Shown here: positions 1 to 64,000 of the stretch, piece by piece | Position numbering within the stretch: the first letter of the stretch is position 1 | How the letters are laid out: every line of letters begins with the position of its first letter | Source: Agrococcus lahaulensis DSM 17612 | GTDB taxonomy: Bacteria > Actinomycetota > Actinomycetes > Actinomycetales > Microbacteriaceae | Assembly: GCF_000425105.1 (NCBI RefSeq) | Contig: NZ_KE384303.1 | Location: 62,001 to 126,000 of the forward strand | DNA: 64,000 bases | Reading direction: 5' to 3' | Translations under genes and position numbers: made by a program | The notes under the pieces: generated by a model | What the model saw: the letters and a program-made list of their open reading frames with translations, nothing else | Databases searched by the model: none | What the model was told of the DNA's origin: nothing

Positions 1-103
1 TGTCGAAGCCGATCGGCTGCCGCGTGCGCTTCGACTCGGTCTGCGCCCTGCGGGCGCGGACCGGCTCAGCGACCGGAAAGGTCGGTGCGGCGGCGCCGCG
101 GGC

Positions 104-109
104 TAGCCT
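104..109 (+). promoter_or_regulatory. -10 box of rsmI (leaderless)
   Basis: TAGCCT starts 12 nt before the GTG of rsmI. Transcription should therefore begin at or within a base or two of the start codon. No clear -35 hexamer is visible. The first 100 bases of the window hold no gene I can support. Confidence 0.5.
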
Positions 110-115
110 GGCCGG

Positions 116-934
116 GTGATCATCCTCGGGGCGACGCCCATCGGCAACCTCGGCGATGCGAGCGGGCGGCTCCGCGAGGCGCTCGCCTCGGCGCCGGTCA
201 TCGCCGCGGAGGACACCCGCACGGCCCGCCAGCTGCTCCGCGCGCTCGGCATCGAGGCGCAGCCGCAGCTCGTCGCCCTGCACGAGCACAACGAGGAGGC
301 GGCCTCGCCCGCGCTCGTCGACCGGGCTCGCGAGAGCGACGTGCTCGTGCTCACCGACGCCGGCATGCCCACCGTGAGCGACCCCGGCTTCCGGCTCGTG
401 CAGGCGGCCGTCGCCGCGGGCGTCGAGGTGACGTGCCTGCCGGGCCCTTCCGCCGTGCTCACGGCGCTCGCGCTCTCGGGCCTGCCGACCGACCGCTTCG
501 CGTTCGACGGCTTCCTGCCGCGCAAGGCGGGGGAGCGCGACCGCATGCTCGCCGCGATCGCCCGCGAGGAGCGCACCGTCGTGCTCTTCGAGGCGCCGCA
601 CCGGCTCGCCGAGTCGATCGAGGCGATCGACCGCGAGATGCCCGGCCGACGCATCGCCGTCGCGCGCGAGCTCACGAAGCGCTTCGAGGAGGTGCGCCGC
701 GGCACGGCCGCCGAGCTGCTCGACTGGGCGCGCGCGGGCGTCAAGGGCGAGATCGTCATCGTCGTCGAGGGCGCAGCGCCCGTGCTCGCCGACCTCGACG
801 CCGCCGTCGAGCAGGTGCTGCGGCTCAAGGAGGGCGGGATGCGCCTCAAGGACGCCGCGGCCGAGGTCGCGGAGGCGACCGGGCACCCGCGGAACGCGCT
901 CTACCAGGCCGCGCTGACGAATCCGCCCGCCTGA
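116..934 (+). CDS. rsmI: 16S rRNA (cytidine(1402)-2'-O)-methyltransferase RsmI
   Basis: This SAM-dependent enzyme methylates the ribose 2'-OH of C1402 in the 16S rRNA decoding centre and works alongside RsmH. The protein opens with ILGATPIGNLGD, the family signature, followed by EDTRT at residues 32-36 and DAGMPTVSDPG from about residue 81. At 272 aa it has the normal family length. The GTG start is supported by a TAGCCT box 12 nt upstream, and there is no Shine-Dalgarno sequence, so translation is probably leaderless. metG follows 50 nt downstream in the same direction with its own -10 box. Confidence 0.95.
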   Translation: MIILGATPIGNLGDASGRLREALASAPVIAAEDTRTARQLLRALGIEAQPQLVALHEHNEEAASPALVDRARESDVLVLTDAGMPTVSDPGFRLVQAAVAAGVEVTCLPGPSAVLTALALSGLPTDRFAFDGFLPRKAGERDRMLAAIAREERTVVLFEAPHRLAESIEAIDREMPGRRIAVARELTKRFEEVRRGTAAELLDWARAGVKGEIVIVVEGAAPVLADLDAAVEQVLRLKEGGMRLKDAAAEVAEATGHPRNALYQAALTNPPA

Positions 935-971
935 GCCCCGGCGACCGGCGGCCGGAGGAGCCGGCGGCTCC

Positions 972-977
972 TAGACT
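972..977 (+). promoter_or_regulatory. -10 box of metG (leaderless)
   Basis: TAGACT begins 13 nt before the ATG of metG. This predicts a transcript starting at or next to the start codon. Confidence 0.5.
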
Positions 978-984
978 TGAGCCC

Positions 985-2535
985 ATGTCTGAGCGCTTCA
1001 CGGTGACGACGCCGATCTACTACGTCAACGACGTGCCCCACATCGGCCACGCCTACAACGAGGTCGCCACCGACGTCCTCGCCCGCTGGCACCGCATGCG
1101 CGGCGACGACACGTGGATGCTCACGGGCACCGACGAGCACGGGCAGAAGATCATGCGCACCGCGGCCGCGAACGGCGTGAGCCCGCAGGAGTGGACGGAC
1201 CGGCTCGTCGAGACCGCCTGGAAGCCGCAGCTCGAGCTGCTCAACATCGCGAACGACGACTTCATCCGCACGACCGAGGAGCGCCACAAGGCGGGCGTGC
1301 GCATCTTCCTCGAGCGCCTCAAGGACGCCGGCTACATCTACCACGGCGAGTTCGAGGGGCAGTACTGCGTCGGGTGCGAGGAGTACAAGACCGCGAACGA
1401 CCTGGTGCCGGGCACGGGCGAGTTCGAGGGCCAGCTCGTGTGCGCCATCCACTCCCGCCCGATCGAGGTCGTGCGCGAGGCGAACTACTTCTTCAAGCTG
1501 AGCGAGTTCGGCGACCGGCTGCTCGCGCTCTACGACGAGCGCCCCGACTACGTGCAGCCCGAGCACGTGCGCAACGAGGTGCGGCAGTTCGTCAAGCAGG
1601 GCCTCACGGATCTCTCGATCAGCCGCAACACCTTCGACTGGGGCATCAAGGTGCCGTGGGACGAGAGCCACGTCGTCTACGTGTGGTTCGAGGCGCTGCT
1701 CAACTACATCACCGCGAACGGCTACGGCGTCGACGACGAGCTCTTCGCGCGCCGCTGGCCGGCCGTGCACATCGTCGGCAAGGACATCGCGCGGTTCCAC
1801 GCCGTCATCTGGCCCGCGATGCAGATGGCCGCGGGCCTGCCGATCTCGGAGCACGTCTTCGGCCACGGCTGGCTGCTGGTCGGCGGCGAGAAGATGTCGA
1901 AGTCGAAGGCGACCGGCATCGAGCCGCGGCAGATCACCGACGTCTTCGGCGTCGACGCCTTCCGCTACTACTTCTCGTCGGCGATCGCGTTCGGCTCCGA
2001 CGGGTCCTTCTCGTGGGAGGACCTCGACGCCCGCTACCACTCCGAGCTCGCCAACGGCCTCGGCAACCTCGCCTCGCGCGTCATCGCGATGGTGCACAAG
2101 TACTGCGACGGCGTCGTGCCCGACGTCGCGCCGGACGACGAGATCCGAGACCTCGTGACGGATGCGGTGGGTCGCGCCGACAGCGCGATCGACCGCTTCG
2201 CGATCGACCAGGCGGTCGACGCGGCGATGTCGATCGTCGAGCGGCTCAACGGCTACATCACCGAGCAGGCGCCCTGGGTGCTCGCGAAGGACGAGGCGCA
2301 GCGCGACCGGCTCGCGCAGGTGCTCGCCTCGAACGTGCACGGCATCGGCGCGGCCGCGATCCTGCTCGCCCCGATCATGCCCGCGAGCGCGCAGGCGCTG
2401 TGGGCGGCGGTCGGCGGCGAGGGCGAGGTGCTCGAGCAGCCCATCCGGCAGGCGCACGAGTGGCGCGGCACGGGCCGCGTGACGACGGTGCCGCCGCTGT
2501 TCCCGCGGATCGAGCAGGCGGCGCCCGCGGCGTAG
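985..2535 (+). CDS. metG: Methionyl-tRNA synthetase
   Basis: Charges tRNA-Met and is essential in the cytoplasm. It is a class I synthetase: HIGH is exact at residues 19-22 and KMSKS is exact at residues 303-307. A zinc-knuckle insert with a CVGC pair and a later C-x2-H pair lies between about residues 128 and 165. The protein is 516 aa and ends after the anticodon-binding helical domain. The C-terminal EMAP-II-like dimerisation domain of the E. coli enzyme is absent, as is usual in actinobacteria. The ATG at 985 was chosen because the Met-Ser-Glu-Arg start leads straight into the catalytic fold and sits behind a TAGACT box. Longer upstream extensions would run through rsmI in another frame. 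Confidence 0.96.
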   Translation: MSERFTVTTPIYYVNDVPHIGHAYNEVATDVLARWHRMRGDDTWMLTGTDEHGQKIMRTAAANGVSPQEWTDRLVETAWKPQLELLNIANDDFIRTTEERHKAGVRIFLERLKDAGYIYHGEFEGQYCVGCEEYKTANDLVPGTGEFEGQLVCAIHSRPIEVVREANYFFKLSEFGDRLLALYDERPDYVQPEHVRNEVRQFVKQGLTDLSISRNTFDWGIKVPWDESHVVYVWFEALLNYITANGYGVDDELFARRWPAVHIVGKDIARFHAVIWPAMQMAAGLPISEHVFGHGWLLVGGEKMSKSKATGIEPRQITDVFGVDAFRYYFSSAIAFGSDGSFSWEDLDARYHSELANGLGNLASRVIAMVHKYCDGVVPDVAPDDEIRDLVTDAVGRADSAIDRFAIDQAVDAAMSIVERLNGYITEQAPWVLAKDEAQRDRLAQVLASNVHGIGAAAILLAPIMPASAQALWAAVGGEGEVLEQPIRQAHEWRGTGRVTTVPPLFPRIEQAAPAA

Positions 2536-2554
2536 GCAGCCCCCGCCGCCCCCC

Positions 2555-2682
2555 GCTGGTCGAGGAGCCGCCGGAGGCGGCGCATCGAGACCATGTCCCA
2601 CCCGTCTCGATACGGCGGCTGCGCCGCCTACTCGACGAGCGGGTGGGACGGCGGCTGCGCCGCCTACTCGACGAGCGGGTGG
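2555..2682. repeat. Inverted pair of REP-like elements plus 36-bp tandem duplication
   Basis: The first element (2555-2592) contains GGTCGAGGAGCC and ATCGAGACC around a GCCGCC/GGCGGC hairpin. A related element in inverted orientation (2604-2647) starts GTCTCGATAC and contains GGCGGC-TGC-GCCGCC. Part of it is duplicated in tandem with a 36-bp period (2612-2647 and 2648-2682, essentially identical). It lies between metG and the next gene and may end metG transcription. It is non-coding in appearance and resembles dispersed palindromic repeats of Microbacteriaceae. Confidence 0.7.
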
Positions 2683-2705
2683 AGCGGGACGAGCGCGCAG
2701 GGGCG

Positions 2706-2711
2706 TAGGGT
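2706..2711 (+). promoter_or_regulatory. -10 box of the gene at 2718 (leaderless)
   Basis: TAGGGT lies 12 nt before the ATG at 2718, directly after the tandem repeat. The promoter therefore abuts the repeat element. Confidence 0.45.
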
Positions 2712-2717
2712 CTGGCC

Positions 2718-3185
2718 ATGGCGGAGACGACCCACGAGCGCGTCGGCGAGCAGTCGATCGCGCACCGGCGGGAGTTCGACGCGAGCCCTGAGCAGGTGCA
2801 GCGGGCGCACACGACCGCGGAGCTCTTCGCGCAATGGATGGGCCCGCGCGGATCCCGCCTGCGCATCGACCGCTTCGAGCCCCACACCGGCGGCCGCTTC
2901 GACTACAGGGTGGAGGCCGGCGGCGATTGGCGATTCTGGGGCTCGTACCACGAGGTCGTCGAGGGCCGGATCGTGCACACGTGGGAGCTCCAGCAGGAGC
3001 CCGGGCACCCGACGCTCGAGGTGCTCGACTTCCGCGAGCTGCCGGGCGGCCGCTGCGCGCTCGAGATCACCTCGACCTTCGCCTCGAGGGCGGCGTGCGA
3101 CGCGATGGTCGAGTCGGGCCTCGACGGCGGGATGGACGAGAGCTTCGAGCGCCTCGACGAGCTGCTCGCGCAGCTCGCCCGCTGA
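2718..3185 (+). CDS. SRPBCC (AHSA1-like) domain protein
   Basis: A 155-aa single-domain protein of the START/Bet v1-like fold, in the branch related to the C-terminal domain of the Hsp90 activator AHA1. Family features are the early HRREFDASPEQV strand, the LFAQWMGPRG helix-turn at about residues 36-45, GGRFDYRV at about 59-66, and a C-terminal amphipathic helix. Such proteins bind hydrophobic ligands, but the ligand cannot be told from sequence. No ArsR regulator is adjacent, unlike the second SRPBCC gene at 57488. The gene is monocistronic and converges on a lipoprotein gene 3 bp away. Confidence 0.8.
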   Translation: MAETTHERVGEQSIAHRREFDASPEQVQRAHTTAELFAQWMGPRGSRLRIDRFEPHTGGRFDYRVEAGGDWRFWGSYHEVVEGRIVHTWELQQEPGHPTLEVLDFRELPGGRCALEITSTFASRAACDAMVESGLDGGMDESFERLDELLAQLAR

Positions 3186-3188
3186 CCG

Positions 3189-3728
3189 CTACGAGGCGGG
3201 GAGCCGCAGCGCGAACTCCTCGTCGAGGCCGACGACGGCGAGGTCGATCCCGTCGTCGGCGTCGACCTCGACCGGCACCTCGAGCCGGTAGGTGCGCACC
3301 GCGGTCGGCGTCGGGCACGCGTCGTCCTGCAGGAACGCGACGACGAGGGACGACTCGCCGCTCGCGACGGGCTCCCCGGCGCTCGGCCAGCAGTCCTGCG
3401 CCGCGGGCACCGAGACGGCGAACAGGCTCGGCTCGTCGATCCAGACGGCGACCGCGCCGAGCCGGAGCACGTCGTCGACCGATGCGCCGCTCTGCTGCGG
3501 CAGTCCCGGCTCACCGGCGTTGAGCGCTCCGGGCGGCGCCCTCCGCACCGCCTCGACCGCCTCGGCGACGACCGCCGACGCGCCCTGCGCGCTCGACGGG
3601 GACGACGCATCCGACCGCTCGGCGTAGCCGACGGGGCTCTCGCTCGCGGCTCCCTGGCCGCTCATCGCGCACCCCGCGGTGGCGAGGCTCGCTGCGATCG
3701 TGACGGGCAGTGCGAGTCGAAGGCGCAT
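3189..3728 (-). CDS. Putative lipoprotein of unknown function
   Basis: A 179-aa exported lipoprotein. It has a short basic start, a hydrophobic stretch, and a lipobox LATAGC with the acylated Cys at about residue 20, followed by a Ser/Ala-rich linker. The mature domain has two isolated Cys residues that could form a disulfide, and it ends in beta-rich sequence. I do not recognise the family. A strong AGGAGG ribosome-binding site (CCTCCT at 3738-3743 on the + strand) fixes the ATG at 3728. It converges on the SRPBCC gene upstream in the window. Confidence 0.75.
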   Translation of the reverse strand: MRLRLALPVTIAASLATAGCAMSGQGAASESPVGYAERSDASSPSSAQGASAVVAEAVEAVRRAPPGALNAGEPGLPQQSGASVDDVLRLGAVAVWIDEPSLFAVSVPAAQDCWPSAGEPVASGESSLVVAFLQDDACPTPTAVRTYRLEVPVEVDADDGIDLAVVGLDEEFALRLPAS

Positions 3729-3830
3729 GCCGCGGGACCTCCTGGGATGTCGTCGGGCATGTCCACGGTGGCAACCGCGCCCCTACAGGGCCTGGACGCC
3801 ACCCAAGCATTCGCTCTGCTCCCGCCCTCG

Positions 3831-3836
3831 TAGGCT
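3831..3836 (+). promoter_or_regulatory. -10 box of tatD-family gene (leaderless)
   Basis: TAGGCT begins 12 nt before the ATG at 3843. No ribosome-binding site is present. Confidence 0.5.
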
Positions 3837-3842
3837 GGGAGC

Positions 3843-4781
3843 ATGCCTGCCGATCACGACGGAACCGTCCCGCTCGACGTGCCGGAGACGCCCGGCGAGA
3901 CGGTGCTGCCCGGCGGGGAGTACATCCGCGCGCGGCACGACGACGGCAAGCGCGACATGACGCGGCCCGACGTGCCCGAGCCGCTCGGCGTGCCGATCTA
4001 CGACAACCACACCCACCTCGAGATCAAGGACGGCGACGACTTCCCCTACTGGAAGGCGCTGGATGCGGCGGGCCGGGCCGGGGTCGCGGGCGTCATCCAG
4101 GTGGGTGGCGACGTCGAGTCGTCGGAGTGGTCGGCGGCGCTCGCGCGGCAGGACCCGCGCGTGCTCGCGGCGGTCGCGATCCACCCGAACGAGGCGCCCG
4201 GCTACGCAGAGGCCGGCACGCTCGACGAGGCGCTCGCCGTGATCGACCGGCTCGCGGCCGAGCCGCGCGTGCGAGCGGTCGGCGAGACGGGCCTCGACTT
4301 CTTCCGCACCGGGGAGGACGGTCGCCGCGCGCAGCACGAGTCGTTCGAGGCGCACATCGAGATCGCGAAGCGGCACGGCATCGCGCTGCAGATCCACGAC
4401 CGCGACGCGCACGACGCGGTCGTCGAGACGCTCCTGCGGGTCGGGGCGCCCGAGACGACCGTCTTCCACTGCTTCTCGGGCGACGCCGACCTCGCGCGCA
4501 CCGCCGCCGAGCACGGCTGGTACCTCTCGTTCGCCGGCACCGTGACCTTCTCGAACGCGAAGAACCTGCACGCGGCGCTCGAGGTCGCCGACCGGAGCCG
4601 CATCCTCGTCGAGACGGATGCGCCGTTCCTCACTCCCGCGCCGTTCCGCGGGCGGCCCAACAGCCCCTACCTGACGCCGCTCACCGTGCGGTCGATGGCC
4701 GAGCGGCTCGGCGTCGACGCCGACGAGCTCGCGGCCGAGACGGCCGAGAACACGCTGCGCGCCTACGGCAGCTGGGCTTAG
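3843..4781 (+). CDS. TatD-family metal-dependent hydrolase (DNase-like)
   Basis: A 312-aa TIM-barrel metallohydrolase of the TatD family, whose members act as 3'-5' exonucleases or DNases. Metal ligands are visible: HTH with H56 and H58, the Glu of GETGLDFFR, the His of QIHDRD, the HCFSGD block, and the final Asp of ETDAPFL. About 50 residues precede the barrel, longer than in E. coli TatD and typical of actinobacterial members. The position upstream of rsmA and ispE is conserved in many actinobacteria. The stop codon lies in a short tandem duplication (4775-4801). Confidence 0.92.
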   Translation: MPADHDGTVPLDVPETPGETVLPGGEYIRARHDDGKRDMTRPDVPEPLGVPIYDNHTHLEIKDGDDFPYWKALDAAGRAGVAGVIQVGGDVESSEWSAALARQDPRVLAAVAIHPNEAPGYAEAGTLDEALAVIDRLAAEPRVRAVGETGLDFFRTGEDGRRAQHESFEAHIEIAKRHGIALQIHDRDAHDAVVETLLRVGAPETTVFHCFSGDADLARTAAEHGWYLSFAGTVTFSNAKNLHAALEVADRSRILVETDAPFLTPAPFRGRPNSPYLTPLTVRSMAERLGVDADELAAETAENTLRAYGSWA

Positions 4782-4801
4782 GACAGCGGGGCCTAGGACA
4801 G
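4775..4801 (+). repeat. 15-bp microduplication over the tatD stop codon
   Basis: GGCTTAGGACAG (4775-4786) is repeated as GGCCTAGGACAG (4790-4801) with a period of 15 bp and one mismatch. The first copy contains the stop codon of the tatD-family gene, and the second copy keeps a TAG. Confidence 0.6.
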
Positions 4802-4818
4802 GTGCGACCGAGCGGCCG

Positions 4819-5790
4819 TCACGGCAGCTCGAGCACATCCTCCGGCGCGAGCGCGATGACGGCTTCCCGGCCGTCGTGCGACGCCCCGGTGACCGTCACC
4901 TCGACGCCGAGCGCGGCGGGGACCTGCTCGGGCAGCGGGAACTCCCAGCCGTAGAGACCGCCGTCGGCGGGGCAGTCCATGTCGCCCTCGGGCTGCGCGA
5001 AGGCGACCTCGATCGAGCCGGGGCCCGTCACGGTCGCGCCGATCGGCGTCGCGTTGCAGTCGGGCGCGACCATCGAGCCGACCGTCATGACGGCGAGGGA
5101 TGCGCCCGGCTCGAGCCACTGGACGGCGACCTGCGGGAGCGTGCCGGGCGGGATGACCGTGTCGAGCGGCGGCAGCTGCTCGGCCGGGATGGGCGTCGGC
5201 GCGGTCGCGCCCGGGGCGTCGTCGATGAGCGACGGCTGCGGGTCGGCCGGCGCGGTGAGCACGTCGTCGGGGGAGACGCGCACCTCCCGCGTCTCGCCCT
5301 CGCCCTGCAGATCGGTCAGCTGCACGTCGAGCGGCGCCGTGGCGTCGACGGGCTCGGGGAGGCCGAGCGTCCAGCCGTGGAGGGCGAAGTCGGCCGTGCA
5401 CATCATCGCCGGGTCGGGCGGGTCGAACGCGATCGTGACGGCTTCGCCGTCGAGCTCTGCCGGGTTCGGCTGCGGGATGCAGCCGCCCCCGCCGCCCGAG
5501 CCGCCGATGACGACCGCGAGCGACTCGCCGGGCTCCGACCACAGCACCGCGACGCCGTCGGCGGAGACGCGCTCGAAGAGCGCATCGTTCGCGAGCAGCT
5601 CCGGCTCGATCGCGACCGGAGCGGCGCCGGCGTCGACGGAGCCGCCGGTCGGCGCGCTCGGGGCGGCCGACTGCCCCGGCGTGCCGCCGCTGCATGCGGC
5701 GAGCAGCGCCGCCGCCCCGGTGAGCGCGACGGCCGCGAGCGTGCGCGCTCGCGCGCTCCGACGCATCCGGAACTCTGCCTTGCTTGCCAT
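4819..5790 (-). CDS. Lipoprotein with two related internal domains
   Basis: A 323-aa predicted lipoprotein with an Arg-rich N-terminus, a hydrophobic core, and lipobox LLAAC with Cys at residue 33, followed by a low-complexity linker. Two similar halves can be aligned by eye: VAVLWSEPGESLAVVIGGS and VAVQWLEPGASLAVMTVGS each begin a block. Both blocks then carry a Cys, a G-x-x-V-T/G stretch, a second Cys, 'HGWTLGLPEPV' or 'YGWEFPLPEQV', and a closing 'PDDVLTAP' or 'PEDVLELP'. Each half probably has one disulfide. The function is unknown. A GGGAG ribosome-binding site precedes the ATG at 5790; a second in-frame ATG lies eight codons later. Confidence 0.75.
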   Translation of the reverse strand: MASKAEFRMRRSARARTLAAVALTGAAALLAACSGGTPGQSAAPSAPTGGSVDAGAAPVAIEPELLANDALFERVSADGVAVLWSEPGESLAVVIGGSGGGGGCIPQPNPAELDGEAVTIAFDPPDPAMMCTADFALHGWTLGLPEPVDATAPLDVQLTDLQGEGETREVRVSPDDVLTAPADPQPSLIDDAPGATAPTPIPAEQLPPLDTVIPPGTLPQVAVQWLEPGASLAVMTVGSMVAPDCNATPIGATVTGPGSIEVAFAQPEGDMDCPADGGLYGWEFPLPEQVPAALGVEVTVTGASHDGREAVIALAPEDVLELP

Positions 5791-5886
5791 GGCGGTCTCC
5801 CTCGGCCGCGACGCGCGTCGTGTCGCGCGTCTCTGCTTCGCATCCTGCCGCATGCGGCTCGGCGATGGCACTCGCGCTCCTCGGCA

Positions 5887-5892
5887 TAGGCT
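5887..5892 (+). promoter_or_regulatory. -10 box of rsmA (leaderless)
   Basis: TAGGCT begins 12 nt before the GTG of rsmA. Confidence 0.5.
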
Positions 5893-5898
5893 CGACGC

Positions 5899-6786
5899 GT
5901 GAGCACGGAGGAGACGCCTGGGCAGTCGAGCGCAACCGGTCAGGGGAGCGCGGACGCACTGCTCGGGGCTGCGGAGATCCGCTCGCTCGCCGCGCGGCTC
6001 GACCTGACGCCGACGAAGCGGTGGGGGCAGAACTTCGTGGTCGACGCGAACACCGTGCGCCGCATCGTGCGGACGGCGGATGTCGCGGGTCGCGACGTCG
6101 TGGAGGTCGGCCCGGGCCTCGGCTCGCTGACGCTCGGCCTCACCGAGGCGGGCGCGAGGGTCGCGGCGGTGGAGATCGACCCGCGGCTCGCGGAGCTGCT
6201 GCCCGAGACCGTCGGCCGGAAGCAGCCGGATGCGCGGCTCGAGGTCGTGCACCACGACGCGCTCACGATCGAGTCGCTGCCGTTCGCGCCCGAGGCGATC
6301 GTCGCGAACCTGCCCTACAACGTCTCGGTGCCCGTGCTCATCCACCTGCTCGAGCGGTTCCCGACGATCGAGCGTGCGCTCGTGATGGTGCAGGCCGAGG
6401 TCGGCCACCGGCTCGCGGCGAAGCCCGGCTCGAAGACCTACGGCTCGCCGTCGGCGAAGGTCGCGTGGTGGGGGCCGTGGGCGCTCGAGGGCGAGGTCTC
6501 GCGGCAGATCTTCTGGCCGGTGCCGAACGTCGACAGCGTGCTCGTCGGCTTCCGACGGGGGCCCGCGCGCGGCTCGGAGGAGCTGCGGCGCGCGACGTTC
6601 GCCGTGATCGACGGCGCGTTCGGGCAGCGGCGGAAGATGCTGCGGCAAGCGCTCGCGGGCGTCTTCGGCTCGGCGGCCGCCGCGACCGAGGTGCTCGAGC
6701 GCGCGGGCGTCGAGCCGACGCTGCGTGGCGAGGCGCTCGCGCTCGACGACTTCATCCGGATCGCCGAGGCGGGGCCCGCGCGCTGA
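5899..6786 (+). CDS. rsmA: 16S rRNA (adenine(1518)-N6/adenine(1519)-N6)-dimethyltransferase
   Basis: KsgA-family enzyme that dimethylates the adjacent adenines A1518 and A1519 of 16S rRNA during late 30S assembly. The SAM-binding motif VEVGPGLGSLT is at about residues 67-77 and the catalytic NLPYNVS motif at about 137-143. KRWGQNF near residue 35 is the family opening. It is 295 aa, with an Ala/Ser-rich N-terminal extension of about 25 residues. The GTG start is supported by the TAGGCT box 12 nt upstream. A very long hairpin lies downstream (6857-6917). Confidence 0.96.
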   Translation: MSTEETPGQSSATGQGSADALLGAAEIRSLAARLDLTPTKRWGQNFVVDANTVRRIVRTADVAGRDVVEVGPGLGSLTLGLTEAGARVAAVEIDPRLAELLPETVGRKQPDARLEVVHHDALTIESLPFAPEAIVANLPYNVSVPVLIHLLERFPTIERALVMVQAEVGHRLAAKPGSKTYGSPSAKVAWWGPWALEGEVSRQIFWPVPNVDSVLVGFRRGPARGSEELRRATFAVIDGAFGQRRKMLRQALAGVFGSAAAATEVLERAGVEPTLRGEALALDDFIRIAEAGPAR

Positions 6787-6856
6787 ATCGCGGCGCGCAT
6801 CCGCGTCGGCATCAGGTGGTGCGGGGCTCCTCCGTCGTGCTCCGGAGTCTCGGGCG

Positions 6857-6917
6857 GCAGGTATAGGGCGAAGCGCTCGAAAGCGCGCTCCATTCGAGCG
6901 GCTCGCCCTATACCTGC
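6857..6917. repeat. Long near-perfect hairpin between convergent genes
   Basis: A perfect 15-bp inverted repeat (left arm 6857-6871 beginning GCAGGTATAG, right arm 6903-6917 ending CTATACCTGC) encloses a second matching 8-bp arm pair, CGCTCGAA and TTCGAGCG. The two stems are separated by a 2-nt mismatch, leaving an 11-nt loop. The 61-nt structure is far longer than an ordinary terminator, has no T-tract, and contains a relatively AT-rich TATA segment. It sits between rsmA (+) and the MmcQ/YjbR gene (-). Confidence 0.8.
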
Positions 6918-6965
6918 GAGGCGGGTCGGCTGCGGTCGACGCGGCGAGGCGGCGCGCCGTGCGCG

Positions 6966-7358
6966 TCAGCCGCGGGAGTCGAGCTCTGCGACGAGGCGCT
7001 TCGGCGCCGTGACGCGGAACGAGGCGTCGATGAGCTCGGCCACGCGCGTCCAGTCGGCGTCCTCGAGGTCGACTGCGACCCATCCGTACGGCCCGAGGTA
7101 GGCCGGCTCGACCGCGCCGCCCTCGGCGAGCATCGCGAGCCGCTCCTCGGGCTCGAGCAGCACTGACACGCGCGGCGGGTCGAGCCCTGCGGCGTACTCC
7201 TCGCGCGTCGAGCCGCCGAAGTAGGCGAAGACCTTGCGCGTGAAGAACGCGGGCCGGCCGTGCGAGACCTTCTCCTGCGCGCTCGGCAGCGCGAGCGCGA
7301 TCGCCCGGAGCCGCGCGAGGACCGGGTCATCGTCGTCGAACATGCGCGGGTGCGCCAT
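6966..7358 (-). CDS. MmcQ/YjbR family protein
   Basis: A 130-aa protein of the MmcQ/YjbR fold, small CyaY-like proteins often annotated as DNA-binding but of unproven function. Family features are [15 protein letters not shown] near residue 30, the 'PYGWVAVDL' stretch near residue 90, and a final helix '[19 protein letters not shown]'. The ATG at 7358 has a TACCCT box whose first base (7370) is 12 nt upstream, which argues against the much longer in-frame opening that runs back into ispE. It is divergent from ispE. Confidence 0.85.
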
Positions 7359-7364
7359 GCCGTG

Positions 7365-7370
7365 AGGGTA
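7365..7370 (-). promoter_or_regulatory. -10 box of the MmcQ/YjbR gene (leaderless)
   Basis: On the minus strand TACCCT starts 12 nt upstream of the ATG at 7358. Confidence 0.45.
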
Positions 7371-7420
7371 ACGCTGTCGCGGCTCCCGCGGGCGCGCAGG
7401 AAGCGCCCCCGCGAGCGCAC

Positions 7421-7426
7421 TAGGTT
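7421..7426 (+). promoter_or_regulatory. -10 box of ispE (leaderless)
   Basis: TAGGTT starts 13 nt before the first GTG of ispE (7434). Confidence 0.45.
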
Positions 7427-7433
7427 GGAACGC

Positions 7434-8357
7434 GTGGTGAGCAGGAGCACGGTGCGGGCGAAGGCGCCCGGCAAGATCAACGTGCACCTCGGCGTGGGCG
7501 CGATCCAGGACGACGGCTACCACGATGTCGCGACCGCCTACCAGGCGGTGAGCCTCTACGAGATCGTCGAGGCGAGCGAGGCGAGCGACTTCTCGGTGCG
7601 CTTCTCCGGCCCCATCCCGCACGACCAGCTCTCGACCGGGGCCGACAACCTCGCGATCCGCGCGGCGATGGCGCTCGCGCGCCGCGGCCGAGTCTCGGGC
7701 GGCGTCGCGCTCTCGATCGAGAAGCACGTGCCGATCGCGGGCGGCATGGGCGGCGGCAGCGCCGACGCGGCCGCGACGCTCGTCGCGTGCGACGAGCTGT
7801 GGGACCTGCACCTCGGTCGCGACGCGCTCGTCGAGATCGCGCGCGAGCTCGGCGCCGACGTGCCGTTCGCGCTCGCCGGCGGCACCGCGGTCGGCACGGG
7901 CCGCGGCGACCAGCTCACGCCCGCGCTCGCGCGCGGCCAGTTCCACTGGGTGCTCGCGCTCGCCGACGCGGGCCTCTCGACGCCCGACGTCTACCGCGCG
8001 CTCGACGAGCACCGGGCGCTGCACGCGGCCGACATCGCGCCCGCGCACGACGTGCCGACCGTGGATGCGCGGGTGCTGCAGGCGCTGCGGGCGGGCGACG
8101 CGTCGATGCTCGCCGAGGTGCTGCAGAACGACCTGCAGGCGCCTGCGCTGCGCCTCATGCCGCGCCTCGCCGGCACGCTCGAGCTCGGCGAGCGCTCCGG
8201 TGCGCTCGCTGGCATCGTCTCGGGCTCCGGACCGACGATCGCGTTCCTGTGCGACAGCCTCGAGTCGGCGATCGAGCTGCAGGTGACGCTGTCGGCGTCG
8301 CAGGTGCTCGCGCTCAAGGTGACCGGCCCCGTGCCCGGCGCCCGCCTCATCGACTGA
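7434..8357 (+). CDS. ispE: 4-diphosphocytidyl-2-C-methyl-D-erythritol kinase
   Basis: GHMP kinase of the non-mevalonate (MEP) isoprenoid pathway. It phosphorylates CDP-ME at the 2-position using ATP. The N-terminus reads [14 protein letters not shown], the usual substrate-binding strand. The ATP-binding glycine-rich loop [15 protein letters not shown] is at about residues 98-112, and the C-terminal GSGPT motif ([10 protein letters not shown]) is present. Two adjacent GTG codons (7434 and 7437) could start it; I chose the first from promoter spacing. With ispH at 50004 the window carries two steps of the MEP pathway. Confidence 0.95.
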
Positions 8358-8425
8358 CGCCGACGCATCCGCCCTCGCGCGCCTGGCCGCCAGCCCGTCG
8401 CGCAGCCCCGCGCATCGCCGCGCTT

Positions 8426-8499
8426 CGCCGACCGGGGCGGTTGCGCCCGACCGGGTGCGGCGTGCCGGCCCCGCTCAGGCGCAGCGCCCCCGGTCGGCG
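8426..8499. repeat. Widely spaced 12-bp inverted repeat
   Basis: CGCCGACCGGGG (8426-8437) and its exact complement CCCCGGTCGGCG (8488-8499) flank 50 bases in the 225-bp gap between ispE and the ABC-F gene. The gap otherwise holds only a possible GATGAT -10 (8568-8573) and a GGAGG ribosome-binding site (8574-8578) for the ABC-F gene. The function is unknown; a terminator for ispE is possible. Confidence 0.4.
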
Positions 8500-8582
8500 C
8501 GTGGGGCGGCGGATGCGGTCGGCGCGCTTGCGCGGTGGCTCGCGCCGCGCCGATGGGCGACGTGCGGGATGATGGAGGCGAT

Positions 8583-10382
<1,800 letters not shown>

Positions 10383-10392
10383 CCCGCCCGCG

Positions 10393-10414
10393 CGCAGAGT
10401 GGCGGCACTCTGCG
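10393..10414. terminator. Hairpin between convergent ABC-F gene and ArsA-type gene
   Basis: CGCAGAGTG and CACTCTGCG form a 9-bp stem around a 4-nt loop, just after the ABC-F stop and before the end of the minus-strand operon. There is no T-tract. A bidirectional role is plausible. Confidence 0.6.
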
Positions 10415-10435
10415 GGCGGTGTGAGGGAGCGCGGG

Positions 10436-11407
10436 TCAGGCGGCGGCCGCGAGGCGATCGGCGAGCGCGCCGAGCGCCTCCGCGCCGGCGAGATCGCCGG
10501 GCAGCAGCGGCACCTGCGCGATCGGGATGTCGTCCGTCGCGTCGCGCAGGACGGCGAGGTGCTGCTCCTCCTGCGAGCGCCGCTCGGCGAGCAGCGGCCC
10601 GGCATCGGCAGGGGAGCGGCGGTTCACCACGACTGCGGCGGGAGCGACGCCGAGCTCGCGCAGCTGCCGCACGACGTCGATCGACTCGGCGACCGGCAGC
10701 CGCTCGGCGATCGCGACGACGACGAACGCGGTCCGCGCCGGGTCGGTGATGGCGGAGCGCAGCAGCGCGAAGCGATCCCTGCGCGCGATGAGGGTGCGGC
10801 GGAGCTGCGCGTCAGCCGAGGGCTGCTCGTCGCGCGTGCCGACGACGCTGCGCGCGGCGGCCGCGAAGCGGTCGGAGCGGTCGCGATTGGCCAGCAGCGT
10901 CTCCGTCCAGCCCGTGAGCTGCTCGGGCAGCGCGAGCAGCCGCAGCGTGTGCCCCGACGGCGCGGTGTCGAAGACGATGAGGTCGTGCGTCTCGAGGCCC
11001 GTCGCGACGAGCTCGGCGATGCGCTCGAGCACCGCGGACTCGTGGCTGCCCGGCGCCGTGCGCGCCCGGTCGAGGTGTGCGCTCGCGGAGGCGTGCAGGC
11101 GCTCGGGCAGGAGGTGCCGCATCGTGTCGGCGACGGAGGCGAAGTGGCGCTCGATCGTCTTCTGCGGGTCGATCTCGACCGCGTCGACCAGGCCGCGGCC
11201 GGCTGTGAGCACGCGGGTGGGCGCATCCCCGAGCGCCTCGCGCCACACGTGACCGAGGTTGTGGGCGGGGTCGGTCGAGACGAGCAGCACGCGCGCGCCA
11301 TCGCGCGCCCGGGCGAGCGCGAGCGCGGCGGCGACTGAGGTCTTCCCGACTCCGCCCTTGCCGCCGACGAACAGGATGCGGCGCGAGCGCGCGATGGTCA
11401 GCAGCAT
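10436..11407 (-). CDS. ArsA/GET3-family ATPase
   Basis: A 323-aa soluble P-loop ATPase of the ArsA/GET3 (SIMIBI) class. The deviant Walker A KGGVGKTS is at residues 17-24, followed by STDPAHN (switch I) and the DTAPSGHTLRLL motif (A-loop/switch II). The single-domain size matches GET3-like rather than duplicated ArsA proteins. ArsA relatives chaperone metalloid pumps, and GET3 relatives bind hydrophobic tails of membrane proteins. No ars genes are nearby. The ATG overlaps the end of the upstream small Cys-Cys protein gene by 10 bases, so translation is coupled and the two products probably act together with the CstA-type transporter. Confidence 0.88.
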   Translation of the reverse strand: MLLTIARSRRILFVGGKGGVGKTSVAAALALARARDGARVLLVSTDPAHNLGHVWREALGDAPTRVLTAGRGLVDAVEIDPQKTIERHFASVADTMRHLLPERLHASASAHLDRARTAPGSHESAVLERIAELVATGLETHDLIVFDTAPSGHTLRLLALPEQLTGWTETLLANRDRSDRFAAAARSVVGTRDEQPSADAQLRRTLIARRDRFALLRSAITDPARTAFVVVAIAERLPVAESIDVVRQLRELGVAPAAVVVNRRSPADAGPLLAERRSQEEQHLAVLRDATDDIPIAQVPLLPGDLAGAEALGALADRLAAAA

Positions 11408-11691
11408 GCGATGTGGTCCAGCGGCGAGTCGGGGATGCCGATGCGGCGGTGCCAGGCGTGGAAGTCCTGCCACACCGCGGGCAGCAGCTCGGCCGAGTAG
11501 TACGCGGCGGGATCGGGCACCCCGAGCGCCTCGCCCAGCACGACGACCATGAAGAGGTCGTCCTCGTCGCGCTGCTCCCGCAGCAGCGTCTGGCGGTACG
11601 GGCCGACGTAGAACTCGTGCAGACCCGCGCGCAGCGCGGCCCAGCGCCGGGAGACCTGCTCCCGGCGCTGGGCGCGCTCGTGCGAGGGCAC
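11398..11691 (-). CDS. Small protein ending in Cys-Cys (cory-CC-star type)
   Basis: A 97-aa protein whose last two residues are Cys-Cys, matching what I recall as the actinobacterial 'cory-CC-star' family. Conserved-looking parts are HEFYVGPYRQTLLREQRDEDD in the first half, then ALGVPDPAAYYSAEL and FHAWHRRIGIPDSPLDHIACC at the end. It lies between cstA (3-bp gap) and the ArsA-type gene (10-base overlap). This is the position where E. coli CstA has YbdD, a small protein that as I recall also ends in Cys-Cys, though the bodies look unrelated. The function is unproven; a CstA accessory subunit is my inference. Confidence 0.8.
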   Translation of the reverse strand: MPSHERAQRREQVSRRWAALRAGLHEFYVGPYRQTLLREQRDEDDLFMVVVLGEALGVPDPAAYYSAELLPAVWQDFHAWHRRIGIPDSPLDHIACC

Positions 11692-11694
11692 GCG

Positions 11695-13422
11695 TCAGAC
11701 GGACTCGCGCTCGGTCGCGAGCGAGGCGTCCTCGTCCTCGTCCTCCGGCGGCCCCTTGACCGCGCGGCGCATCGCGAGCACCGCCTCGATGGCGACCCAG
11801 ACGCTCGCGATGATGATGACGACGTCGATCGCGAACAGCAGCCAGTCGGCGTTGTCGGGAGCGGTGAAGCCGACGAGCTGCTCGAGCGCGGCCCAGAACG
11901 ACAGCACGAACACGAGCACGAGCGGGATGATCGCCGGCAGCGGGTTGCGCCGCTTGCGGATGAGCATGACCGCGATGATCGAGAGCGAGAGGGACGCGAG
12001 CAGCTGGTTCGTCGTGCCGAACAGCGGCCAGATGCGCAGGCCGCCCTCGCCGCCGAGCCCTTGCGAGAACGTCAGGCCGAGGCCGACGACCACGACGACG
12101 AGGGTCGCGGGCACCTTGGTGATGCGCACCTTCAGGGTCTGGCCGATCTCCTGCACGATGAAGCGCAGCAGTCGCATGCCGGTGTCCATGGTCGTGGCCG
12201 CGAACAGCACGGCCATGGTCGCGAGCACCGTCGCGCTCAGCGACGCGGGCAGGCCGAGCCCGTTCTCGAGCAGCGCCCCGCCGCCCTGCACGAACGCGTT
12301 GACACCGCCGGCGCCGAACTCGCTGTAGATCTCGCGCCATGCGCCGGCCGACTGGATGCCGCCGATGACCGCGAGGATCGTGCCGAGCGAGAGCAGGCCC
12401 TCGCCGACCGCGCCGAAGTAGCCGACGAAGCGGGCGTCGGTCTCCTTGTCGATCTGCTTCGAGGTCGTGCCGGAGGACACCATGCCGTGGAAGCCGGAGA
12501 TCGCGCCGCACGCGATCGTGACGAACAGCAGCGGCACGAGGCTCGGCGTGCCCGGCGGCAGGTCGGTGTTGAACATGGGCGCGACGATCTCGGGCTTCAC
12601 GGCGCCGAACAGCGTCGCGATGAGCACCGAGCCGAACAGCAGGATGAGCCCGACGAAGAGCTGGACGCCGTTGATGTAGTCGCGCGGCTGCAGCAGCACC
12701 CACACCGGCAGCAGCGACGCGATCGCGCCGTAGACGAACAGGGCGAGGATCCAGAACGTCGCGGGCGTCATGCCGAGGAAGCTCTCGGGCAGCACGACCG
12801 GCACGCTGTCGCCGAGCACGATGAGCGCGTACAGCGCCACGACGCCGACGATCGTGACGGGGATGAGCGGCCACCGCATCCGGTAGACCGCGACTCCGAC
12901 GAGGAGGGCGACGATGATCGCGCCCCACGTCGGGATGACGGCCGTCGGCGTGCTGATGAGGAGGTTCTTGATGACGACGGCGAACGCGGCGATCACCATC
13001 AGCAGCAGGAGGAAGATGACGACGAGGAAGAGGTTGGCGCCGCGCTTGCCGATGTAGCGGCCCGAGAGCGCGCCGATCGACTTGCCCTTGTTGCGCAGCG
13101 ACGCCCACAGCGTGCCGAGGTCGTGCATGCCGGCGAAGAAGACCGTGCCGATCGTGACCCACAGGAACGCCGGCAGCCAGCCCCAGATGACCGCGATGGC
13201 CGGTCCGACGATCGGGGCCGCGCCCGCGACCGACGTGAAGTGGTGGCCCCAGAGGATGAACTTGTTCGTGGGCACGTAGTCGACGCCGTCGCCCAGCTCG
13301 TGCGCCGGGGTCCTGAACGCGCTGCTGAGCCGGAACACCCGCTTGCCCAGGTACTTGGAGTAGACGAGGTAGCCGGCTGCGAACATCGCCAGACCGATGA
13401 GCATGAGGACCAACGAACCCAT
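11695..13422 (-). CDS. cstA: Carbon starvation protein A (CstA-type transporter)
   Basis: A 575-aa polytopic membrane protein with roughly 16 hydrophobic segments. CstA/BtsT-family signatures include DYVPTNKFILWGHHF and SVAGAAPIVGPA near residues 48-75, the GMHDLGTLWASLRNKGKS loop, and SGFHGMVSSGTTSKQI. E. coli homologues import pyruvate by proton symport and peptides have also been proposed, so the substrate here is inferred. The C-terminus is acidic and cytosolic. A GGAAGGGAAGAG ribosome-binding site precedes the ATG. It heads a three-gene operon and is divergent from mtrA. Confidence 0.93.
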   Translation of the reverse strand: MGSLVLMLIGLAMFAAGYLVYSKYLGKRVFRLSSAFRTPAHELGDGVDYVPTNKFILWGHHFTSVAGAAPIVGPAIAVIWGWLPAFLWVTIGTVFFAGMHDLGTLWASLRNKGKSIGALSGRYIGKRGANLFLVVIFLLLLMVIAAFAVVIKNLLISTPTAVIPTWGAIIVALLVGVAVYRMRWPLIPVTIVGVVALYALIVLGDSVPVVLPESFLGMTPATFWILALFVYGAIASLLPVWVLLQPRDYINGVQLFVGLILLFGSVLIATLFGAVKPEIVAPMFNTDLPPGTPSLVPLLFVTIACGAISGFHGMVSSGTTSKQIDKETDARFVGYFGAVGEGLLSLGTILAVIGGIQSAGAWREIYSEFGAGGVNAFVQGGGALLENGLGLPASLSATVLATMAVLFAATTMDTGMRLLRFIVQEIGQTLKVRITKVPATLVVVVVGLGLTFSQGLGGEGGLRIWPLFGTTNQLLASLSLSIIAVMLIRKRRNPLPAIIPLVLVFVLSFWAALEQLVGFTAPDNADWLLFAIDVVIIIASVWVAIEAVLAMRRAVKGPPEDEDEDASLATERESV

Positions 13423-13621
13423 GGGCTCTTCCCTTCCGTTGCGTGCGCCGTTGCACTGGATGCGGGCGGGCGATGCCCGCTCTCCTCGACCCTAGCGGCA
13501 CCTCCGAGGCACCTGGGATGACTTGCACCACGCGCGAGATTGCGACGGCGCTCGACCTGGCCTGCCCGCGCGAGACGCTCGACTGCCGGGGCGCCCCGAC
13601 CATCCTCGAGGCCGACTCGGC

Positions 13622-13627
13622 TACCCT
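13622..13627 (+). promoter_or_regulatory. Candidate -10 box for mtrAB-lpqB
   Basis: TACCCT lies about 44 nt before the mtrA ATG, giving a leader of about 35 nt that contains GGAGGGGAG as ribosome-binding site. The 248-bp gap between cstA and mtrA holds the two divergent promoters; I see no clear -35. Confidence 0.35.
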
Positions 13628-13670
13628 GACGGGAGCCGCGCCGTCCCGCGGCGGTGGAGGGGAGCGCTCG

Positions 13671-14357
13671 ATGGCTGAGCAGACGATCCTCGTCGTCGAC
13701 GACGACCTCGCGCTCGCCGAGATGATCGGCATCGTGCTCGAGGCCGAGGGCTACCGGCTCGAGCACTGCGCCGACGGCTCGGATGCGCTCGACCGGTTCC
13801 GCGACGTCCGTCCCGACCTCGTGCTCCTCGACCTCATGCTCCCGGGCAAGGACGGCATCCAGATCTGCACCGAGATGCGCGAGGAGTCCGGCGTGCCGAT
13901 CATCATGCTCACCGCGAAGGGCGACCCGACCGACGTCGTGCTCGGCCTCGAGTCGGGGGCCGACGACTACGTCGTGAAGCCCTTCAACCCCAAGGAGCTC
14001 GTCGCGCGCGTGCGCACGCGGCTGCGCGCCCCGCGCCAGGAGGACGGCGGCGTGCTCAAGGTCGCCGACCTCGAGATCGACGTCGAGGGCCACCGCGTCA
14101 CGCGCGGAGGCGAGGCGATCGCCCTCACGCCGCTCGAGTTCGAGCTGCTCGTCACGCTCGCGCAGAAGCCCAACCAGGTCTTCTCGCGCGAGATGCTGCT
14201 CGAGCAGGTGTGGGGCTACCACTACAAGGCCGACACGCGCCTCGTGAACGTGCACGTGCAGCGGCTGCGCTCCAAGGTCGAGCGCGACGTCGACAACCCG
14301 GTGGTCGTCACGACCGTCCGCGGGGTCGGCTACCGCGCCGGCGCCCCCACCGGCTAG
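13671..14357 (+). CDS. mtrA: Two-component response regulator MtrA
   Basis: A 228-aa OmpR/PhoB-type response regulator. The receiver domain has the acidic pair D10-D12, phospho-acceptor D54 in VLLDLMLPGKDG, and the conserved Lys in VVKPFNPKELVARV. The C-terminal winged helix contains LTPLEFELLVTLAQKPNQVFSREMLL and the recognition region RLVNVHVQRLRSKVE. MtrA is the actinobacterial regulator of cell-wall and cell-division genes, and in mycobacteria it is essential. The order mtrA-mtrB-lpqB is conserved; mtrB starts 3 bp after the stop. Confidence 0.96.
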   Translation: MAEQTILVVDDDLALAEMIGIVLEAEGYRLEHCADGSDALDRFRDVRPDLVLLDLMLPGKDGIQICTEMREESGVPIIMLTAKGDPTDVVLGLESGADDYVVKPFNPKELVARVRTRLRAPRQEDGGVLKVADLEIDVEGHRVTRGGEAIALTPLEFELLVTLAQKPNQVFSREMLLEQVWGYHYKADTRLVNVHVQRLRSKVERDVDNPVVVTTVRGVGYRAGAPTG

Positions 14358-14360
14358 GCC

Positions 14361-16049
14361 ATGGCCGCGCGACGCCGCCCGATCTGGGAGACGGCGACGC
14401 GCGTGCTGCGGCGCTCGCTGCAGTGGCGCGTCGTCGCGGCGAGCATGGCGCTCTCGACCCTCGCGCTCGTCGGCGTCTTCGGCTACATGTCGCTCTCGGT
14501 CGGCCAGAACCTCTTCGAGACGCGCCGCGACGAGGCGCTCGTCGAGGCGGTGCGCGCCTCGGGCGAGATGCAGCAGATCTTCGACGAGGCGGTCACCGCG
14601 ACGCTCACGAGCGGCGAGGTGGATGCGCTGCAGGACCGCGCGCTCGATGCCGTCACGGGGCTCATCGCGAGCCGCACGTCGACCGAGTACGCCATGCTCC
14701 GCACCGACCGGCAGGGCGAGACGCTCCTGCAGATGAACGACGTGCAATCGCAGGCCTTCGACACCGACCTGCTCTCGTCCGAGCTTCGCGCGGCCGTCGC
14801 CAGCGCATCCGACACCGCGCCCTACTACCAGTCGGTGCGGCTCGAGCAGGGCGGCGGCTCGGAGCCCGCGATCATGGTCGGCACGACCGTCGACGTGCCG
14901 CTCGCTGGCCGCTACGAGCTCTACCTCCAGACGAGCCTGCAGTCGACGCAGGCGACGCTCGGCTTCATGCAGCTCACGATGGTGCTCGGCGGCCTCGCCC
15001 TCATCGCGCTCATCGGCCTCATCACGTGGTTCGTCGCTCGCATGGTCGTCGGGCCCGTGCAGCAGGCGGCCGACTCGGCGGCGCGCATCGCCGCCGGCGA
15101 GCTCGACGTGCGCATCCCGGTGCGCGGCGACGACGAGGTCGCGACGCTCGGTCGCTCGTTCAACGACATGGCCGACTCGATCGAGGTGCAGATCAACGAG
15201 CTCGCGACCCTCTCGACCGTGCAGCAGCGCTTCGTGAGCGACGTCTCGCACGAGCTGCGCACGCCGCTCACGACCATCAAGCTCGCGGGCGACGTGCTGC
15301 ACGATCGGCGCGAGGCGTTCGACCCCGTCGCCGGCCGCACGGTCGAGCTGCTGCACACGCAGATCGAGCGCTTCGAGCGCCTGCTCGCCGACCTGCTCGA
15401 GCTCAGCCGCTTCGACGCGGGCGCCGCGCAGCTCGAGATCGAGCCGACCAACCTCGTGCGGCTCGCGGAGGGCGAGATCGCGGCGCTCGAGCCGCTCGCG
15501 GCCGAGCACGGCAGCGAGCTGCGGCTCGTCGCTCCCGGCGGGCACTTCGAGGCGGAGGTCGACCCGCGCCGCATCCGGCGGATCCTGCAGAACCTGCTCG
15601 GCAACGCGATCGACCACGGCGAGGGGCGCCCGATCGTCGTGACCGTCGACTCGTCGAGCGACGCGGCCGCCATCGCGGTGCGCGACCACGGCGTCGGGAT
15701 GACCGAGGAGGAGGTCTCGCGCGTCTTCGACCGCTTCTGGCGCGCCGACCCGTCGCGCCAGCGCCGCACGGGCGGCACGGGCCTCGGGCTCTCGATCAGC
15801 CGCGACGACGCGGCGCTGCACGGCGGCTGGATCGACGTGTGGTCGCGGCCCGGGGAGGGCACCGCGTTCCGGCTCACGCTCCCGCGCGCCGGCGCCCGCG
15901 CCGTCGTCTCGCCCATCGACCTGCCGCCCGTCGAGGAGCCGCCGCGCGAGGCGCCGCCCGCGGAGGCCGCGGCCGACGACACGGCGAGCGCCCCCATCGC
16001 GCTCGTCGATCCCGCGACGCGCACGACGACCGAGGAGGTCGAGCGATGA
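14361..16049 (+). CDS. mtrB: Sensor histidine kinase MtrB
   Basis: A 562-aa membrane kinase that phosphorylates MtrA. Transmembrane segments lie at about residues 28-50 and 205-230 around an extracytoplasmic sensor domain. A HAMP domain follows (about 230-282). The DHp helix has SHELRTPL with the phospho-acceptor His at residue 297. The ATPase domain has NLLGNAIDHG, DHGVGM and TGLGLSISRD boxes. The C-terminal tail is Pro/Glu/Ala-rich and low in complexity. The stop overlaps the lpqB start (ATGA), so the two are translationally coupled. Confidence 0.96.
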   Translation: MAARRRPIWETATRVLRRSLQWRVVAASMALSTLALVGVFGYMSLSVGQNLFETRRDEALVEAVRASGEMQQIFDEAVTATLTSGEVDALQDRALDAVTGLIASRTSTEYAMLRTDRQGETLLQMNDVQSQAFDTDLLSSELRAAVASASDTAPYYQSVRLEQGGGSEPAIMVGTTVDVPLAGRYELYLQTSLQSTQATLGFMQLTMVLGGLALIALIGLITWFVARMVVGPVQQAADSAARIAAGELDVRIPVRGDDEVATLGRSFNDMADSIEVQINELATLSTVQQRFVSDVSHELRTPLTTIKLAGDVLHDRREAFDPVAGRTVELLHTQIERFERLLADLLELSRFDAGAAQLEIEPTNLVRLAEGEIAALEPLAAEHGSELRLVAPGGHFEAEVDPRRIRRILQNLLGNAIDHGEGRPIVVTVDSSSDAAAIAVRDHGVGMTEEEVSRVFDRFWRADPSRQRRTGGTGLGLSISRDDAALHGGWIDVWSRPGEGTAFRLTLPRAGARAVVSPIDLPPVEEPPREAPPAEAAADDTASAPIALVDPATRTTTEEVER

Positions 16050-17692
16050 AGCGCGTCCTCGCCGCCCTCGCCGCGCTGCTCGTGCTCACCGGCTGCGTCG
16101 CGATCCCCGACTCGGGGCCCGTGACCGCCGGCCGGGTCGACGACGCGGAGCAGGCGAGCGACCTCATCTTCATCGCCGAGTCGCCCCGCGTCGGAGCGAC
16201 GCAGGAGGAGATCGTGCGCGGCTTCCTCGCCGCCGCGATCACCCCCGACGACGACTTCGCGATCGCGCGGGAGTACCTCGTCTCGGGTGAGGCGGAGCGC
16301 TGGCGCCCCGAGGCCGGCGTCATCGTGCGCTCCGGCCAGCCCGAGGTCTCGCTCGGCGGCGAGACGGCGGCGACGGCGGTCGTGACGGCCGTCTCGGAGC
16401 TCGACGAGGGCGGCGCGCTCGAGCTCGTCGGCAGCGAGCGGATGCTCGAGTTCCGGATGCTGCGGGTCGCGGGGGAGTGGAGGATCGCGCAGGCTCCCGA
16501 CGGCATCGTCCTCTCCGCCTTCCACTTCACCCAGCTCTTCCGCTCGCACGCGCTCGCGTGGGTGACGCCGGACGGCACGCGCGCGGTGCCCGAGGTGCGC
16601 TGGTTCGAGCGCACCGCGTCCACCCTCGCGGGCCGGATGGTCGACGCGCTGCTCGACGGCCCGTCGACCTGGATCTCCCCCGCCGTCACGACCGCGGGCG
16701 CGCCCGAGGCGCGGCGCGTGGGCGAGCCGGTGGTCGAGGGCTCCGTCGCGACCGTGACGCTCGACTTCGCGCAGGTCGAGCAGCGCGGCAGCGGGAGCCT
16801 CCAGCAGCTCGCCGCGCAGCTCGCGCTCTCGCTGCGCTCGCTCGGCGTGCGCGAGGTGCGCGTCGAGATCGACGGGCTCGGCGGGCTCGCCGCCTCGAGC
16901 GCCGACGCCGCGCCCCTCGACGACGGCGACGTCGACCAGCGCCCGCTCGTGCTCGACGGGTCGACGCTCCGGCCGATCGGAGGCGGCCAGTCCGGCATCG
17001 ACGACGTCGGGCCGACCCTCGCCTCGATCGGTGCGACGGACTACACCGTAGGCGCCGCGGGCGGTGTCGCGACGACCGGCACGACCGCGCTCTGGCTCGC
17101 GCCCGGCGCCGACCCCGTCGCGGTCTCGGCCGACGCCGCGCTCCCCGCGACGACCGACGACAGCGGGTGGGTGATCGTGCAGGAGACGGCGGCGCCGCAG
17201 CGGTTGCTCGCCTGGCGCGAGGGCGAGCGCGCCGAGCTCCAGCTGCCGCCGGGCGCCGATCGCATCGCGGCGATCGAGCTCTCGCGCGACGGCGCGCGGC
17301 TCGCGATCACGACGGTCGACGGGAGCGTGAGCCAGGTGTGGGTCGCGGCGGTCATCCGCGACGCCGGCGCCCGCCCGGTCGCGCTCGGCGAGCCGTATGC
17401 GCTCCCGCGCGTCGACGGCGCCGCGAGCGACATCACCTGGACGAGCGCGACCCAGGTCGCGGTGCTCGCCGCAGCCGGCGATCAGTCGCAGATCGTGCTG
17501 CTCGAGGTCGGCGGCGCGTCCGAGCAGCTGCCGGCTCCGGGCGAGCCGGTGCGCGCCGTCGTCGGCGGCAGCGAGGGCGCGTCGACGCTCCGCGCGCTCG
17601 GCGTCGACGGCTCGCTGCTCGCGCTGCGGGGCAGCGTCTGGAGCCCCGTGCCCGGGCTCGGTCCCGTCGCGCTCGTCGCGACCCAGCAGTAG
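16046..17692 (+). CDS. lpqB: Lipoprotein LpqB with GerMN domain
   Basis: A 548-aa lipoprotein with signal peptide and lipobox VLTGC, Cys at residue 17. A Sporulation/GerMN-type domain spans about residues 170-290, followed by a beta-propeller-like C-terminal half with repeated short strands. In mycobacteria LpqB interacts with the MtrB sensor domain and tunes MtrA phosphorylation; the conserved operon position supports the same role. It begins inside the mtrB stop codon (ATGA overlap). Confidence 0.94.
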   Translation: MKRVLAALAALLVLTGCVAIPDSGPVTAGRVDDAEQASDLIFIAESPRVGATQEEIVRGFLAAAITPDDDFAIAREYLVSGEAERWRPEAGVIVRSGQPEVSLGGETAATAVVTAVSELDEGGALELVGSERMLEFRMLRVAGEWRIAQAPDGIVLSAFHFTQLFRSHALAWVTPDGTRAVPEVRWFERTASTLAGRMVDALLDGPSTWISPAVTTAGAPEARRVGEPVVEGSVATVTLDFAQVEQRGSGSLQQLAAQLALSLRSLGVREVRVEIDGLGGLAASSADAAPLDDGDVDQRPLVLDGSTLRPIGGGQSGIDDVGPTLASIGATDYTVGAAGGVATTGTTALWLAPGADPVAVSADAALPATTDDSGWVIVQETAAPQRLLAWREGERAELQLPPGADRIAAIELSRDGARLAITTVDGSVSQVWVAAVIRDAGARPVALGEPYALPRVDGAASDITWTSATQVAVLAAAGDQSQIVLLEVGGASEQLPAPGEPVRAVVGGSEGASTLRALGVDGSLLALRGSVWSPVPGLGPVALVATQQ

Positions 17693-17753
17693 TCCTCCAC
17701 AGCTCGGCCGATCGCTCGAGCGGGTCGGCGCATCGCCGTGCCACCGTGCCGGC

Positions 17754-18428
17754 ATGGGGATGCGCGAGGCACTGCGGGAGGCGGCGAGCGTGCTGTGGCC
17801 GGTCGAGTGCGCCGGCTGCGGCGCGCTCGACCTCGCCGTCTGCCCGGCGTGCGCGGGACTGCTGCTCGCCGGCGGCGAGCGTGAGCTGCTCGACGGCGTG
17901 CCGCTCGTCGCCGCGGCGCGCTACGAGGGAGTGGTGCGGGCGCTCGTCGGCGCGTGCAAGGAGCGCGGCGACCGGGCGACGGCGCGCGCGCTCGGCGCCG
18001 GGCTCGCGCTCGCGATCGCGGCGGCGCCCGCGGGGCAGCTCGTGCGCGTGCCATCGAGCCGCGAGGGGCTCCGGCGGCGCGGCTTCGACCCCGTCGAGCT
18101 CGTGCTGCGGGGCGCTGGACTGCGGGCGGCGCCGCTGCGGCGGGTCGCGAGTCGCGCGCCGCCCGGTGCGCAGAAGGAGCGCTCGGCCGACGAGCGGGCG
18201 ATCGCGGCCCTGGGCTCGCTCGAGCTCGGCCGGCGCCATCGCGCGCGGCTCGCCGGCGCCGCCGCCGTGCTGGTCGACGACGTCGTCACGAGCGGCGCGA
18301 CCGCGCGCGAGGGCGTGCGGGCGCTGCGCGCCGCGGGCTGCGAACCGGTCGCGATCGTGGCCGTCGCACGCACTCCGCGACGTCTCCCGACGCGCCCGGC
18401 GGACGCTCGGACGAGCGGGGTATGGTGA
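17754..18428 (+). CDS. ComF-family phosphoribosyltransferase-like protein
   Basis: A 224-aa protein with an N-terminal zinc-ribbon-like pair CAGC and CPAC (about residues 19-33) and a C-terminal type I phosphoribosyltransferase fold carrying [14 protein letters not shown], the PRPP-binding signature. ComF proteins are linked to DNA uptake in competent bacteria, but the biochemical role is unclear and most actinobacterial copies stand without com genes, as here. The start could be ATG 17754 or ATG 17760. A CACCGT sequence 12 nt before 17754 fits the local leaderless pattern with one mismatch. Confidence 0.88.
18421..18426 (+). promoter_or_regulatory. Candidate -10 box of hpf
   Basis: TATGGT overlaps the last codons of the comF-like gene. 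It would start a leader of about 55 nt containing the GGGAGG ribosome-binding site of hpf. Confidence 0.35.
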
Positions 18429-18488
18429 GCGCCACGCAAGTCGGCCCGCAGCCGCTGGCGCCGACGCCGTACCTGATGGGAGGCAACG

Positions 18489-19172
18489 ATGGAGATCACA
18501 TTCGGCGCGAGGGGCGCGAACATCACCGACAGGTTCCGGGCCTACGCGGAGGAGAAGCTCGCCAAGGTCACGCAGCTCCTGCCGCGAGCCACCGCCCTCG
18601 ACGTCCGGCTCTCGCGCCACGCCGACCCGCACGCGGCCGCAGGCGGCCGGGTCGAGATCACCGTGCACGGGCCCGGCTCGATCATCCGCGCCGAGTCCGA
18701 CGGCCCCGACAAGTACATCGCCTTCGACGCCGCGTTCCACCGCATCATGGAGCGCGCCCGCCGCGTGCACGACAAGCGGCACGACCACAGCGGCCGACGC
18801 CGCACGCCGCTCCGCGAGGCCGTCGTGAGCGGCTTCGAGCAGGTCGCCATCACGCCCGCCGACCCCGAGATCGTCGAGGCCGTCGCGACCGGCTCCATCC
18901 CGGTCGTCGAGCAGCAGCCCGAGCAGGAGCAGGAGTGGTCGCCGGTCGTGATCCGCAAGAAGCGGTTCCCGGCCAAGAAGATGAGCGTGAGCGACGCGGT
19001 CGACCAGATGGAGCTCGTCGGGCACCCCTTCTACCTCTTCGTCGACGAGGCCACCGACGAGTGCGCCGTCGTCTACCGCCGCAAGGGCTGGTCCTACGGC
19101 GTCATCTCGCTCGACGCATCCATCGCCGAGCCCGAGACCAGCGAGGAGAGCGCGCCCGCTGCCGCATCCTGA
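18489..19172 (+). CDS. hpf: Long-form ribosome hibernation promoting factor
   Basis: A 227-aa protein with an N-terminal RaiA/YfiA domain (about residues 1-100, [20 protein letters not shown]) that occupies the mRNA/tRNA channel of the 30S subunit. A C-terminal domain (about 150-210, [20 protein letters not shown] and [11 protein letters not shown]) dimerises ribosomes into 100S particles in stationary phase. The two-domain long form is the normal actinobacterial type. A GGGAGG site is 9 nt upstream. It lies before secA, as in many actinobacteria, separated from it by a strong hairpin. Confidence 0.95.
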
Positions 19173-19181
19173 CGCGACCCC

Positions 19182-19212
19182 GCGGCGCCCCTGAGCATCG
19201 CAGGGGCGCCGC
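19182..19212 (+). terminator. Terminator hairpin after hpf
   Basis: GCGGCGCCCCT and AGGGGCGCCGC form a perfect 11-bp stem around a 9-nt loop, 10 nt after the hpf stop. There is no T-run, as is common in this genome. Confidence 0.75.
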
Positions 19213-19226
19213 CGGGCGCCGGTTGC

Positions 19227-19232
19227 TACGAT
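19227..19232 (+). promoter_or_regulatory. Candidate -10 box of secA
   Basis: TACGAT just after the hpf terminator would give a leader of about 47 nt with a GGGAGG ribosome-binding site before the GTG start. Confidence 0.4.
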
Positions 19233-19285
19233 GGGCAGTCGGTCAAGGACCGTCCCTTTCCCCCAACGCACGGGAGGCATCCCTC

Positions 19286-22085
<2,800 letters not shown>

Positions 22086-22093
<8 letters not shown>

Positions 22094-22107
22094 CGCGCGT
22101 CAGTCGT
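22086..22107. terminator. 22-bp perfect palindrome containing both convergent stop codons
   Basis: ACGACTGACGC is followed directly by its complement GCGTCAGTCGT. The TGA of secA (22091-22093) and the TGA of the opposing protease gene (22100-22102 on the minus strand) occupy mirror positions. It can form a hairpin on either transcript. Confidence 0.65.
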
Positions 22108-23161
22108 CGATCGACCGCAGCCCGTTCCAGGCGGTGACGCCGAGCGGGGGCCCGTAGGCGCCGGTCGTGCCGCCGTTGGAGTAGACGGCGGTGATGTGGC
22201 CGGCACCGGTCGCGGGGTCGACGTTCGAGACCCACGCCGAGCCCGAGGCGCCGTCGCCCATCTCGCAATCGGCCCCGTAGTTCGCGTCGCCGCCCGCGCC
22301 GTAGTCGAGCCGGTCCTCGGCGCAGTGCCGCAGCACCTCGCCGTCGAAGGGCTCGTTGCCCGGGTAGCCGGCGATCACGACGCCGTTCGTCTCGGCCGTG
22401 AAGCTCACACCCTGCCCGCCCACGGCATCCTCGAGCGTCGCGGAGCCCTGGGGCGCGAAGCGGATGAACCCGAAGTCGAAGCCCATCCAGCCGTCGTCAT
22501 CGGCGCCGTCGAGCCAGCGGTCGTTCGCCTCGAGGTACTGCTCGGGCACCCACCACTCCTCGGCGACCCAGGTGCCGAAGGGGGCTTCGCCGCGCTCGTA
22601 GGCGGGCTCGAAGGCGATCCGCTCGTACCAGTCGCGCGTGTCGTCGTCGAAGATGCAGTGCGCCGCGGTCAGCACGACGAGTCCCGACGCGCTGTTGATG
22701 ACGGTGCCGCTGCACGTGTACTCCGCGCCGGCGGCCGACAGCTCGAGCCGGCCGCTCGTCGTCAGCAGCAGGTTGTCGCTGCCCTCGTGCCGCGTGCCGG
22801 GCAGGAGCTCGTCGCCGTCCTCGTGCACCGGGAGCGCGATGCCGGGGCGCACGACGGGCGAGCCGGTCGTCGGCGGCAGCACGACGTCGATCGCGGCGTC
22901 GGGGAGGAAGCCGTCGCTCGTCTCGCCCGGCTCGCCCGCGTAGAGCTCGCCCGTGTCGTTCGCGGTGCCGTCGGCGGCCGGCACGGGCGCGTCGGGCTCG
23001 ACGGGCACGGCCTCCGGCGTCGCCGGCCCGCTCGGCGCGGTCGGCGAGCGCGGGTCGGCGCGCTCGACGGGCCGCTCGGGCGGAGCGGGCAGCACGCAAC
23101 CGCCCACCGTGAGGGCGGCGGCTGCCGCGACGGCGGCCGTCGCGAGTCGGGGGAGGCGCAC
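22100..23161 (-). CDS. Trypsin-like serine peptidase, lipoprotein
   Basis: A 353-aa secreted S1-type peptidase. From the GTG at 23161 the signal peptide has lipobox TVGGC with Cys at residue 22, then a Pro/Glu/Ala linker of about 90 residues. Catalytic residues: His168 in VVLTAAHC, an Asp in the GFDFGFI region, and Ser306 in GDGASGSAW, closer to the V8/glutamyl-endopeptidase pattern than to GDSGGP. Two in-frame GTGs lie 6 and 9 nt upstream, but a TACGCT-like TAGCGT box (23169-23174) fits a leaderless start at 23161. The substrate is unknown. Confidence 0.85.
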   Translation of the reverse strand: MRLPRLATAAVAAAAALTVGGCVLPAPPERPVERADPRSPTAPSGPATPEAVPVEPDAPVPAADGTANDTGELYAGEPGETSDGFLPDAAIDVVLPPTTGSPVVRPGIALPVHEDGDELLPGTRHEGSDNLLLTTSGRLELSAAGAEYTCSGTVINSASGLVVLTAAHCIFDDDTRDWYERIAFEPAYERGEAPFGTWVAEEWWVPEQYLEANDRWLDGADDDGWMGFDFGFIRFAPQGSATLEDAVGGQGVSFTAETNGVVIAGYPGNEPFDGEVLRHCAEDRLDYGAGGDANYGADCEMGDGASGSAWVSNVDPATGAGHITAVYSNGGTTGAYGPPLGVTAWNGLRSIDD

Positions 23162-23168
23162 TCGCACC

Positions 23169-23174
23169 ACGCTA
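23169..23174 (-). promoter_or_regulatory. -10 box of the serine peptidase gene (leaderless)
   Basis: On the minus strand TAGCGT starts 13 nt before the GTG at 23161. It overlaps the two alternative upstream GTG codons, which argues against them. Confidence 0.4.
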
Positions 23175-23182
23175 GCGGCGCG

Positions 23183-23944
23183 TCAGGCGGGCGGGGCGAT
23201 CGCGACGATGAGGATCGCCGTGAAGTGGCACACGAAGGCGATGAACGTGCACGCGTGGAAGATCTCGTGGAAGCCGAAGTGACGGGGCACGGGGTTCGGC
23301 CGCTTCATCCCGTAGACGACCGCGCCGACCGTGTAGGCGAGGCCGCCGGCGATCACGAGGATCGCGGTCGCGGCGTTCGCCGCCCAGATCTGCGGCAGGA
23401 AGGCGACGGCCGCCCAGCCGAGCGCGAGGTAGATCGGCACGTAGAGCCACCGCGGCGCGCCGATCCAGAAGACGCGGAACGCGATGCCGAGGAGCGCGCC
23501 GCTCCAGATGACCGTGAGCAGGATCCAGTCGGTCGGCGACGGGAGCGTCAGCAGCGCGATGGGCGTGTAGCTGCCGGCGATGAGCAGGAAGATGTTCGCG
23601 TGGTCGAAGCGCTTGAGCAGCACGCGCGTGCGCTCCTGCCACGTGAAGCGGTGGTAGACCGCCGAGACGCCGAACATCAGCAGGCTCGAGAGCGCGTAGA
23701 CGGTCGTCGAGAGCTTCGCGGTCGCGCCCTCGGCGACGACCACGAGCACGATGCCGGCGACGAGCGCGAGCGGCGCGGTCGCCGCGTGGATCCAGCCGCG
23801 CCACGAGGGCTTCGCCTCGGCGTCCGCCTCGGCGATCGCGTCGCCGGCCGCCTCGATGAGCGGGAGGTGCGGCACGTCGTCGACGGCGTCGGGATCGGGC
23901 TCGCGCCGCACGCCGTGGGCGTCGGGATCGGAGGTCACGGGCAT
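23183..23944 (-). CDS. Hemolysin III / TrhA family (PAQR) membrane protein
   Basis: A 253-aa protein with an acidic N-terminal tail of about 45 residues and seven predicted transmembrane helices. PAQR-fold signatures: SAVYHRF, RFDHANIFLLIAGSYTP, and FHEIFHACTFIAFVCHF near the C-terminus, whose His residues would bind a metal in the hydrolase-like core. In bacteria TrhA is linked to membrane fluidity and the 'hemolysin III' name is historical. A TACGCT box 12 nt upstream of the ATG supports the start at 23944. It is divergent from uppS. Confidence 0.9.
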   Translation of the reverse strand: MPVTSDPDAHGVRREPDPDAVDDVPHLPLIEAAGDAIAEADAEAKPSWRGWIHAATAPLALVAGIVLVVVAEGATAKLSTTVYALSSLLMFGVSAVYHRFTWQERTRVLLKRFDHANIFLLIAGSYTPIALLTLPSPTDWILLTVIWSGALLGIAFRVFWIGAPRWLYVPIYLALGWAAVAFLPQIWAANAATAILVIAGGLAYTVGAVVYGMKRPNPVPRHFGFHEIFHACTFIAFVCHFTAILIVAIAPPA

Positions 23945-23950
23945 GGCTAC

Positions 23951-23956
23951 AGCGTA
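23951..23956 (-). promoter_or_regulatory. -10 box of the TrhA-family gene (leaderless)
   Basis: On the minus strand TACGCT starts 12 nt before the ATG at 23944. Confidence 0.5.
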
Positions 23957-24000
23957 CGGCGTACGCAGTGCCGTTGCGCGCATCCGTCCGTGTCCCCCGA

Positions 24001-24006
24001 TAGATT
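24001..24006 (+). promoter_or_regulatory. -10 box of uppS (leaderless)
   Basis: TAGATT starts 12 nt before the GTG of uppS. Confidence 0.5.
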
Positions 24007-24012
24007 CGACGG

Positions 24013-24789
24013 GTGCGACTGCGCAGCGCCCCGGGGTCACGACTCGTGTACCGCTACTACGAGCGGCGGCTCCGGCGCGACCTCCAGGCGAGCCCCGTGC
24101 CGCGCCACATCGCCATGATCATCGACGGCAACCGGCGCTGGGCGCGCGAGCAGAAGCTCGCGAGCGTCGGCCACGGGCACCGCGCGGGCGCGGCGAAGCT
24201 CCACGAGTTCGTCGAGTGGTGCGCGCAGGTCGGCGTCGAGGTCGTCACGCTCTACCTGCTCTCGCGCGACAACCTCACCGGACGGGCGAGCGAGGAGCTC
24301 GGCGAGCTGTGCGAGATCATCGCCGAGCTCGCCGACGGCCTCTCGCACACGCCCGGTCGACGCATCCGGCACGTGGGCGACCCGCGCGGACTGCCCGAGC
24401 CGCTGTGCGCCGCCCTCACCGCGGCGGCGGAGCGCACCGAGGGGGAGCCGGGCATCGTCGTGAACCTCGCGGTCGGCTACGGCGGCCGGCACGAGCTCGT
24501 CGAGGCCGTCAAGCGCATCCTCGAGACGGCCGACGGCGCGAGCCCGGCCGAGATCGCCGAGCGGCTGAGCCCCGAGCTCATCGCCGACCATCTCTCGACC
24601 GCGGGCCAGCCCGATCTCGACCTCGTCATCCGCACCTCGGGCGAGCAGCGGCTGAGCGACTTCATGCTGTGGCAGAGCGCGCACAGCGAGCTCTACTTCG
24701 TCGAGGCGCTCGGGCCCGACCTGCGCGAGGTCGACTTCCTGCGGGCGATCCGCTCCTACGGGCTGCGTGAGCGGCGCTACGGGCGCTGA
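24013..24789 (+). CDS. uppS: Cis-isoprenyl diphosphate synthase (UppS family)
   Basis: A 258-aa cis-prenyltransferase that makes the polyprenyl diphosphate carrier for cell-wall synthesis. IIDGNRRWA with catalytic Asp38 is the substrate-binding loop. RTSGEQRLSDFMLWQ and 'HSELYFVE' are the downstream signatures. Chain length (C50 or C55) cannot be judged from sequence. The GTG start is set by the TAGATT box. The 192-bp gap after it carries only a possible TACATT -10 (24867-24872) for the PhoH-type gene and its GGGAG ribosome-binding site. Confidence 0.94.
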   Translation: MRLRSAPGSRLVYRYYERRLRRDLQASPVPRHIAMIIDGNRRWAREQKLASVGHGHRAGAAKLHEFVEWCAQVGVEVVTLYLLSRDNLTGRASEELGELCEIIAELADGLSHTPGRRIRHVGDPRGLPEPLCAALTAAAERTEGEPGIVVNLAVGYGGRHELVEAVKRILETADGASPAEIAERLSPELIADHLSTAGQPDLDLVIRTSGEQRLSDFMLWQSAHSELYFVEALGPDLREVDFLRAIRSYGLRERRYGR

Positions 24790-24981
24790 GAACCCTCAAC
24801 CTCCGCTCGAGGTGAACTCTCGGTGACGGCGGTGTGTCTTCCGACGCGGCGCATCGGGAGCGCGCGTACATTCAGCCGTGTCGGGCACCTTCGCCCGGCG
24901 AGCGAGCGGCCTTCGCGCCAGCGAGCACCTCGGGAGGCGACGGCCGCGTGAGATCCGACCCCGGTCGGAAGGGAGCGCCAC

Positions 24982-26316
24982 GTGCCTGCACGCACCACCA
25001 CCTCCGGAAGCGCCGTCGAGATCGCCGAGACCGACACGCGCCAGCGCACCTACGTGCTCGACACGAGCGTGCTGCTCTCCGACCCGGGGGCCATCCACCG
25101 CTTCGCCGAGCACTCGGTCGTGATCCCGGTGGTCGTCATCGCCGAGCTCGAGAAGAAGCGGCACGACCCCGAGATCGGCTACTTCGCGCGCAAGGCGCTC
25201 CGCAACCTCGACGACCTGCGCGTCGAGCACCACCGGCTCGACTTCCCGGTGCCGACCGAGGGCGGCGGCAGCCTGCGGGTCGAGCTCAACCACTCCAACC
25301 AGCAGATCCTGCCGAGCGGGCTGCAGCTCGGCGACAACGACTCGCGCATCCTCGCGGTCGCCTCGAACCTCGCGGCCGACGGGCTCGACGTGTGCGTCGT
25401 CTCGAAGGACCTGCCGATGCGCGTGAAGGCCGCATCGATCGGCCTCTCGGCGGAGGAGTACCTCGCCGAGCAGGCGGTCGACTCGGGCTGGACCGGCATC
25501 GAGCAGCTCGCGCTCTCGGGGGAGGAGATCAACCGGCTCTACGAGCACGAGCGGCTCGAGACGGCGGCCGTCGCCGACATGCCGGCCAACACGTGCCTCG
25601 TCATCTCGTCCGAGCGCGGCTCGGCGCTCGGCCGCGTCAAGCGCCCGGGCGTCGTGACGCTCGTGCGCGGCGACCGCGACGTGTTCGGCGTGCACGGCCG
25701 CTCGGCCGAGCAGCGCCTCGCGATCGACCTGCTGCTCGACGAGGAGGTCGGCATCGTCTCGCTCGGCGGCTCGGCCGGCACCGGCAAGTCGGCGCTCGCG
25801 CTCGCCGCGGGCCTCGAGGCGGTGCTCGAGCGGCGGCTGCACAAGAAGGTCATCGTCTTCCGCCCGCTCTACGCGGTCGGCGGGCAGGAGCTCGGCTACC
25901 TGCCCGGCGACAAGGACGAGAAGATGAACCCCTGGGGCCAGGCGATCTACGACACGCTCGGTGCGCTCGTGAGCGACAACGTGCTCGACGAGGTCGCCGA
26001 CCGCGGCATGCTCGAGGTGCTCCCGCTCACGCACATCCGCGGCCGCTCGCTGCACGACGCGTTCGTGATCGTCGACGAGGCGCAGTCGCTCGAGCGCAAC
26101 GTGCTCCTCACGGTGCTCAGCCGCATCGGCCAGAACTCGCGCGTCGTGCTCACGCACGACGTGGCGCAGCGCGACAACCTGCGGGTCGGGCGGCACGACG
26201 GCATCGCGAGCGTCATCGAGACGCTCAAGGGGCAGGACCTCTTCGGGCACATCACGCTGCAGCGCTCGGAGCGCTCGCGCATCGCCGCGCTCGTCACGAG
26301 CCTGCTCGAGGGCTGA
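24982..26316 (+). CDS. PIN-PhoH fusion ATPase (PhoH2 type)
   Basis: A 444-aa two-domain protein. The N-terminal PIN nuclease domain spans about residues 22-160 with acidic residues in [12 protein letters not shown] and in [11 protein letters not shown]. The C-terminal PhoH helicase/ATPase domain has Walker [12 protein letters not shown] at about residue 264 and Walker [12 protein letters not shown]. Mycobacterial and Bacillus PhoH2 proteins unwind and cleave RNA; there they sit behind an antitoxin-like gene, which I do not see here. It has a GTG start with a GGGAG site. Confidence 0.92.
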
Positions 26317-26383
26317 GCGGCTCCGCGGCGTCAGCGCGTCCGTGCGCGGGGCGGATGCGTCGGCGCGCGTGGGCGGGCAGGGC

Positions 26384-26389
26384 TACCGT
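26384..26389 (+). promoter_or_regulatory. -10 box of the winged-helix gene (leaderless)
   Basis: TACCGT starts 12 nt before the ATG at 26396. Confidence 0.45.
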
Positions 26390-26395
26390 GGGCGC

Positions 26396-27445
26396 ATGGC
26401 CGAGCCCCGCTCGCTGACGCCGACGCAGGCGCGGCGCCTTCGGCTGGCGTCGCAGCGCCTGCTCGGCTCGGAGCTCTCGCCCGCGGAGGTCGTGCGCCGC
26501 TTCGTCGCGATGCAAGGGCAGGACCTCGCGGCCGTGCTGCGCGCGATCGCGATCCGCTCGGCGCCCGGCACGACGCTCGCCGACGTGCGCGCCGCGTTCG
26601 ACGCGGGGCTCCTCGTGCGCTCGTGGGCGATGCGCGGCACGCTCTTCGTCGCGTCGCCCGACGACCTCGCGGTGCTGCACGCCGCGACGGGCGAGCGGTT
26701 GCGCCGGCAGGAGTGGCGCATGTGCGCCCGGCGCGGCATCGACGAGGCGACGGCCGAGCGCGCCGCCGAGGTGCTCGTCGCGGAGCTCGCGGCCGGCCCC
26801 ACCCGCCGCCGCTCGATGCTCGAGGCGTGGGAAGCGGCCGGCATCGGCACGGCGGGCGGCAACGGCTACCACCTGCTCGCGCTCTGCGCCTACGACGGGC
26901 TCGTGCGCTTCGGCCCCTTCGAGGGCGACGAGCAGCTGCTCGTCGGGGGAGCGCCGCCCGAGATCGCCGACCCCGACGCGGCGGTCGACGCCGCGCTCGA
27001 GCGCTTCGCGATCGCCCGCGGCCCCGTGCGGGCCGACGACGCCGCGTGGTGGCTCGGGGTCGCGAAGCGCCCGGTGCGCGCCGCGCTCGAGCGCGCGAGC
27101 GCACTCGAGCGGGTGCGCGTCGGGAGGGACGAGCTGCTCGTCGAGGCCGGCGCCGAACCCGTCGGCCGCGCGGGCGTCACGCTCGTGCCCGCGTTCGACG
27201 AGTGGCTGCTCGGCTACGAGGGGCGCTCGCGCGACGTGAGCGAAGCGGTGCTGCGCGCCGCGGTGCCGGGCGGCAACGGCGTCTTCCGCCCGCTCGTGCT
27301 CGTCGACGGCGTCGCGGTCGGCACCTGGCGCATCCCCCTCGTGCGCGGCCGCGCGGGCGAGCCGATCCTCGAGCTCGTCGAGCCGGTGGCGGACCGCACC
27401 CGCGCGGCGATCGAGCGGGCGCTGGAGCGCTGGCCGCACCGCTGA
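26396..27445 (+). CDS. Winged helix DNA-binding protein (HTH_42, AlkZ-like)
   Basis: A 349-aa member of the HTH_42 superfamily, three tandem winged-helix domains that include the DNA glycosylases AlkZ and YcaQ. The Gln-x-Gln pair in RFVAMQGQDL (about residues 38-47) matches the catalytic QxQ motif of that superfamily. 'SWAMRGTLF' near residue 81 and 'LVPAFDEWLLGYEGR' near the C-terminus are also conserved. A role in repair of alkylated or crosslinked DNA is inferred and unproven. The stop codon forms a short dyad with the opposing anti-sigma gene stop. Confidence 0.85.
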   Translation: MAEPRSLTPTQARRLRLASQRLLGSELSPAEVVRRFVAMQGQDLAAVLRAIAIRSAPGTTLADVRAAFDAGLLVRSWAMRGTLFVASPDDLAVLHAATGERLRRQEWRMCARRGIDEATAERAAEVLVAELAAGPTRRRSMLEAWEAAGIGTAGGNGYHLLALCAYDGLVRFGPFEGDEQLLVGGAPPEIADPDAAVDAALERFAIARGPVRADDAAWWLGVAKRPVRAALERASALERVRVGRDELLVEAGAEPVGRAGVTLVPAFDEWLLGYEGRSRDVSEAVLRAAVPGGNGVFRPLVLVDGVAVGTWRIPLVRGRAGEPILELVEPVADRTRAAIERALERWPHR

Positions 27446-27456
27446 CGCGGCTCAGC
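27441..27456. terminator. Short dyad joining two convergent stop codons
   Basis: GCTGA-CGCGGC-TCAGC places the TGA of the winged-helix gene and the TGA of the anti-sigma gene in mirror-image arms. The stem is only 5 bp, so it is weak as a terminator. Confidence 0.3.
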
Positions 27457-28213
27457 TCTCGAGCGCTCCCCGCCACAGGCTGTCGCCCGAGTGCGTCGGG
27501 TCGCCGTCGAACGGCTCGACCGACACGTCGACGATCGGGAACGCGTCGAGGTCGAGGCCGCCCGGCAGCGCGAGCTGCGTCGTCGAGGCGTCCATGACGC
27601 CGAGGCTCACCATCTGCTGCGCGTCGGGGTCGAGCAGCCACACGTCGAGGTAGCCGTCGACCTCGGGCAGCTCGTCGACGTCGACGACGAGCAGCCGCTG
27701 GCCGTCGCGCTCGACGACCTCGGCGCGAGCGGCCTCGACGGTCGTCGCGAGCGGGTCGAGCGTCGCCTCGGCGACGTTCGTCGCGCGCGGCTCGCCGCCG
27801 AGCTGCGTCACGACGAGCACGGCGATGCTCGCGGCGGCCGCGGCCGAGGCGAGCGAGGCGGCGACGAGCGCGCCGGCGCCGAAGCGGCGACGCCGGCGGG
27901 CGACCTCGATCGAGGTCACGGGAGCGCCGGTCGAGGCCTCCTCGGGGCGCGCGGGGGAGAGGGCGGATGCGTCGCTCGCGCCCGTCGGTGCGGCGGGCGT
28001 CGCGCTCGGCTCGTCGAGCTCCGCCGCGATGCGGTCCCACAGTCCCGCGGGCGGCGCGGCCGGCACGACGTCGGCGGCGCGGACGCGCTGCGCCGCGGCG
28101 CGGAACGCCGCGATCTCGGCGCTGCACGCGGCGCACTCGGCGGCGTGCTCGCCGCCCTCGACGGCCTCGCCGAGGGCGAGCGCGACGAGCGACTCCTCAG
28201 GCAGATGCTGCAT
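27452..28213 (-). CDS. Anti-sigma factor, RskA family
   Basis: A 253-aa single-pass membrane anti-sigma factor. The N-terminal zinc anti-sigma (ZAS) motif is recognisable as HAAECAAC at about residues 23-30. A transmembrane helix lies at about residues 115-135, and a C-terminal extracytoplasmic RskA domain (DVDELPEVDGYLDVWLLD) follows. RskA proteins hold SigK-type ECF factors at the membrane until cleaved by Rip1-type proteases. It starts inside the end of the sigma gene (17-base overlap), so the pair is made in coupled amounts. Confidence 0.93.
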   Translation of the reverse strand: MQHLPEESLVALALGEAVEGGEHAAECAACSAEIAAFRAAAQRVRAADVVPAAPPAGLWDRIAAELDEPSATPAAPTGASDASALSPARPEEASTGAPVTSIEVARRRRRFGAGALVAASLASAAAAASIAVLVVTQLGGEPRATNVAEATLDPLATTVEAARAEVVERDGQRLLVVDVDELPEVDGYLDVWLLDPDAQQMVSLGVMDASTTQLALPGGLDLDAFPIVDVSVEPFDGDPTHSGDSLWRGALES

Positions 28214-28766
28214 GCGACTCCTCCCATCGGTCTCGCAGCCGTCGCAGTCCTCGCGACAGGTGGCTCTTCACGGTGCCGGCCGGCATGGCGAGGCGCTCCG
28301 CGATCCAGGCGGTCGAGCGATCCTCGACGACAGCGAGCCGCACGATCGTGCGGGCCGGCTCGCCGAGCCGCTCGAGCTCCTCCTGCACCGTCAGGGCGTC
28401 CTCGACCGCGTCCGACACCGGATCCCCCTCACCGACCTCGAGCGCCCCGTGCAGCGTCTCCGGGTCGACGGCGAGCTCGCTCGCGGAGCGGGAGCGCCAG
28501 TGGTCGGCGATCCTGCGGCGCGCGATCGCGACGATCCACGCCCCCAGGGGTCCCGCATCCGGGTCGTACGAATCGCGCGATCGCCACACCGAGACGAAGG
28601 TCTGCTGCACGACGTCCTCGGCGTCGTGCGGCGCCATCGCGCGGCACGCGATCGCGTAGACCATGCCGCCCCAGCGCTCGTACGCCTGGCGCAGCGCTTC
28701 GGGGGAAGGATCCTGGGCGAAGGCCCTGGAGAGGCGCTCCGCCTCCACCGCCTCCTCGCTCGACAC
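28197..28766 (-). CDS. ECF RNA polymerase sigma factor (SigK-like)
   Basis: A 189-aa ECF sigma factor. Region 2 (about residues 25-95) includes MAPHDAEDVVQQTFVSVWRS. Region 4 (about 130-180) includes RTIVRLAVVEDRSTAWIAERL and the recognition helix MPAGTVKSHLSRGLRRLR. Pairing with an RskA-type anti-sigma and a secreted-protein operon resembles the SigK-RskA-MPT70/83 arrangement of mycobacteria. It has a GTG start. A TACGTT box 12 nt upstream suggests an internal leaderless promoter in addition to read-through from the sortase gene 29 nt upstream. Confidence 0.94.
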   Translation of the reverse strand: MSSEEAVEAERLSRAFAQDPSPEALRQAYERWGGMVYAIACRAMAPHDAEDVVQQTFVSVWRSRDSYDPDAGPLGAWIVAIARRRIADHWRSRSASELAVDPETLHGALEVGEGDPVSDAVEDALTVQEELERLGEPARTIVRLAVVEDRSTAWIAERLAMPAGTVKSHLSRGLRRLRDRWEESHAASA

Positions 28767-28772
28767 GGCCAG

Positions 28773-28778
28773 AACGTA
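28773..28778 (-). promoter_or_regulatory. Internal -10 box of the ECF sigma gene
   Basis: On the minus strand TACGTT starts 12 nt before the GTG at 28766. The CGTT core would also fit an ECF -10, so autoregulation is possible. I find no convincing ECF -35 at the right distance. Confidence 0.35.
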
Positions 28779-28795
28779 TCACCCCTCGCGCTCGG

Positions 28796-29548
28796 TCACG
28801 GCGCATCGGGCACTGCCGTGACGACGATGTTGTCCTCGTAGGCCCCGGCCGCGGCATCCCACTCGCCGCCGCACGTGATGAGCCGCACGAGCGGGTCGCC
28901 GTCGCGCGCGAAGATCGCGTCGAGCGGCAGCTGGTCCTTCGAGAACCGCTCGACGGCGACGATGCGGAAGCGCAGGTCGGCGCCCGAGGCGGTCGCGACC
29001 TCGACGCTCTCGCCGGCGCGGGCGTTCAGCAGCTCGGCCATCGGCGCGCGGCCGCGGTCGCTGTCGACGTGGGCCGAGAGCACGGCCGAGCCGCGATCGG
29101 CGCCGGGCGCGGGACCGAAGCGGTACCAGCCGACCTCGCGCACGAGCTCGGGCACGTCCATCTGGCCGTCCTCGCGCACCCCGACGGGGATGACCTCGAG
29201 GTCGATGCCGACCGACGGCACCTGCACGCGGGTCGGGGCGTCGACCACGGCCTGGTCGGCGCCGATCGACGCGTCGCGGGCGCCGACCGCGGTCGGCACG
29301 GGGGCGGCGGTCGACGCCGCATCGGGAAGGGTGGATGCGCTCGGCGCGCTCGTGGGGGTCGGCTCGGCCATCGGCGTCATCGACGCCGTCGGCGAGGCCG
29401 GCTCGAGCGAGTCGGGCAGCAGGAGCCACACGCCGATCGCGGTGGCCGCTGCTGCGACGATCGCGGCGAGCACGGCTGCCGGCCGCCACGCGCGCCGAGC
29501 GGGCTCCCGCCGCGGGGGGCGCGGAGGGAGCCCGTCGGTGGTGCGCAT
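28796..29548 (-). CDS. Class F sortase
   Basis: A 250-aa membrane-anchored transpeptidase. A basic N-terminus and one transmembrane helix (about residues 22-44) precede a Pro/Thr/Ala stalk to about residue 100 and then a sortase beta-barrel. Catalytic His160 is in LSAHVDSDRG and catalytic Cys226 in VRLITCGGEWD. The short barrel and this spacing match class F sortases of actinobacteria, whose substrates are poorly known. The ATG lies 1 bp after the stop of the DUF4397 gene, so that gene's product is the obvious candidate substrate. Confidence 0.92.
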   Translation of the reverse strand: MRTTDGLPPRPPRREPARRAWRPAAVLAAIVAAAATAIGVWLLLPDSLEPASPTASMTPMAEPTPTSAPSASTLPDAASTAAPVPTAVGARDASIGADQAVVDAPTRVQVPSVGIDLEVIPVGVREDGQMDVPELVREVGWYRFGPAPGADRGSAVLSAHVDSDRGRAPMAELLNARAGESVEVATASGADLRFRIVAVERFSKDQLPLDAIFARDGDPLVRLITCGGEWDAAAGAYEDNIVVTAVPDAP

Positions 29549-29549
29549 G

Positions 29550-30359
29550 TCAGCCGCGCTGCTTCGCGAGCTGCTGCTGCCGCACCGCGATGGTGGTGAG
29601 GCCGAGCGCGCCGGCGAGGGCGAGCAGGAGCGCGAGGGCCGAGGGCGACGCCGCGCCGCCGTTGCCCGAGGGGACGCCGCTCGGGGCGCTGTGCGCCTCG
29701 ACGGTCTGCACCGCGAGCGCGAGGTTGCCGTCGGCGGCCGAGCCCCACGCGGTCACGATCGTGTGGACGCCCTCGGCGAGCTCGAGCTCGGCCGGTCCGA
29801 TCGCGACGTCCGTCGTGCCCGCGAGCACGACATCCGCCGACACCGTGCCGGCCGTCGTGACGAGCGAGGCCTCGTTCGGGTTCGTGAGGCCAGGAGCCAC
29901 GACCGTCTCGTTCGCGCGGATGTCGACCGCGGGAGCGGCGGCGAGGTGGCGGACGGTGAGGCGAGCCTCGCCGGCGGCGACGGGCTCGGTGCTGTTCGCG
30001 AAGGCCGCGAGCGCGGGCTCGCCGGCCTCGGTCAGGTGCGCGTAGAGCGTGAGGTTGGCGTTCGCGGGCACCTCGACGCCCATCGCCTCGATCGCGGGCT
30101 CGGCGGTGTCGGGCGTGCCGCCGTCGGCGAAGACCTGGATGTCGTAGCTGCCGGCGGGCAGCATCATCGGGTCGGTGAGCGTGCCCGGGGCGAAGTCGCT
30201 GATGGCTTCGTCGCCGTTGATGAAGACGTCGACCGTGAGGCCGGGCACCCCGTGCAGGACCGACACGGTCGAGTCGCCCTCCGCGGCGAACGCCGGGGCG
30301 CCGCCGACCGTGGCGAGAGCGAGAGCGGCGCCGGCGCCGATCGCGAGCTTGCGCTTCAT
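29550..30359 (-). CDS. DUF4397 domain surface protein
   Basis: A 269-aa exported protein. The signal peptide (MKRKLAIGAG, then a hydrophobic core) is cleaved around PAFA-AEG near residue 25. Two DUF4397 beta-sandwich repeats follow: VSVLHGVPGLTVDVFING and LTVRHLAAAPAVDIRANE begin each. The C-terminus has a Gly/Ser/Pro spacer, a hydrophobic helix and a basic Gln/Lys/Arg tail, as in wall-sorted proteins, but no LPXTG. It is first in the operon with sortase, sigma and anti-sigma genes. A strong AAGGAG ribosome-binding site precedes the ATG. Confidence 0.9.
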   Translation of the reverse strand: MKRKLAIGAGAALALATVGGAPAFAAEGDSTVSVLHGVPGLTVDVFINGDEAISDFAPGTLTDPMMLPAGSYDIQVFADGGTPDTAEPAIEAMGVEVPANANLTLYAHLTEAGEPALAAFANSTEPVAAGEARLTVRHLAAAPAVDIRANETVVAPGLTNPNEASLVTTAGTVSADVVLAGTTDVAIGPAELELAEGVHTIVTAWGSAADGNLALAVQTVEAHSAPSGVPSGNGGAASPSALALLLALAGALGLTTIAVRQQQLAKQRG

Positions 30360-30412
30360 GGTGTTCTCCTTGATCTCGGTTCGGGCACTCGGTGCGCCCT
30401 CTCTGCCCCCAT

Positions 30413-30439
30413 ATCGGCGCGGACCCCGCCTTCGGTTGC
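30413..30439 (-). promoter_or_regulatory. Candidate ECF-type promoter of the DUF4397 operon
   Basis: On the minus strand GCAACC (30434-30439) is followed after 17 nt by CGAT (30413-30416). This resembles an ECF -35 with an AAC core plus a CG-containing -10. Transcription would start about 45 nt before the DUF4397 ATG. A target of the ECF factor in the same operon is an inference. Confidence 0.4.
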
Positions 30440-30523
30440 AGGTACTTCGAAATCGAACATCCCGGGCGTGTCGCGCCGCCTCGGCGCTGTGGAGAGCGCC
30501 CGCGCGCCCCGCTCGGTCGCGGC

Positions 30524-30529
30524 TACCGT
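30524..30529 (+). promoter_or_regulatory. -10 box of the prepilin peptidase gene (leaderless)
   Basis: TACCGT starts 12 nt before the GTG at 30536. Confidence 0.45.
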
Positions 30530-30535
30530 GACCCC

Positions 30536-31081
30536 GTGCCGAGCGCCACCACCGCACCGCCCGTACGCCTCAGGAGGGTCGACGCGCTCGGCGTGCCGCT
30601 CGCGCTCGTGGCCGCGTGGACGGCGGTCGCCGCCGGGCTCGACGCCGTCGCGGCCGTGGCGCTCGCCGCTGCCGCGCTCGCCGCGCCGCTGCTGTGGCGC
30701 GTCGATGTCGCCGAGCACCGGCTGCCGAACGCCGTGACGCTCCCGCTCCTGCTCGTCGCGGCGACCGCCGGGGCCGCCCGGCTCGCCGCGGGCGATCTCG
30801 CTCCGCTCGCGGCGCTCGTGAGCGCGGGCGTACTGCTCGCGATGGCGCTCGCGGGCGGCATGGGGATGGGCGACGTGAAGCTCGGCGCGGCGCTCGCGCT
30901 CGCGGCCTCGACGCTTGGGTGGACCGTCCCGCTCGCCGCACTCGCCGCATCCGTCGTCGTGGGCGGCCTCGCCGGCGTCGTCGCGCTCGCCGCCGGTCGT
31001 CGGTCGCTCGCATTCGGGCCGTCGCTGCTCGCCGGCCACGCGCTCGCGGCCGTGCTCCTCGGGGCGCCCGGCGCAGTGTGA
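30536..31081 (+). CDS. A24-family prepilin peptidase
   Basis: A 181-aa membrane aspartic peptidase of the type IV prepilin peptidase family. It lacks the N-terminal methylase domain of PilD, like TadV/CpaA-type enzymes. About six hydrophobic segments are visible. The two catalytic Asp motifs are present as WRVDVAEHRLPN and GMGMGDVKLG. No pilin or secretion ATPase gene lies in the window, so its substrate must be encoded elsewhere. The GTG start is supported by the TACCGT box; longer openings would run into the divergent promoter. Confidence 0.85.
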   Translation: MPSATTAPPVRLRRVDALGVPLALVAAWTAVAAGLDAVAAVALAAAALAAPLLWRVDVAEHRLPNAVTLPLLLVAATAGAARLAAGDLAPLAALVSAGVLLAMALAGGMGMGDVKLGAALALAASTLGWTVPLAALAASVVVGGLAGVVALAAGRRSLAFGPSLLAGHALAAVLLGAPGAV

Positions 31082-31124
31082 CGATCCGTGACGCCCCGGC
31101 TGGCGGCCGGTGCTGTCTGATTCC

Positions 31125-31130
31125 TAGCGT
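31125..31130 (+). promoter_or_regulatory. Candidate -10 box of metQNI
   Basis: TAGCGT is 39 nt before the metQ ATG. The resulting leader of about 27 nt carries an AAGGAG ribosome-binding site and is too short for a SAM riboswitch. Confidence 0.4.
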
Positions 31131-31163
31131 TGGGGGAGTCCCATCCCACGAAGGAGTCCGCCC

Positions 31164-32072
31164 ATGTCCACCCGACGCATTCGCCCGTTCGCCATCGCAG
31201 GCTCGCTCGGCCTCGCCGCCGCCCTCGTCGGCTGCAGCGCGAGCGCCGGTGCCGGCGACGCCGCCGCGGCCCTCGGCTCGGCCGACAACCCCGTGCAGCT
31301 CGGCGTCGTCGGCGCTTCCGAGCCCTACTGGGCCGCCTACGAGGAGGCCGTCGAGGCCGAGGGCATCGAGCTCGACATCGTCGACTTCACCGACTACAAC
31401 CAGCCGAACCCCGCCGTGAGCGAGGGCGAGCTCGACATCAACCAGTTCCAGCACATCATCTACCTCGCGAACTACAACGTGCAGGCGGGCGACGACCTGC
31501 AGCCGATCGGCTCGACCGCGATCTACCCGATCGGGCTCTACTCCGACAAGTACGCGTCGCCCGACGAGATCCCCGACGGCGCCGAGGTCATCGTGCCGAA
31601 CGACGACACGAACCAGGCGCGCGGGCTGCTCGTGCTGCAGTCGGCCGGGCTCGTCGCGCTCGAGGGCGGCGGGAGCCCCTACTCGACCGTCGCCGACGTC
31701 ATCCAGGAGGAGTCGCGCGTGACCGTGCGCGCCGTCGATGCCGCGCTCACCGCGACGTCGCTGCCCGATGTCGCCGCGGCGATCATCAACAACGACTTCA
31801 TCACCGACGCGGGCCTCGCGCCCGAGGACGCGATCGCGCAGGACGACCCGAACGACCCCGCGGCCGCGCCCTACATCAACATCTTCGCCACGACGGCCGA
31901 GAACGCCGACGACGAGGTGCTGAACCGCCTGGTCGAGATCTACCAGACGAACGAGGACGTGCAAGCGGGTGCGCTCGAGGCCTCGGGCGGCTCGGGCATC
32001 TTCACCGTCACGCCGAAGGCCGACCTGCAGGCCGCGCTCGAGGCCGTGCAGGCGGAGCTCGAGCAGCGATAG
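31164..32072 (+). CDS. metQ: Methionine ABC transporter substrate-binding lipoprotein MetQ
   Basis: A 302-aa lipoprotein of the NlpA/MetQ family. The signal peptide has lipobox ALVGC with Cys at residue 24. The domain has family features: VQLGVVGASEPYW, DINQFQHIIYLANYN, IYPIGLYSDKY and AIINNDFITDAGL. It captures methionine (L-, D- or formyl-) outside the membrane and delivers it to MetNI. The order metQ-metN-metI is intact and co-directional. Confidence 0.93.
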   Translation: MSTRRIRPFAIAGSLGLAAALVGCSASAGAGDAAAALGSADNPVQLGVVGASEPYWAAYEEAVEAEGIELDIVDFTDYNQPNPAVSEGELDINQFQHIIYLANYNVQAGDDLQPIGSTAIYPIGLYSDKYASPDEIPDGAEVIVPNDDTNQARGLLVLQSAGLVALEGGGSPYSTVADVIQEESRVTVRAVDAALTATSLPDVAAAIINNDFITDAGLAPEDAIAQDDPNDPAAAPYINIFATTAENADDEVLNRLVEIYQTNEDVQAGALEASGGSGIFTVTPKADLQAALEAVQAELEQR

Positions 32073-32141
32073 CCGACGGCGCGGGGTGGGGGCCGACTCG
32101 GTTCCCGCCCCGCTCCTGCACCACGAGCGAGAGGAAGCGGC

Positions 32142-33173
32142 ATGGCCGAGCACATCGTGATCGACCGGGTCTCGAAGCGGTTCCCGTCCGCCAAGCGCGG
32201 CGGCGACGAGATCGTCGCGGTCGATGACGTCTCGCTGCGCATCGAGCAGGGCGAGATCTTCGGGATCATCGGCTACTCGGGTGCCGGCAAGTCGACGCTC
32301 GTGCGGCTCATCAACCAGCTCGAGCCCGTCTCGAGCGGCCGGATCACGATCGGCGACGTGCCGATCACCGAGCTGCGCGGCCGGCGGCTGCGCGAGCAGC
32401 AGACCGGCATCGGCATGATCTTCCAGCGCTTCAACCTGCTCACCTCCCGCACTGTCGCCGGCAACGTCGGCTACCCGCTCGAGGTCATCGGCGTCGCGCG
32501 CGCCGAGCGCCGGCGGCGGGTCGCGGAGCTGCTCGAGTTCGTCGGGCTCGCCGGCCGCGCCGACGCCTATCCCGAGCAGCTCTCGGGCGGGCAGCAGCAG
32601 CGCGTCGGCATCGCGCGCGCCCTCGCGACGAATCCGCAGGTGCTGCTCGCCGACGAGGCGACGAGCGCGCTCGACCCCGAGACGACCGTCGAGGTGCTCG
32701 ACCTGCTCGCGCGCGTCAACCGCGAGCTCGGCGTGACGATCGTCGTGATCACGCACGAGATGGAGGTGATCACGCGCATCGCCGACCGGGTCGCGGTCAT
32801 GGAGGAGGGCAGGGTCGTCGAGGTGGGCGCGACCTACGACGTCTTCACCCGTCCCGCGACGAGCGTCGCGAAGCGCTTCGTGCAGACCGTCGTGCGCGCG
32901 CTGCCGGCCGGCGACGAGCTCGAGCAGCTGCGCGCGAAGCACGAGGGCCGCCTCTTCACCATCTCCTTCACCGACGAGGGCGCCTCCGAGGCGCGCGTGT
33001 TCTCGGCACTCGCGAAGGCCGGCGTCGACTTCAACCTCGTCCACGGCGGGGTCGACGACATCCAGGGCCGCGTCTACGGGCTGCTGACGATCGCGGTGCG
33101 CGGCGACGCGGACGCCGTCGCGTGGGCGCTGCAGCAGGTCGGCGGCGGCGTGCGGGTGGAGGAGCAGCGATGA
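32142..33173 (+). CDS. metN: Methionine ABC transporter ATP-binding protein MetN
   Basis: A 343-aa ATPase. Walker A GYSGAGKST is at about residues 43-51, the signature is LSGGQQQRVGIARALA, and Walker B is VLLADEATSALDPE. The C-terminal 80-90 residues form the NIL (ACT-like) regulatory domain, which binds intracellular methionine and inhibits transport (trans-inhibition). The stop overlaps the metI start (ATGA). Confidence 0.95.
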   Translation: MAEHIVIDRVSKRFPSAKRGGDEIVAVDDVSLRIEQGEIFGIIGYSGAGKSTLVRLINQLEPVSSGRITIGDVPITELRGRRLREQQTGIGMIFQRFNLLTSRTVAGNVGYPLEVIGVARAERRRRVAELLEFVGLAGRADAYPEQLSGGQQQRVGIARALATNPQVLLADEATSALDPETTVEVLDLLARVNRELGVTIVVITHEMEVITRIADRVAVMEEGRVVEVGATYDVFTRPATSVAKRFVQTVVRALPAGDELEQLRAKHEGRLFTISFTDEGASEARVFSALAKAGVDFNLVHGGVDDIQGRVYGLLTIAVRGDADAVAWALQQVGGGVRVEEQR

Positions 33174-33829
33174 ACGAGCTCGCGAGCATCCTCCCCACGC
33201 TGCTCGAGCAGACCGGGATCATGCTGTGGATCGTGGCGGTCTCGCTCATCTTCGGCGGGCTCGGCGGGCTCGTGATCGGCACGGGCCTCTACGTCACCCG
33301 GCGCGGCGGCATCCTGCAGCAGCCCGTCGTCTGGTGGGTGCTGAACGTGCTCGTGAACACGTTCCGACCCATCCCCTTCATCATCTTCCTCGCGGCGATG
33401 CAGCCGATCGGGCGCCTCGTCGTCGGCAAGGGCATCGGCACCGAGTACGCGATCTTCGCGATCGCGCTCGCCGCGACCTTCGGCATCGCGCGCATCGTCG
33501 AGCAGAACCTCGTGTCGATCCCGACGGGCGTCATCGAGGCGGCGCGCTCGACCGGCGCGAGCCCCTGGCGCATCATCCGCACCGTCATCCTCCCCGAGGC
33601 GCTCGGGCCGCTCGTGCTCGGCTACACCTTCGCGGTCATCGCGATCGTCGACATGTCGGCGGTCGCGGGCCTCGTCGGCGGCGACGGGCTCGGCAACTAC
33701 GCGATCACCTACGGCTACCGCCAGTTCGATCCGCTCGTGACGTGGTCGGCGCTGCTCGTGATCGTCGTGGTCGTGCAGCTCATCCAGGTGCTCGGCAACT
33801 GGCTCGCGCGCCGCATCATGCGGCGCTGA
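33170..33829 (+). CDS. metI: Methionine ABC transporter permease MetI
   Basis: A 219-aa permease with five predicted transmembrane helices. It carries the EAA loop (EAARSTGASPWRIIRTVILPEA, about residues 124-145) that docks on MetN, and the conserved NTFRPIPFIIFLAA segment. The ATG overlaps the metN stop. It is the last gene of the importer operon and converges on the helical-repeat gene at 33865. Confidence 0.94.
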   Translation: MNELASILPTLLEQTGIMLWIVAVSLIFGGLGGLVIGTGLYVTRRGGILQQPVVWWVLNVLVNTFRPIPFIIFLAAMQPIGRLVVGKGIGTEYAIFAIALAATFGIARIVEQNLVSIPTGVIEAARSTGASPWRIIRTVILPEALGPLVLGYTFAVIAIVDMSAVAGLVGGDGLGNYAITYGYRQFDPLVTWSALLVIVVVVQLIQVLGNWLARRIMRR

Positions 33830-33864
33830 GAGCAGCCCTGCGTCAGCAGCGGGCGGCGCGCGCG

Positions 33865-34365
33865 TCAGGCGGGCGGATGCGTGAGGTCGGCCGCGTAGGC
33901 GAGCACCGATCGGCGGTAGAGCGGCAGCGTCGGCGCGAGCGCTTCGAGCGCGATGCGCAGCGCCTCGTCGTGGCGGCCGGCGCCATGGAGCGCGAGCGCG
34001 AGGAACGCCTCGCGCGCCGCCCCCGTCGAGGGGTGCGACGGCGCGGCCTCGAGCATCGCGATCGCCTCGTCGACGTGCGCGAGGTTGCGCAGCGTCGAGG
34101 CGTGCTGGATGACGAGCTGCGCGGCCCTCGCGGGATCGGCCTCGGCGAGCCCCGCGTCCGCGGCCGCGCGGTAGAGCACGTCGGCCTCCGCCTCGAGCCC
34201 CGCCGCGTCGTGCGCGCCCGCGAGCTCGAAGAGCCCGACCGCGGCGACCGGCGCGCGCTCGGCGAGCGCGGCCATCGGCGCGAGGCGCGCCTCGTCGTCG
34301 AGCGACGCGTCGTCCCACAGCGCCGCGACCTCGTCCTCCCAGGCCGCGGTCGACGCATCCGTCAT
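33865..34365 (-). CDS. Small helical-repeat (TPR-like) protein
   Basis: A 166-aa cytosolic protein, rich in Ala, Glu and Leu, made almost entirely of helix pairs. LFELAGAHDAAGLEAEADVLYRAAADAG and LALHGAGRHDEALRIALEAL look like degenerate tetratricopeptide units. The start overlaps the stop of the prolyl oligopeptidase gene (ATGA), so it is translated from the same message. The function is unknown; similar small TPR proteins are common in actinobacteria. Confidence 0.75.
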   Translation of the reverse strand: MTDASTAAWEDEVAALWDDASLDDEARLAPMAALAERAPVAAVGLFELAGAHDAAGLEAEADVLYRAAADAGLAEADPARAAQLVIQHASTLRNLAHVDEAIAMLEAAPSHPSTGAAREAFLALALHGAGRHDEALRIALEALAPTLPLYRRSVLAYAADLTHPPA

Positions 34366-36275
34366 GCCGCGACCTCGGCGTCGAGCGCGACGATCTCGAG
34401 CCCCGTGTGGTGGGCCGCGAACGCGAGCTGGTCGGCGAACTCGAGCGCCGCGGCGTCCTTGGGCTTGCCCATGCCGTGCCCGGCGCGCGTGTCGACCGAG
34501 AGCAGCACGGGCGCATCCGCCCCCGTCGCCGCCTGCGCGCGCTGCAGCTCGGCCGCGAACTTGAAGGAGTGCGCGGGCACGACGCGGTCGTCGTGGTCGC
34601 CGGTCGTGATGAGCGTCGGCGGGTAGGCGATGCCCTCGCGCACGTTGTGGAGCGGCGAGTAGGCGCGCAGGTACGCGTGCGCCTCGGCCTCGTCGGGGTC
34701 GCCGTAGTCGCTCGCCCACGCCCAGCCGATCGTGAAGCGGTGGTAGCGCAGCATGTCGAGCACGCCGACGCCCGGCAGCACCGCCGCCCAGAGGTCGGGG
34801 CGCTGGGTGAGCGCCGCGCCCGCGAGCAGGCCGCCGTTCGAGCGGCCGTGCAGCGCGAGCTGCTCGCGCGTCGTCACGCCCGACTCGATGAGGTGCTCGG
34901 CGATCGCGAAGAGGTCGTCGAAGACCTGCTGCTTGCGCTCCTTCGTGCCGCCCTTGTGCCACTCGGAGCCGAACTCGCCGCCGCCGCGCAGGTTCGGCAC
35001 GACGAGCACGCCGCCCGCGTCGACCCACGCGGCGAGCACGGCGCGGAAGGCGGGGTTCATGGGGATGTTGAAGCCGCCGTAGCCCCAGATGAGCGTCGGC
35101 CGCGGCGCGTCGCCCGCGTCGCCGTCGGGCCGCACGAGGAACGCCGGCACCTGCTGCCCGTCGCTCGAGGCGGTGCGGATGCGGTGGGTCACCGCGCGCG
35201 GCGCGGCCGGCCCGGGCGTCGGCAGCGTCCTGTGCTCGAGGAGCCGGGCGCCGTCGACCACGATCACGTGGCGCGTGCCGCGATCGACGAAGCTCGACGT
35301 GGAGGCGAAGACCGTGCCGCTGGCGCTCGACGACTCCGAGCCCGTGATCGAGACGCCCTCGCCGAGCGGCACCGCGTCGCCCAGCTCGCCGTCGAGGCTC
35401 GCGAGCTGCATGCGGTGGCTCGCGTCGTGCGAGTACTCGAGCACGAGCCCGCGCTCGGTGAGGCTCGCGTCGAGCAGCACGTCGTCGTCGTGCTCGGGCA
35501 CGATCGTCGACTGCTCGCCCGTCGCGAGGTCGAAGGCGGCGAGCCGGTAGCGCGGTGCGCCCTCGTCGGTCACGGCGTAGAGCCGGCCGCCGTGGATGCC
35601 GATCGCGCTCCACTCGTGCTCGTGCCCCTCGACGAGCTGTCGGAGCGCATCCGCGCCCTCGTCGTGGCGGCGCACCGCGAGGTCGTTGCCGCTCGACGAG
35701 CCGGTGTCGGTCGAGAGCACGAACCACTCGTCGTCGCGCGGCCAGTGGCGTGCGAAGAGTCGCGGCTCCTCCGGGCGGGCGAAGAGCACGGCGTCGTCGT
35801 CGCCGGTCGCGACGTCGCGCACGCGGATGGTGCGCCAGTCGGAGCCGCCGTCGGAGACGCCGTAGGCGAGCAGCGCCCCGTCGGGCGAGACGCTCGCGAC
35901 GTTGACGGCGACCGTGCCGTCGGCCGAGAGCGCGTTCGGGTCGAGCAGCACGCGGCCGTGCTCGAGCGCGTCGATCGAGTCGGCGACGACGAGCACGGGC
36001 TGGTTCTGCTCGCCGCCGTGCCAGGCGAAGACGCGGCCGCCGCGCTCCCACGGGCAGCCGCGCGTCGGTGCGGTCAGCAGCGCCGCGACGCGCTCGCGGA
36101 ACGCCGACCGCGCGGGGAGCGCCGCGAGGATCGGCTCGGCGAACGCGTTCTGCGCCTCGATGAACGCGCGCGTCTCGGCGGAGTCGCCGTCCTCGAGCCA
36201 GCGGTAGGGGTCGGCGATCGCCTCCCCGTGGATCGTCTCGACCGTGCCGTCTCTTCTCACCTCGGGGTAGCGCAT
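34362..36275 (-). CDS. Prolyl oligopeptidase family (S9A) serine peptidase
   Basis: A 637-aa cytosolic peptidase. The N-terminus starts with the S9A opening (DPYRWLEDGDSAETRAFIEAQN), followed by a seven-bladed propeller to about residue 370. The C-terminal alpha/beta-hydrolase domain has the nucleophile motif HGRSNGGLL, the Asp in TTGDHDDRVVPAHS and the His in RAGHGMGKP. It cleaves short peptides, typically after Pro; the exact specificity is not readable. A TAGGGT box 12 nt before the ATG supports the start. There is no signal peptide. Confidence 0.92.
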   Translation of the reverse strand: MRYPEVRRDGTVETIHGEAIADPYRWLEDGDSAETRAFIEAQNAFAEPILAALPARSAFRERVAALLTAPTRGCPWERGGRVFAWHGGEQNQPVLVVADSIDALEHGRVLLDPNALSADGTVAVNVASVSPDGALLAYGVSDGGSDWRTIRVRDVATGDDDAVLFARPEEPRLFARHWPRDDEWFVLSTDTGSSSGNDLAVRRHDEGADALRQLVEGHEHEWSAIGIHGGRLYAVTDEGAPRYRLAAFDLATGEQSTIVPEHDDDVLLDASLTERGLVLEYSHDASHRMQLASLDGELGDAVPLGEGVSITGSESSSASGTVFASTSSFVDRGTRHVIVVDGARLLEHRTLPTPGPAAPRAVTHRIRTASSDGQQVPAFLVRPDGDAGDAPRPTLIWGYGGFNIPMNPAFRAVLAAWVDAGGVLVVPNLRGGGEFGSEWHKGGTKERKQQVFDDLFAIAEHLIESGVTTREQLALHGRSNGGLLAGAALTQRPDLWAAVLPGVGVLDMLRYHRFTIGWAWASDYGDPDEAEAHAYLRAYSPLHNVREGIAYPPTLITTGDHDDRVVPAHSFKFAAELQRAQAATGADAPVLLSVDTRAGHGMGKPKDAAALEFADQLAFAAHHTGLEIVALDAEVAA

Positions 36276-36281
36276 CCGGCC

Positions 36282-36287
36282 ACCCTA
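36282..36287 (-). promoter_or_regulatory. -10 box of the S9 peptidase gene (leaderless)
   Basis: On the minus strand TAGGGT starts 12 nt before the ATG at 36275. Confidence 0.5.
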
Positions 36288-36322
36288 TGTCGGGCCTGGG
36301 TCGCTCGCGGCCCGCGTCGGCG

Positions 36323-37243
36323 TCAGCGCGCGAGGATGCGGCCGAGCGTGCGGGCGTAGTCCTCCTTGATGACGTCGTAGTGCGTCCACGACTCGAGGGC
36401 GCTCACCTGCTCGATGCTCCGCAGCTCCTCGATCACGTCGAGCAGGGGCGCGGACGCGGGCCCCGAGACCGTGGCGATGAAGTCGAAGACGCCGTGCGAG
36501 CGCGCCGCGAAGTCGATCGCCGACGAGCCGAGCAGGTAGTCGCGGATGGGCGCGGTGTCGCCGACCGCGGTGATGCCGATGCCGATCGCGAGCCGGTTGG
36601 GGGAGGGGCCGCCCGCCTGGATCGCCGAGATGCGCAGCACGCCCGCGTCGATCAGCCGGTGCACGCGCGCCCGCGCCGACGAGGGCGAGAGGTGCACCGC
36701 GTCGGCGAGCGCGCGGTAGCTCGCGCGGCCGTCCTGCTGCAGCTCCGCGATGAGCGCGCGATCGAGCGCGTCGAGCGCGACCTCGTCGCGGCGCTTCGAG
36801 ACGAAGAACCCCTTGAGCACCTCGGCGTAGGTCGAGACGCGCACGCGCCGCACGCTCGGCAGCCGGCGCATGACGTCGAGCGCCTCGTGCAGCTCGGTCA
36901 CGCTCCCGTGGCGCGACTCGACCACGAGGGGGAGCGCGCCGCTCGTCATCGAGACGAAGACGGCGTCGGGCAGCTCGGCCACGAGCTGCGCGACCGGTCG
37001 CACCGGCCCGTCGACCGCGAGCATCGTGTGCACGAGGACGTGGTGCCCGACGACGCCCGGGTCGAGCGCCGCGACGACGCGCAGCCCGTCGCGGTGCAGC
37101 CGCTGGAGCCGCTGCGAGACGAGGTCGCGGCTCGCGCCGACCGTCGCGGCGAGCTCGCTGATGCTCGTGCGGCCGTCCGCCTGGAGCGCGCGCATGAGCG
37201 CCGCGTCGATCCGGCTGCCGTCCCTCACGGCGTCCGATGCCAT
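36323..37243 (-). CDS. Lrp/AsnC-family regulator with two HTH-effector modules
   Basis: A 306-aa regulator, about twice the size of Lrp. Two HTH domains are visible: RIDAALMRALQADGRTSISELAATVGAS (about residues 11-38) and LDRALIAELQQDGRASYRALADAVHLS (about 160-186). Each is followed by a RAM-like effector domain. A GAGGAG ribosome-binding site fixes the ATG. It is divergent from the catabolic operon starting at 37481, and repeated ATCTGCG/CGCAGAT half-sites lie between them. It probably controls that operon in response to an amino acid or related metabolite. Confidence 0.9.
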   Translation of the reverse strand: MASDAVRDGSRIDAALMRALQADGRTSISELAATVGASRDLVSQRLQRLHRDGLRVVAALDPGVVGHHVLVHTMLAVDGPVRPVAQLVAELPDAVFVSMTSGALPLVVESRHGSVTELHEALDVMRRLPSVRRVRVSTYAEVLKGFFVSKRRDEVALDALDRALIAELQQDGRASYRALADAVHLSPSSARARVHRLIDAGVLRISAIQAGGPSPNRLAIGIGITAVGDTAPIRDYLLGSSAIDFAARSHGVFDFIATVSGPASAPLLDVIEELRSIEQVSALESWTHYDVIKEDYARTLGRILAR

Positions 37244-37275
37244 GCTCGCTCCTCATCGGTGTGCGAAGTCCGCGC

Positions 37276-37299
37276 ATCTGCGGCGCGAGCGGCGCAGAT
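37276..37299. promoter_or_regulatory. Candidate Lrp-type operator
   Basis: ATCTGCG (37276-37282) and its complement CGCAGAT (37293-37299) are separated by 10 bp, so the centres are about 1.6 helical turns apart. It lies just upstream of the Lrp/AsnC gene. Confidence 0.45.
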
Positions 37300-37388
37300 C
37301 GCCGGTGCCCGCCATCGTACGTGACGCATCCTCGGCCGTCTGCCGCCCGCTCGCCCGCACATCATCGGTCTGCCCGGTGTCCTCGCCG

Positions 37389-37396
37389 CAGATCTG
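37389..37396. promoter_or_regulatory. Second candidate operator half-site pair
   Basis: The palindrome CAGATCTG, within CCGCAGATCTGG, repeats the CGCAGAT sequence of the site at 37293. It lies in the -35 region of the MHS-transporter promoter. Confidence 0.35.
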
Positions 37397-37422
37397 GGGT
37401 CGCGGCATCGCCGGGGCTGGCC

Positions 37423-37428
37423 TATCGT
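37423..37428 (+). promoter_or_regulatory. Candidate -10 box of the catabolic operon
   Basis: TATCGT would start a leader of about 46 nt ending in a GAGGGAG ribosome-binding site before the ATG at 37481. Confidence 0.4.
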
Positions 37429-37480
37429 CATCGCATCGCCGCACGCAGTGCTGGCGCATCCACTGAGCGAGGGAGCTCTC

Positions 37481-38830
37481 ATGACCACCGCCGCCGCGCA
37501 CCCAAACACGCACCGTCGCGCGCTGAAGTCCGGCACCGCCGCCGCCGTCGGCACCACGATCGAGTGGTACGACTTCTACGTCTACGCGACCGCCGCCGCG
37601 ATCGTGTTCCCGACCGTCTTCTTCCCCGACGCCGACCCCGCGATGGGGACGCTCGCATCCTTCGCGACCTACGCCGTCGCGTTCTTCGCCCGCCCGCTCG
37701 GCGGCATCATCTTCGGCCACGTCGGCGACCGCCTCGGCCGCAAGCCGGCGCTCACGATCACGCTGCTGCTCATGGGCATCGCGACCGTGCTCGTCGGCCT
37801 CGTGCCCGACTACAACACGATCGGCATCGCCGCGCCCATCCTGCTCATCGCGCTGCGCATCTGCCAGGGCCTCGCGGTCGGCGGCGAGTGGGGGGGCGCG
37901 AGCCTCATGTCGGTCGAGAGCGCCCCGCCGAAGTGGAAGACCTTCTACGGCGGCTTCACGCAGATCGGCAACCCGCTCGGCGCGCTGCTCGCGACCGGCG
38001 CGTTCTGGATCCTCGCCGCGATGGGCGACGACGTGCTCATGACGTGGGGCTGGCGCGTGCCGTTCCTCGCGAGCATCGTGCTCATCGGCGTGGGCCTCTG
38101 GGTGCGCTGGCGCGTCGAGGAGACGCCCGTGTTCGAGGAGAAGGTGCAGGAGCGCCAGCAGTCGACGCCGCTCGTCTTCGCCCTCAAGAACAACTGGTAC
38201 CCGATGCTGCTCGGCTTCGGCATGGTGGGCATCGCCTCGGGCGGCTACTACCTCGCGACGACGTACGTGCAGAGCTACGCGACCTCGCCCGACGTCGGCC
38301 TCGACGCCGAGATCATCCTCGGCGCCATGACGGTCGCGTCGTTCGTCGAGGCGCTCGTGACGCTGCCGCTCGCCTACCTCGGCGACAAGTTCGGCCGCAA
38401 GCGCCTCATGTACCTCGGCATCGGCCTCTCGGTGCTGCTCATCGTGCCGCTCATCCTCGCGATCGGCGCGCACGAGGTCGCGCTCATCTACGTGCTCGTC
38501 TCGGCCATCCGCCTGACGATGAGCGGCACGTGGGCACCGCTGTCGGCGCTCATGTCGCAGATGTTCCGCCCGCAGTCGCGCTACACCTCGATGTCGCTCT
38601 CCTACGGCGTCGGCGCCGCGGTGTGGGGCGGCCTGTCGCCCGTCGTCGCCGCCGCGCTCTTCGCCGCGACCGGCAACATCTGGACGGTCATCGGGCTGTA
38701 CGCCTTCCTCGGCCTCGTCGCGTGGGTCTCGACCGCGCTCGCGCCGCAGCACTCCGACGAGGCGCCCGTGACCAAGTCGTTCGAGCCCCGGCTCGACACC
38801 ACCGCCATCCGCAACCCCAGGGAGCAGTGA
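37481..38830 (+). CDS. MFS transporter, metabolite:H+ symporter (MHS) type
   Basis: A 449-aa transporter with 12 predicted helices. MHS-family signatures are TTIEWYDFYVYATAAAIVFP at the first helix, FFARPLGGIIFGHVGDRLGRK (the family RxGRK loop), and QGLAVGGEWGGA before helix 5. The family imports organic acids, betaines and similar zwitterions with protons (e.g. ShiA, KgtP, ProP). It is the first gene of a four-gene operon, and the next start is 1 bp after its stop. Confidence 0.92.
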   Translation: MTTAAAHPNTHRRALKSGTAAAVGTTIEWYDFYVYATAAAIVFPTVFFPDADPAMGTLASFATYAVAFFARPLGGIIFGHVGDRLGRKPALTITLLLMGIATVLVGLVPDYNTIGIAAPILLIALRICQGLAVGGEWGGASLMSVESAPPKWKTFYGGFTQIGNPLGALLATGAFWILAAMGDDVLMTWGWRVPFLASIVLIGVGLWVRWRVEETPVFEEKVQERQQSTPLVFALKNNWYPMLLGFGMVGIASGGYYLATTYVQSYATSPDVGLDAEIILGAMTVASFVEALVTLPLAYLGDKFGRKRLMYLGIGLSVLLIVPLILAIGAHEVALIYVLVSAIRLTMSGTWAPLSALMSQMFRPQSRYTSMSLSYGVGAAVWGGLSPVVAAALFAATGNIWTVIGLYAFLGLVAWVSTALAPQHSDEAPVTKSFEPRLDTTAIRNPREQ

Positions 38831-38831
38831 C

Positions 38832-40499
38832 GTGCGCCGCCTCGCGACCTTCGACGACCGGGACTCGCGCCCGACGATCATCACCGCCGACCGCATCCTG
38901 ACGGTCGACGACGCGCAGCCCGAGGCGCGCGCGATGCTCACGGCCGGCGGCCGGATCCTCGCGATCGGCGAGGTCGCCGAGGTCGAGGCGGCCGCCGCGG
39001 GCATGGACGCCGAGCGCGTCGACCGGCCGGGGACCACCATCGTGCCGGGCTTCATCGACGCCCACGCGCATCCGCTCATGTACGGCCAGCTGCTCACCTG
39101 GATCGACGCGTCGCCCGCGAAGGCCGGCTCGATCCCCGAGATCGTCGAGCTGCTGCGCGAGGGCGCGAAGCGGCTGCCGGCCGGCGTGCCGATCCGCGGC
39201 TACGGCTACGAGCAGCGCAACCTCGCCGAGCGCCGCCACCCCACGCGGCACGAGCTCGATGAGGTCGCCCGCGACCGCGAGGTCTACATCATGAACGCCT
39301 CCGGCCACGGCGGCGTCGTGAACTCCTTCACGCTCGAGCGCTACGGCGTCACGCGCGACACGCCGAACCCCGAGGGCGGCGAGTTCTTCCGGGATGCGTC
39401 GGGCGAGCTCACGGGGGAGCTCTCGGATGCGGCGTGCAACGTCCTCACGGGCCTCCACGGCGTGAAGATCGGGCACCACGGCCCGAACTTCCACCTCGCC
39501 GACGAGCCCTCGGAGCACCAGCGGCAGCTCGACCTCGTGCAGCGCGAGTTCCTCGCCGGCGGCGTCACCGCGATCGGCGACGCGCAGGTGTCGAAGCGCG
39601 AGCTCGCCGCCTACCTCGAGATGGCCGATCGCGGTGCGCTCTCGATGCGCGTCTCGATGTACTTCCTCTCGCACCTGCTCGACCAGGTGATCGAGCTCGG
39701 CATCACCGGCCCGTTCGGCAACGCCTTCCTCTCGGCGACGGGCATCAAGCTCTACGCCGACGGCACGCTCGGCGGCTGGACGGCCTACTTCCCGGAGGGC
39801 TACGTCGGCGACCCGTGCCGCACGGGCCAGCTCTACCACGAGCCGGAGGAGTACGCCGGGCTCGTGCAGCGCGCGCACGCCGCGGGACTGCAGACCGCGA
39901 CGCACGCGCAGTCGCCGACCGCGATCGCGATGGTCGTCGACGCGCTCGAAGTCGCGCTCGCCGAGCGGCCCGACGCCGACGCGCGCCACCGCATCGAGCA
40001 CTGCGGTCTGCCCACCGAGGGCGACATCGCCCGCATGGCCGCCCTCGGCATCCGGCCCGTGAACCAGCCGCAGCACCACTACAACTGGGGCGAGGGCGTC
40101 GAGCAGGCGATCGGCACGCCCGGCGAGCGCTTCAACCCGCTCGGCGAGTTCGTCGCCGCGGGGGTGCCGGTGACGATCTCCTCCGACGCGCCCGTCGCCG
40201 AGCCGCGCCCGCTCGAGGCGATGCAGGCCGCCGTCACGCGCGTCACCCGACGCGGCACGAAGCTCGGCCCCGACGCGCTGCGGATCGACGCGGCGACGGC
40301 GCTGCGCGCCCACACGCTCGAGGGCGCCGTCTCGATCGGGCGGGAGCACGAGCTCGGCTCGCTCGCGGTCGGCAAGCGCGCCGACTTCGCGGTGCTCTCC
40401 GCCGACCCGCTCGCGGTGCCGGGGGAGGAGCTCGCGGCGATCCGCGTGCTCGAGACCTGGGTCGACGGCTCGGCGCGGTACTCGACGGAGCAGCCGTGA
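38832..40499 (+). CDS. YtcJ-like amidohydrolase
   Basis: A 555-aa metal-dependent hydrolase of the amidohydrolase 3 / YtcJ group. Metal ligands are H78 and H80 in GFIDAHAHP, a candidate carboxylated Lys in TGIKLYADGTL, His in ATHAQSP and RHRIEHCG, and Asp in TISSDAPVAEP. The small N- and C-terminal beta-sandwich parts (TIITADRILTVDD and GKRADFAVLSADPLAV) are intact. It hydrolyses C-N bonds; the substrate is unknown. The GTG start is 1 bp after the transporter stop, and its stop overlaps the next start (GTGA). Confidence 0.9.
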   Translation: MRRLATFDDRDSRPTIITADRILTVDDAQPEARAMLTAGGRILAIGEVAEVEAAAAGMDAERVDRPGTTIVPGFIDAHAHPLMYGQLLTWIDASPAKAGSIPEIVELLREGAKRLPAGVPIRGYGYEQRNLAERRHPTRHELDEVARDREVYIMNASGHGGVVNSFTLERYGVTRDTPNPEGGEFFRDASGELTGELSDAACNVLTGLHGVKIGHHGPNFHLADEPSEHQRQLDLVQREFLAGGVTAIGDAQVSKRELAAYLEMADRGALSMRVSMYFLSHLLDQVIELGITGPFGNAFLSATGIKLYADGTLGGWTAYFPEGYVGDPCRTGQLYHEPEEYAGLVQRAHAAGLQTATHAQSPTAIAMVVDALEVALAERPDADARHRIEHCGLPTEGDIARMAALGIRPVNQPQHHYNWGEGVEQAIGTPGERFNPLGEFVAAGVPVTISSDAPVAEPRPLEAMQAAVTRVTRRGTKLGPDALRIDAATALRAHTLEGAVSIGREHELGSLAVGKRADFAVLSADPLAVPGEELAAIRVLETWVDGSARYSTEQP

Positions 40500-42142
40500 C
40501 CACGAGCGCCGCGACCACGGTCGGCGGGGCCGTCATGGCGACGCTGCGCGCCTACGGGGTCGACACCGTCTTCGGCATCCCCGGCACGCACAACCTCGAG
40601 CTCTACCGCCCGTTCGCCGAGCTCGGCATCCGTCCCGTCACGACCCGGCACGAGCAGGGCGCGGGCTATGCCGCCGACGGCTGGTCGCAGCGCACGGGGC
40701 TGCCCGGCGTCGTCGTCACGACGAGCGGCCCGGGCCTCCTGAACGCGCTCTCGGCCGCCGGTACGGCGTTCGCCGAGTCGCGGCCGATGATCCTCATCGC
40801 GCCGGGCCCCGAGCGCGGCCGCGAGTTCGCCGACGCCGGCACGCTGCACGAGACGAAGGACCAGCTCGGCGCCGCGAGCGCGATCGTCGAGCGCGCCGTC
40901 CGCGCACAGTCGGCGGCGGAGGCCGTCGACGCGGTGCACGACGCCTTCGCCCGCTTCGCGACCGGCCGGCCGCGGCCCGTCTACCTCGAGCTGCCGCTCG
41001 ACCTGCTCGCCGAGGAGGCGGGCCTGCCGGACGACGCGCTCGCACCGCGCGAGCCCGCGCCCCGACCCGCGATCGACGCGGGCCTCGTCGCAGCGGCCGC
41101 CGCGCTGCTGTGCGACGCGGCCGCCCCCGTCATCCTCGCGGGCGGCGGCTCGCGCGGCGCGCGCGACGAGCTGCGCGCCCTCGCCGAGCGGCTCGGCGCC
41201 CCGGTCGTCACGACGCTCAACGGGAAGGGCATGCTCGACGAGCGCCACCCGCTCTCGCTCGGTGCGAACCTCCGCCTCGCCGCGGCGCGCGAGCGGGCGC
41301 AGGGCGCCGACGTGCTGCTCGTCGTCGGCTCGAAGCTCGGCGAGGCGGAGCTGTGGGTCGACCGCCTCGAGGCCCGCGGCCGCGTCATCCGCGTCGATGT
41401 GCTCGAGTCGCAGCTGCAGCGCAACCAGGAGGCCGAGATCGGCATCGTCGGCGACGCGCGCGCCGTGCTCGCGGCCCTCGTTGCGGAGCTCGGCGAGGGC
41501 GAGCCGCGCGACGCCGCCGCGGAGGTCGCGGCGACGCTCGAGCGCGTGCGGGCCGAGTCGTTCGAGCTCTCGGCCGAGAACACCGCGATCGCCGAGGCGA
41601 TCGCCGCGGCGCTCCCGGCCGACGCGATCGTCGCGACCGACTCCTCGCAGATCGCCTACTGGGGCCTCGTCAACGCGCTGCGCGCGAGCGAGCCCGGCAC
41701 CGCGCTCTACATGGCGACCTACGCGACGCTCGGCTACGGCCTCCCCGCCGCGCTCGGCGCCCGCGTCGCGAGCCCCGAGCGGCCGACCTTCGCGGTCGTC
41801 GGCGACGGCGCGCTCATGTTCTCGGTGCAGGAGCTCATGACGATCGTCGAGCAGCGGCTCGACGTCACGGTCATCGTGGTCGACAACGGCGGCTACGCAG
41901 AGATCAAGCAGAACGAGCTCGACGCGGGGATCGCGCCCGTCGGCGTCGACCTCGCGCAGCCCGACTGGGCGAGGCTCGCGGATGCGTTCGGCGGCTCGGG
42001 CCGTCGGGTCACCGACGCCGAGGGGCTCGCCGAGGCCGTCGACGCGGCCGTCGCCGCGGGCGGGCTGCAGCTCATCCACATCGAGCAGGCGACGTTCGAC
42101 GCCCGGCCGCGCGAGGCCGGAGGAGCAGGGGAGAAGGAATGA
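40496..42142 (+). CDS. Thiamine diphosphate-dependent enzyme (acetolactate synthase-like)
   Basis: A 548-aa ThDP enzyme with the usual PYR, central and PP domains. The catalytic Glu is E53 in RHEQGAGYAADGW. The ThDP/Mg motif begins at GDG 436-438 (GDGALMFSVQELMTIVEQ) and closes with VVDNGGYAEIKQNE. It looks closest to 2-oxo-acid decarboxylases such as 5-guanidino-2-oxopentanoate decarboxylase, or to acetolactate-synthase-like enzymes. No small regulatory subunit is adjacent, so an anabolic acetolactate synthase role is unlikely. Start and stop overlap both neighbours. Confidence 0.88.
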   Translation: MTTSAATTVGGAVMATLRAYGVDTVFGIPGTHNLELYRPFAELGIRPVTTRHEQGAGYAADGWSQRTGLPGVVVTTSGPGLLNALSAAGTAFAESRPMILIAPGPERGREFADAGTLHETKDQLGAASAIVERAVRAQSAAEAVDAVHDAFARFATGRPRPVYLELPLDLLAEEAGLPDDALAPREPAPRPAIDAGLVAAAAALLCDAAAPVILAGGGSRGARDELRALAERLGAPVVTTLNGKGMLDERHPLSLGANLRLAAARERAQGADVLLVVGSKLGEAELWVDRLEARGRVIRVDVLESQLQRNQEAEIGIVGDARAVLAALVAELGEGEPRDAAAEVAATLERVRAESFELSAENTAIAEAIAAALPADAIVATDSSQIAYWGLVNALRASEPGTALYMATYATLGYGLPAALGARVASPERPTFAVVGDGALMFSVQELMTIVEQRLDVTVIVVDNGGYAEIKQNELDAGIAPVGVDLAQPDWARLADAFGGSGRRVTDAEGLAEAVDAAVAAGGLQLIHIEQATFDARPREAGGAGEKE

Positions 42143-43707
42143 CGACGCAGCTCACCGCCGAGGCGAAGGCGACCGCGCAGGCCTGGATCGACGAGCACCT
42201 CGAGCAGCTCACCGAGTGGCACACCCGCATCTGGGAGCTCGCGGAGCCCGCGTGGCGCGAGTACCGCTCGCAGCGCTGGTACGTCGAGCTGCTCCGCGGC
42301 GAGGGCTTCGAGGTCGAGGACGGCTCGGCCGGCATGCCGACCGCCTTCAGCGCCCGCTGGTCGAACGGCGAGGGCCCGACCCTCCTCACCTACGCCGAGT
42401 ACGACGCCGTGCCCGGCAACAGCCAGGCGGCCTCGACGAGCGAGGAGCCGCGCGAGGGCCTGTCGCGGTTCGCGCCCGGCCACACCGACCCGCACTCGGC
42501 GCTCGGCATCTCGACGCTCGCCGGCGTGCTGGCGACGAAGCACGCGATGCAGCAGCACGGCATCGGCGGCACGCTCCACTACACGGGCGAGCCGGCCGAG
42601 AAGATGCACGGCTCGAAGGTCGTGCACGGCCTCCGCGGCTACTACGACGACGCCGACGCGATCGTCTCGTTCCACCCCTTCTACATGCTGCCGCTGTGCA
42701 ACACCGCCCGCTGGGACACGCAGTGCGGCGCCTACTACTCGAAGGTGTACTCCTTCGTGTGCGACCACCCCGAGTCGTGGCAGCGCTCGAGCGCCGACCC
42801 GAACTCGCCCATCCCCGCGTCGCACTCCGCCGCGCGGGCGCCGGGCGCGAACGTCGCGCTCATGCAGATGTACACCGCCTCGCGCACGATGCTCGACTCG
42901 ATGCTGCCCGCGACGGGCGGCTGGAGCTTCTCCGACGCGATCCTCACCGACGGCCAGGCGACCGCCGACAACCTGCCGCAGCGCGTCGCGCGCATCCAGT
43001 TCTCGTGGCGCACGCCCGACATCGAGATGGCCGAGCACATCCTCGCCGTGCTCGACCGCAACGCGCAGGCCGCGGCGATGATGGGCCACTGCGAGGTCGA
43101 GGAGCGCTGGGTCGCGCGCAGCCGCCCGGGCCGCACGAACCACGCGATGGCCGAGGTGCTCTACGCCAACCTCGAGGAGGTCGGCGCGCCGAGCTACGGC
43201 GCCGAGGCGATCGAGGTCGCGCAGGAGATCCAGCGGAGCCTCGGCCTCGAGCCGAGCGAGCGGCCGTTCCTCGCCGAGACCGAGCGGCTCATCGCGCCGC
43301 AGGAGGCGGAGCGGCTGCTCCGCGAGCACATGCCGGCGTGGCAGCGCAACTGGACGAGCGACGACTACGTCGAGATGTCGCACTACGCGCCGCTCGTGCG
43401 CTTCTACGTCTCCCGGCCCGCGCTGCAGCCGGTCGAGGGTGTCGGGCCCTACCCCGCGTGGGTCATGAACGCGCTCGGCGGCATCCCCGCGACGATCGCG
43501 CCGACGATCGTGACGGCCGGCAAGACGGTCGCCGGCACCTTCCTCGACCTGCTCACGCGGCCCGAGCTGCTCGCGGCGGCGAAGGCGGAGTTCGAGGAGC
43601 GCGTCGCGGCCAAGCCGATCCCTGCGCTCCTGCCCGCCGACTTCGAGCCGCCGATCGACCTCCCCTGGCCCGACTACGCGGGCGCCGGCGACGACCGTCG
43701 CTGGTGA
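42139..43707 (+). CDS. M20-family amidohydrolase (AbgB-like)
   Basis: A 522-aa zinc peptidase/aminoacylase relative. Candidate metal ligands are in TLLTYAEYDAVPGN (about residues 81-94), PGHTDPHSALG (about 113-123), and GEPAEKMHGSK (the general-base Glu region). The order of motifs and size match AbgB / aminobenzoyl-glutamate utilisation proteins rather than ArgE/DapE. The gene is last in the catabolic operon, overlapping the ThDP gene by 4 bp, and is followed by a strong palindrome. Confidence 0.88.
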   Translation: MTTQLTAEAKATAQAWIDEHLEQLTEWHTRIWELAEPAWREYRSQRWYVELLRGEGFEVEDGSAGMPTAFSARWSNGEGPTLLTYAEYDAVPGNSQAASTSEEPREGLSRFAPGHTDPHSALGISTLAGVLATKHAMQQHGIGGTLHYTGEPAEKMHGSKVVHGLRGYYDDADAIVSFHPFYMLPLCNTARWDTQCGAYYSKVYSFVCDHPESWQRSSADPNSPIPASHSAARAPGANVALMQMYTASRTMLDSMLPATGGWSFSDAILTDGQATADNLPQRVARIQFSWRTPDIEMAEHILAVLDRNAQAAAMMGHCEVEERWVARSRPGRTNHAMAEVLYANLEEVGAPSYGAEAIEVAQEIQRSLGLEPSERPFLAETERLIAPQEAERLLREHMPAWQRNWTSDDYVEMSHYAPLVRFYVSRPALQPVEGVGPYPAWVMNALGGIPATIAPTIVTAGKTVAGTFLDLLTRPELLAAAKAEFEERVAAKPIPALLPADFEPPIDLPWPDYAGAGDDRRW

Positions 43708-43720
43708 AACCGGTACGAGA

Positions 43721-43750
43721 GAGGGGCACCCGCCGCGGCGGGTGCCCCTC
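43721..43750. terminator. 30-bp perfect palindrome between convergent operons
   Basis: GAGGGGCACCCGCCG is followed directly by its complement. It lies 13 bp after the M20 stop and 17 bp before the end of fumC. It is the strongest hairpin of this junction and probably terminates both transcripts. Confidence 0.85.
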
Positions 43751-43767
43751 ATTCGTCTCGGGGCTGC

Positions 43768-45171
43768 TTACTTGGCAACGCCCGGGTGCGTCATCGAGAG
43801 CAGGTCGAGCGCCTTGTCGAGGTCGGCCTCGGTGAGCTCGCCGCGCTCGACGTAGCCGAGGTCGATGACCGCCTCGCGCACCGTGATGCCCTCCTTGACC
43901 GAGTGCTTCGCGATCTTCGCCGCGGCCTCGTAGCCGATGAGGCGGTTGAGCGGCGTGACGATCGAGGGGCTCATGCCCGCGAGCGCGGCGGCGCGCTCGA
44001 CGTTGGCCTCGAGGCCCGCGATCGTCTTGTCGGCGAGCACGCGCGACGCGTTCGAGAGCAGCCGGATCGACTCGAGCAGCGCCGTGCCCATCACCGGGAT
44101 CTGCACGTTGAGCTCGAACGAGCCCGAAGCGCCCGCCCACGCGATCGTCGCGTCGTTGCCGATCACGCGCGAGGCGACCATGAGCACGGCCTCCGGCACG
44201 ACGGGGTTGACCTTGCCCGGCATGATCGACGAGCCCGGCTGCAGGTCGGGGATCGCGATCTCCCCGAGGCCCGTGTTGGGGCCCGAGCCCATCCACCGCA
44301 GGTCGTTGTTGATCTTCGTGAGCGACACCGCGATCGTGCGGAGCGCGCCGGATGCCTCCACGAGCGCGTCGCGGTTCGCCTGCGCCTCGAAGTGGTTGCG
44401 CGCCTCGGTGATCGGCAGCCCGCTCGACGCAGCGATCTCGGCGATGACCTTCTCGGGGAAGCCGAGCGGCGTGTTGATGCCCGTGCCGACGGCCGTGCCG
44501 CCCTGCGGCACCTCGGCGACGCGGGGGAGCGCCGCCTCGATGCGCTCGATGCCGTAGCGGATCTGCGCCGCGTAGCCGCCGAACTCCTGACCGAGCGTGA
44601 CGGGCGTCGCGTCCATGAGGTGCGTGCGGCCGGGCTTGACGGCGTCGGCCCACAGCGCCGCCTTCTCCTCGAGCGCCTCGGCGAGGTGCGCGAGCGCCGG
44701 GATCGCCTGCTCGACGAGCGCGCCGGTGACGGCGATGTGCACCGAGGTGGGGAAGACGTCGTTCGATGACTGCGACGCGTTGACGTGGTCGTTCGGGTGC
44801 ACGGGCTCGCCGCGGTGCTTCGAGGCAAGGGTCGCGAGCACCTCGTTCATGTTCATGTTCGAGGAGGTGCCGGAGCCCGTCTGGTACGTGTCGACCGGGA
44901 ACTGGTCGTGGTGCGCACCGCCGATGACCTCGTCGGCCGCGGCGACGATCGCGTCGGCGATCGACGCCTCGAGGATCCCGAGGTCGCGGTTCGCGATCGC
45001 GGCGGCGCGCTTGATGCGCGCGAGCGCGACGATCTGCGCGGGCTCGAGGCCCGAGCCCGAGATGGGGAAGTTCTCGACGGCGCGCTGCGTCTGCGCGGCG
45101 TAGAGCGCGTGCTTCGGCACCCGCACCTCGCCCATCGTGTCGTGCTCGATCCGGTACTCGACGTCGTTCAC
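43768..45171 (-). CDS. fumC: Class II fumarate hydratase
   Basis: A 467-aa fumarase of the TCA cycle, iron-independent, homotetrameric, of the aspartase/fumarase superfamily. The flexible signature loop [11 protein letters not shown] carries the catalytic Ser. [30 protein letters not shown] and [17 protein letters not shown] are the other conserved regions. It has a GTG start with a GAGAGG ribosome-binding site. It follows the DUF4245 gene after 48 bp. The fumC-DUF4245-xseB neighbourhood resembles M. tuberculosis, where glpX is also included; here glpX is at 54685. Confidence 0.96.
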
Positions 45172-45219
45172 TGCGCTGTGCCTCTCACTCGTGCTGCCCT
45201 CGCGGGCTCGGTTCTCGCG

Positions 45220-45861
45220 TCACTCGCCGGCCGTGAGCGCTGCGCTGACGGCCTCGGCGAACGCCTGGATCTCGTCATCGGCGGCCGTGCCGGCGATGAC
45301 GACGGTGGATGCGTCGTGCTCGGTCGTGAGCACGAACGCGAAGTTCCCGGGGTCCTCGGCATCGCGCTGGTCGTGCTCGGTCCACGTGAGACCGCCGACC
45401 GTGCGCTCGCCCGTCTGGACGGCGACGGCGCCGTCGGTCGCGGCGAGCAGCCACGTCGGGTTGGCGTCGAGCGCTTGCGTGAAGGAGACGAACTGCTCGG
45501 CGGGCGTCACGTAGCCCGCATACCACGTCGTGACGCCGTCGGCACCCACGCGGATCTCGGCCGCGTTCGAGTCGAAGCCCTCCGGGAGCTCGGGCGCGAT
45601 GAGCGATGCGCCGACGGTCGGCTCCGCGGAGGCGGCGGCCGCGGCGACGTCGATCGGCTCGCGCGGCGGCGGCGAGGGACGCAGCACGACGAGCACCATC
45701 ACGAGCACGACGCCGAGGCACGCGACGATCGCGACGATGAGGTTCGAGAAGGTCTGGTTCTCGCGGTGCCGCTTCGACGCGGCCGCCTTGCGCGCCGCGG
45801 TCTCCTCGGGCGTCTCCGGGCGGCCGAGCTCGGCGACGATCCGTGGCTGCGTGGGGCTCAT
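45220..45861 (-). CDS. DUF4245 membrane protein
   Basis: A 213-aa protein with a cytosolic basic N-terminus, a single transmembrane helix at about residues 40-60 ([21 protein letters not shown]), and an extracytoplasmic domain of the actinobacterial DUF4245 family ([28 protein letters not shown]). The function is unknown. It starts inside the xseB stop codon (ATGA overlap) and precedes fumC, a conserved neighbourhood. Confidence 0.88.
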
Positions 45862-46094
45862 GCCTCGGCGGCTCCCTCGGCGGGCGCGGTCGCGCGCGCG
45901 GCGTCGAGCCGCGCCTTCGCGCCCTGCAGCCACTGCTCGCAGCGCTCGGCGAGCGCGTTGCCGCGCTCCCACAGCGCGAGCGACTCCTCGAGCGACGCCC
46001 CGCCCGACTCGAGCGCCTGCACGACGCGCACGAGCTCGTCGCGGGCCTGCTCGTAGCTCAGCTCTGCGACGGCGTCGCTCACGGGGGTGGTCAC
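45858..46094 (-). CDS. xseB: Exodeoxyribonuclease VII small subunit
   Basis: A 78-aa helical hairpin protein ([35 protein letters not shown]), the XseB signature. Several copies bind one XseA to form ExoVII, which degrades single-stranded DNA. It has a GTG start with a TAGACT box 12 nt upstream, so it has its own promoter. Unusually, xseA is not adjacent: it lies 2.6 kb away, with two opposite-strand genes in between. Confidence 0.93.
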
Positions 46095-46100
46095 GCATCC

Positions 46101-46106
46101 AGTCTA
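46101..46106 (-). promoter_or_regulatory. -10 box of xseB (leaderless)
   Basis: On the minus strand TAGACT starts 12 nt before the GTG at 46094. It partly overlaps a TACCGT (46105-46110) on the plus strand that could serve the M20 gene. Confidence 0.5.
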
Positions 46107-46205
46107 CCGTCGGGCCGCCCACGCCGAGCGCTCATGCAGGCACCGTCGGGGGACAGGTGCGAGGATCGACTCCTCCCCTCCGTCGACCGTCAGGACGTGT
46201 TCACC

Positions 46206-47387
46206 GTGCCCTCCGCATCCGCCGAGACCATGGCCGAGATCGAGCGGCTGCTCCGCTTCGACACCACGAGCCGCGACTCCAACCTGCCGCTCATCGACCA
46301 CGTCGTCGCGCTGCTCGGCGAGCTCGGCATCGAGTCGACGCTCGTGCCGAGCCCCGACGGCTCGAAGGCCAACCTGCTCGCGACGATCCCCGCCGCGGAC
46401 GGCTCCGTGCGCGGCGGCATCGTGCTCTCGGGCCACACCGACGTCGTGCCGGTCGACGGCCAGGCGTGGTCGAGCGCGCCGTTCGAGCCCGAGGTGCGCG
46501 ACGGCCGGCTCTACGCGCGCGGCAGCGCCGACATGAAGTCGTTCCTCGGCGTGCTGCTCGCGAAGGCGCCCGCGATGGCGGCCGCGCGGCTCGCCGAGCC
46601 CATCCACCTCGCGCTCTCGTACGACGAGGAGGTCGGCTGCGTCGGCGCGATCGACCTCGTGGCCGAGATCGAGCGGCGGAAGCTCGAGCCCCGCGGCTGC
46701 GTCGTGGGCGAGCCGACGAGCATGCGCATCGTGCGCGGCCACAAGTCGATGAACGTCTTCCGCGTCGACGTGCGGGGCGTCGCCGCGCACTCCTCGCTCA
46801 CGCCGCAGGGCGAGAACGCGATCGTCGCGGCGGCCGAGCTCGTGCGCTTCGTGCAGGGTGTGGCCGACGAGCTGCGCGCCGAGGGGCCCTTCGACGAGGG
46901 CTACGTCGTGCCGTTCACGACCGTGAGCGTCAACCGCATCGACGGCGGCATCGCGATCAACACGATCCCCGCCGAGTGCACCGTGCACTTCGAGTTCCGC
47001 GCGCTCACGACCGTCGACCACGAGGCGCTCGTCGAGCGCTTCCGCGCCGAGTGCCGGCGCATCGAGGCGGGCATGCGCGAGCGCCACCCCGGCGCGAGCG
47101 TCACGCTCACGACCACCGCGGCCGCGCCGGGCGTCGATACGCCTGCCGACGCCGACATCGTCGCGCTCGCCGCCGCGTGGGGCGCCGAGCCGAGCGACGA
47201 CAAGGTCACCTACGGCACCGAGGCCGGGCTCTTCGCCCAGGCCGGCATCCCCACCGTCGTGTGCGGCCCCGGCGACATCGCCCAGGCGCACGCGCCCGAC
47301 GAGTTCATCGAGCTCGAGCAGATCGCGCGCTGCGAGGCGTTCGTCGACCGGCTCATCGCCGCCCTCAGCACGCAGGAGACCGCATGA
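46206..47387 (+). CDS. M20-family deacylase (ArgE-like)
   Basis: A zinc hydrolase of the ArgE/acetylornithine deacetylase group, about 393 aa. Metal and catalytic motifs are VLSGHTDVVPVDGQAW, YARGSADMKSF, SYDEEVGCVGA (catalytic Glu) and VVGEPTSMRIV, with a final His in the GPGDIAQAHAPDEF region. The start is uncertain: ATG 46134, GTG 46197 and GTG 46206 are all in frame, and I prefer 46206 because AGGA lies about 10 nt before it. Its stop overlaps the MHS transporter start. No arginine biosynthesis genes are near, so a catabolic deacylase is likelier. Confidence 0.85.
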   Translation: MPSASAETMAEIERLLRFDTTSRDSNLPLIDHVVALLGELGIESTLVPSPDGSKANLLATIPAADGSVRGGIVLSGHTDVVPVDGQAWSSAPFEPEVRDGRLYARGSADMKSFLGVLLAKAPAMAAARLAEPIHLALSYDEEVGCVGAIDLVAEIERRKLEPRGCVVGEPTSMRIVRGHKSMNVFRVDVRGVAAHSSLTPQGENAIVAAAELVRFVQGVADELRAEGPFDEGYVVPFTTVSVNRIDGGIAINTIPAECTVHFEFRALTTVDHEALVERFRAECRRIEAGMRERHPGASVTLTTTAAAPGVDTPADADIVALAAAWGAEPSDDKVTYGTEAGLFAQAGIPTVVCGPGDIAQAHAPDEFIELEQIARCEAFVDRLIAALSTQETA

Positions 47388-48655
47388 CCGCCACCGTCCA
47401 GGCCACTCCCGAGCGGCTCGCCGCCGCGCGGAAGGCCGTCATCTCGAGCTCGATCGGCGCCGCCCTCGAGTGGTTCGACATCATCGTCTACGCCTCGTTC
47501 GCGGTCGTCATCACGCGGAACTTCTTCCCCGACGCGGGCGAGTACGGGCTCATCTACACGTTCGCGACCTTCGCGACGACCTACCTCATCCGCCCGCTCG
47601 GCGGCATGATCCTCGGCAGCTACGCCGACCGCAAGGGCCGCAAGAACGCGCTCACCCTCACGCTCCTGCTCATGATGGTCGGCACGCTGCTCATGGCCGT
47701 CGCGCCGACCTACGCCGCGGTCGGCGTGTGGGGCGGGGTCATCATCCTGCTCTCGCGGCTCATCCAGGGCTTCTCGGCCGGCGGCGAGTTCGGCACCGCG
47801 ACGACGTTCCTCATCGAGACGGCGCCGCACAAGAAGATGTTCTACGCGTCGTGGCAGATCGCCGCGCAGGGAGCGTCGATGCTGCTCGCCTCCGCCTTCG
47901 GCTTCGCGCTCAACACGGGGCTCTCGGAGGAGGCGCTCAACGACTGGGGCTGGCGCGTGCCGTTCTTCGTCGGCCTGCTCATCGGCCCCGTCGGCCTCTA
48001 CATCCGCGCCCGACTCGCGGAGCCCGAGGAGCTCGGCGTGCAGGAGCGCCGCAAGTCGCCGCTCGGCTCGCTGCTGCGCGAGCACTGGGGCCGGCTGCTC
48101 GCCGGCTCGGCGGTCATCGGCGTCGCGACGATCTCGGTCTACATGATCCTGTACATGCCGACGTTCGCCGTCACGAACCTCGACATCCCGCCGACCGCCG
48201 CGTACCTCGGCGGCGTCGTCGCGGGCACGATCACGATCTTCGGCTCGCCCTACGTCGGGCGGCTCGCCGACCGGGTCGGCCCCGCCCGGATCATGACGTG
48301 GGCGGCGGTCGCCGCGCTCGTGCTCGCGTGGCCGATCTTCCAGATCATCGTGAGCCTGCGCAGCGTCGCGGGGCTCGTCATCGCGATCGGCCTGCTCGGC
48401 ATCATCATGACGTTCTACTTCGCGCCTCTGCCGGGCCTGCTCTCGAACATGTTCCCCGCCGAGGTGCGCGGCACCGGGCTCTCGGTCACCTACAACGTCG
48501 GCGTCACGGTGCTCGGCGGCATCGCGCCGCTCGTGCTGACGTGGCTGCTCGAGGTCACCGGCAACCTCAACACGCCGAGCGTGTACTACATGGCGATCGC
48601 GGTGCTCTCGCTCGTCGGCCTGTACTTCGTGCGGAAGCGCTACCGGCTCTCGTGA
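47384..48655 (+). CDS. MFS transporter, MHS type
   Basis: A 423-aa transporter with 12 predicted helices. Family motifs are IGAALEWFDIIVYASFAVV, YLIRPLGGMILGSYADRKGRK and QGFSAGGEFGTATTF. The same class as the transporter at 37481 but clearly divergent from it. It is translationally coupled to the ArgE-like gene (ATGA), which suggests that it imports the N-acyl or similar substrate that the deacylase cuts. Confidence 0.92.
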   Translation: MTATVQATPERLAAARKAVISSSIGAALEWFDIIVYASFAVVITRNFFPDAGEYGLIYTFATFATTYLIRPLGGMILGSYADRKGRKNALTLTLLLMMVGTLLMAVAPTYAAVGVWGGVIILLSRLIQGFSAGGEFGTATTFLIETAPHKKMFYASWQIAAQGASMLLASAFGFALNTGLSEEALNDWGWRVPFFVGLLIGPVGLYIRARLAEPEELGVQERRKSPLGSLLREHWGRLLAGSAVIGVATISVYMILYMPTFAVTNLDIPPTAAYLGGVVAGTITIFGSPYVGRLADRVGPARIMTWAAVAALVLAWPIFQIIVSLRSVAGLVIAIGLLGIIMTFYFAPLPGLLSNMFPAEVRGTGLSVTYNVGVTVLGGIAPLVLTWLLEVTGNLNTPSVYYMAIAVLSLVGLYFVRKRYRLS

Positions 48656-48659
48656 GGGC

Positions 48660-48693
48660 GCGGGCCGCGCACGCCTCGGCGTCGGCGGCCCGC
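48660..48693. terminator. Nested hairpin between convergent genes
   Basis: GCGGGCCGC (48660-48668) pairs with GCGGCCCGC (48685-48693), and inside them ACGCC pairs with GGCGT. It lies 4 bp after the transporter stop and before the end of xseA. Confidence 0.65.
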
Positions 48694-48701
48694 ACCACCG
48701 G

Positions 48702-49925
48702 CTACGACTCGGCGTGGGCGGCCAGGACCTCCGCGTCGAGCGTGCCGCGCGCGAGCGTCACGAGCAGCGCGTCGCCCGCCGCGAGCGAGGTCGCGTCGCG
48801 CGCGACCGAGCCCGTCCCGGTCTGCACGACCGCGTAGCCGCGATCGAGCGTGGCCTGCGGGCTGAGCGCCCGGAGCGTCTGCCGGAGGTGGTCGAGGCGC
48901 TGGTGCGCGACGTCGACGAGCCTCGCGGCGAGCTCGTCGGAGCGCGCCGTGAGCCGCGCGAGGTCCTCCTCGCGCGCATCGACGATCGACTCGGGGCGCG
49001 AGAGCGCCGGCCGCGAGCGGATCGCCTCGAGCCGCTCCGTCTCCCGCGCGACGTGCTGGGTGACGCGCTGCCGCAGCTGGGCGCGCGCCTGCGCGATGCG
49101 GGCGAGCTCCTCCGCGACGTCCGGCACGACGCGCTTGGCCGCATCCGTCGGTGTCGACGCGCGCAGGTCGGCGACGTCGTCGAGCAGCGGCCGGTCGGCC
49201 TCGTGCCCGATCGCCGAGACGATCGGCGTCGTCGCCGCCGCGACGGCGCGGACGAGCCGCTCGTCGCTGAAGCCGAGCAGGTTCTGGAAGTCGCCGCCGC
49301 CGCGGGCGATGATGATGACGTCGACCTCGGGGTCGGCCTCGAGCCGCTCGAGCGCCGCGAGCACGGTCGGCACCGTCTGGTCGCCCTGCACCGCGGCGTG
49401 CTCGACGCGGAACTCGACGCCGGGCCAGCGCAGCTGGGCGTTGCGCAGCACGTCCTTCTCGGCGTCCGAGTCGCGGCCCGTGATGAGGCCGATGCGCCCC
49501 GGGAGGAAGGGGAGCGGCCGCTTGCGCGACGCGTCGAAGAGCCCCTCGGCGGCGAGCGAGCGGCGCAGCGCCTCGAGGCGCGCGAGCAGGTCGCCGAGCC
49601 CGACGTGGCGGATCTGCTGCGTGATCATCGAGAGCGTGCCGGCGCGCGGCCAGTAGTCGGGCTTGACGAGCAGCACGACGCGGTCGCCCTGGCCGAAGTC
49701 GCCCTCGATGCGCGCGAGCGTCGAGCTCCAGACGTTGAAGGCGACGGTGGAGTCGCCCGAGACGTCCTTGAGCTTGCCGAAGACGTTGCCGCGCGACGCG
49801 GACCACTGGGTGATCTCGCCCTCGACCCACAGGTGGCCGAGCCGGCCGATGTAGCCCTTGAGCTCCGCGCCGAGCCGGTCGACGCTCCACGGCTCGTCCG
49901 GCGTGCCCGTGATCCGCTCGGCCAT
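48702..49925 (-). CDS. xseA: Exodeoxyribonuclease VII large subunit
   Basis: A 407-aa catalytic subunit of ExoVII. The N-terminal OB-fold (WVEGEITQWSASRGNVFGKLKD, about residues 33-54) is followed by the catalytic domain with FLPGRIGLITGRDSDAEKDVL and ARGGGDFQNLLGFSDE, the coiled-coil region for XseB binding (RQRVTQHVARETERLEAI), and the C-terminal LDRGYAVV motif. A GAGGAG site fixes the ATG. It is divergent from ispH, as in other actinobacteria. Confidence 0.94.
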   Translation of the reverse strand: MAERITGTPDEPWSVDRLGAELKGYIGRLGHLWVEGEITQWSASRGNVFGKLKDVSGDSTVAFNVWSSTLARIEGDFGQGDRVVLLVKPDYWPRAGTLSMITQQIRHVGLGDLLARLEALRRSLAAEGLFDASRKRPLPFLPGRIGLITGRDSDAEKDVLRNAQLRWPGVEFRVEHAAVQGDQTVPTVLAALERLEADPEVDVIIIARGGGDFQNLLGFSDERLVRAVAAATTPIVSAIGHEADRPLLDDVADLRASTPTDAAKRVVPDVAEELARIAQARAQLRQRVTQHVARETERLEAIRSRPALSRPESIVDAREEDLARLTARSDELAARLVDVAHQRLDHLRQTLRALSPQATLDRGYAVVQTGTGSVARDATSLAAGDALLVTLARGTLDAEVLAAHAES

Positions 49926-49991
49926 CGCGCTCCTCTCGCGGGCCGCCCCACCGAGACCTCCGGGGCCGGGGCAGCCCATAGGTCGGCATCG

Positions 49992-49997
49992 TAGACT
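49992..49997 (+). promoter_or_regulatory. -10 box of ispH (leaderless)
   Basis: TAGACT starts 12 nt before the GTG of ispH. Confidence 0.5.
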
Positions 49998-50003
49998 GGA
50001 CCG

Positions 50004-51032
50004 GTGACCATCACGAACGGCAGAGTGCCCCTCGACGCCCCGCGTCCGGTGCTCCGTCGGGGTCGCCTGCAGGCCGTCCCGACCGACGCGCCCAAGCGCA
50101 TCCTGCTCGCCACGCCGCGCGGCTACTGCGCCGGCGTCGACCGCGCGGTGCTCGCCGTCGAGAAGGCGCTCGAGCAGTACGACGAGCCCATCTACGTGCG
50201 CAAGGAGATCGTGCACAACAAGCACGTCGTCTCGTCGCTCGAGGCGGAGGGCGCGATCTTCGTCGACGAGGTGGATGCGGTGCCCGAGGGCGCGCGCGTC
50301 ATCTTCAGCGCCCACGGGGTGAGCCCGGCCGTCGTGCGGGCCGCCGAGGAGCGCGGGCTCTCGGCGATCGACGCGACGTGCCCGCTCGTGACCAAGGTGC
50401 ACCGCGAGGCCGTGCGGTTCGGCCGCGACGACTTCGAGATCCTGCTCGTCGGCCACGAGGGCCACGAGGAGGTCGAGGGCACCGCGGGCCACGCGCCCGA
50501 CCGGGTGACGATCGTCAACAACCCCGACGAGGCCGACACCGTGCAGGTGCGGAACCCCGACAAGCTCGTGTGGCTCAGCCAGACGACGCTCTCGGTCGAC
50601 GAGACGATGGAGACGGTGCGGCGGCTGCGCGCGCGCTTCCCCAACCTGCAGGACCCGCCGAGCGACGACATCTGCTACGCGACGCAGAACCGCCAGGTCG
50701 CGGTGAAGAAGATCGCGCCCGAGGCCGACCTCGTGATCGTCGTCGGCAGTGCCAACTCCTCCAACTCGGTGCGGCTCGTCGAGGTCGCGCTCGAGCACGG
50801 CGCGAAGGCGGCGCACCGCGTCGACTTCTCGACCGAGATCCAGCAGGAGTGGCTCGAGGGCGTCGGGACGATCGGCGTCACGAGCGGCGCGAGCGTGCCC
50901 GAGGGGCTCGTGCGCGAGGTGCTCATGGAGCTCGAGGACGCCGGCTTCGGCGACGTCACCGAGGTGCGCACCGCCGAGGAGGACCTCATCTTCTCGCTCC
51001 CGAAGGAGCTGCGGCCGAGCCGTCGCCGCTGA
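50004..51032 (+). CDS. ispH: 4-hydroxy-3-methylbut-2-enyl diphosphate reductase
   Basis: Last enzyme of the MEP pathway; reduces HMBPP to IPP and DMAPP with a [4Fe-4S] cluster. The three cluster cysteines are C42 ([11 protein letters not shown]), C126 ([11 protein letters not shown]) and C224 ([11 protein letters not shown]). The SNSVRL motif and [12 protein letters not shown] are present. At 342 aa, with an N-terminal extension of about 30 residues, it is typical for actinobacteria. The stop codon is in a 16-bp tandem duplication. Confidence 0.96.
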
Positions 51033-51062
51033 GGCGTCTTGGCGCTGAGGCGTCCTGGCGCT
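51031..51062 (+). repeat. 16-bp tandem duplication at the ispH stop
   Basis: GAGGCGTCTTGGCGCT (51031-51046) is followed directly by GAGGCGTCCTGGCGCT (51047-51062). One mismatch. The repeat includes the last two bases of the ispH stop codon, and each junction recreates a CTGAGG sequence. Confidence 0.7.
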
Positions 51063-51078
51063 GTCCAGGGTGCGTGGA

Positions 51079-51084
51079 TACGCT
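51079..51084 (+). promoter_or_regulatory. -10 box of the acidic-protein gene (leaderless)
   Basis: TACGCT starts 12 nt before the ATG at 51091. Confidence 0.45.
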
Positions 51085-51090
51085 CGCCGC

Positions 51091-51408
51091 ATGGCAGACG
51101 TGCAGCAGGACGACCAGTGGGCCGAGCAGATGGCTGACGGCGAGGACTTCGACGAGTCGATGGGCGACCCGGCGGACGACGACCGCGTGCTCGCCACCGA
51201 CGAGCTCGACGAGATCGGCGACGACGATGCCCCCGAGGGCGCCGAGTCGCGCGACGAGGAGTGGGAGGGCGACGACCCCGCCGACATCCCCGACGAGCAC
51301 GGCGGCTCGCAGGCCAGCGTCGACACCGACGACAACGGCGTCGACGACACGACGATGCCCGAGGGCACCGACAGCATCATCGACGCGACCGACGACGACT
51401 GGGAGTAG
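51091..51408 (+). CDS. Very acidic small protein
   Basis: A 105-aa protein, predicted disordered. About 40 percent of residues are Asp or Glu and there are almost no Lys or Arg (three Arg). No signal peptide and no Cys. The sequence contains DTDDNGVDDTTMPEGTDS, which resembles an EF-hand-like or RTX-like calcium loop but is isolated. I do not recognise a family beyond similar acidic actinobacterial proteins next to ispH. A leaderless promoter fits the ATG. The next gene starts 4 bp after the stop, so the two are co-transcribed. Confidence 0.7.
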   Translation: MADVQQDDQWAEQMADGEDFDESMGDPADDDRVLATDELDEIGDDDAPEGAESRDEEWEGDDPADIPDEHGGSQASVDTDDNGVDDTTMPEGTDSIIDATDDDWE

Positions 51409-51412
51409 GGCG

Positions 51413-51592
51413 ATGGCACAGCGGCGGGGCGTCATGGCACGGCTCAAGCGGTTCTGGCAGGGACTGACCGGCTCCGGCGTGCGCACCTACGGCGACGACG
51501 CGCTGCCCGGCGCCCACGACGCAGACCCGGCCGCGCGGGCGAACGCCGAGATCCAGACCCGCAACCGGCTGCGCGGGAGCAACGCGCCCTGA
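51413..51592 (+). CDS. Small basic protein, partner of the acidic protein
   Basis: A 59-aa protein, too short for many gene finders. The N-terminal half is basic and amphipathic (RRGVMARLKRFWQGL), followed by a polar, probably disordered part. A GGGAGTAGGG sequence before the ATG includes the stop of the acidic gene and can serve as ribosome-binding site. ATG 51434 is an alternative start. The opposite charge of the two co-transcribed products suggests that they may bind each other; this is inference. Confidence 0.55.
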   Translation: MAQRRGVMARLKRFWQGLTGSGVRTYGDDALPGAHDADPAARANAEIQTRNRLRGSNAP

Positions 51593-51599
51593 CGCGGCG

Positions 51600-52835
51600 T
51601 CAGCCGACGAGGCGCTCGAGCACGCGCACGGCCTCGCCGGTGCCGTCCTCGTCGCGGATGCGCTCGCCGAGCTCCGCCGCGCGCTCGCGGTAGGAGGGGG
51701 TGGCGACGAGCATCGACAGCCGCGCGTGGAGCGACTCCGGCGTCAGCTGCCGCTGCGGCAGCGGCGCCGGCCCGACGCCGAGCCGTTCGACGCGACGGCC
51801 CCAGAAGGGCTGATCCCCGAGGAACGGCACGACGAGCGTCGGGCGCCCCGCGCGGAGGCCCGCCGCGAGCGTGCCGGAGCCGCCGTGGTGCACGACCGCG
51901 TCCACGCGCGGGAAGAGCCAGTCGTGCGGCGCGCCGTCGACGACGAGCACGTCGTCGTCGCCCTCGAGGTCCAACCCGCCCCACCCACGCAGCACGACGG
52001 CCCGCACGCCCGCCGCGACGACGCCGTGCAGCACCGCGTCGCTGCGCCTGCGATCGCCGCCCTCGAACTGCATGCTTCCGAAGCCGATCGCCACGAGCGG
52101 CCGGTCGCGCTCCCGCTCGACGAAGCTCGCGAGCTCCTCGCGCGGCGACCATGCCGGATCCCGGCCGAGGAACCACGCGCCGGTGACGTGCGCCTCGGGC
52201 GGGAAGTCGGCGGGCACGGGGAGGATGTGCCGGCTGTAGGGGTAGAGGATGTGCCGGGGCCCGCCGTCGGGTTGCGCGAGGATCCGCGACCAGCGCGAGA
52301 TGCGCGGCAGGCCGAGCTCGCCTCGGAACCGGTTGATCATGCCGCCGTAGGCGAGCGCAGTCGTGCGGAGCAGCTGGTAGCTCGGCCGGTTGAGCCGAGC
52401 GGGGAGCGTCGGGAGGAACGGGAGCGGGAAGGCATCGGTCGGCGTGAAGCAGGGCAGCGGCAGCGACAGCGCGCCGGGGACCCCGAGGCGCTCGGCGACG
52501 GTGTCGCCGCCGAGCGCCTTCGGGTGGTGCACGACGATGTCGGGCGCGACGTCGCGCGCGATCCGCCACTGGTCGGCGAACGAGGCGCGCGTGGCGTCGA
52601 GCATCGCGGGCGCGTGCCGCAGCGGGCTCGACTCGGACGCCATGAGCGCGCGCATCGCCTCGTGCATGCCCTCGAATGCGGGCTCGAGCCGGATGCCCGC
52701 GAGAGCGGCGAGGTCTGCGTGGGCGGAGGGGGCGGCGAGCACCGCCTCGTGCCCCGCCTCGCGCAGTGCCTTGCCGAGCGCCGCATACGGCTGCACGTCA
52801 CCGCGCGTGCCGTAGGCGAGGATCAGCGCGCGCAT
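51600..52835 (-). CDS. Glycosyltransferase, GT1 / UGT-like (GT-B fold)
   Basis: A 411-aa glycosyltransferase like those acting on sterols, macrolides, glycopeptides or glycolipids. The N-terminal Rossmann half starts MRALILAYGTRGDVQPYAALG. The nucleotide-sugar-binding half has VVHHGGSGTLAAGLRAGRPTLVVPFLGDQPFWGRRVERLG, the plant-UGT-like donor motif with D-Q. No aglycone pathway is nearby. It starts 13 bp after the fba stop on the same strand, so it is probably read through from fba, an odd pairing. Confidence 0.88.
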   Translation of the reverse strand: MRALILAYGTRGDVQPYAALGKALREAGHEAVLAAPSAHADLAALAGIRLEPAFEGMHEAMRALMASESSPLRHAPAMLDATRASFADQWRIARDVAPDIVVHHPKALGGDTVAERLGVPGALSLPLPCFTPTDAFPLPFLPTLPARLNRPSYQLLRTTALAYGGMINRFRGELGLPRISRWSRILAQPDGGPRHILYPYSRHILPVPADFPPEAHVTGAWFLGRDPAWSPREELASFVERERDRPLVAIGFGSMQFEGGDRRRSDAVLHGVVAAGVRAVVLRGWGGLDLEGDDDVLVVDGAPHDWLFPRVDAVVHHGGSGTLAAGLRAGRPTLVVPFLGDQPFWGRRVERLGVGPAPLPQRQLTPESLHARLSMLVATPSYRERAAELGERIRDEDGTGEAVRVLERLVG

Positions 52836-52848
52836 CCCCGCACCGGTG

Positions 52849-53874
52849 CTACTTGCTCGACCAGCCGGCCGAGCCGAGCTGCTGCGTCGCCTCGACGACG
52901 CGCTGCGCCATCGCCGACTCCGCGGCCTTGCCCCACGAGCGGGGGTCGTAGACCTTCTTGTTGCCGACGTCGCCGTCGACCTTGAGCACCCCGTCGTAGT
53001 TCGAGAACATGCTGTGCGCGACCTGGCGCGTGTAGGCGTACTGCGTGTCGGTGTCGATGTTCATCTTCACGACGCCGTTGCGCACCGCCTCGGCGATCTC
53101 CTCGTCGCTCGAGCCCGAGCCGCCGTGGAAGACGAGGTCGAGCGGCTTCTCGCCCGTCCCGTACTTCTCGGCGAGGCCCTGCTGGATCTGCCCGAGCAGC
53201 TCCGGGCGCAGCTTGACGTTGCCCGGCTTGTAGACGCCGTGCACGTTGCCGAACGTGAGCGCCGCCATGTAGCGGCCCTGCTCGCCGAGGCCGAGCGCCT
53301 CGACCGTCGCGATCGCGTCGTCGAGCGTCGTGTAGAGCTGGTCGTTGATCTCGTGGCTCACGCCGTCCTCCTCGCCGCCGACGACGCCGATCTCGACCTC
53401 GAGCACCTGGCCGAGCGCCTGGGTGCGGGGCAGCAGCTGCTTGGCGATCTCGAGGTTCTCCTCGAGCGGCACGGCCGAGCCGTCCCACATGTGCGACTGG
53501 AAGAGGGGAGCGCGACCCGCGCGGACCTCCTCCTCGCTCGCCTCGAGCAGCGGCATGACGAAGCCGTCGAGCGCGTCCTTCGGGCAGTGGTCGGTGTGGA
53601 GCGCGACCGTGATCGGGTAGGCCTTCGCGACCTCGGTGACGAAGCGCGCGAACGCGATCGCGCCGCCCGCGCGGTTCTTCACGCTCTGGCCGGCGAAGTA
53701 GTCGGCGCCGCCCGTCGTGACCTGGATGATGCCGTCGGAGCCGGCCTCGGACAGCCCCTGCAGCACGGCGTTGATCGTGGAGGAGGACGAGACGTTGATG
53801 GCGGGGTAGGCGAAGGCGTTCGACTTCGCCTTGTCGAGCATCTCGGCGTACTGCTCGGGCGTTGCGACGGGCAT
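52849..53874 (-). CDS. fba: Class II fructose-bisphosphate aldolase
   Basis: A 341-aa zinc-dependent aldolase of glycolysis and gluconeogenesis. Zinc and catalytic motifs are ALHTDHCPKD (about residues 90-99), the EIGVVGGEEDGV region, FGNVHGVY, and LVFHGGSGSSDEEI with the phosphate-binding Gly/Ser. MPVATPEQYAEML is the usual start and AGGAGC is its ribosome-binding site. A 16-residue upstream extension is possible but unlike the family. glpX, the opposing gluconeogenic enzyme, lies 0.8 kb away on the other strand. Confidence 0.95.
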   Translation of the reverse strand: MPVATPEQYAEMLDKAKSNAFAYPAINVSSSSTINAVLQGLSEAGSDGIIQVTTGGADYFAGQSVKNRAGGAIAFARFVTEVAKAYPITVALHTDHCPKDALDGFVMPLLEASEEEVRAGRAPLFQSHMWDGSAVPLEENLEIAKQLLPRTQALGQVLEVEIGVVGGEEDGVSHEINDQLYTTLDDAIATVEALGLGEQGRYMAALTFGNVHGVYKPGNVKLRPELLGQIQQGLAEKYGTGEKPLDLVFHGGSGSSDEEIAEAVRNGVVKMNIDTDTQYAYTRQVAHSMFSNYDGVLKVDGDVGNKKVYDPRSWGKAAESAMAQRVVEATQQLGSAGWSSK

Positions 53875-53941
53875 GGTGCGGCTCCTGACTCGTCTGTGGG
53901 CGCGAGCCGCCTGGCGCGGCATCGCGGGATCGGTCTCAGTC

Positions 53942-53947
53942 TAGGCT
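53942..53947 (+). promoter_or_regulatory. Candidate -10 box of the DhaL-like gene
   Basis: TAGGCT would give a leader of about 40 nt with GAGGAGGG as ribosome-binding site before the ATG at 53994. Confidence 0.4.
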
Positions 53948-53993
53948 TCAGGCAACCGCCGGGGGTGAGTCGCCCGGCTCGAGGAGGGTCAGC

Positions 53994-54599
53994 ATGCAGC
54001 ACGACGACATCGTCCGCGCGGCGCTCGACCGCATCGTCGCGGCGCTCGCGGAGGCGAGCGACGACCTCGACGGTCTCGACGCCGTCGCGAGCGACGGCAA
54101 CCACGGCCAGCACGTGCTCGCGGGCGCGACCGCCGCGCGCGACGCCGCGGCCGGCGCCCCCGCGGGCGCCGCCCTCGCGTCGGCCGCCGAGGCGTGGCGC
54201 GCCGGCGCGGGCTTCTCCAACCCGCTGTGGGGCGCGGTGCTCGGCGCCGCGGCATCCGTCGAGCGGCAGGGCCCGGTCGCGATGGTCGACGCCGCGCTCG
54301 AGGCGCTCCACGCCATGACCGATGCGAACGTCGGCGACAAGTCGGTCGTCGACACGCTCGTGCCCGCGCTCGACGACGCGCGCGACCACCTCCTGCGCGG
54401 CGAGACGGTGACCGTCGCCGCCGCCCGCGCCGCGGACATCGCCGAGGAGGCCGCGCTCGAGACGGCCGCCCTCGAGGCGCGCTTCGACGCATCCAATCCC
54501 GACATCGGCTACCCCGACCCCGGCGCGACCTCGTCGGCGGTCATCCTCGGGGCGCTCGCCGCGACGATCGCCGAGCTGAGCGGCGACGCCGACGCGTGA
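53994..54599 (+). CDS. DhaL-like (DAK2-domain) protein with altered ADP/Mg site
   Basis: A 201-aa all-helical protein resembling DhaL, the ADP-binding subunit of PTS-type dihydroxyacetone kinase. Aligned motifs: VASDGNHGQHVLAG corresponds to the GDGDHGxN Mg-binding loop, NVGDKSVVDTLVPAL to the GDKTMVD motif, and GYPDPGATSSAVIL to the QDPGA motif. In the first motif one metal-binding Asp is Asn (N in DGNHG). No dhaK or dhaM is adjacent. It may be a regulatory or divergent kinase subunit. It lies between fba and glpX. Confidence 0.65.
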   Translation: MQHDDIVRAALDRIVAALAEASDDLDGLDAVASDGNHGQHVLAGATAARDAAAGAPAGAALASAAEAWRAGAGFSNPLWGAVLGAAASVERQGPVAMVDAALEALHAMTDANVGDKSVVDTLVPALDDARDHLLRGETVTVAAARAADIAEEAALETAALEARFDASNPDIGYPDPGATSSAVILGALAATIAELSGDADA

Positions 54600-54648
54600 C
54601 GCGCGGTCGGGCCGCGCCCGCATGGCATGGCCCACGCATCCGCATCAC

Positions 54649-54654
54649 TAGGCT
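54649..54654 (+). promoter_or_regulatory. Candidate -10 box of glpX
   Basis: TAGGCT places the transcript start about 24 nt before GTG 54685. The GGAGGA ribosome-binding site (54675-54680) then lies inside the leader. Confidence 0.4.
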
Positions 54655-54684
54655 CGGGGGCAAGGCCAACCGATGGAGGACACC

Positions 54685-55692
54685 GTGGCGACCAGCTCCG
54701 ATTCGATGACGGCACCGGTCTTCGAGCACCCCGACCGCAACCTCGCGATGGAGCTCGTGCGGGCCACGGAGGCGGCGGCGATCCGCGCGGTGCCGTGGAT
54801 CGGGCGCGGCGACAAGAACGCCGCCGACGGCGCCGCGGTCAACGCGATGCGCACCTTCCTCGCGACCGTCGCCTTCGACGGCGTCGTCGTGATCGGCGAG
54901 GGCGAGAAGGACGAGGCGCCGATGCTGTTCAACGGCGAGCACGTCGGCAACGGCCGCGGCCCCTCGTGCGACATCGCCGTCGACCCCATCGACGGCACGT
55001 CGCTCACCGCGGCCGGGCGGCAGAACGCGCTGAGCGTCATCGCGGTCGCCGACCGCGGCACGATGTACGACCCGGTCGACGCGTTCTACATGGACAAGCT
55101 CGTCGCGGGCCCCGAGGCGCACGGCGTCGTCTCGCTCGAGCAGTCGATCGGCGACAACATCCGCGAGCTCGCTCGCGCGAAGGGCAAGGACGTCGGCGAG
55201 ATGGTCGTCGCGATCCTCGACCGGCCGCGGCACGCGCAGCTCATCGACGAGATCCGCTCGGCAGGCGCCGGCACGCGGCTCATGCGCGACGGCGACGTCG
55301 CGGGCGGCATCAACGCCGCGCGCTGGGAGACCCGCATCGACATGTGCGTCGGCGCCGGCGGCACGCCCGAGGGCGTCATCACCGCGTGCGCGATCAAGGC
55401 GCTCGGCGGCTTCATGGAGGGCCGTCTCGCGCCGCAGAGCGACGAGGAGCACCGCAAGGTCGTCGCGGCGGGGCACGACCTCGATCGCGTGCTCGGCCTG
55501 AACGACCTCGTCGCGAGCGACAACACCTACTTCGTCGCGACGGGCGTCACCGACGGGCAGCTGCTCGACGGCGTGCGCCGCAAGGGGCCGCTCATCCGCA
55601 CCGAGTCGCTCGTGCTGCGCTCGAAGACCGGCACGGCGCGCCGCGTCATCGCCGAGCACCGCAGCGACAAGTGGCTCGAGTCGAAGGCCTGA
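54685..55692 (+). CDS. glpX: Class II fructose-1,6-bisphosphatase
   Basis: A 335-aa GlpX-type FBPase, the gluconeogenic phosphatase of actinobacteria. Metal-binding motifs are the GEGEKDEAPML stretch and DIAVDPIDGTSL (about residues 90-101). The GGINAARWETRIDM and GAGGTPEGVITACAIK regions are conserved. An ATG exists 12 nt upstream (54673), but the GGAGGA within it sits 4 nt before GTG 54685 and looks like the ribosome-binding site, so I chose the GTG. It is usually next to fumC in actinobacteria; here they are separated by 9.5 kb. Confidence 0.94.
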   Translation: MATSSDSMTAPVFEHPDRNLAMELVRATEAAAIRAVPWIGRGDKNAADGAAVNAMRTFLATVAFDGVVVIGEGEKDEAPMLFNGEHVGNGRGPSCDIAVDPIDGTSLTAAGRQNALSVIAVADRGTMYDPVDAFYMDKLVAGPEAHGVVSLEQSIGDNIRELARAKGKDVGEMVVAILDRPRHAQLIDEIRSAGAGTRLMRDGDVAGGINAARWETRIDMCVGAGGTPEGVITACAIKALGGFMEGRLAPQSDEEHRKVVAAGHDLDRVLGLNDLVASDNTYFVATGVTDGQLLDGVRRKGPLIRTESLVLRSKTGTARRVIAEHRSDKWLESKA

Positions 55693-55738
55693 TCGCCTGA
55701 CGGTCGAGGCCTGACGACCCGACCGGTTCTCGCCGAGT

Positions 55739-55824
55739 CGACCCGCTGCAGCGGGTCGCGCGGGCGAGAGCGGGTCGAGTCGCTGCTGGAAGCGGTCGGG
55801 TCGTCGAGAGCGGGTCGAGTCGCT
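55739..55824. repeat. Palindrome and 40-bp-period direct repeats after glpX
   Basis: A perfect 20-bp palindrome, CGACCCGCTG then CAGCGGGTCG (55739-55758), is followed by CGAGAGCGGGTCGAGTCGCT at 55765-55784 and again at 55805-55824. The 213-bp gap after glpX holds this array and the start of the next gene. It may terminate glpX and could be a local copy of a dispersed repeat. Confidence 0.6.
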
Positions 55825-55893
55825 CGCTCGGCGGCCGCGCCGATGCGCTCCCGTCGGCACGGCGGATGCGTTCCGGTGGGCAGGCGGGTGCGG

Positions 55894-55899
55894 CACGAT
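55894..55899 (+). promoter_or_regulatory. Possible -10 box of the gene at 55906
   Basis: CACGAT, one mismatch from TANNNT, starts 12 nt before the GTG at 55906, the same spacing as the other leaderless starts. Confidence 0.3.
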
Positions 55900-55905
55900 G
55901 GTGCC

Positions 55906-57066
55906 GTGGCCGGCACGCGACTCGTGGGCATCGACCTCGCGCGGCTCACGGCCGTCGCGGGGATGATGGCGGCGCACACCGTGCTGTGGGAGGAGCCGGC
56001 GCCCGGCGTCGTCGCACTCGTCGACGGGCCGCCCTCGACGCTCTTCGCGGTGCTCGGCGGCGTGAGCGTCGTGCTCGCCTCGCGGCAGCGGCTCGCTGCG
56101 GGAGACCGCGCGGGCGCGATGCGGTCGACCCTCGCGCGCGGCGCGGTCGTCGCGCTGCTCGGCATCCTCGTCGCGCCGCTCGCGACCGCGGTCTTCGTCG
56201 TGCTCGTGCCCTTCGGCGTCTCGATCGTGCTCGCGGGGCTGCTGGTGACGCTGCCGTCGTGGGCGCTCGCGGCGCTCGCGGCGGCGCTGTGGGCGGCGGG
56301 CGGCTCGCTCGTGGCGACCGCGCGCGCGAGCCTGCCCGCGGCGCTCGAGGATCCTGCGGGCACCGGCGACGCGCTGCTCGCCGCGACGCTCGACGTCGTG
56401 CTCACGGGCGTCTACCCGGTCGTGACGTGGCTCGCCTACCTGCTCGTCGGCATGCTCCTCGCCCGCGCGCTGCTCGCCGCGCGGGCGCGGGGCCGCGAGC
56501 GGCGGGCGCTCGCGACCGTCGGCGTCGCCGGTGCCGCGCTCATCGCGGCGGCTGTCGCGGCGAGCGAGCTCGGCGTGCGGCTCGTCGCCGAGACCGTGCT
56601 CGAGCTGCCCGCCGAGGCGATGCGCGACTCGATCCTCATGAACGCCTACGGCGCCGCGCAGGGCACCGAGCCCGCGTGGCAGCTCGTCGCCGCCCCTCAC
56701 TCGGGCACGCCCGCCGACATGGCCCGCACGATCGGCATCGGGCTCGTCGCGATCGCCCTCCTCGGCCTGCTCGCCGCCTCGCTCCCGCCGCGTGCGCTGC
56801 GCGCGTTCGAGCCGCTCCGCGCGGCGGGCGCGGCACCCCTCACGATCTACGTCGTGCACGTCGTGCTGCTCTCGACCCTCGCGCTCGCCGACCCGGCCCT
56901 CGCGACGGGCTGGGGCGCATGGGCAGCGCAGCTCGCGATCGCGATCGCGATCGGTGCGGTGCTCGCGGTGACGCGCAGCCGGGGCCCGCTCGAGCGGCTC
57001 GTCGGCACCGCGGCGACGCGCGCCGCAGGCACGCGCGAGCGCGCCGCGACCGCGTCGAGCGAGTGA
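55906..57066 (+). CDS. Membrane protein, DUF1624/HGSNAT-like acyltransferase family
   Basis: A 386-aa polytopic protein with about ten hydrophobic segments, very rich in Ala, Leu and Val. The N-terminus RLVGIDLARLTAVAGMMAAHTVL matches the opening of the heparan-alpha-glucosaminide N-acetyltransferase / DUF1624 group, in which an early His or Asp may take part in transmembrane acyl transfer. 'PLTIYVVHVVLLS' near the C-terminus is also typical. The substrate is unknown. An in-frame opening continues upstream to 55843, but promoter spacing favours GTG 55906. Confidence 0.75.
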   Translation: MAGTRLVGIDLARLTAVAGMMAAHTVLWEEPAPGVVALVDGPPSTLFAVLGGVSVVLASRQRLAAGDRAGAMRSTLARGAVVALLGILVAPLATAVFVVLVPFGVSIVLAGLLVTLPSWALAALAAALWAAGGSLVATARASLPAALEDPAGTGDALLAATLDVVLTGVYPVVTWLAYLLVGMLLARALLAARARGRERRALATVGVAGAALIAAAVAASELGVRLVAETVLELPAEAMRDSILMNAYGAAQGTEPAWQLVAAPHSGTPADMARTIGIGLVAIALLGLLAASLPPRALRAFEPLRAAGAAPLTIYVVHVVLLSTLALADPALATGWGAWAAQLAIAIAIGAVLAVTRSRGPLERLVGTAATRAAGTRERAATASSE

Positions 57067-57078
57067 GCGCATCCGCCC

Positions 57079-57107
57079 TTGACACGCTCGTCGCTCGCGC
57101 GTACATT
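57079..57107 (+). promoter_or_regulatory. Consensus sigma-70 promoter of the ArsR-SRPBCC pair
   Basis: TTGACA (57079-57084), a 17-nt spacer, and TACATT (57102-57107) form the best housekeeping promoter in the window. The start point would be near 57114, inside the repeated AACTGG sites. Confidence 0.7.
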
Positions 57108-57110
57108 GCC

Positions 57111-57128
57111 AACTGGTTATAGAACTGG
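57111..57128 (+). promoter_or_regulatory. Candidate operator of the ArsR regulator
   Basis: AACTGG occurs twice, at 57111-57116 and 57123-57128, separated by TTATAG (12-bp period). It lies between the -10 box and the start codon. Binding there would block transcription, so autorepression is likely. Confidence 0.45.
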
Positions 57129-57134
57129 GTGGTG

Positions 57135-57491
57135 ATGAAGATGCCGGAGGGGCGACTCGACGACGAGCAGCTCGACCGCATCTTCGCCGCGCTCTCCGAC
57201 CGCACCCGCCGCCGCATCCTGCTGCGGCTGCGGTCGGGGCCCGCGACCGTCACCGAGCTCACCGCGCTCGCCGGGCTGAGCCAGCCGGCCGTCTCGAAGC
57301 ACTGCAAGGTGCTCGAGGATGCAGGCCTCGTCCGGGCCGAGCGCGACGCGCAGCGCATCCATCGCATCATCGAGCTCGCGCCGCTCATCCGCGCTGCCGT
57401 CTTCGTCTCGCAGTTCGAGGTCCAGGTCGACGCCCGACTCGACCGCCTCGAGGCGCACCTCCAGTCGGGAACCGATGAGGAGACACCATGA
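57135..57491 (+). CDS. ArsR-family transcriptional regulator
   Basis: A 118-aa winged-helix repressor of the ArsR type. The first helices read IFAALSDRTRRRILLRLR and the recognition helix LSQPAVSKHCKVLEDAGLVRAER. No metal-binding Cys cluster is present, so it probably senses something other than arsenic or cadmium. Two GTG codons directly precede the ATG and could also start it. The stop overlaps the SRPBCC start. ArsR-SRPBCC pairs are widespread and the SRPBCC partner is thought to bind a small ligand. Confidence 0.9.
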   Translation: MKMPEGRLDDEQLDRIFAALSDRTRRRILLRLRSGPATVTELTALAGLSQPAVSKHCKVLEDAGLVRAERDAQRIHRIIELAPLIRAAVFVSQFEVQVDARLDRLEAHLQSGTDEETP

Positions 57492-57979
57492 AGACCCGAT
57501 TCACCATGCCCGACGACACCTCGATCGCCTACGAGCGCGACTTCCGCGCCCCGGCCGCCGAGGTGTGGCGGGCCTACACCGAGCCGGAGATCGTGCGCAC
57601 GTGGCTGCTCGGCCCCGACCCCGAGACCGAGTTCCCCGTGTGCGAGATGGACATGCGCACCGGCGGCTCGTTCCGCTGGGTGTGGGTCGACGCCGCGGGA
57701 GAGCTCGAGATCGCGGGCGAGGTGCTCGAGGCGGATCCGCCGCGACGGCTCGTCTCGACCGAGCGGATGGGCGGCTCGGCCATGGGCGGGATGGACCTGC
57801 CGCCGACGCACAACGTCGTCACCTTCGAGGAGGCCGACGGCGTGACCACGATGCGGACGGTCATCACGTATGCGTCGAAGGAGCACCGTGACGGCGCCTA
57901 CGCGAGCGGCATGGCCGAGGGGATCGACGCGGGCTTCGACCGCCTCGATCCGCACTTCGCGAGCATCAGCGCGCGCTGA
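57488..57979 (+). CDS. SRPBCC (AHSA1-like) domain protein, ArsR partner
   Basis: A 163-aa single-domain SRPBCC protein. YERDFRAPAAEVWRAYTEPEIVRTWLLGP is the usual opening, followed by MRTGGSFRWVWVD and a C-terminal helix GMAEGIDAGFDRLDPHF. It is translationally coupled to the ArsR gene (ATGA). Compared with the other SRPBCC gene at 2718 it has a similar layout but low identity by eye. The ligand is unknown. A GC-rich hairpin follows. Confidence 0.85.
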   Translation: MKTRFTMPDDTSIAYERDFRAPAAEVWRAYTEPEIVRTWLLGPDPETEFPVCEMDMRTGGSFRWVWVDAAGELEIAGEVLEADPPRRLVSTERMGGSAMGGMDLPPTHNVVTFEEADGVTTMRTVITYASKEHRDGAYASGMAEGIDAGFDRLDPHFASISAR

Positions 57980-57988
57980 CGGCACGGG

Positions 57989-58023
57989 GCGGGCGGCGAC
58001 GGCGGGAGCCGTTCGCCGCCCGC
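57989..58023 (+). terminator. Terminator hairpin after the ArsR-SRPBCC pair
   Basis: GCGGGCGGCG (57989-57998) pairs with CGCCGCCCGC (58014-58023); three further pairs extend the stem inside around a bulge. There is no T-run. Confidence 0.65.
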
Positions 58024-58080
58024 TCCCGCGCGCCCGGCCGCAGCGCCCGCCTGCATCACGATCCGATCACGGAAGCGGCC

Positions 58081-58147
58081 CAGGTTTGACATGCGCGCGC
58101 GCCTCTTGCATGCTCAGACCTGAAACCTGAACCACCTGTCAGGTTTG
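58081..58147. promoter_or_regulatory. Operator array upstream of the branched-chain-type ABC operon
   Basis: CAGGTTTG occurs at 58081-58088 and again at 58140-58147. An inverted version, AAACCTGA (58123-58130), pairs with TCAGGTTT (58139-58146) around 8 bp. ACCTG-T-CAGGT (58134-58144) is an additional dyad. The sites bracket the predicted promoter and its start point, as for a repressor that may loop DNA. The 250-bp gap contains nothing else except the terminator above. Confidence 0.55.
58086..58114 (+). promoter_or_regulatory. Candidate promoter of the branched-chain-type ABC operon
   Basis: TTGACA (58086-58091) and CATGCT (58109-58114) are 17 nt apart. The -35 box overlaps the first CAGGTTTG site. 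Confidence 0.5.
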
Positions 58148-58229
58148 GAACCGTGAAGCCGCACGAGGGAGTGCTGTCTCGCCAGTCGAGCAGCGCCCGA
58201 GGGGGCTCGCACCGCTCGAAAGGCAACTC

Positions 58230-59441
58230 ATGCGCAGGACAACGAAGTTCGCCGGCGTGGGCGTCGCCCTCGCCGCGCTCGCGCTCACGGCGTGCGCGCC
58301 GACCGCGTCGACAACCTCGCCCTCCACCGCCGGCTCCGAGGGCGCGGAGGAGACCGTCGCCGTCAACGTCGGCATGATCACCTCCATCACCGGCCCGCTC
58401 GCCGCCTACGGCGCCGCCTACCAGCAGGGCTTCGAGGCCGGCCTCGACTACGCGACCGAGGGCACGGGCGAGATCGACGGCGTCGAGCTCACGATCGAGT
58501 GGGTCGACGACCAGGGCAACCCCGACACCGCCGTCACGCAGGCGAAGGACCTCATCGGCCAGGGCTTCCAGGTGCTCGGCGGCTCGGCCGCCTCGGGCGT
58601 CGCGCTCGCGGTCGCCGAGCAGGCGGCGCAGAACGACGTGCTCTTCCTCTCGGGCCCCGCCGCCGCCGACGCCATCACCGGCATCAACGAGCAGACGTTC
58701 CGCTCGGGCCGCCAGACCCTCCAGGACGTCGCGACCGCCGCGACCTTCCTCGACAGCGTCGAGGGCTCGAACATCGTCGTCTTCGCGCAGGACAACGCGT
58801 TCGGCCAGGGCAACGTCGCCTCCGTCGAGGCCGTGCTCGGCGCCGAGGGCGCGAACGTCACGCCGATCCTCGTCGCCGAGGACGCGACCGAGTTCACGCC
58901 CTTCGCGCAGCAGATCAGCGCGGCCTCGCCCGACCTCGTCTTCGTGGCGTGGGCCGGCGCGACGACCGGCGCGATGTGGGAGGCGCTCGCGCAGCAGCAG
59001 GTGCTCGAGTCGACGACCGTCGTCACGGGCCTCGCCGATCGCGCCTCGTACCAGGCCTACGGCCCGGGCTCGGCCGACATCCAGTTCCTCAACCACTACT
59101 TCCCGCAGGCGACCGACACCGAGGCGGCGCAGGCGATGGATGCGTTCCTCGAGGCCGAGGGGCACGAGGCCGACCTCTTCACCGTCGACGGCTTCGTGGG
59201 GGCGCAGATGCTCGTGCACGCGATCGCCGAGGGCAAGGGCGACACCGCCGCGATGATCGAGGCGCTCGAGGGCTGGACCTTCGACTCGGTCAAGGGCGAG
59301 CTCACGATCCGCGCCGAGGACCACGCGCTCATCCAGCCGATGTTCCAGGTGCGGCTCGTCGACGAGGGCGGCACGTGGGTGCCGGAGCTCATCGAGGTCG
59401 CCGACGCCGAGGCGGTCGCACCGCCCGTCGCGGGCGAGTGA
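58230..59441 (+). CDS. Branched-chain-type ABC transporter substrate-binding lipoprotein
   Basis: A 403-aa periplasmic-binding-protein type I lipoprotein (LivK/UrtA/AmiC group). The signal peptide has lipobox LALTAC with Cys at residue 22. The binding domain starts VNVGMITSITGPLAAYG and contains GGSAASGVALAVAEQAAQ and the FAQDNAFGQGNV hinge region. Members bind branched-chain amino acids, amides, urea or aromatic and aliphatic acids. The ligase gene at the end of the operon favours a carboxylic acid. A weak AAAGG site precedes the ATG. Confidence 0.88.
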   Translation: MRRTTKFAGVGVALAALALTACAPTASTTSPSTAGSEGAEETVAVNVGMITSITGPLAAYGAAYQQGFEAGLDYATEGTGEIDGVELTIEWVDDQGNPDTAVTQAKDLIGQGFQVLGGSAASGVALAVAEQAAQNDVLFLSGPAAADAITGINEQTFRSGRQTLQDVATAATFLDSVEGSNIVVFAQDNAFGQGNVASVEAVLGAEGANVTPILVAEDATEFTPFAQQISAASPDLVFVAWAGATTGAMWEALAQQQVLESTTVVTGLADRASYQAYGPGSADIQFLNHYFPQATDTEAAQAMDAFLEAEGHEADLFTVDGFVGAQMLVHAIAEGKGDTAAMIEALEGWTFDSVKGELTIRAEDHALIQPMFQVRLVDEGGTWVPELIEVADAEAVAPPVAGE

Positions 59442-59454
59442 GGGTGACGCACTG

Positions 59455-60210
59455 ATGTTCGACCGACCCGCGCTCCAGCTGGACGCCGTCGGCCTGCAGA
59501 TCGGCGGCGCGCGCATCCTGCACGACGTCACGCTGCAGGTCGGCACCGGCGAGATGGTCGGAGTCATCGGCCCCAACGGCGCTGGCAAGACCACGCTGTT
59601 CAACATCATCTCGGGCGTCATGATCCCCACGAGCGGCACCGTCCGCCTCGCAGGGAACGACGTCACCGGTCACAAGGTGCACCAGCGGGCGCGGGTCGGT
59701 CTCGGCCGCACGTTCCAGACCTCGAGCGTCTTCGCCGGCCTCACGGCGGGCGAGAACGTGCGCCTCGCGGCGCAGTCGAAGCTCGGGGGAGCGACGAGCC
59801 CGTGGAGGTTCCCCCGCGAGGGCGACGAGGCGGCGGGCGTCGCCCGGCGCTGCCTCGAGGAGGTGGGCCTCGTCCACCACATCGGCACGAAGGCAGGCGT
59901 CCTCTCGCACGGCGACAAGCGCAAGCTCGAGATCGCGATGCTCATCGCCACCGAGCCGGAGGTCGTGCTGCTCGACGAGCCGATGGCCGGCGTCGGCTCC
60001 GGCGACGTCGCGGGCCTCGTCGAGGTCATCCGGCGGCTCCACGCCTCGGGCCGCACCGTGCTCATGGTCGAGCACCACATGGAGGTGCTGCTCGGCCTCG
60101 TCGACCGCGTCGCGGTCATGCACCACGGCGAGCTGCTCGCGATCGACACGCCCAAGGCCGTCATGGCCAACAGCCAAGTCCAGCAGGCCTACCTCGGGGA
60201 GACCGTGTGA
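59455..60210 (+). CDS. Branched-chain-type ABC transporter ATP-binding protein, LivG-like
   Basis: A 251-aa ATPase. Walker A GPNGAGKTT is near residue 38 and Walker B VVLLDEPMAGVGSGD includes the LivG-type 'PMAGV' motif. The signature is degenerate: LSHGDKRKLEIAM replaces LSGGQ. The C-terminus is typical for LivG. The stop overlaps the next start (GTGA). Confidence 0.9.
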   Translation: MFDRPALQLDAVGLQIGGARILHDVTLQVGTGEMVGVIGPNGAGKTTLFNIISGVMIPTSGTVRLAGNDVTGHKVHQRARVGLGRTFQTSSVFAGLTAGENVRLAAQSKLGGATSPWRFPREGDEAAGVARRCLEEVGLVHHIGTKAGVLSHGDKRKLEIAMLIATEPEVVLLDEPMAGVGSGDVAGLVEVIRRLHASGRTVLMVEHHMEVLLGLVDRVAVMHHGELLAIDTPKAVMANSQVQQAYLGETV

Positions 60211-60914
60211 CCGCCATCCTGACCGTCCGCGGCCTCGACGCGCGGATCGCCGGCCAGCAGGTCGTCGAGGGCGCCTCCTTCGAGGTCGCCGAGCACGGCG
60301 TCACGGCGCTCCTCGGCCGCAACGGCGTCGGCAAGTCGTCGACGATCAAGGCGCTGCTCGGCCTCTACGAGCGCTCGGGCGAGGTGACCTTCGCCGGCGA
60401 GCGCATCGACCGGCTCATGACGCACCGCATCGTGCAGCGCGGCATCGCCTACGTGCCCGAGGACCGCGAGGTCTTCGGCGGCCTCACGGTCGAGGAGAAC
60501 CTGCGGCTCGCCGAGCGCGGCGGCGCCCCGAACCGCGGCATCGTCGCCGAGCTCTTCCCCGAGCTCATCGAGCGCGCGAAGCAGCAGGCCGGCACGCTCT
60601 CGGGCGGCCAGCAGCAGATGGTCTCGCTCTCGCGCGCGCTCATGAACGACAACCGGCTGCTGCTCGTCGACGAGCCGACGAAGGGCCTCGCGCCCCTCAT
60701 CGTCGGCACCGTCACGAAGGCTCTCGAGGCCGCGGCCGAGCGCACGCCCATGCTGCTCGTCGAGCAGAACCTGCAGGTCGTGCGCGCGCTCGCGCACACC
60801 GTCATCGTCCTCTCCGGCGGCCGCGTGGTCCACACGGGCCCGGCCGCCGACTTCCTCGACTCCGACCTCGTGCACCGGCACCTCGGCGTCTCGACCGACG
60901 AGGAGGCAGCGTGA
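60207..60914 (+). CDS. Branched-chain-type ABC transporter ATP-binding protein, LivF-like
   Basis: A 235-aa ATPase, second of the pair. Walker A GRNGVGKSS is near residue 36, the LivF-type VPEDREVFGGLTVEENL stretch is near residue 88, the signature is LSGGQQQMVSLSRALM and Walker B is LLLVDEPTKGLAP. It has a GTG start inside the livG-like stop, and its own stop overlaps the permease start. Confidence 0.92.
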   Translation: MTAILTVRGLDARIAGQQVVEGASFEVAEHGVTALLGRNGVGKSSTIKALLGLYERSGEVTFAGERIDRLMTHRIVQRGIAYVPEDREVFGGLTVEENLRLAERGGAPNRGIVAELFPELIERAKQQAGTLSGGQQQMVSLSRALMNDNRLLLVDEPTKGLAPLIVGTVTKALEAAAERTPMLLVEQNLQVVRALAHTVIVLSGGRVVHTGPAADFLDSDLVHRHLGVSTDEEAA

Positions 60915-61789
60915 GCACCGTCCTGCTCCTGCTCATCACCGGCATCGGCCTCGGCGCCCTCTACTTCCTCGTCGCGAGCGGCCTCTCGCTCATCTACGGC
61001 CTCATGGGCGTGCTGAACTTCGCGCACGGCTCCTTCCTCACCCTCGCCGGCTTCCTCGGCTGGGAGGTCGGGCGGCGCATCGGCGACGGCAGCTGGGCGG
61101 GCCTCCTGACGGGCATGCTCGTCGGCCTCGTCGTGGGCGCGGTCGTCGCGGCGCTCACCGAGCTCATCTTCATCCGGCCGCTCTACAACCGCCACATCGA
61201 GCAGGTGCTCGTCACGGTCGGGCTCGGCCTCGCCTCCGTCGCGCTCTTCGAGGGCATCTGGGGCACCGACCCCATCCAGATCCGCCTGCCCGAGTGGCTC
61301 GGCGGCACGACGGACGTGCTCGGTGCCAACATCCCGAACGACCGCTGGCTGCTCATCGCCACGGCGGTCGTCGTGCTCGGCCTCATCGTGCTCTTCCTCC
61401 AGAGGACGAGCTACGGCCTCGTCATCCGCGCGGGCGTCGAGAACCGCACGATGGTGACCGCGCTCGGCATCGACGTGCGCCGCGCGTTCACGATCGTCTT
61501 CGCGATCGGCGGGGCCGCGGCCGGCCTCGGCGGCGTGCTCGCCTCGGTGTACTACGGCCAGGTCGGTGCCCATCAGGGCACGAGCCTGCTCATCTACGCG
61601 TTCATCGTCACCGTCATCGGCGGCCTCGGCTCCCTCACGGGCGCGGCCATCGCGTCCGTGCTCGTCGCCGTCATCCAGCAGTTCGCGAACTTCTACCTCG
61701 GCGGCACCGGTGACCTCGCCATCGTGCTCGCGCTCGCCGCGGTGCTGCTCGTCCGACCGACCGGCCTCATGGGCAAGGTCAAGCACTAG
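60911..61789 (+). CDS. Branched-chain-type ABC transporter permease, LivH-like
   Basis: A 292-aa permease with about eight hydrophobic segments. LivH-type signatures are SLIYGLMGVLNFAHGSFLTLAGFLGW at the N-terminus and VVIGGLGSLTGAAIASVLVAV near the C-terminus (here VTVIGGLGSLTGAAIAS). GTG start overlapping the livF-like stop by 4 bp. It forms the membrane channel together with the LivM-like protein. Confidence 0.93.
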   Translation: MSTVLLLLITGIGLGALYFLVASGLSLIYGLMGVLNFAHGSFLTLAGFLGWEVGRRIGDGSWAGLLTGMLVGLVVGAVVAALTELIFIRPLYNRHIEQVLVTVGLGLASVALFEGIWGTDPIQIRLPEWLGGTTDVLGANIPNDRWLLIATAVVVLGLIVLFLQRTSYGLVIRAGVENRTMVTALGIDVRRAFTIVFAIGGAAAGLGGVLASVYYGQVGAHQGTSLLIYAFIVTVIGGLGSLTGAAIASVLVAVIQQFANFYLGGTGDLAIVLALAAVLLVRPTGLMGKVKH

Positions 61790-61792
61790 GAG

Positions 61793-62908
61793 ATGAGCGT
61801 GCGCACCTTCTTCACCTCCGTCTGGGGCAAGCTCGTCATCGGGGCCGTCATCGTCGGCGTCGCCGCGATGCTGCCCCTGCTCGCGATCGACATCCCGGGC
61901 ATCCTCCCGGGCCCGACCTACACGCCCGGCACCCTCACGGTGCTCGCCTACGCGATGCTCATCGCCGCGCTCGCCCTCAGCTACCACCTCATCTTCGGCG
62001 TCGCGGGGCTGCTCTCGTTCGGCCACGCGATGTTCTTCGCCGCCGGCGCCTACGGGCTCGGGATCATCCTGCGGCTGCTCGCGCCGAGCGGCATGCCGCC
62101 CGAGGCGGTCTTCCTCGTCGCGATCGTGCTCACGCTCGTCATCGCGCTCGTGCTCGGCAACCTCGTCGGGGCGCTCGCGCTGCGCGTCACCGGCATCTCG
62201 TTCGCGATGGTGACGCTCGCCGTCGCGCAGGCGATGAACGTCATGATCCGCCGCAACGTCGGCGGCCTCACGGGCGGCGAGGAGGGCGTGCGGCTGCCCG
62301 TCGACGTCGTGCCCGACGTCCTCGTCGGCGTCGTCAACACGCGCAACCTCTACTGGCTCGCGCTCGCGATCCTCGTCATCGTCTACCTCGCGTGCGTGTG
62401 GATCGAGCGCTCGCGCCTCGGCCACGTCGTCGCGGCGGCGCGCGAGAACGAGCTGCGCGTGACGGTGCTCGGCCTTCGCCCCTACTTCGTGCGGCTCTTC
62501 CTCTTCGCCGGAGCCGCGGTGCTCGCCGCGGTCGCGGGCATCGGCTTCATGCTGCTGCAGTCGAGCGCGACGCCGCGCATCTCGACGAGCGACTTCACCC
62601 TCACGCTGCTCGTCATCGTCGTGCTCGGCGGCGTCGGCTACCGCTGGGGCGCGATCGTCGGCGGCATCGTCTACACGCTGCTCGACCAGCGGCTCGCGGC
62701 GCTCGCCTCGGCCGAGTGGATCCAGGCGCTGCCCGACGTGCTGCGCATCCCGCTCTCGGAGCCGCTCTTCATCCTCGGCATGCTGTTCGTGCTCGTCGTG
62801 ATGTTCGCGCCCGGCGGCATCGTCGGCCTCGCGCACCGCGTGACGCAGCGGCGCGGCAGCAGGCAGGACGTCGCGGAACCCAAGGCGCTGCAGGACATGG
62901 AAGCCTAG
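61793..62908 (+). CDS. Branched-chain-type ABC transporter permease, LivM-like
   Basis: A 371-aa permease with about ten hydrophobic segments. LivM signatures: LALSYHLIFGVAGLLSFGHAMFFAAGAY and IVVLGGVGYRWGAIVGGIVYTLL. The ATG follows the livH-like stop by 3 bp behind an AGGAG-like TAGGAG sequence. The C-terminal tail is hydrophilic. The next gene, an acid-CoA-ligase type, starts 4 bp later, so the transporter and ligase are one transcription unit. Confidence 0.93.
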   Translation: MSVRTFFTSVWGKLVIGAVIVGVAAMLPLLAIDIPGILPGPTYTPGTLTVLAYAMLIAALALSYHLIFGVAGLLSFGHAMFFAAGAYGLGIILRLLAPSGMPPEAVFLVAIVLTLVIALVLGNLVGALALRVTGISFAMVTLAVAQAMNVMIRRNVGGLTGGEEGVRLPVDVVPDVLVGVVNTRNLYWLALAILVIVYLACVWIERSRLGHVVAAARENELRVTVLGLRPYFVRLFLFAGAAVLAAVAGIGFMLLQSSATPRISTSDFTLTLLVIVVLGGVGYRWGAIVGGIVYTLLDQRLAALASAEWIQALPDVLRIPLSEPLFILGMLFVLVVMFAPGGIVGLAHRVTQRRGSRQDVAEPKALQDMEA

Positions 62909-62912
62909 GACG

Positions 62913-64000
62913 ATGGCACCCGATGCGCTGACGCTCGGCCGCTGGACCACCGACCGCGCCGCGATCGACCCGGCCCGGCCGGCGATCGTCGACCGCGGCG
63001 TCGCGGTCTCGTACGGCGAGCTCGAGGCGCGCGCGACCGCGCTCGCGCACGCGCTCGGCGAGGCCGGCCACGGGCGGGGCGCGCGCATCGCGACCGTGAC
63101 GGGGTCGACCGCCGACCAGGTCGTGCTGCTGTTCGCGTGCGCGAAGGCCGGCGCGATGCTCGTGCCGCTCTCGTGGCGGCTCACGGCGGGCGAGCTCGCC
63201 GAGCAGCTGCGCATCGCCGACCCCTCGCTCCTGCTCGTCGAGGACGACCACCGGCCCGTCGCCGAGGCTGCGCTCGAGTGCCTCGCCGGGCACCGCATCC
63301 CCACGACGGCGCTCGGCGCCGCGGGCATCGAGACGGCGGTGCCGGATGCGTCGACGCACCTCGGGCACGGAGCCCCGGTCGACGACGACGGCCTGCTCAT
63401 GCTCTTCACCTCCGGCACGACGAGCGCACCGAAGGCGGTCGTGCTGAGCCACGCGAACTGCGCGTGGAGCAACCTCTCGCTCTCGCGCGCGACGCCCATG
63501 ACGCCCGACGACGTCGTGCTGCAGGTGCTGCCGCAGCACCACGTCGCGGGCTGGAACATCCAGCCGCTGCTCGCGTGGTGGGTCGGCGCGCGCGTCGTGC
63601 TCGAGCGCACCTTCGACGCCGGCCGCGCGCTCGCGCTCATCGAGCGGCACCGCGTGACCGCAACCATGGGCGTGCCGACGACCTACCGCGCGCTCGTGCA
63701 GCACCCGGACTTCCTCGCGCGCGACCTCTCGAGCCTCACGACCGCGATCGTCGGCGGCGGCATGCTCGACCCGCGCGCGACCGAGCTGCTGCGCCGCCAG
63801 GGCGTGCCCGTGCGGCAGGGCTACGGGCTCACCGAGGCGGCGCCCAACGTGTCGCTCGCGCGCGACGAGAGCGACGACGGCACCGCCGGCCGCCCCTACC
63901 CGCACGTCGACGTCGCGCTGCTCGTCGACGGCCGCGTGCACCACGCCCCGGGGCGCGGCGAGCTGCTCGTGCGCGGGCCCGCCGTCTTCCACGGCTACTT
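62913..64000 (+). CDS. Acyl-CoA synthetase-type adenylate-forming enzyme (cut by window end)
   Basis: At least 362 aa of a class I adenylate-forming (ANL) enzyme; the reading frame is open at the window end. The AMP-binding P-loop LLMLFTSGTTSAPKAVVLSH is at about residues 160-180. The conserved QVLPQHHVAGWNIQPLLAWW and QGYGLTEAAPNV (A5 motif) follow. The C-terminal lid with the catalytic Lys is beyond the window. It likely activates the carboxylic acid imported by the adjacent ABC transporter with CoA; the substrate is unknown. Confidence 0.9.
   Translation, partial: MAPDALTLGRWTTDRAAIDPARPAIVDRGVAVSYGELEARATALAHALGEAGHGRGARIATVTGSTADQVVLLFACAKAGAMLVPLSWRLTAGELAEQLRIADPSLLLVEDDHRPVAEAALECLAGHRIPTTALGAAGIETAVPDASTHLGHGAPVDDDGLLMLFTSGTTSAPKAVVLSHANCAWSNLSLSRATPMTPDDVVLQVLPQHHVAGWNIQPLLAWWVGARVVLERTFDAGRALALIERHRVTATMGVPTTYRALVQHPDFLARDLSSLTTAIVGGGMLDPRATELLRRQGVPVRQGYGLTEAAPNVSLARDESDDGTAGRPYPHVDVALLVDGRVHHAPGRGELLVRGPAVFHGY

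Follow-up and report, generated by a model that had tools for sequence, protein, structure and literature searches.

Three adjoining genes in the window, by which we mean the whole stretch of 64,000 nucleotides of Agrococcus lahaulensis DSM 17612 analysed here, probably encode a single CstA uptake system in which a small protein, cory-CC-star (hereafter Cory), stands where YbdD or YjiX stands in E. coli and a dedicated ATPase acts through Cory. The argument is built on the linkage of the three genes, their coupled presence and absence, the invariant residues of Cory, the alternation of Cory with DUF466 and the joint absence of Cory and the ATPase from a group of loci. The operon type itself is not new; it is the strict pairing rules that make the question of how the importer is powered or switched testable.

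Castillo and Saier (2010; PMC2963123) report, in the part of their paper available to us, 26 associations of ArsA with CstA, 24 of them with a small protein termed CstX, as well as two organisms with adjacent ArsA pairs, two with paired CstX and no arsenic genes within the cstA-cstX-arsA operons, and they propose that ArsA energizes CstA with CstX as the linker. Both the operon type and the energization idea were thus already known, and the belief in the earlier note on this DNA that an ATPase dedicated to a CstA accessory protein was undescribed has to be given up in view of these 26 associations and of NF041419, which models the small protein. CstX is very probably Cory, judging by size and place rather than by sequence, and the available text calls CstX a single-TMS protein. 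The window locus has the published composition by sizes and order, i.e., one operon that joins CstA to a small protein near 90 aa and to an ArsA with a single domain (about 330 aa in the published operons, which have no arsR), and the paired ArsA and paired CstX of some organisms likewise have their counterpart in the loci studied here. DUF466 and YbdD do not occur in the available part of the 2010 text. The name 'cory-CC-star' was not found in the literature searched, which covers few subscription journals, and among the matches listed for CstX, CstA and ArsA, only PMC2963123 looked relevant by title.

The locus and its gene families

All three genes lie on the minus strand. The gene cstA (11695..13422) encodes a short-type CstA-family membrane transporter of 575 aa that reaches 429.4 bits against PF02554 (gathering cut-off 27), in two pieces spanning 2-352 and 408-560. 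A gap of 3 bp (11692..11694), across which both genes keep the same frame, separates it from cory (11398..11691), which starts with GTG and encodes 97 aa ending ...DHIACC before the stop; Cory matches NF041419 (NCBIfam) over model positions 2-80 of 80 with 114.9 bits against a curated cut-off of 80. The two Cys codons and the stop of cory fall within a 10-base overlap (11398..11407) and share bases with the start of the third gene (10436..11407). Its product, a single-domain Get3/ArsA-type ATPase of 323 aa, carries GGKGGVGKTS, is devoid of cysteine and scores 212.2 bits on TIGR00345 GET3_arsA_TRC40 (curated cut-off 135) and 198 bits on PF02374, staying below the model of the arsenical pump ATPase ArsA, TIGR04291 (137.7 against a cut-off of 650 bits). 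The arrangement originally read from the sequence, three coupled minus-strand genes with a 3-bp gap and then a 10-base overlap, encoding a CstA-type importer, a 97-aa protein ending in Cys-Cys and a GET3-like ATPase with KGGVGKTS, is therefore upheld by the open reading frames and by three family models, each over its cut-off.

The family search gave no match to PF04328 (DUF466) in the window Cory, the PDB sequence search no match to CstA or to Cory, and the tRNA scan of the window no tRNA. The structure model of Cory is weak (pTM 0.38) and has no obvious membrane segment; a fold search with it returned three matches, the best at E 5.6. A joint alignment of CstA and Cory by MAFFT left the Cory rows scattered.

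A conserved unit of three genes

Most Cory loci were fetched via Cory and some via CstA, none by requesting the trio. The 52 distinct Cory-like proteins (identical tails collapsed) comprise 43 that end in Cys-Cys and nine CC-less ones. Every one of the 43 CC-type cory genes is followed by the ATPase gene on its own strand, and 42 are preceded by cstA, the single exception (L015) beginning at a contig end; the suspected three-part system is thus borne out as a conserved unit of three families. By family search, Cory occurs in 23 of the 246 genomes of the window's phylum, 17 of them over the cut-off, and in six of 398 genomes of Pseudomonadota, where all six are over the cut-off and all six have CstA and the ATPase adjoining. 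A 3,500-base stretch of a locus from the window's phylum (L135) recurs without a mismatch in a locus of a Euzebyales MAG (L102), in keeping with Actinomycetota. The weak Cory match of genome G240 (23 bits, locus L023) was set aside for want of a system neighbour. Plasmids of Paracoccus, Pseudochrobactrum and Cytobacillus, from two phyla beyond that of the window, carry the trio too; its members are annotated there as 'carbon starvation protein A', 'cory-CC-star protein' and 'ArsA family ATPase'. The order is thus kept in three phyla, and since it is identical in all of them the trio is not a product of chance.

Alternation with DUF466

Among 60 genomes, i.e., that of the window and those of 59 relatives, the 22 with long CstA are also the 22 with DUF466; of the 16 with short CstA, 15 also have Cory. 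Short CstA was recognised by the break in its PF02554 match near 352/406; the match to the long CstA of G297 is likewise split (1-373 and 387-560), but its first piece scores 557 bits. Within the genus (24 genomes, including that of the window), Cory, short CstA and any PF02374 ATPase (E <= 1e-10) coincide in 11 genomes and long CstA and DUF466 in 12, the exceptions being G264 with both systems and G248 (78% complete) and G267 with neither; as these genomes are related, they do not amount to 24 independent trials. The genus-level alternation suggests that Cory takes DUF466's place without detectable homology to it. For the two, hhalign gave a probability of 2.5%, with the last 17 columns alone aligning, and Cory as a DUF466 homologue was rejected on this account. 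Of the proposal that the small protein replaces YbdD, the positional part stands, as Cory occupies the position of DUF466 in other genomes, and kinship between the two was not detected. The CstA-YbdD and BtsT-YjiX pairs of E. coli resemble the window system in joining a CstA-family transporter to an adjoining gene for a small partner that ends in Cys-Cys, but differ in having a long CstA, no ATPase and a partner without detectable homology to Cory.

In the survey of 246 genomes of the phylum, CstA was found in 64 and DUF466 in 23. In 13 of the 64, the models used detected no partner for a short CstA, and in the long-CstA genomes G096 and G150 no DUF466 could be recognised next to CstA. Not every CstA thus has a Cys-Cys partner; those on haloarchaeal and Butyrivibrio plasmids stand alone. 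A CstA tree of 82 rows, made by a quick method with long branches flagged and near-identical sequences omitted, places 36 Cory-linked rows, three rows linked only to the CCG gene described below and one contig-cut row in one group (SH-aLRT 99). DUF466-type rows fall into another group, lone rows lie outside the Cory group and rows of the CC-less type fall elsewhere.

The Cys-Cys end and the histidine pair of Cory

The Cys-Cys end is conserved in the main Cory type, which provides 43 of the 52 proteins; the remaining nine come from four genomes (G034, G037, G179 and G213) and represent one divergent type. That DUF466 proteins also end in Cys-Cys proved right for 15 of 23 rows, the other eight ending in Cys-Pro. 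In an alignment of 46 CC-type tails (identical ones collapsed), G57, P61, H78, H81 and G85 are invariant; the invariance of C96 and C97 in the CC-type sets is true by selection, and column 97 has a gap in 21 of the 46 rows. H78 and H81 are present together in 46/46 CC-type tails and in 0/9 CC-less tails, which keep G57 and W80, so the His pair and the Cys pair are kept or lost together. As the CC-less type is one clade, this joint loss may be a single event.

Genomes of the CC-less type have, as far as contig breaks permit, two Cory and two ATPase genes with one CstA. In these doubled loci, one of the two ATPases has Asn in place of the switch I Asp, which is catalytic in Get3. That the doubled type does without H-x-x-H and Cys-Cys counts against the preferred reading given below. 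A plasmid search with the CC-less Cory gave no match.

The idea that the Cys-Cys end is a mere by-product of the overlap between cory and the ATPase gene was considered and rejected, the pair also being present in loci without overlap: cory ends at 6204 and the ATPase gene starts at 6227 in Cytobacillus, and the cory frame ends at 4509 and that of the ATPase opens at 4536 in locus L137. A report on DUF466 proteins describes, in its available part, a Cys-Sec end in Helicobacter hepaticus, H. cinaedi and Campylobacter lari, which its authors read as suggesting redox activity (PMC4607533), and constitutive pyruvate uptake in E. coli is stated to require both cstA and ybdD in the available text of another (PMC5847655). 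Taken together, these findings favour a chemical role for the Cys pair, with metal binding and redox activity equally possible.

The ATPase

The window ATPase is the sole PF02374 match at E <= 1e-10 in its genome. Many other CstA genomes of the phylum also carry a generic Get3-like ATPase, so that 'only ArsA in the genome' is true of this genus and not generally. In a tree of 70 rows, from which near-identical sequences, 13 'bag' rows (so labelled by pairing and low score, not by family scan) and the fused ArsA L148 were left out, 45 linked ATPases, five of the doubled type and two ArsA-like rows (L180 and L181, termed so from tree position only) are separated from 18 generic Get3-like ATPases by a 100/100 branch. 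The fused L148 had fallen among the linked rows in an earlier tree; the linked row L018 grouped with unlinked ones on a weak branch of that tree, and not in the 70-row tree. A metalloid-binding ATPase was considered and rejected, as no alignment column has Cys in 30% or more of 44 linked ATPases.

The window system shares with the ArsAB arsenite pump the combination of a membrane transporter with an ATPase of the ArsA superfamily, but its transporter is unrelated and its ATPase is single-domain, cysteine-free and far below the ArsA model. With the Get3/TRC40 machinery for targeting tail-anchored proteins it shares the TIGR00345 family and the single-domain ATPase; the window ATPase differs in being dedicated to one transporter operon and in belonging to a clade other than that of the phylum's generic Get3-like ATPases.

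The CCG gene and loci without Cory and the ATPase

Relatives carry a fourth gene, CCG, which encodes a protein with the motif V-R-E-W...G-C-C-G. Three CCG proteins used as queries found matches in 24 of 396 genomes of the phylum searched, of which 20 were mapped, three matches being weak (E 4e-4 to 8e-4) and the G772 locus not being included. In 15 of the 20 mapped loci, CCG is followed by Cory and the ATPase (14 with CstA before CCG, G108 at a contig start), and in five there are CstA and CCG only. CCG as a replacement of Cory was rejected, since it sits between CstA and Cory in many loci. The window's genome gave no CCG match, and its clade is without CCG. Family searches brought no family over cut-off for the CCG protein; weak thioredoxin-like matches (E 0.021 and 0.027) were each the best in three of six members. 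The CCG structure model (pTM 0.75), with Cys-Cys in a low-confidence loop, appears in our reading to have the thioredoxin order of elements.

Six loci (G183, G236, G713, G763, G841 and G296) have CstA and CCG without Cory and the ATPase, the absence of Cory resting on a whole-genome search for G183, G236 and G296 and on about 1.5 kb downstream for G713, G763 and G841. The high-scoring unlinked ATPase of G183 belongs to the generic clade of the 70-row tree. Cory and the ATPase are thus present or absent together, and related CstA proteins exist without both. Because these loci keep CstA and CCG but lack Cory and the ATPase together, the ATPase probably acts through Cory.

How the system may work

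The three gene products would constitute one CstA-type uptake system. In it, CstA would be the transporter in the membrane and, by analogy with E. coli, would carry pyruvate or some similar small molecule. Cory, a small, probably helical cytosolic accessory, would replace YbdD/YjiX (DUF466), being YbdD-like in its work and not a DUF466 member, and its H-x-x-H and terminal Cys-Cys may form one site, redox-active or metal-binding, that is needed by the transporter. The cysteine-free ATPase would be dedicated to the system and work via Cory, with ATP spent either on coupling or gating of CstA or on setting Cory in place on CstA. What we infer here concerns physical contact among the three proteins, Cys-pair chemistry, energetics and substrate. 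An active role for such CstA partners is supported by the Cys-Sec end of DUF466 proteins and the ybdD requirement, as far as the available texts go (PMC4607533; PMC5847655). Powering of transport and placing or switching of Cory appear about equally likely.

Energization of the ArsAB kind, in which the ATPase would make the secondary transporter CstA ATP-driven and Cory would be the linker, overlaps with this preferred reading and is a possibility, if not the probable one. The published coevolution and operon analysis (PMC2963123, in its available part) speaks for it, and so does the position of the linked ATPases on the same side of the 100/100 branch as the two ArsA-like rows, apart from the 18 generic Get3-like ones. 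However, related CstA proteins manage without the ATPase (CCG-only loci and lone short CstA), as does the DUF466 type of CstA, and E. coli BtsT is, according to the available text of PMC12632267, a pyruvate/H+ symporter. The copy number of the ATPase, moreover, tracks Cory, not CstA. Also overlapping, and rather unlikely in our estimate, is Get3-like loading, the idea put forward in the earlier note, whereby the ATPase would be a targeting or assembly factor that sets Cory on CstA and transport would not be ATP-driven. The TIGR00345 fold family, the fact that Cory and the ATPase are never apart in the 43 loci and jointly absent from six, and the missing conserved cysteine in the 44 linked ATPases, which means no ArsA-type metalloid site, agree with such loading; the Cory model without an obvious membrane segment does not, nor does the fact that neither DUF466 nor the CCG protein depends on a linked ATPase.

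It is very improbable that the locus is a metalloid or thiol-stress system on the plan of the ars operons, with CstA for ArsB, CCG for ArsD and an ArsA-like ATPase. The thioredoxin MTH895 is the best PDB fold match of the CCG model and ArsD takes four of the top six rows, but with E values of 0.29 to 0.78 these matches are weak. CCG is missing from the window clade, no cysteine is conserved among the ATPases and the available text of Castillo and Saier reports no arsenic genes in such operons (PMC2963123). Neighbours without joint function that spread together as a mobile block would explain the patchy distribution (11 of 24 genus genomes, six of 398 Pseudomonadota genomes and six plasmid records), yet the order kept in three phyla, the absence of any CC-type Cory without the ATPase (0/43) and the alternation with DUF466 make this scarcely credible. 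For the preferred reading of one uptake system with an ATPase acting through Cory, the genus that mixes species with long CstA and DUF466 and species with short CstA, Cory and the ATPase offers a ready natural comparison. A role of an ArsA-superfamily ATPase in nutrient import, if proven, would widen the known functions of the superfamily.

A candidate selenoprotein in Cytobacillus spongiae

The common Cys-Cys end and the C-terminal Sec reported for DUF466 in the available part of PMC4607533 point to a chemical step, for which the texts consulted describe no assay. Tentatively, and with less confidence than in the uptake system itself, several CstA clades might depend on thiol or selenol chemistry supplied by unrelated Cys-Cys (or Cys/Sec) partners, namely DUF466, Cory and CCG, to which the Cory type would add a dedicated ATPase to give an importer assisted by ATP and gated by redox state or metal; Cytobacillus spongiae would then possess, in its CCG protein, an unrecognized Sec-Cys selenoprotein. 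The CCG gene of this species has just one in-frame TGA, which falls on the first Cys of the pair, 16 codons past an ATG, and the annotated gene begins after this TGA, which may also be a nonsense mutation. Rfam found no SECIS in the candidate region, none of the five matches listed being near its gathering score, and a search for literature linking selenoproteins, carbon starvation and thioredoxin-like proteins, covering few subscription journals, gave nothing relevant by title. Bacterial SECIS loops often contain GGU, and the RNA from the TGA on is predicted to fold into a hairpin whose loop is GGUG (-13.4 kcal/mol, z -2.36), a value that 4 of 200 shuffles equalled or bettered.

Partner proteins encoded beside cstA

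An unnamed family of thioredoxin-like proteins with an internal Cys-Cys-Gly (CCG) is encoded directly 3' of cstA in loci outside the window, as in L099 (5568-5993), L104 (5564-5971), L082 (5713-6123), L123 and further loci, the coordinates being those of each locus. Behind the CCG gene, the genes for the cory-CC-star protein (Cory) and the ATPase are present in some loci and absent in others. On a plasmid of Cytobacillus spongiae, the CCG gene (L122, 5549-5917) carries an in-frame TGA where the pair's first Cys would stand. A hairpin lies 3' of this TGA, which is a candidate selenocysteine codon.

The small partners themselves vary. Eight DUF466 proteins (L031, L032, L035, L036, L039, L040, L048 and L071) end in Cys-Pro, not Cys-Cys, and the last Cys is therefore not universal in this family. 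A divergent, doubled type (L098, L138, L097, L024 and L025) combines two Cory-like proteins that lack Cys-Cys with two ATPases, in one of which the switch I Asp is replaced by Asn. Short CstA, whose PF02554 match breaks in two, also occurs with none of the small partners found here beside it (L079-L081, L083-L090, L092, L093 and L164-L166).

Genes flanking the operon

The ORFs that adjoin cstA divergently (window 13443-17692, plus strand) read as response regulator and sensor kinase genes together with one for a lipoprotein-like product, a set that presumably resembles MtrA-MtrB-LpqB. At the other end, an ORF at window 8535-10382 (plus strand), read as an ABC-F-like ATPase gene, is convergent with the ATPase gene of the operon.
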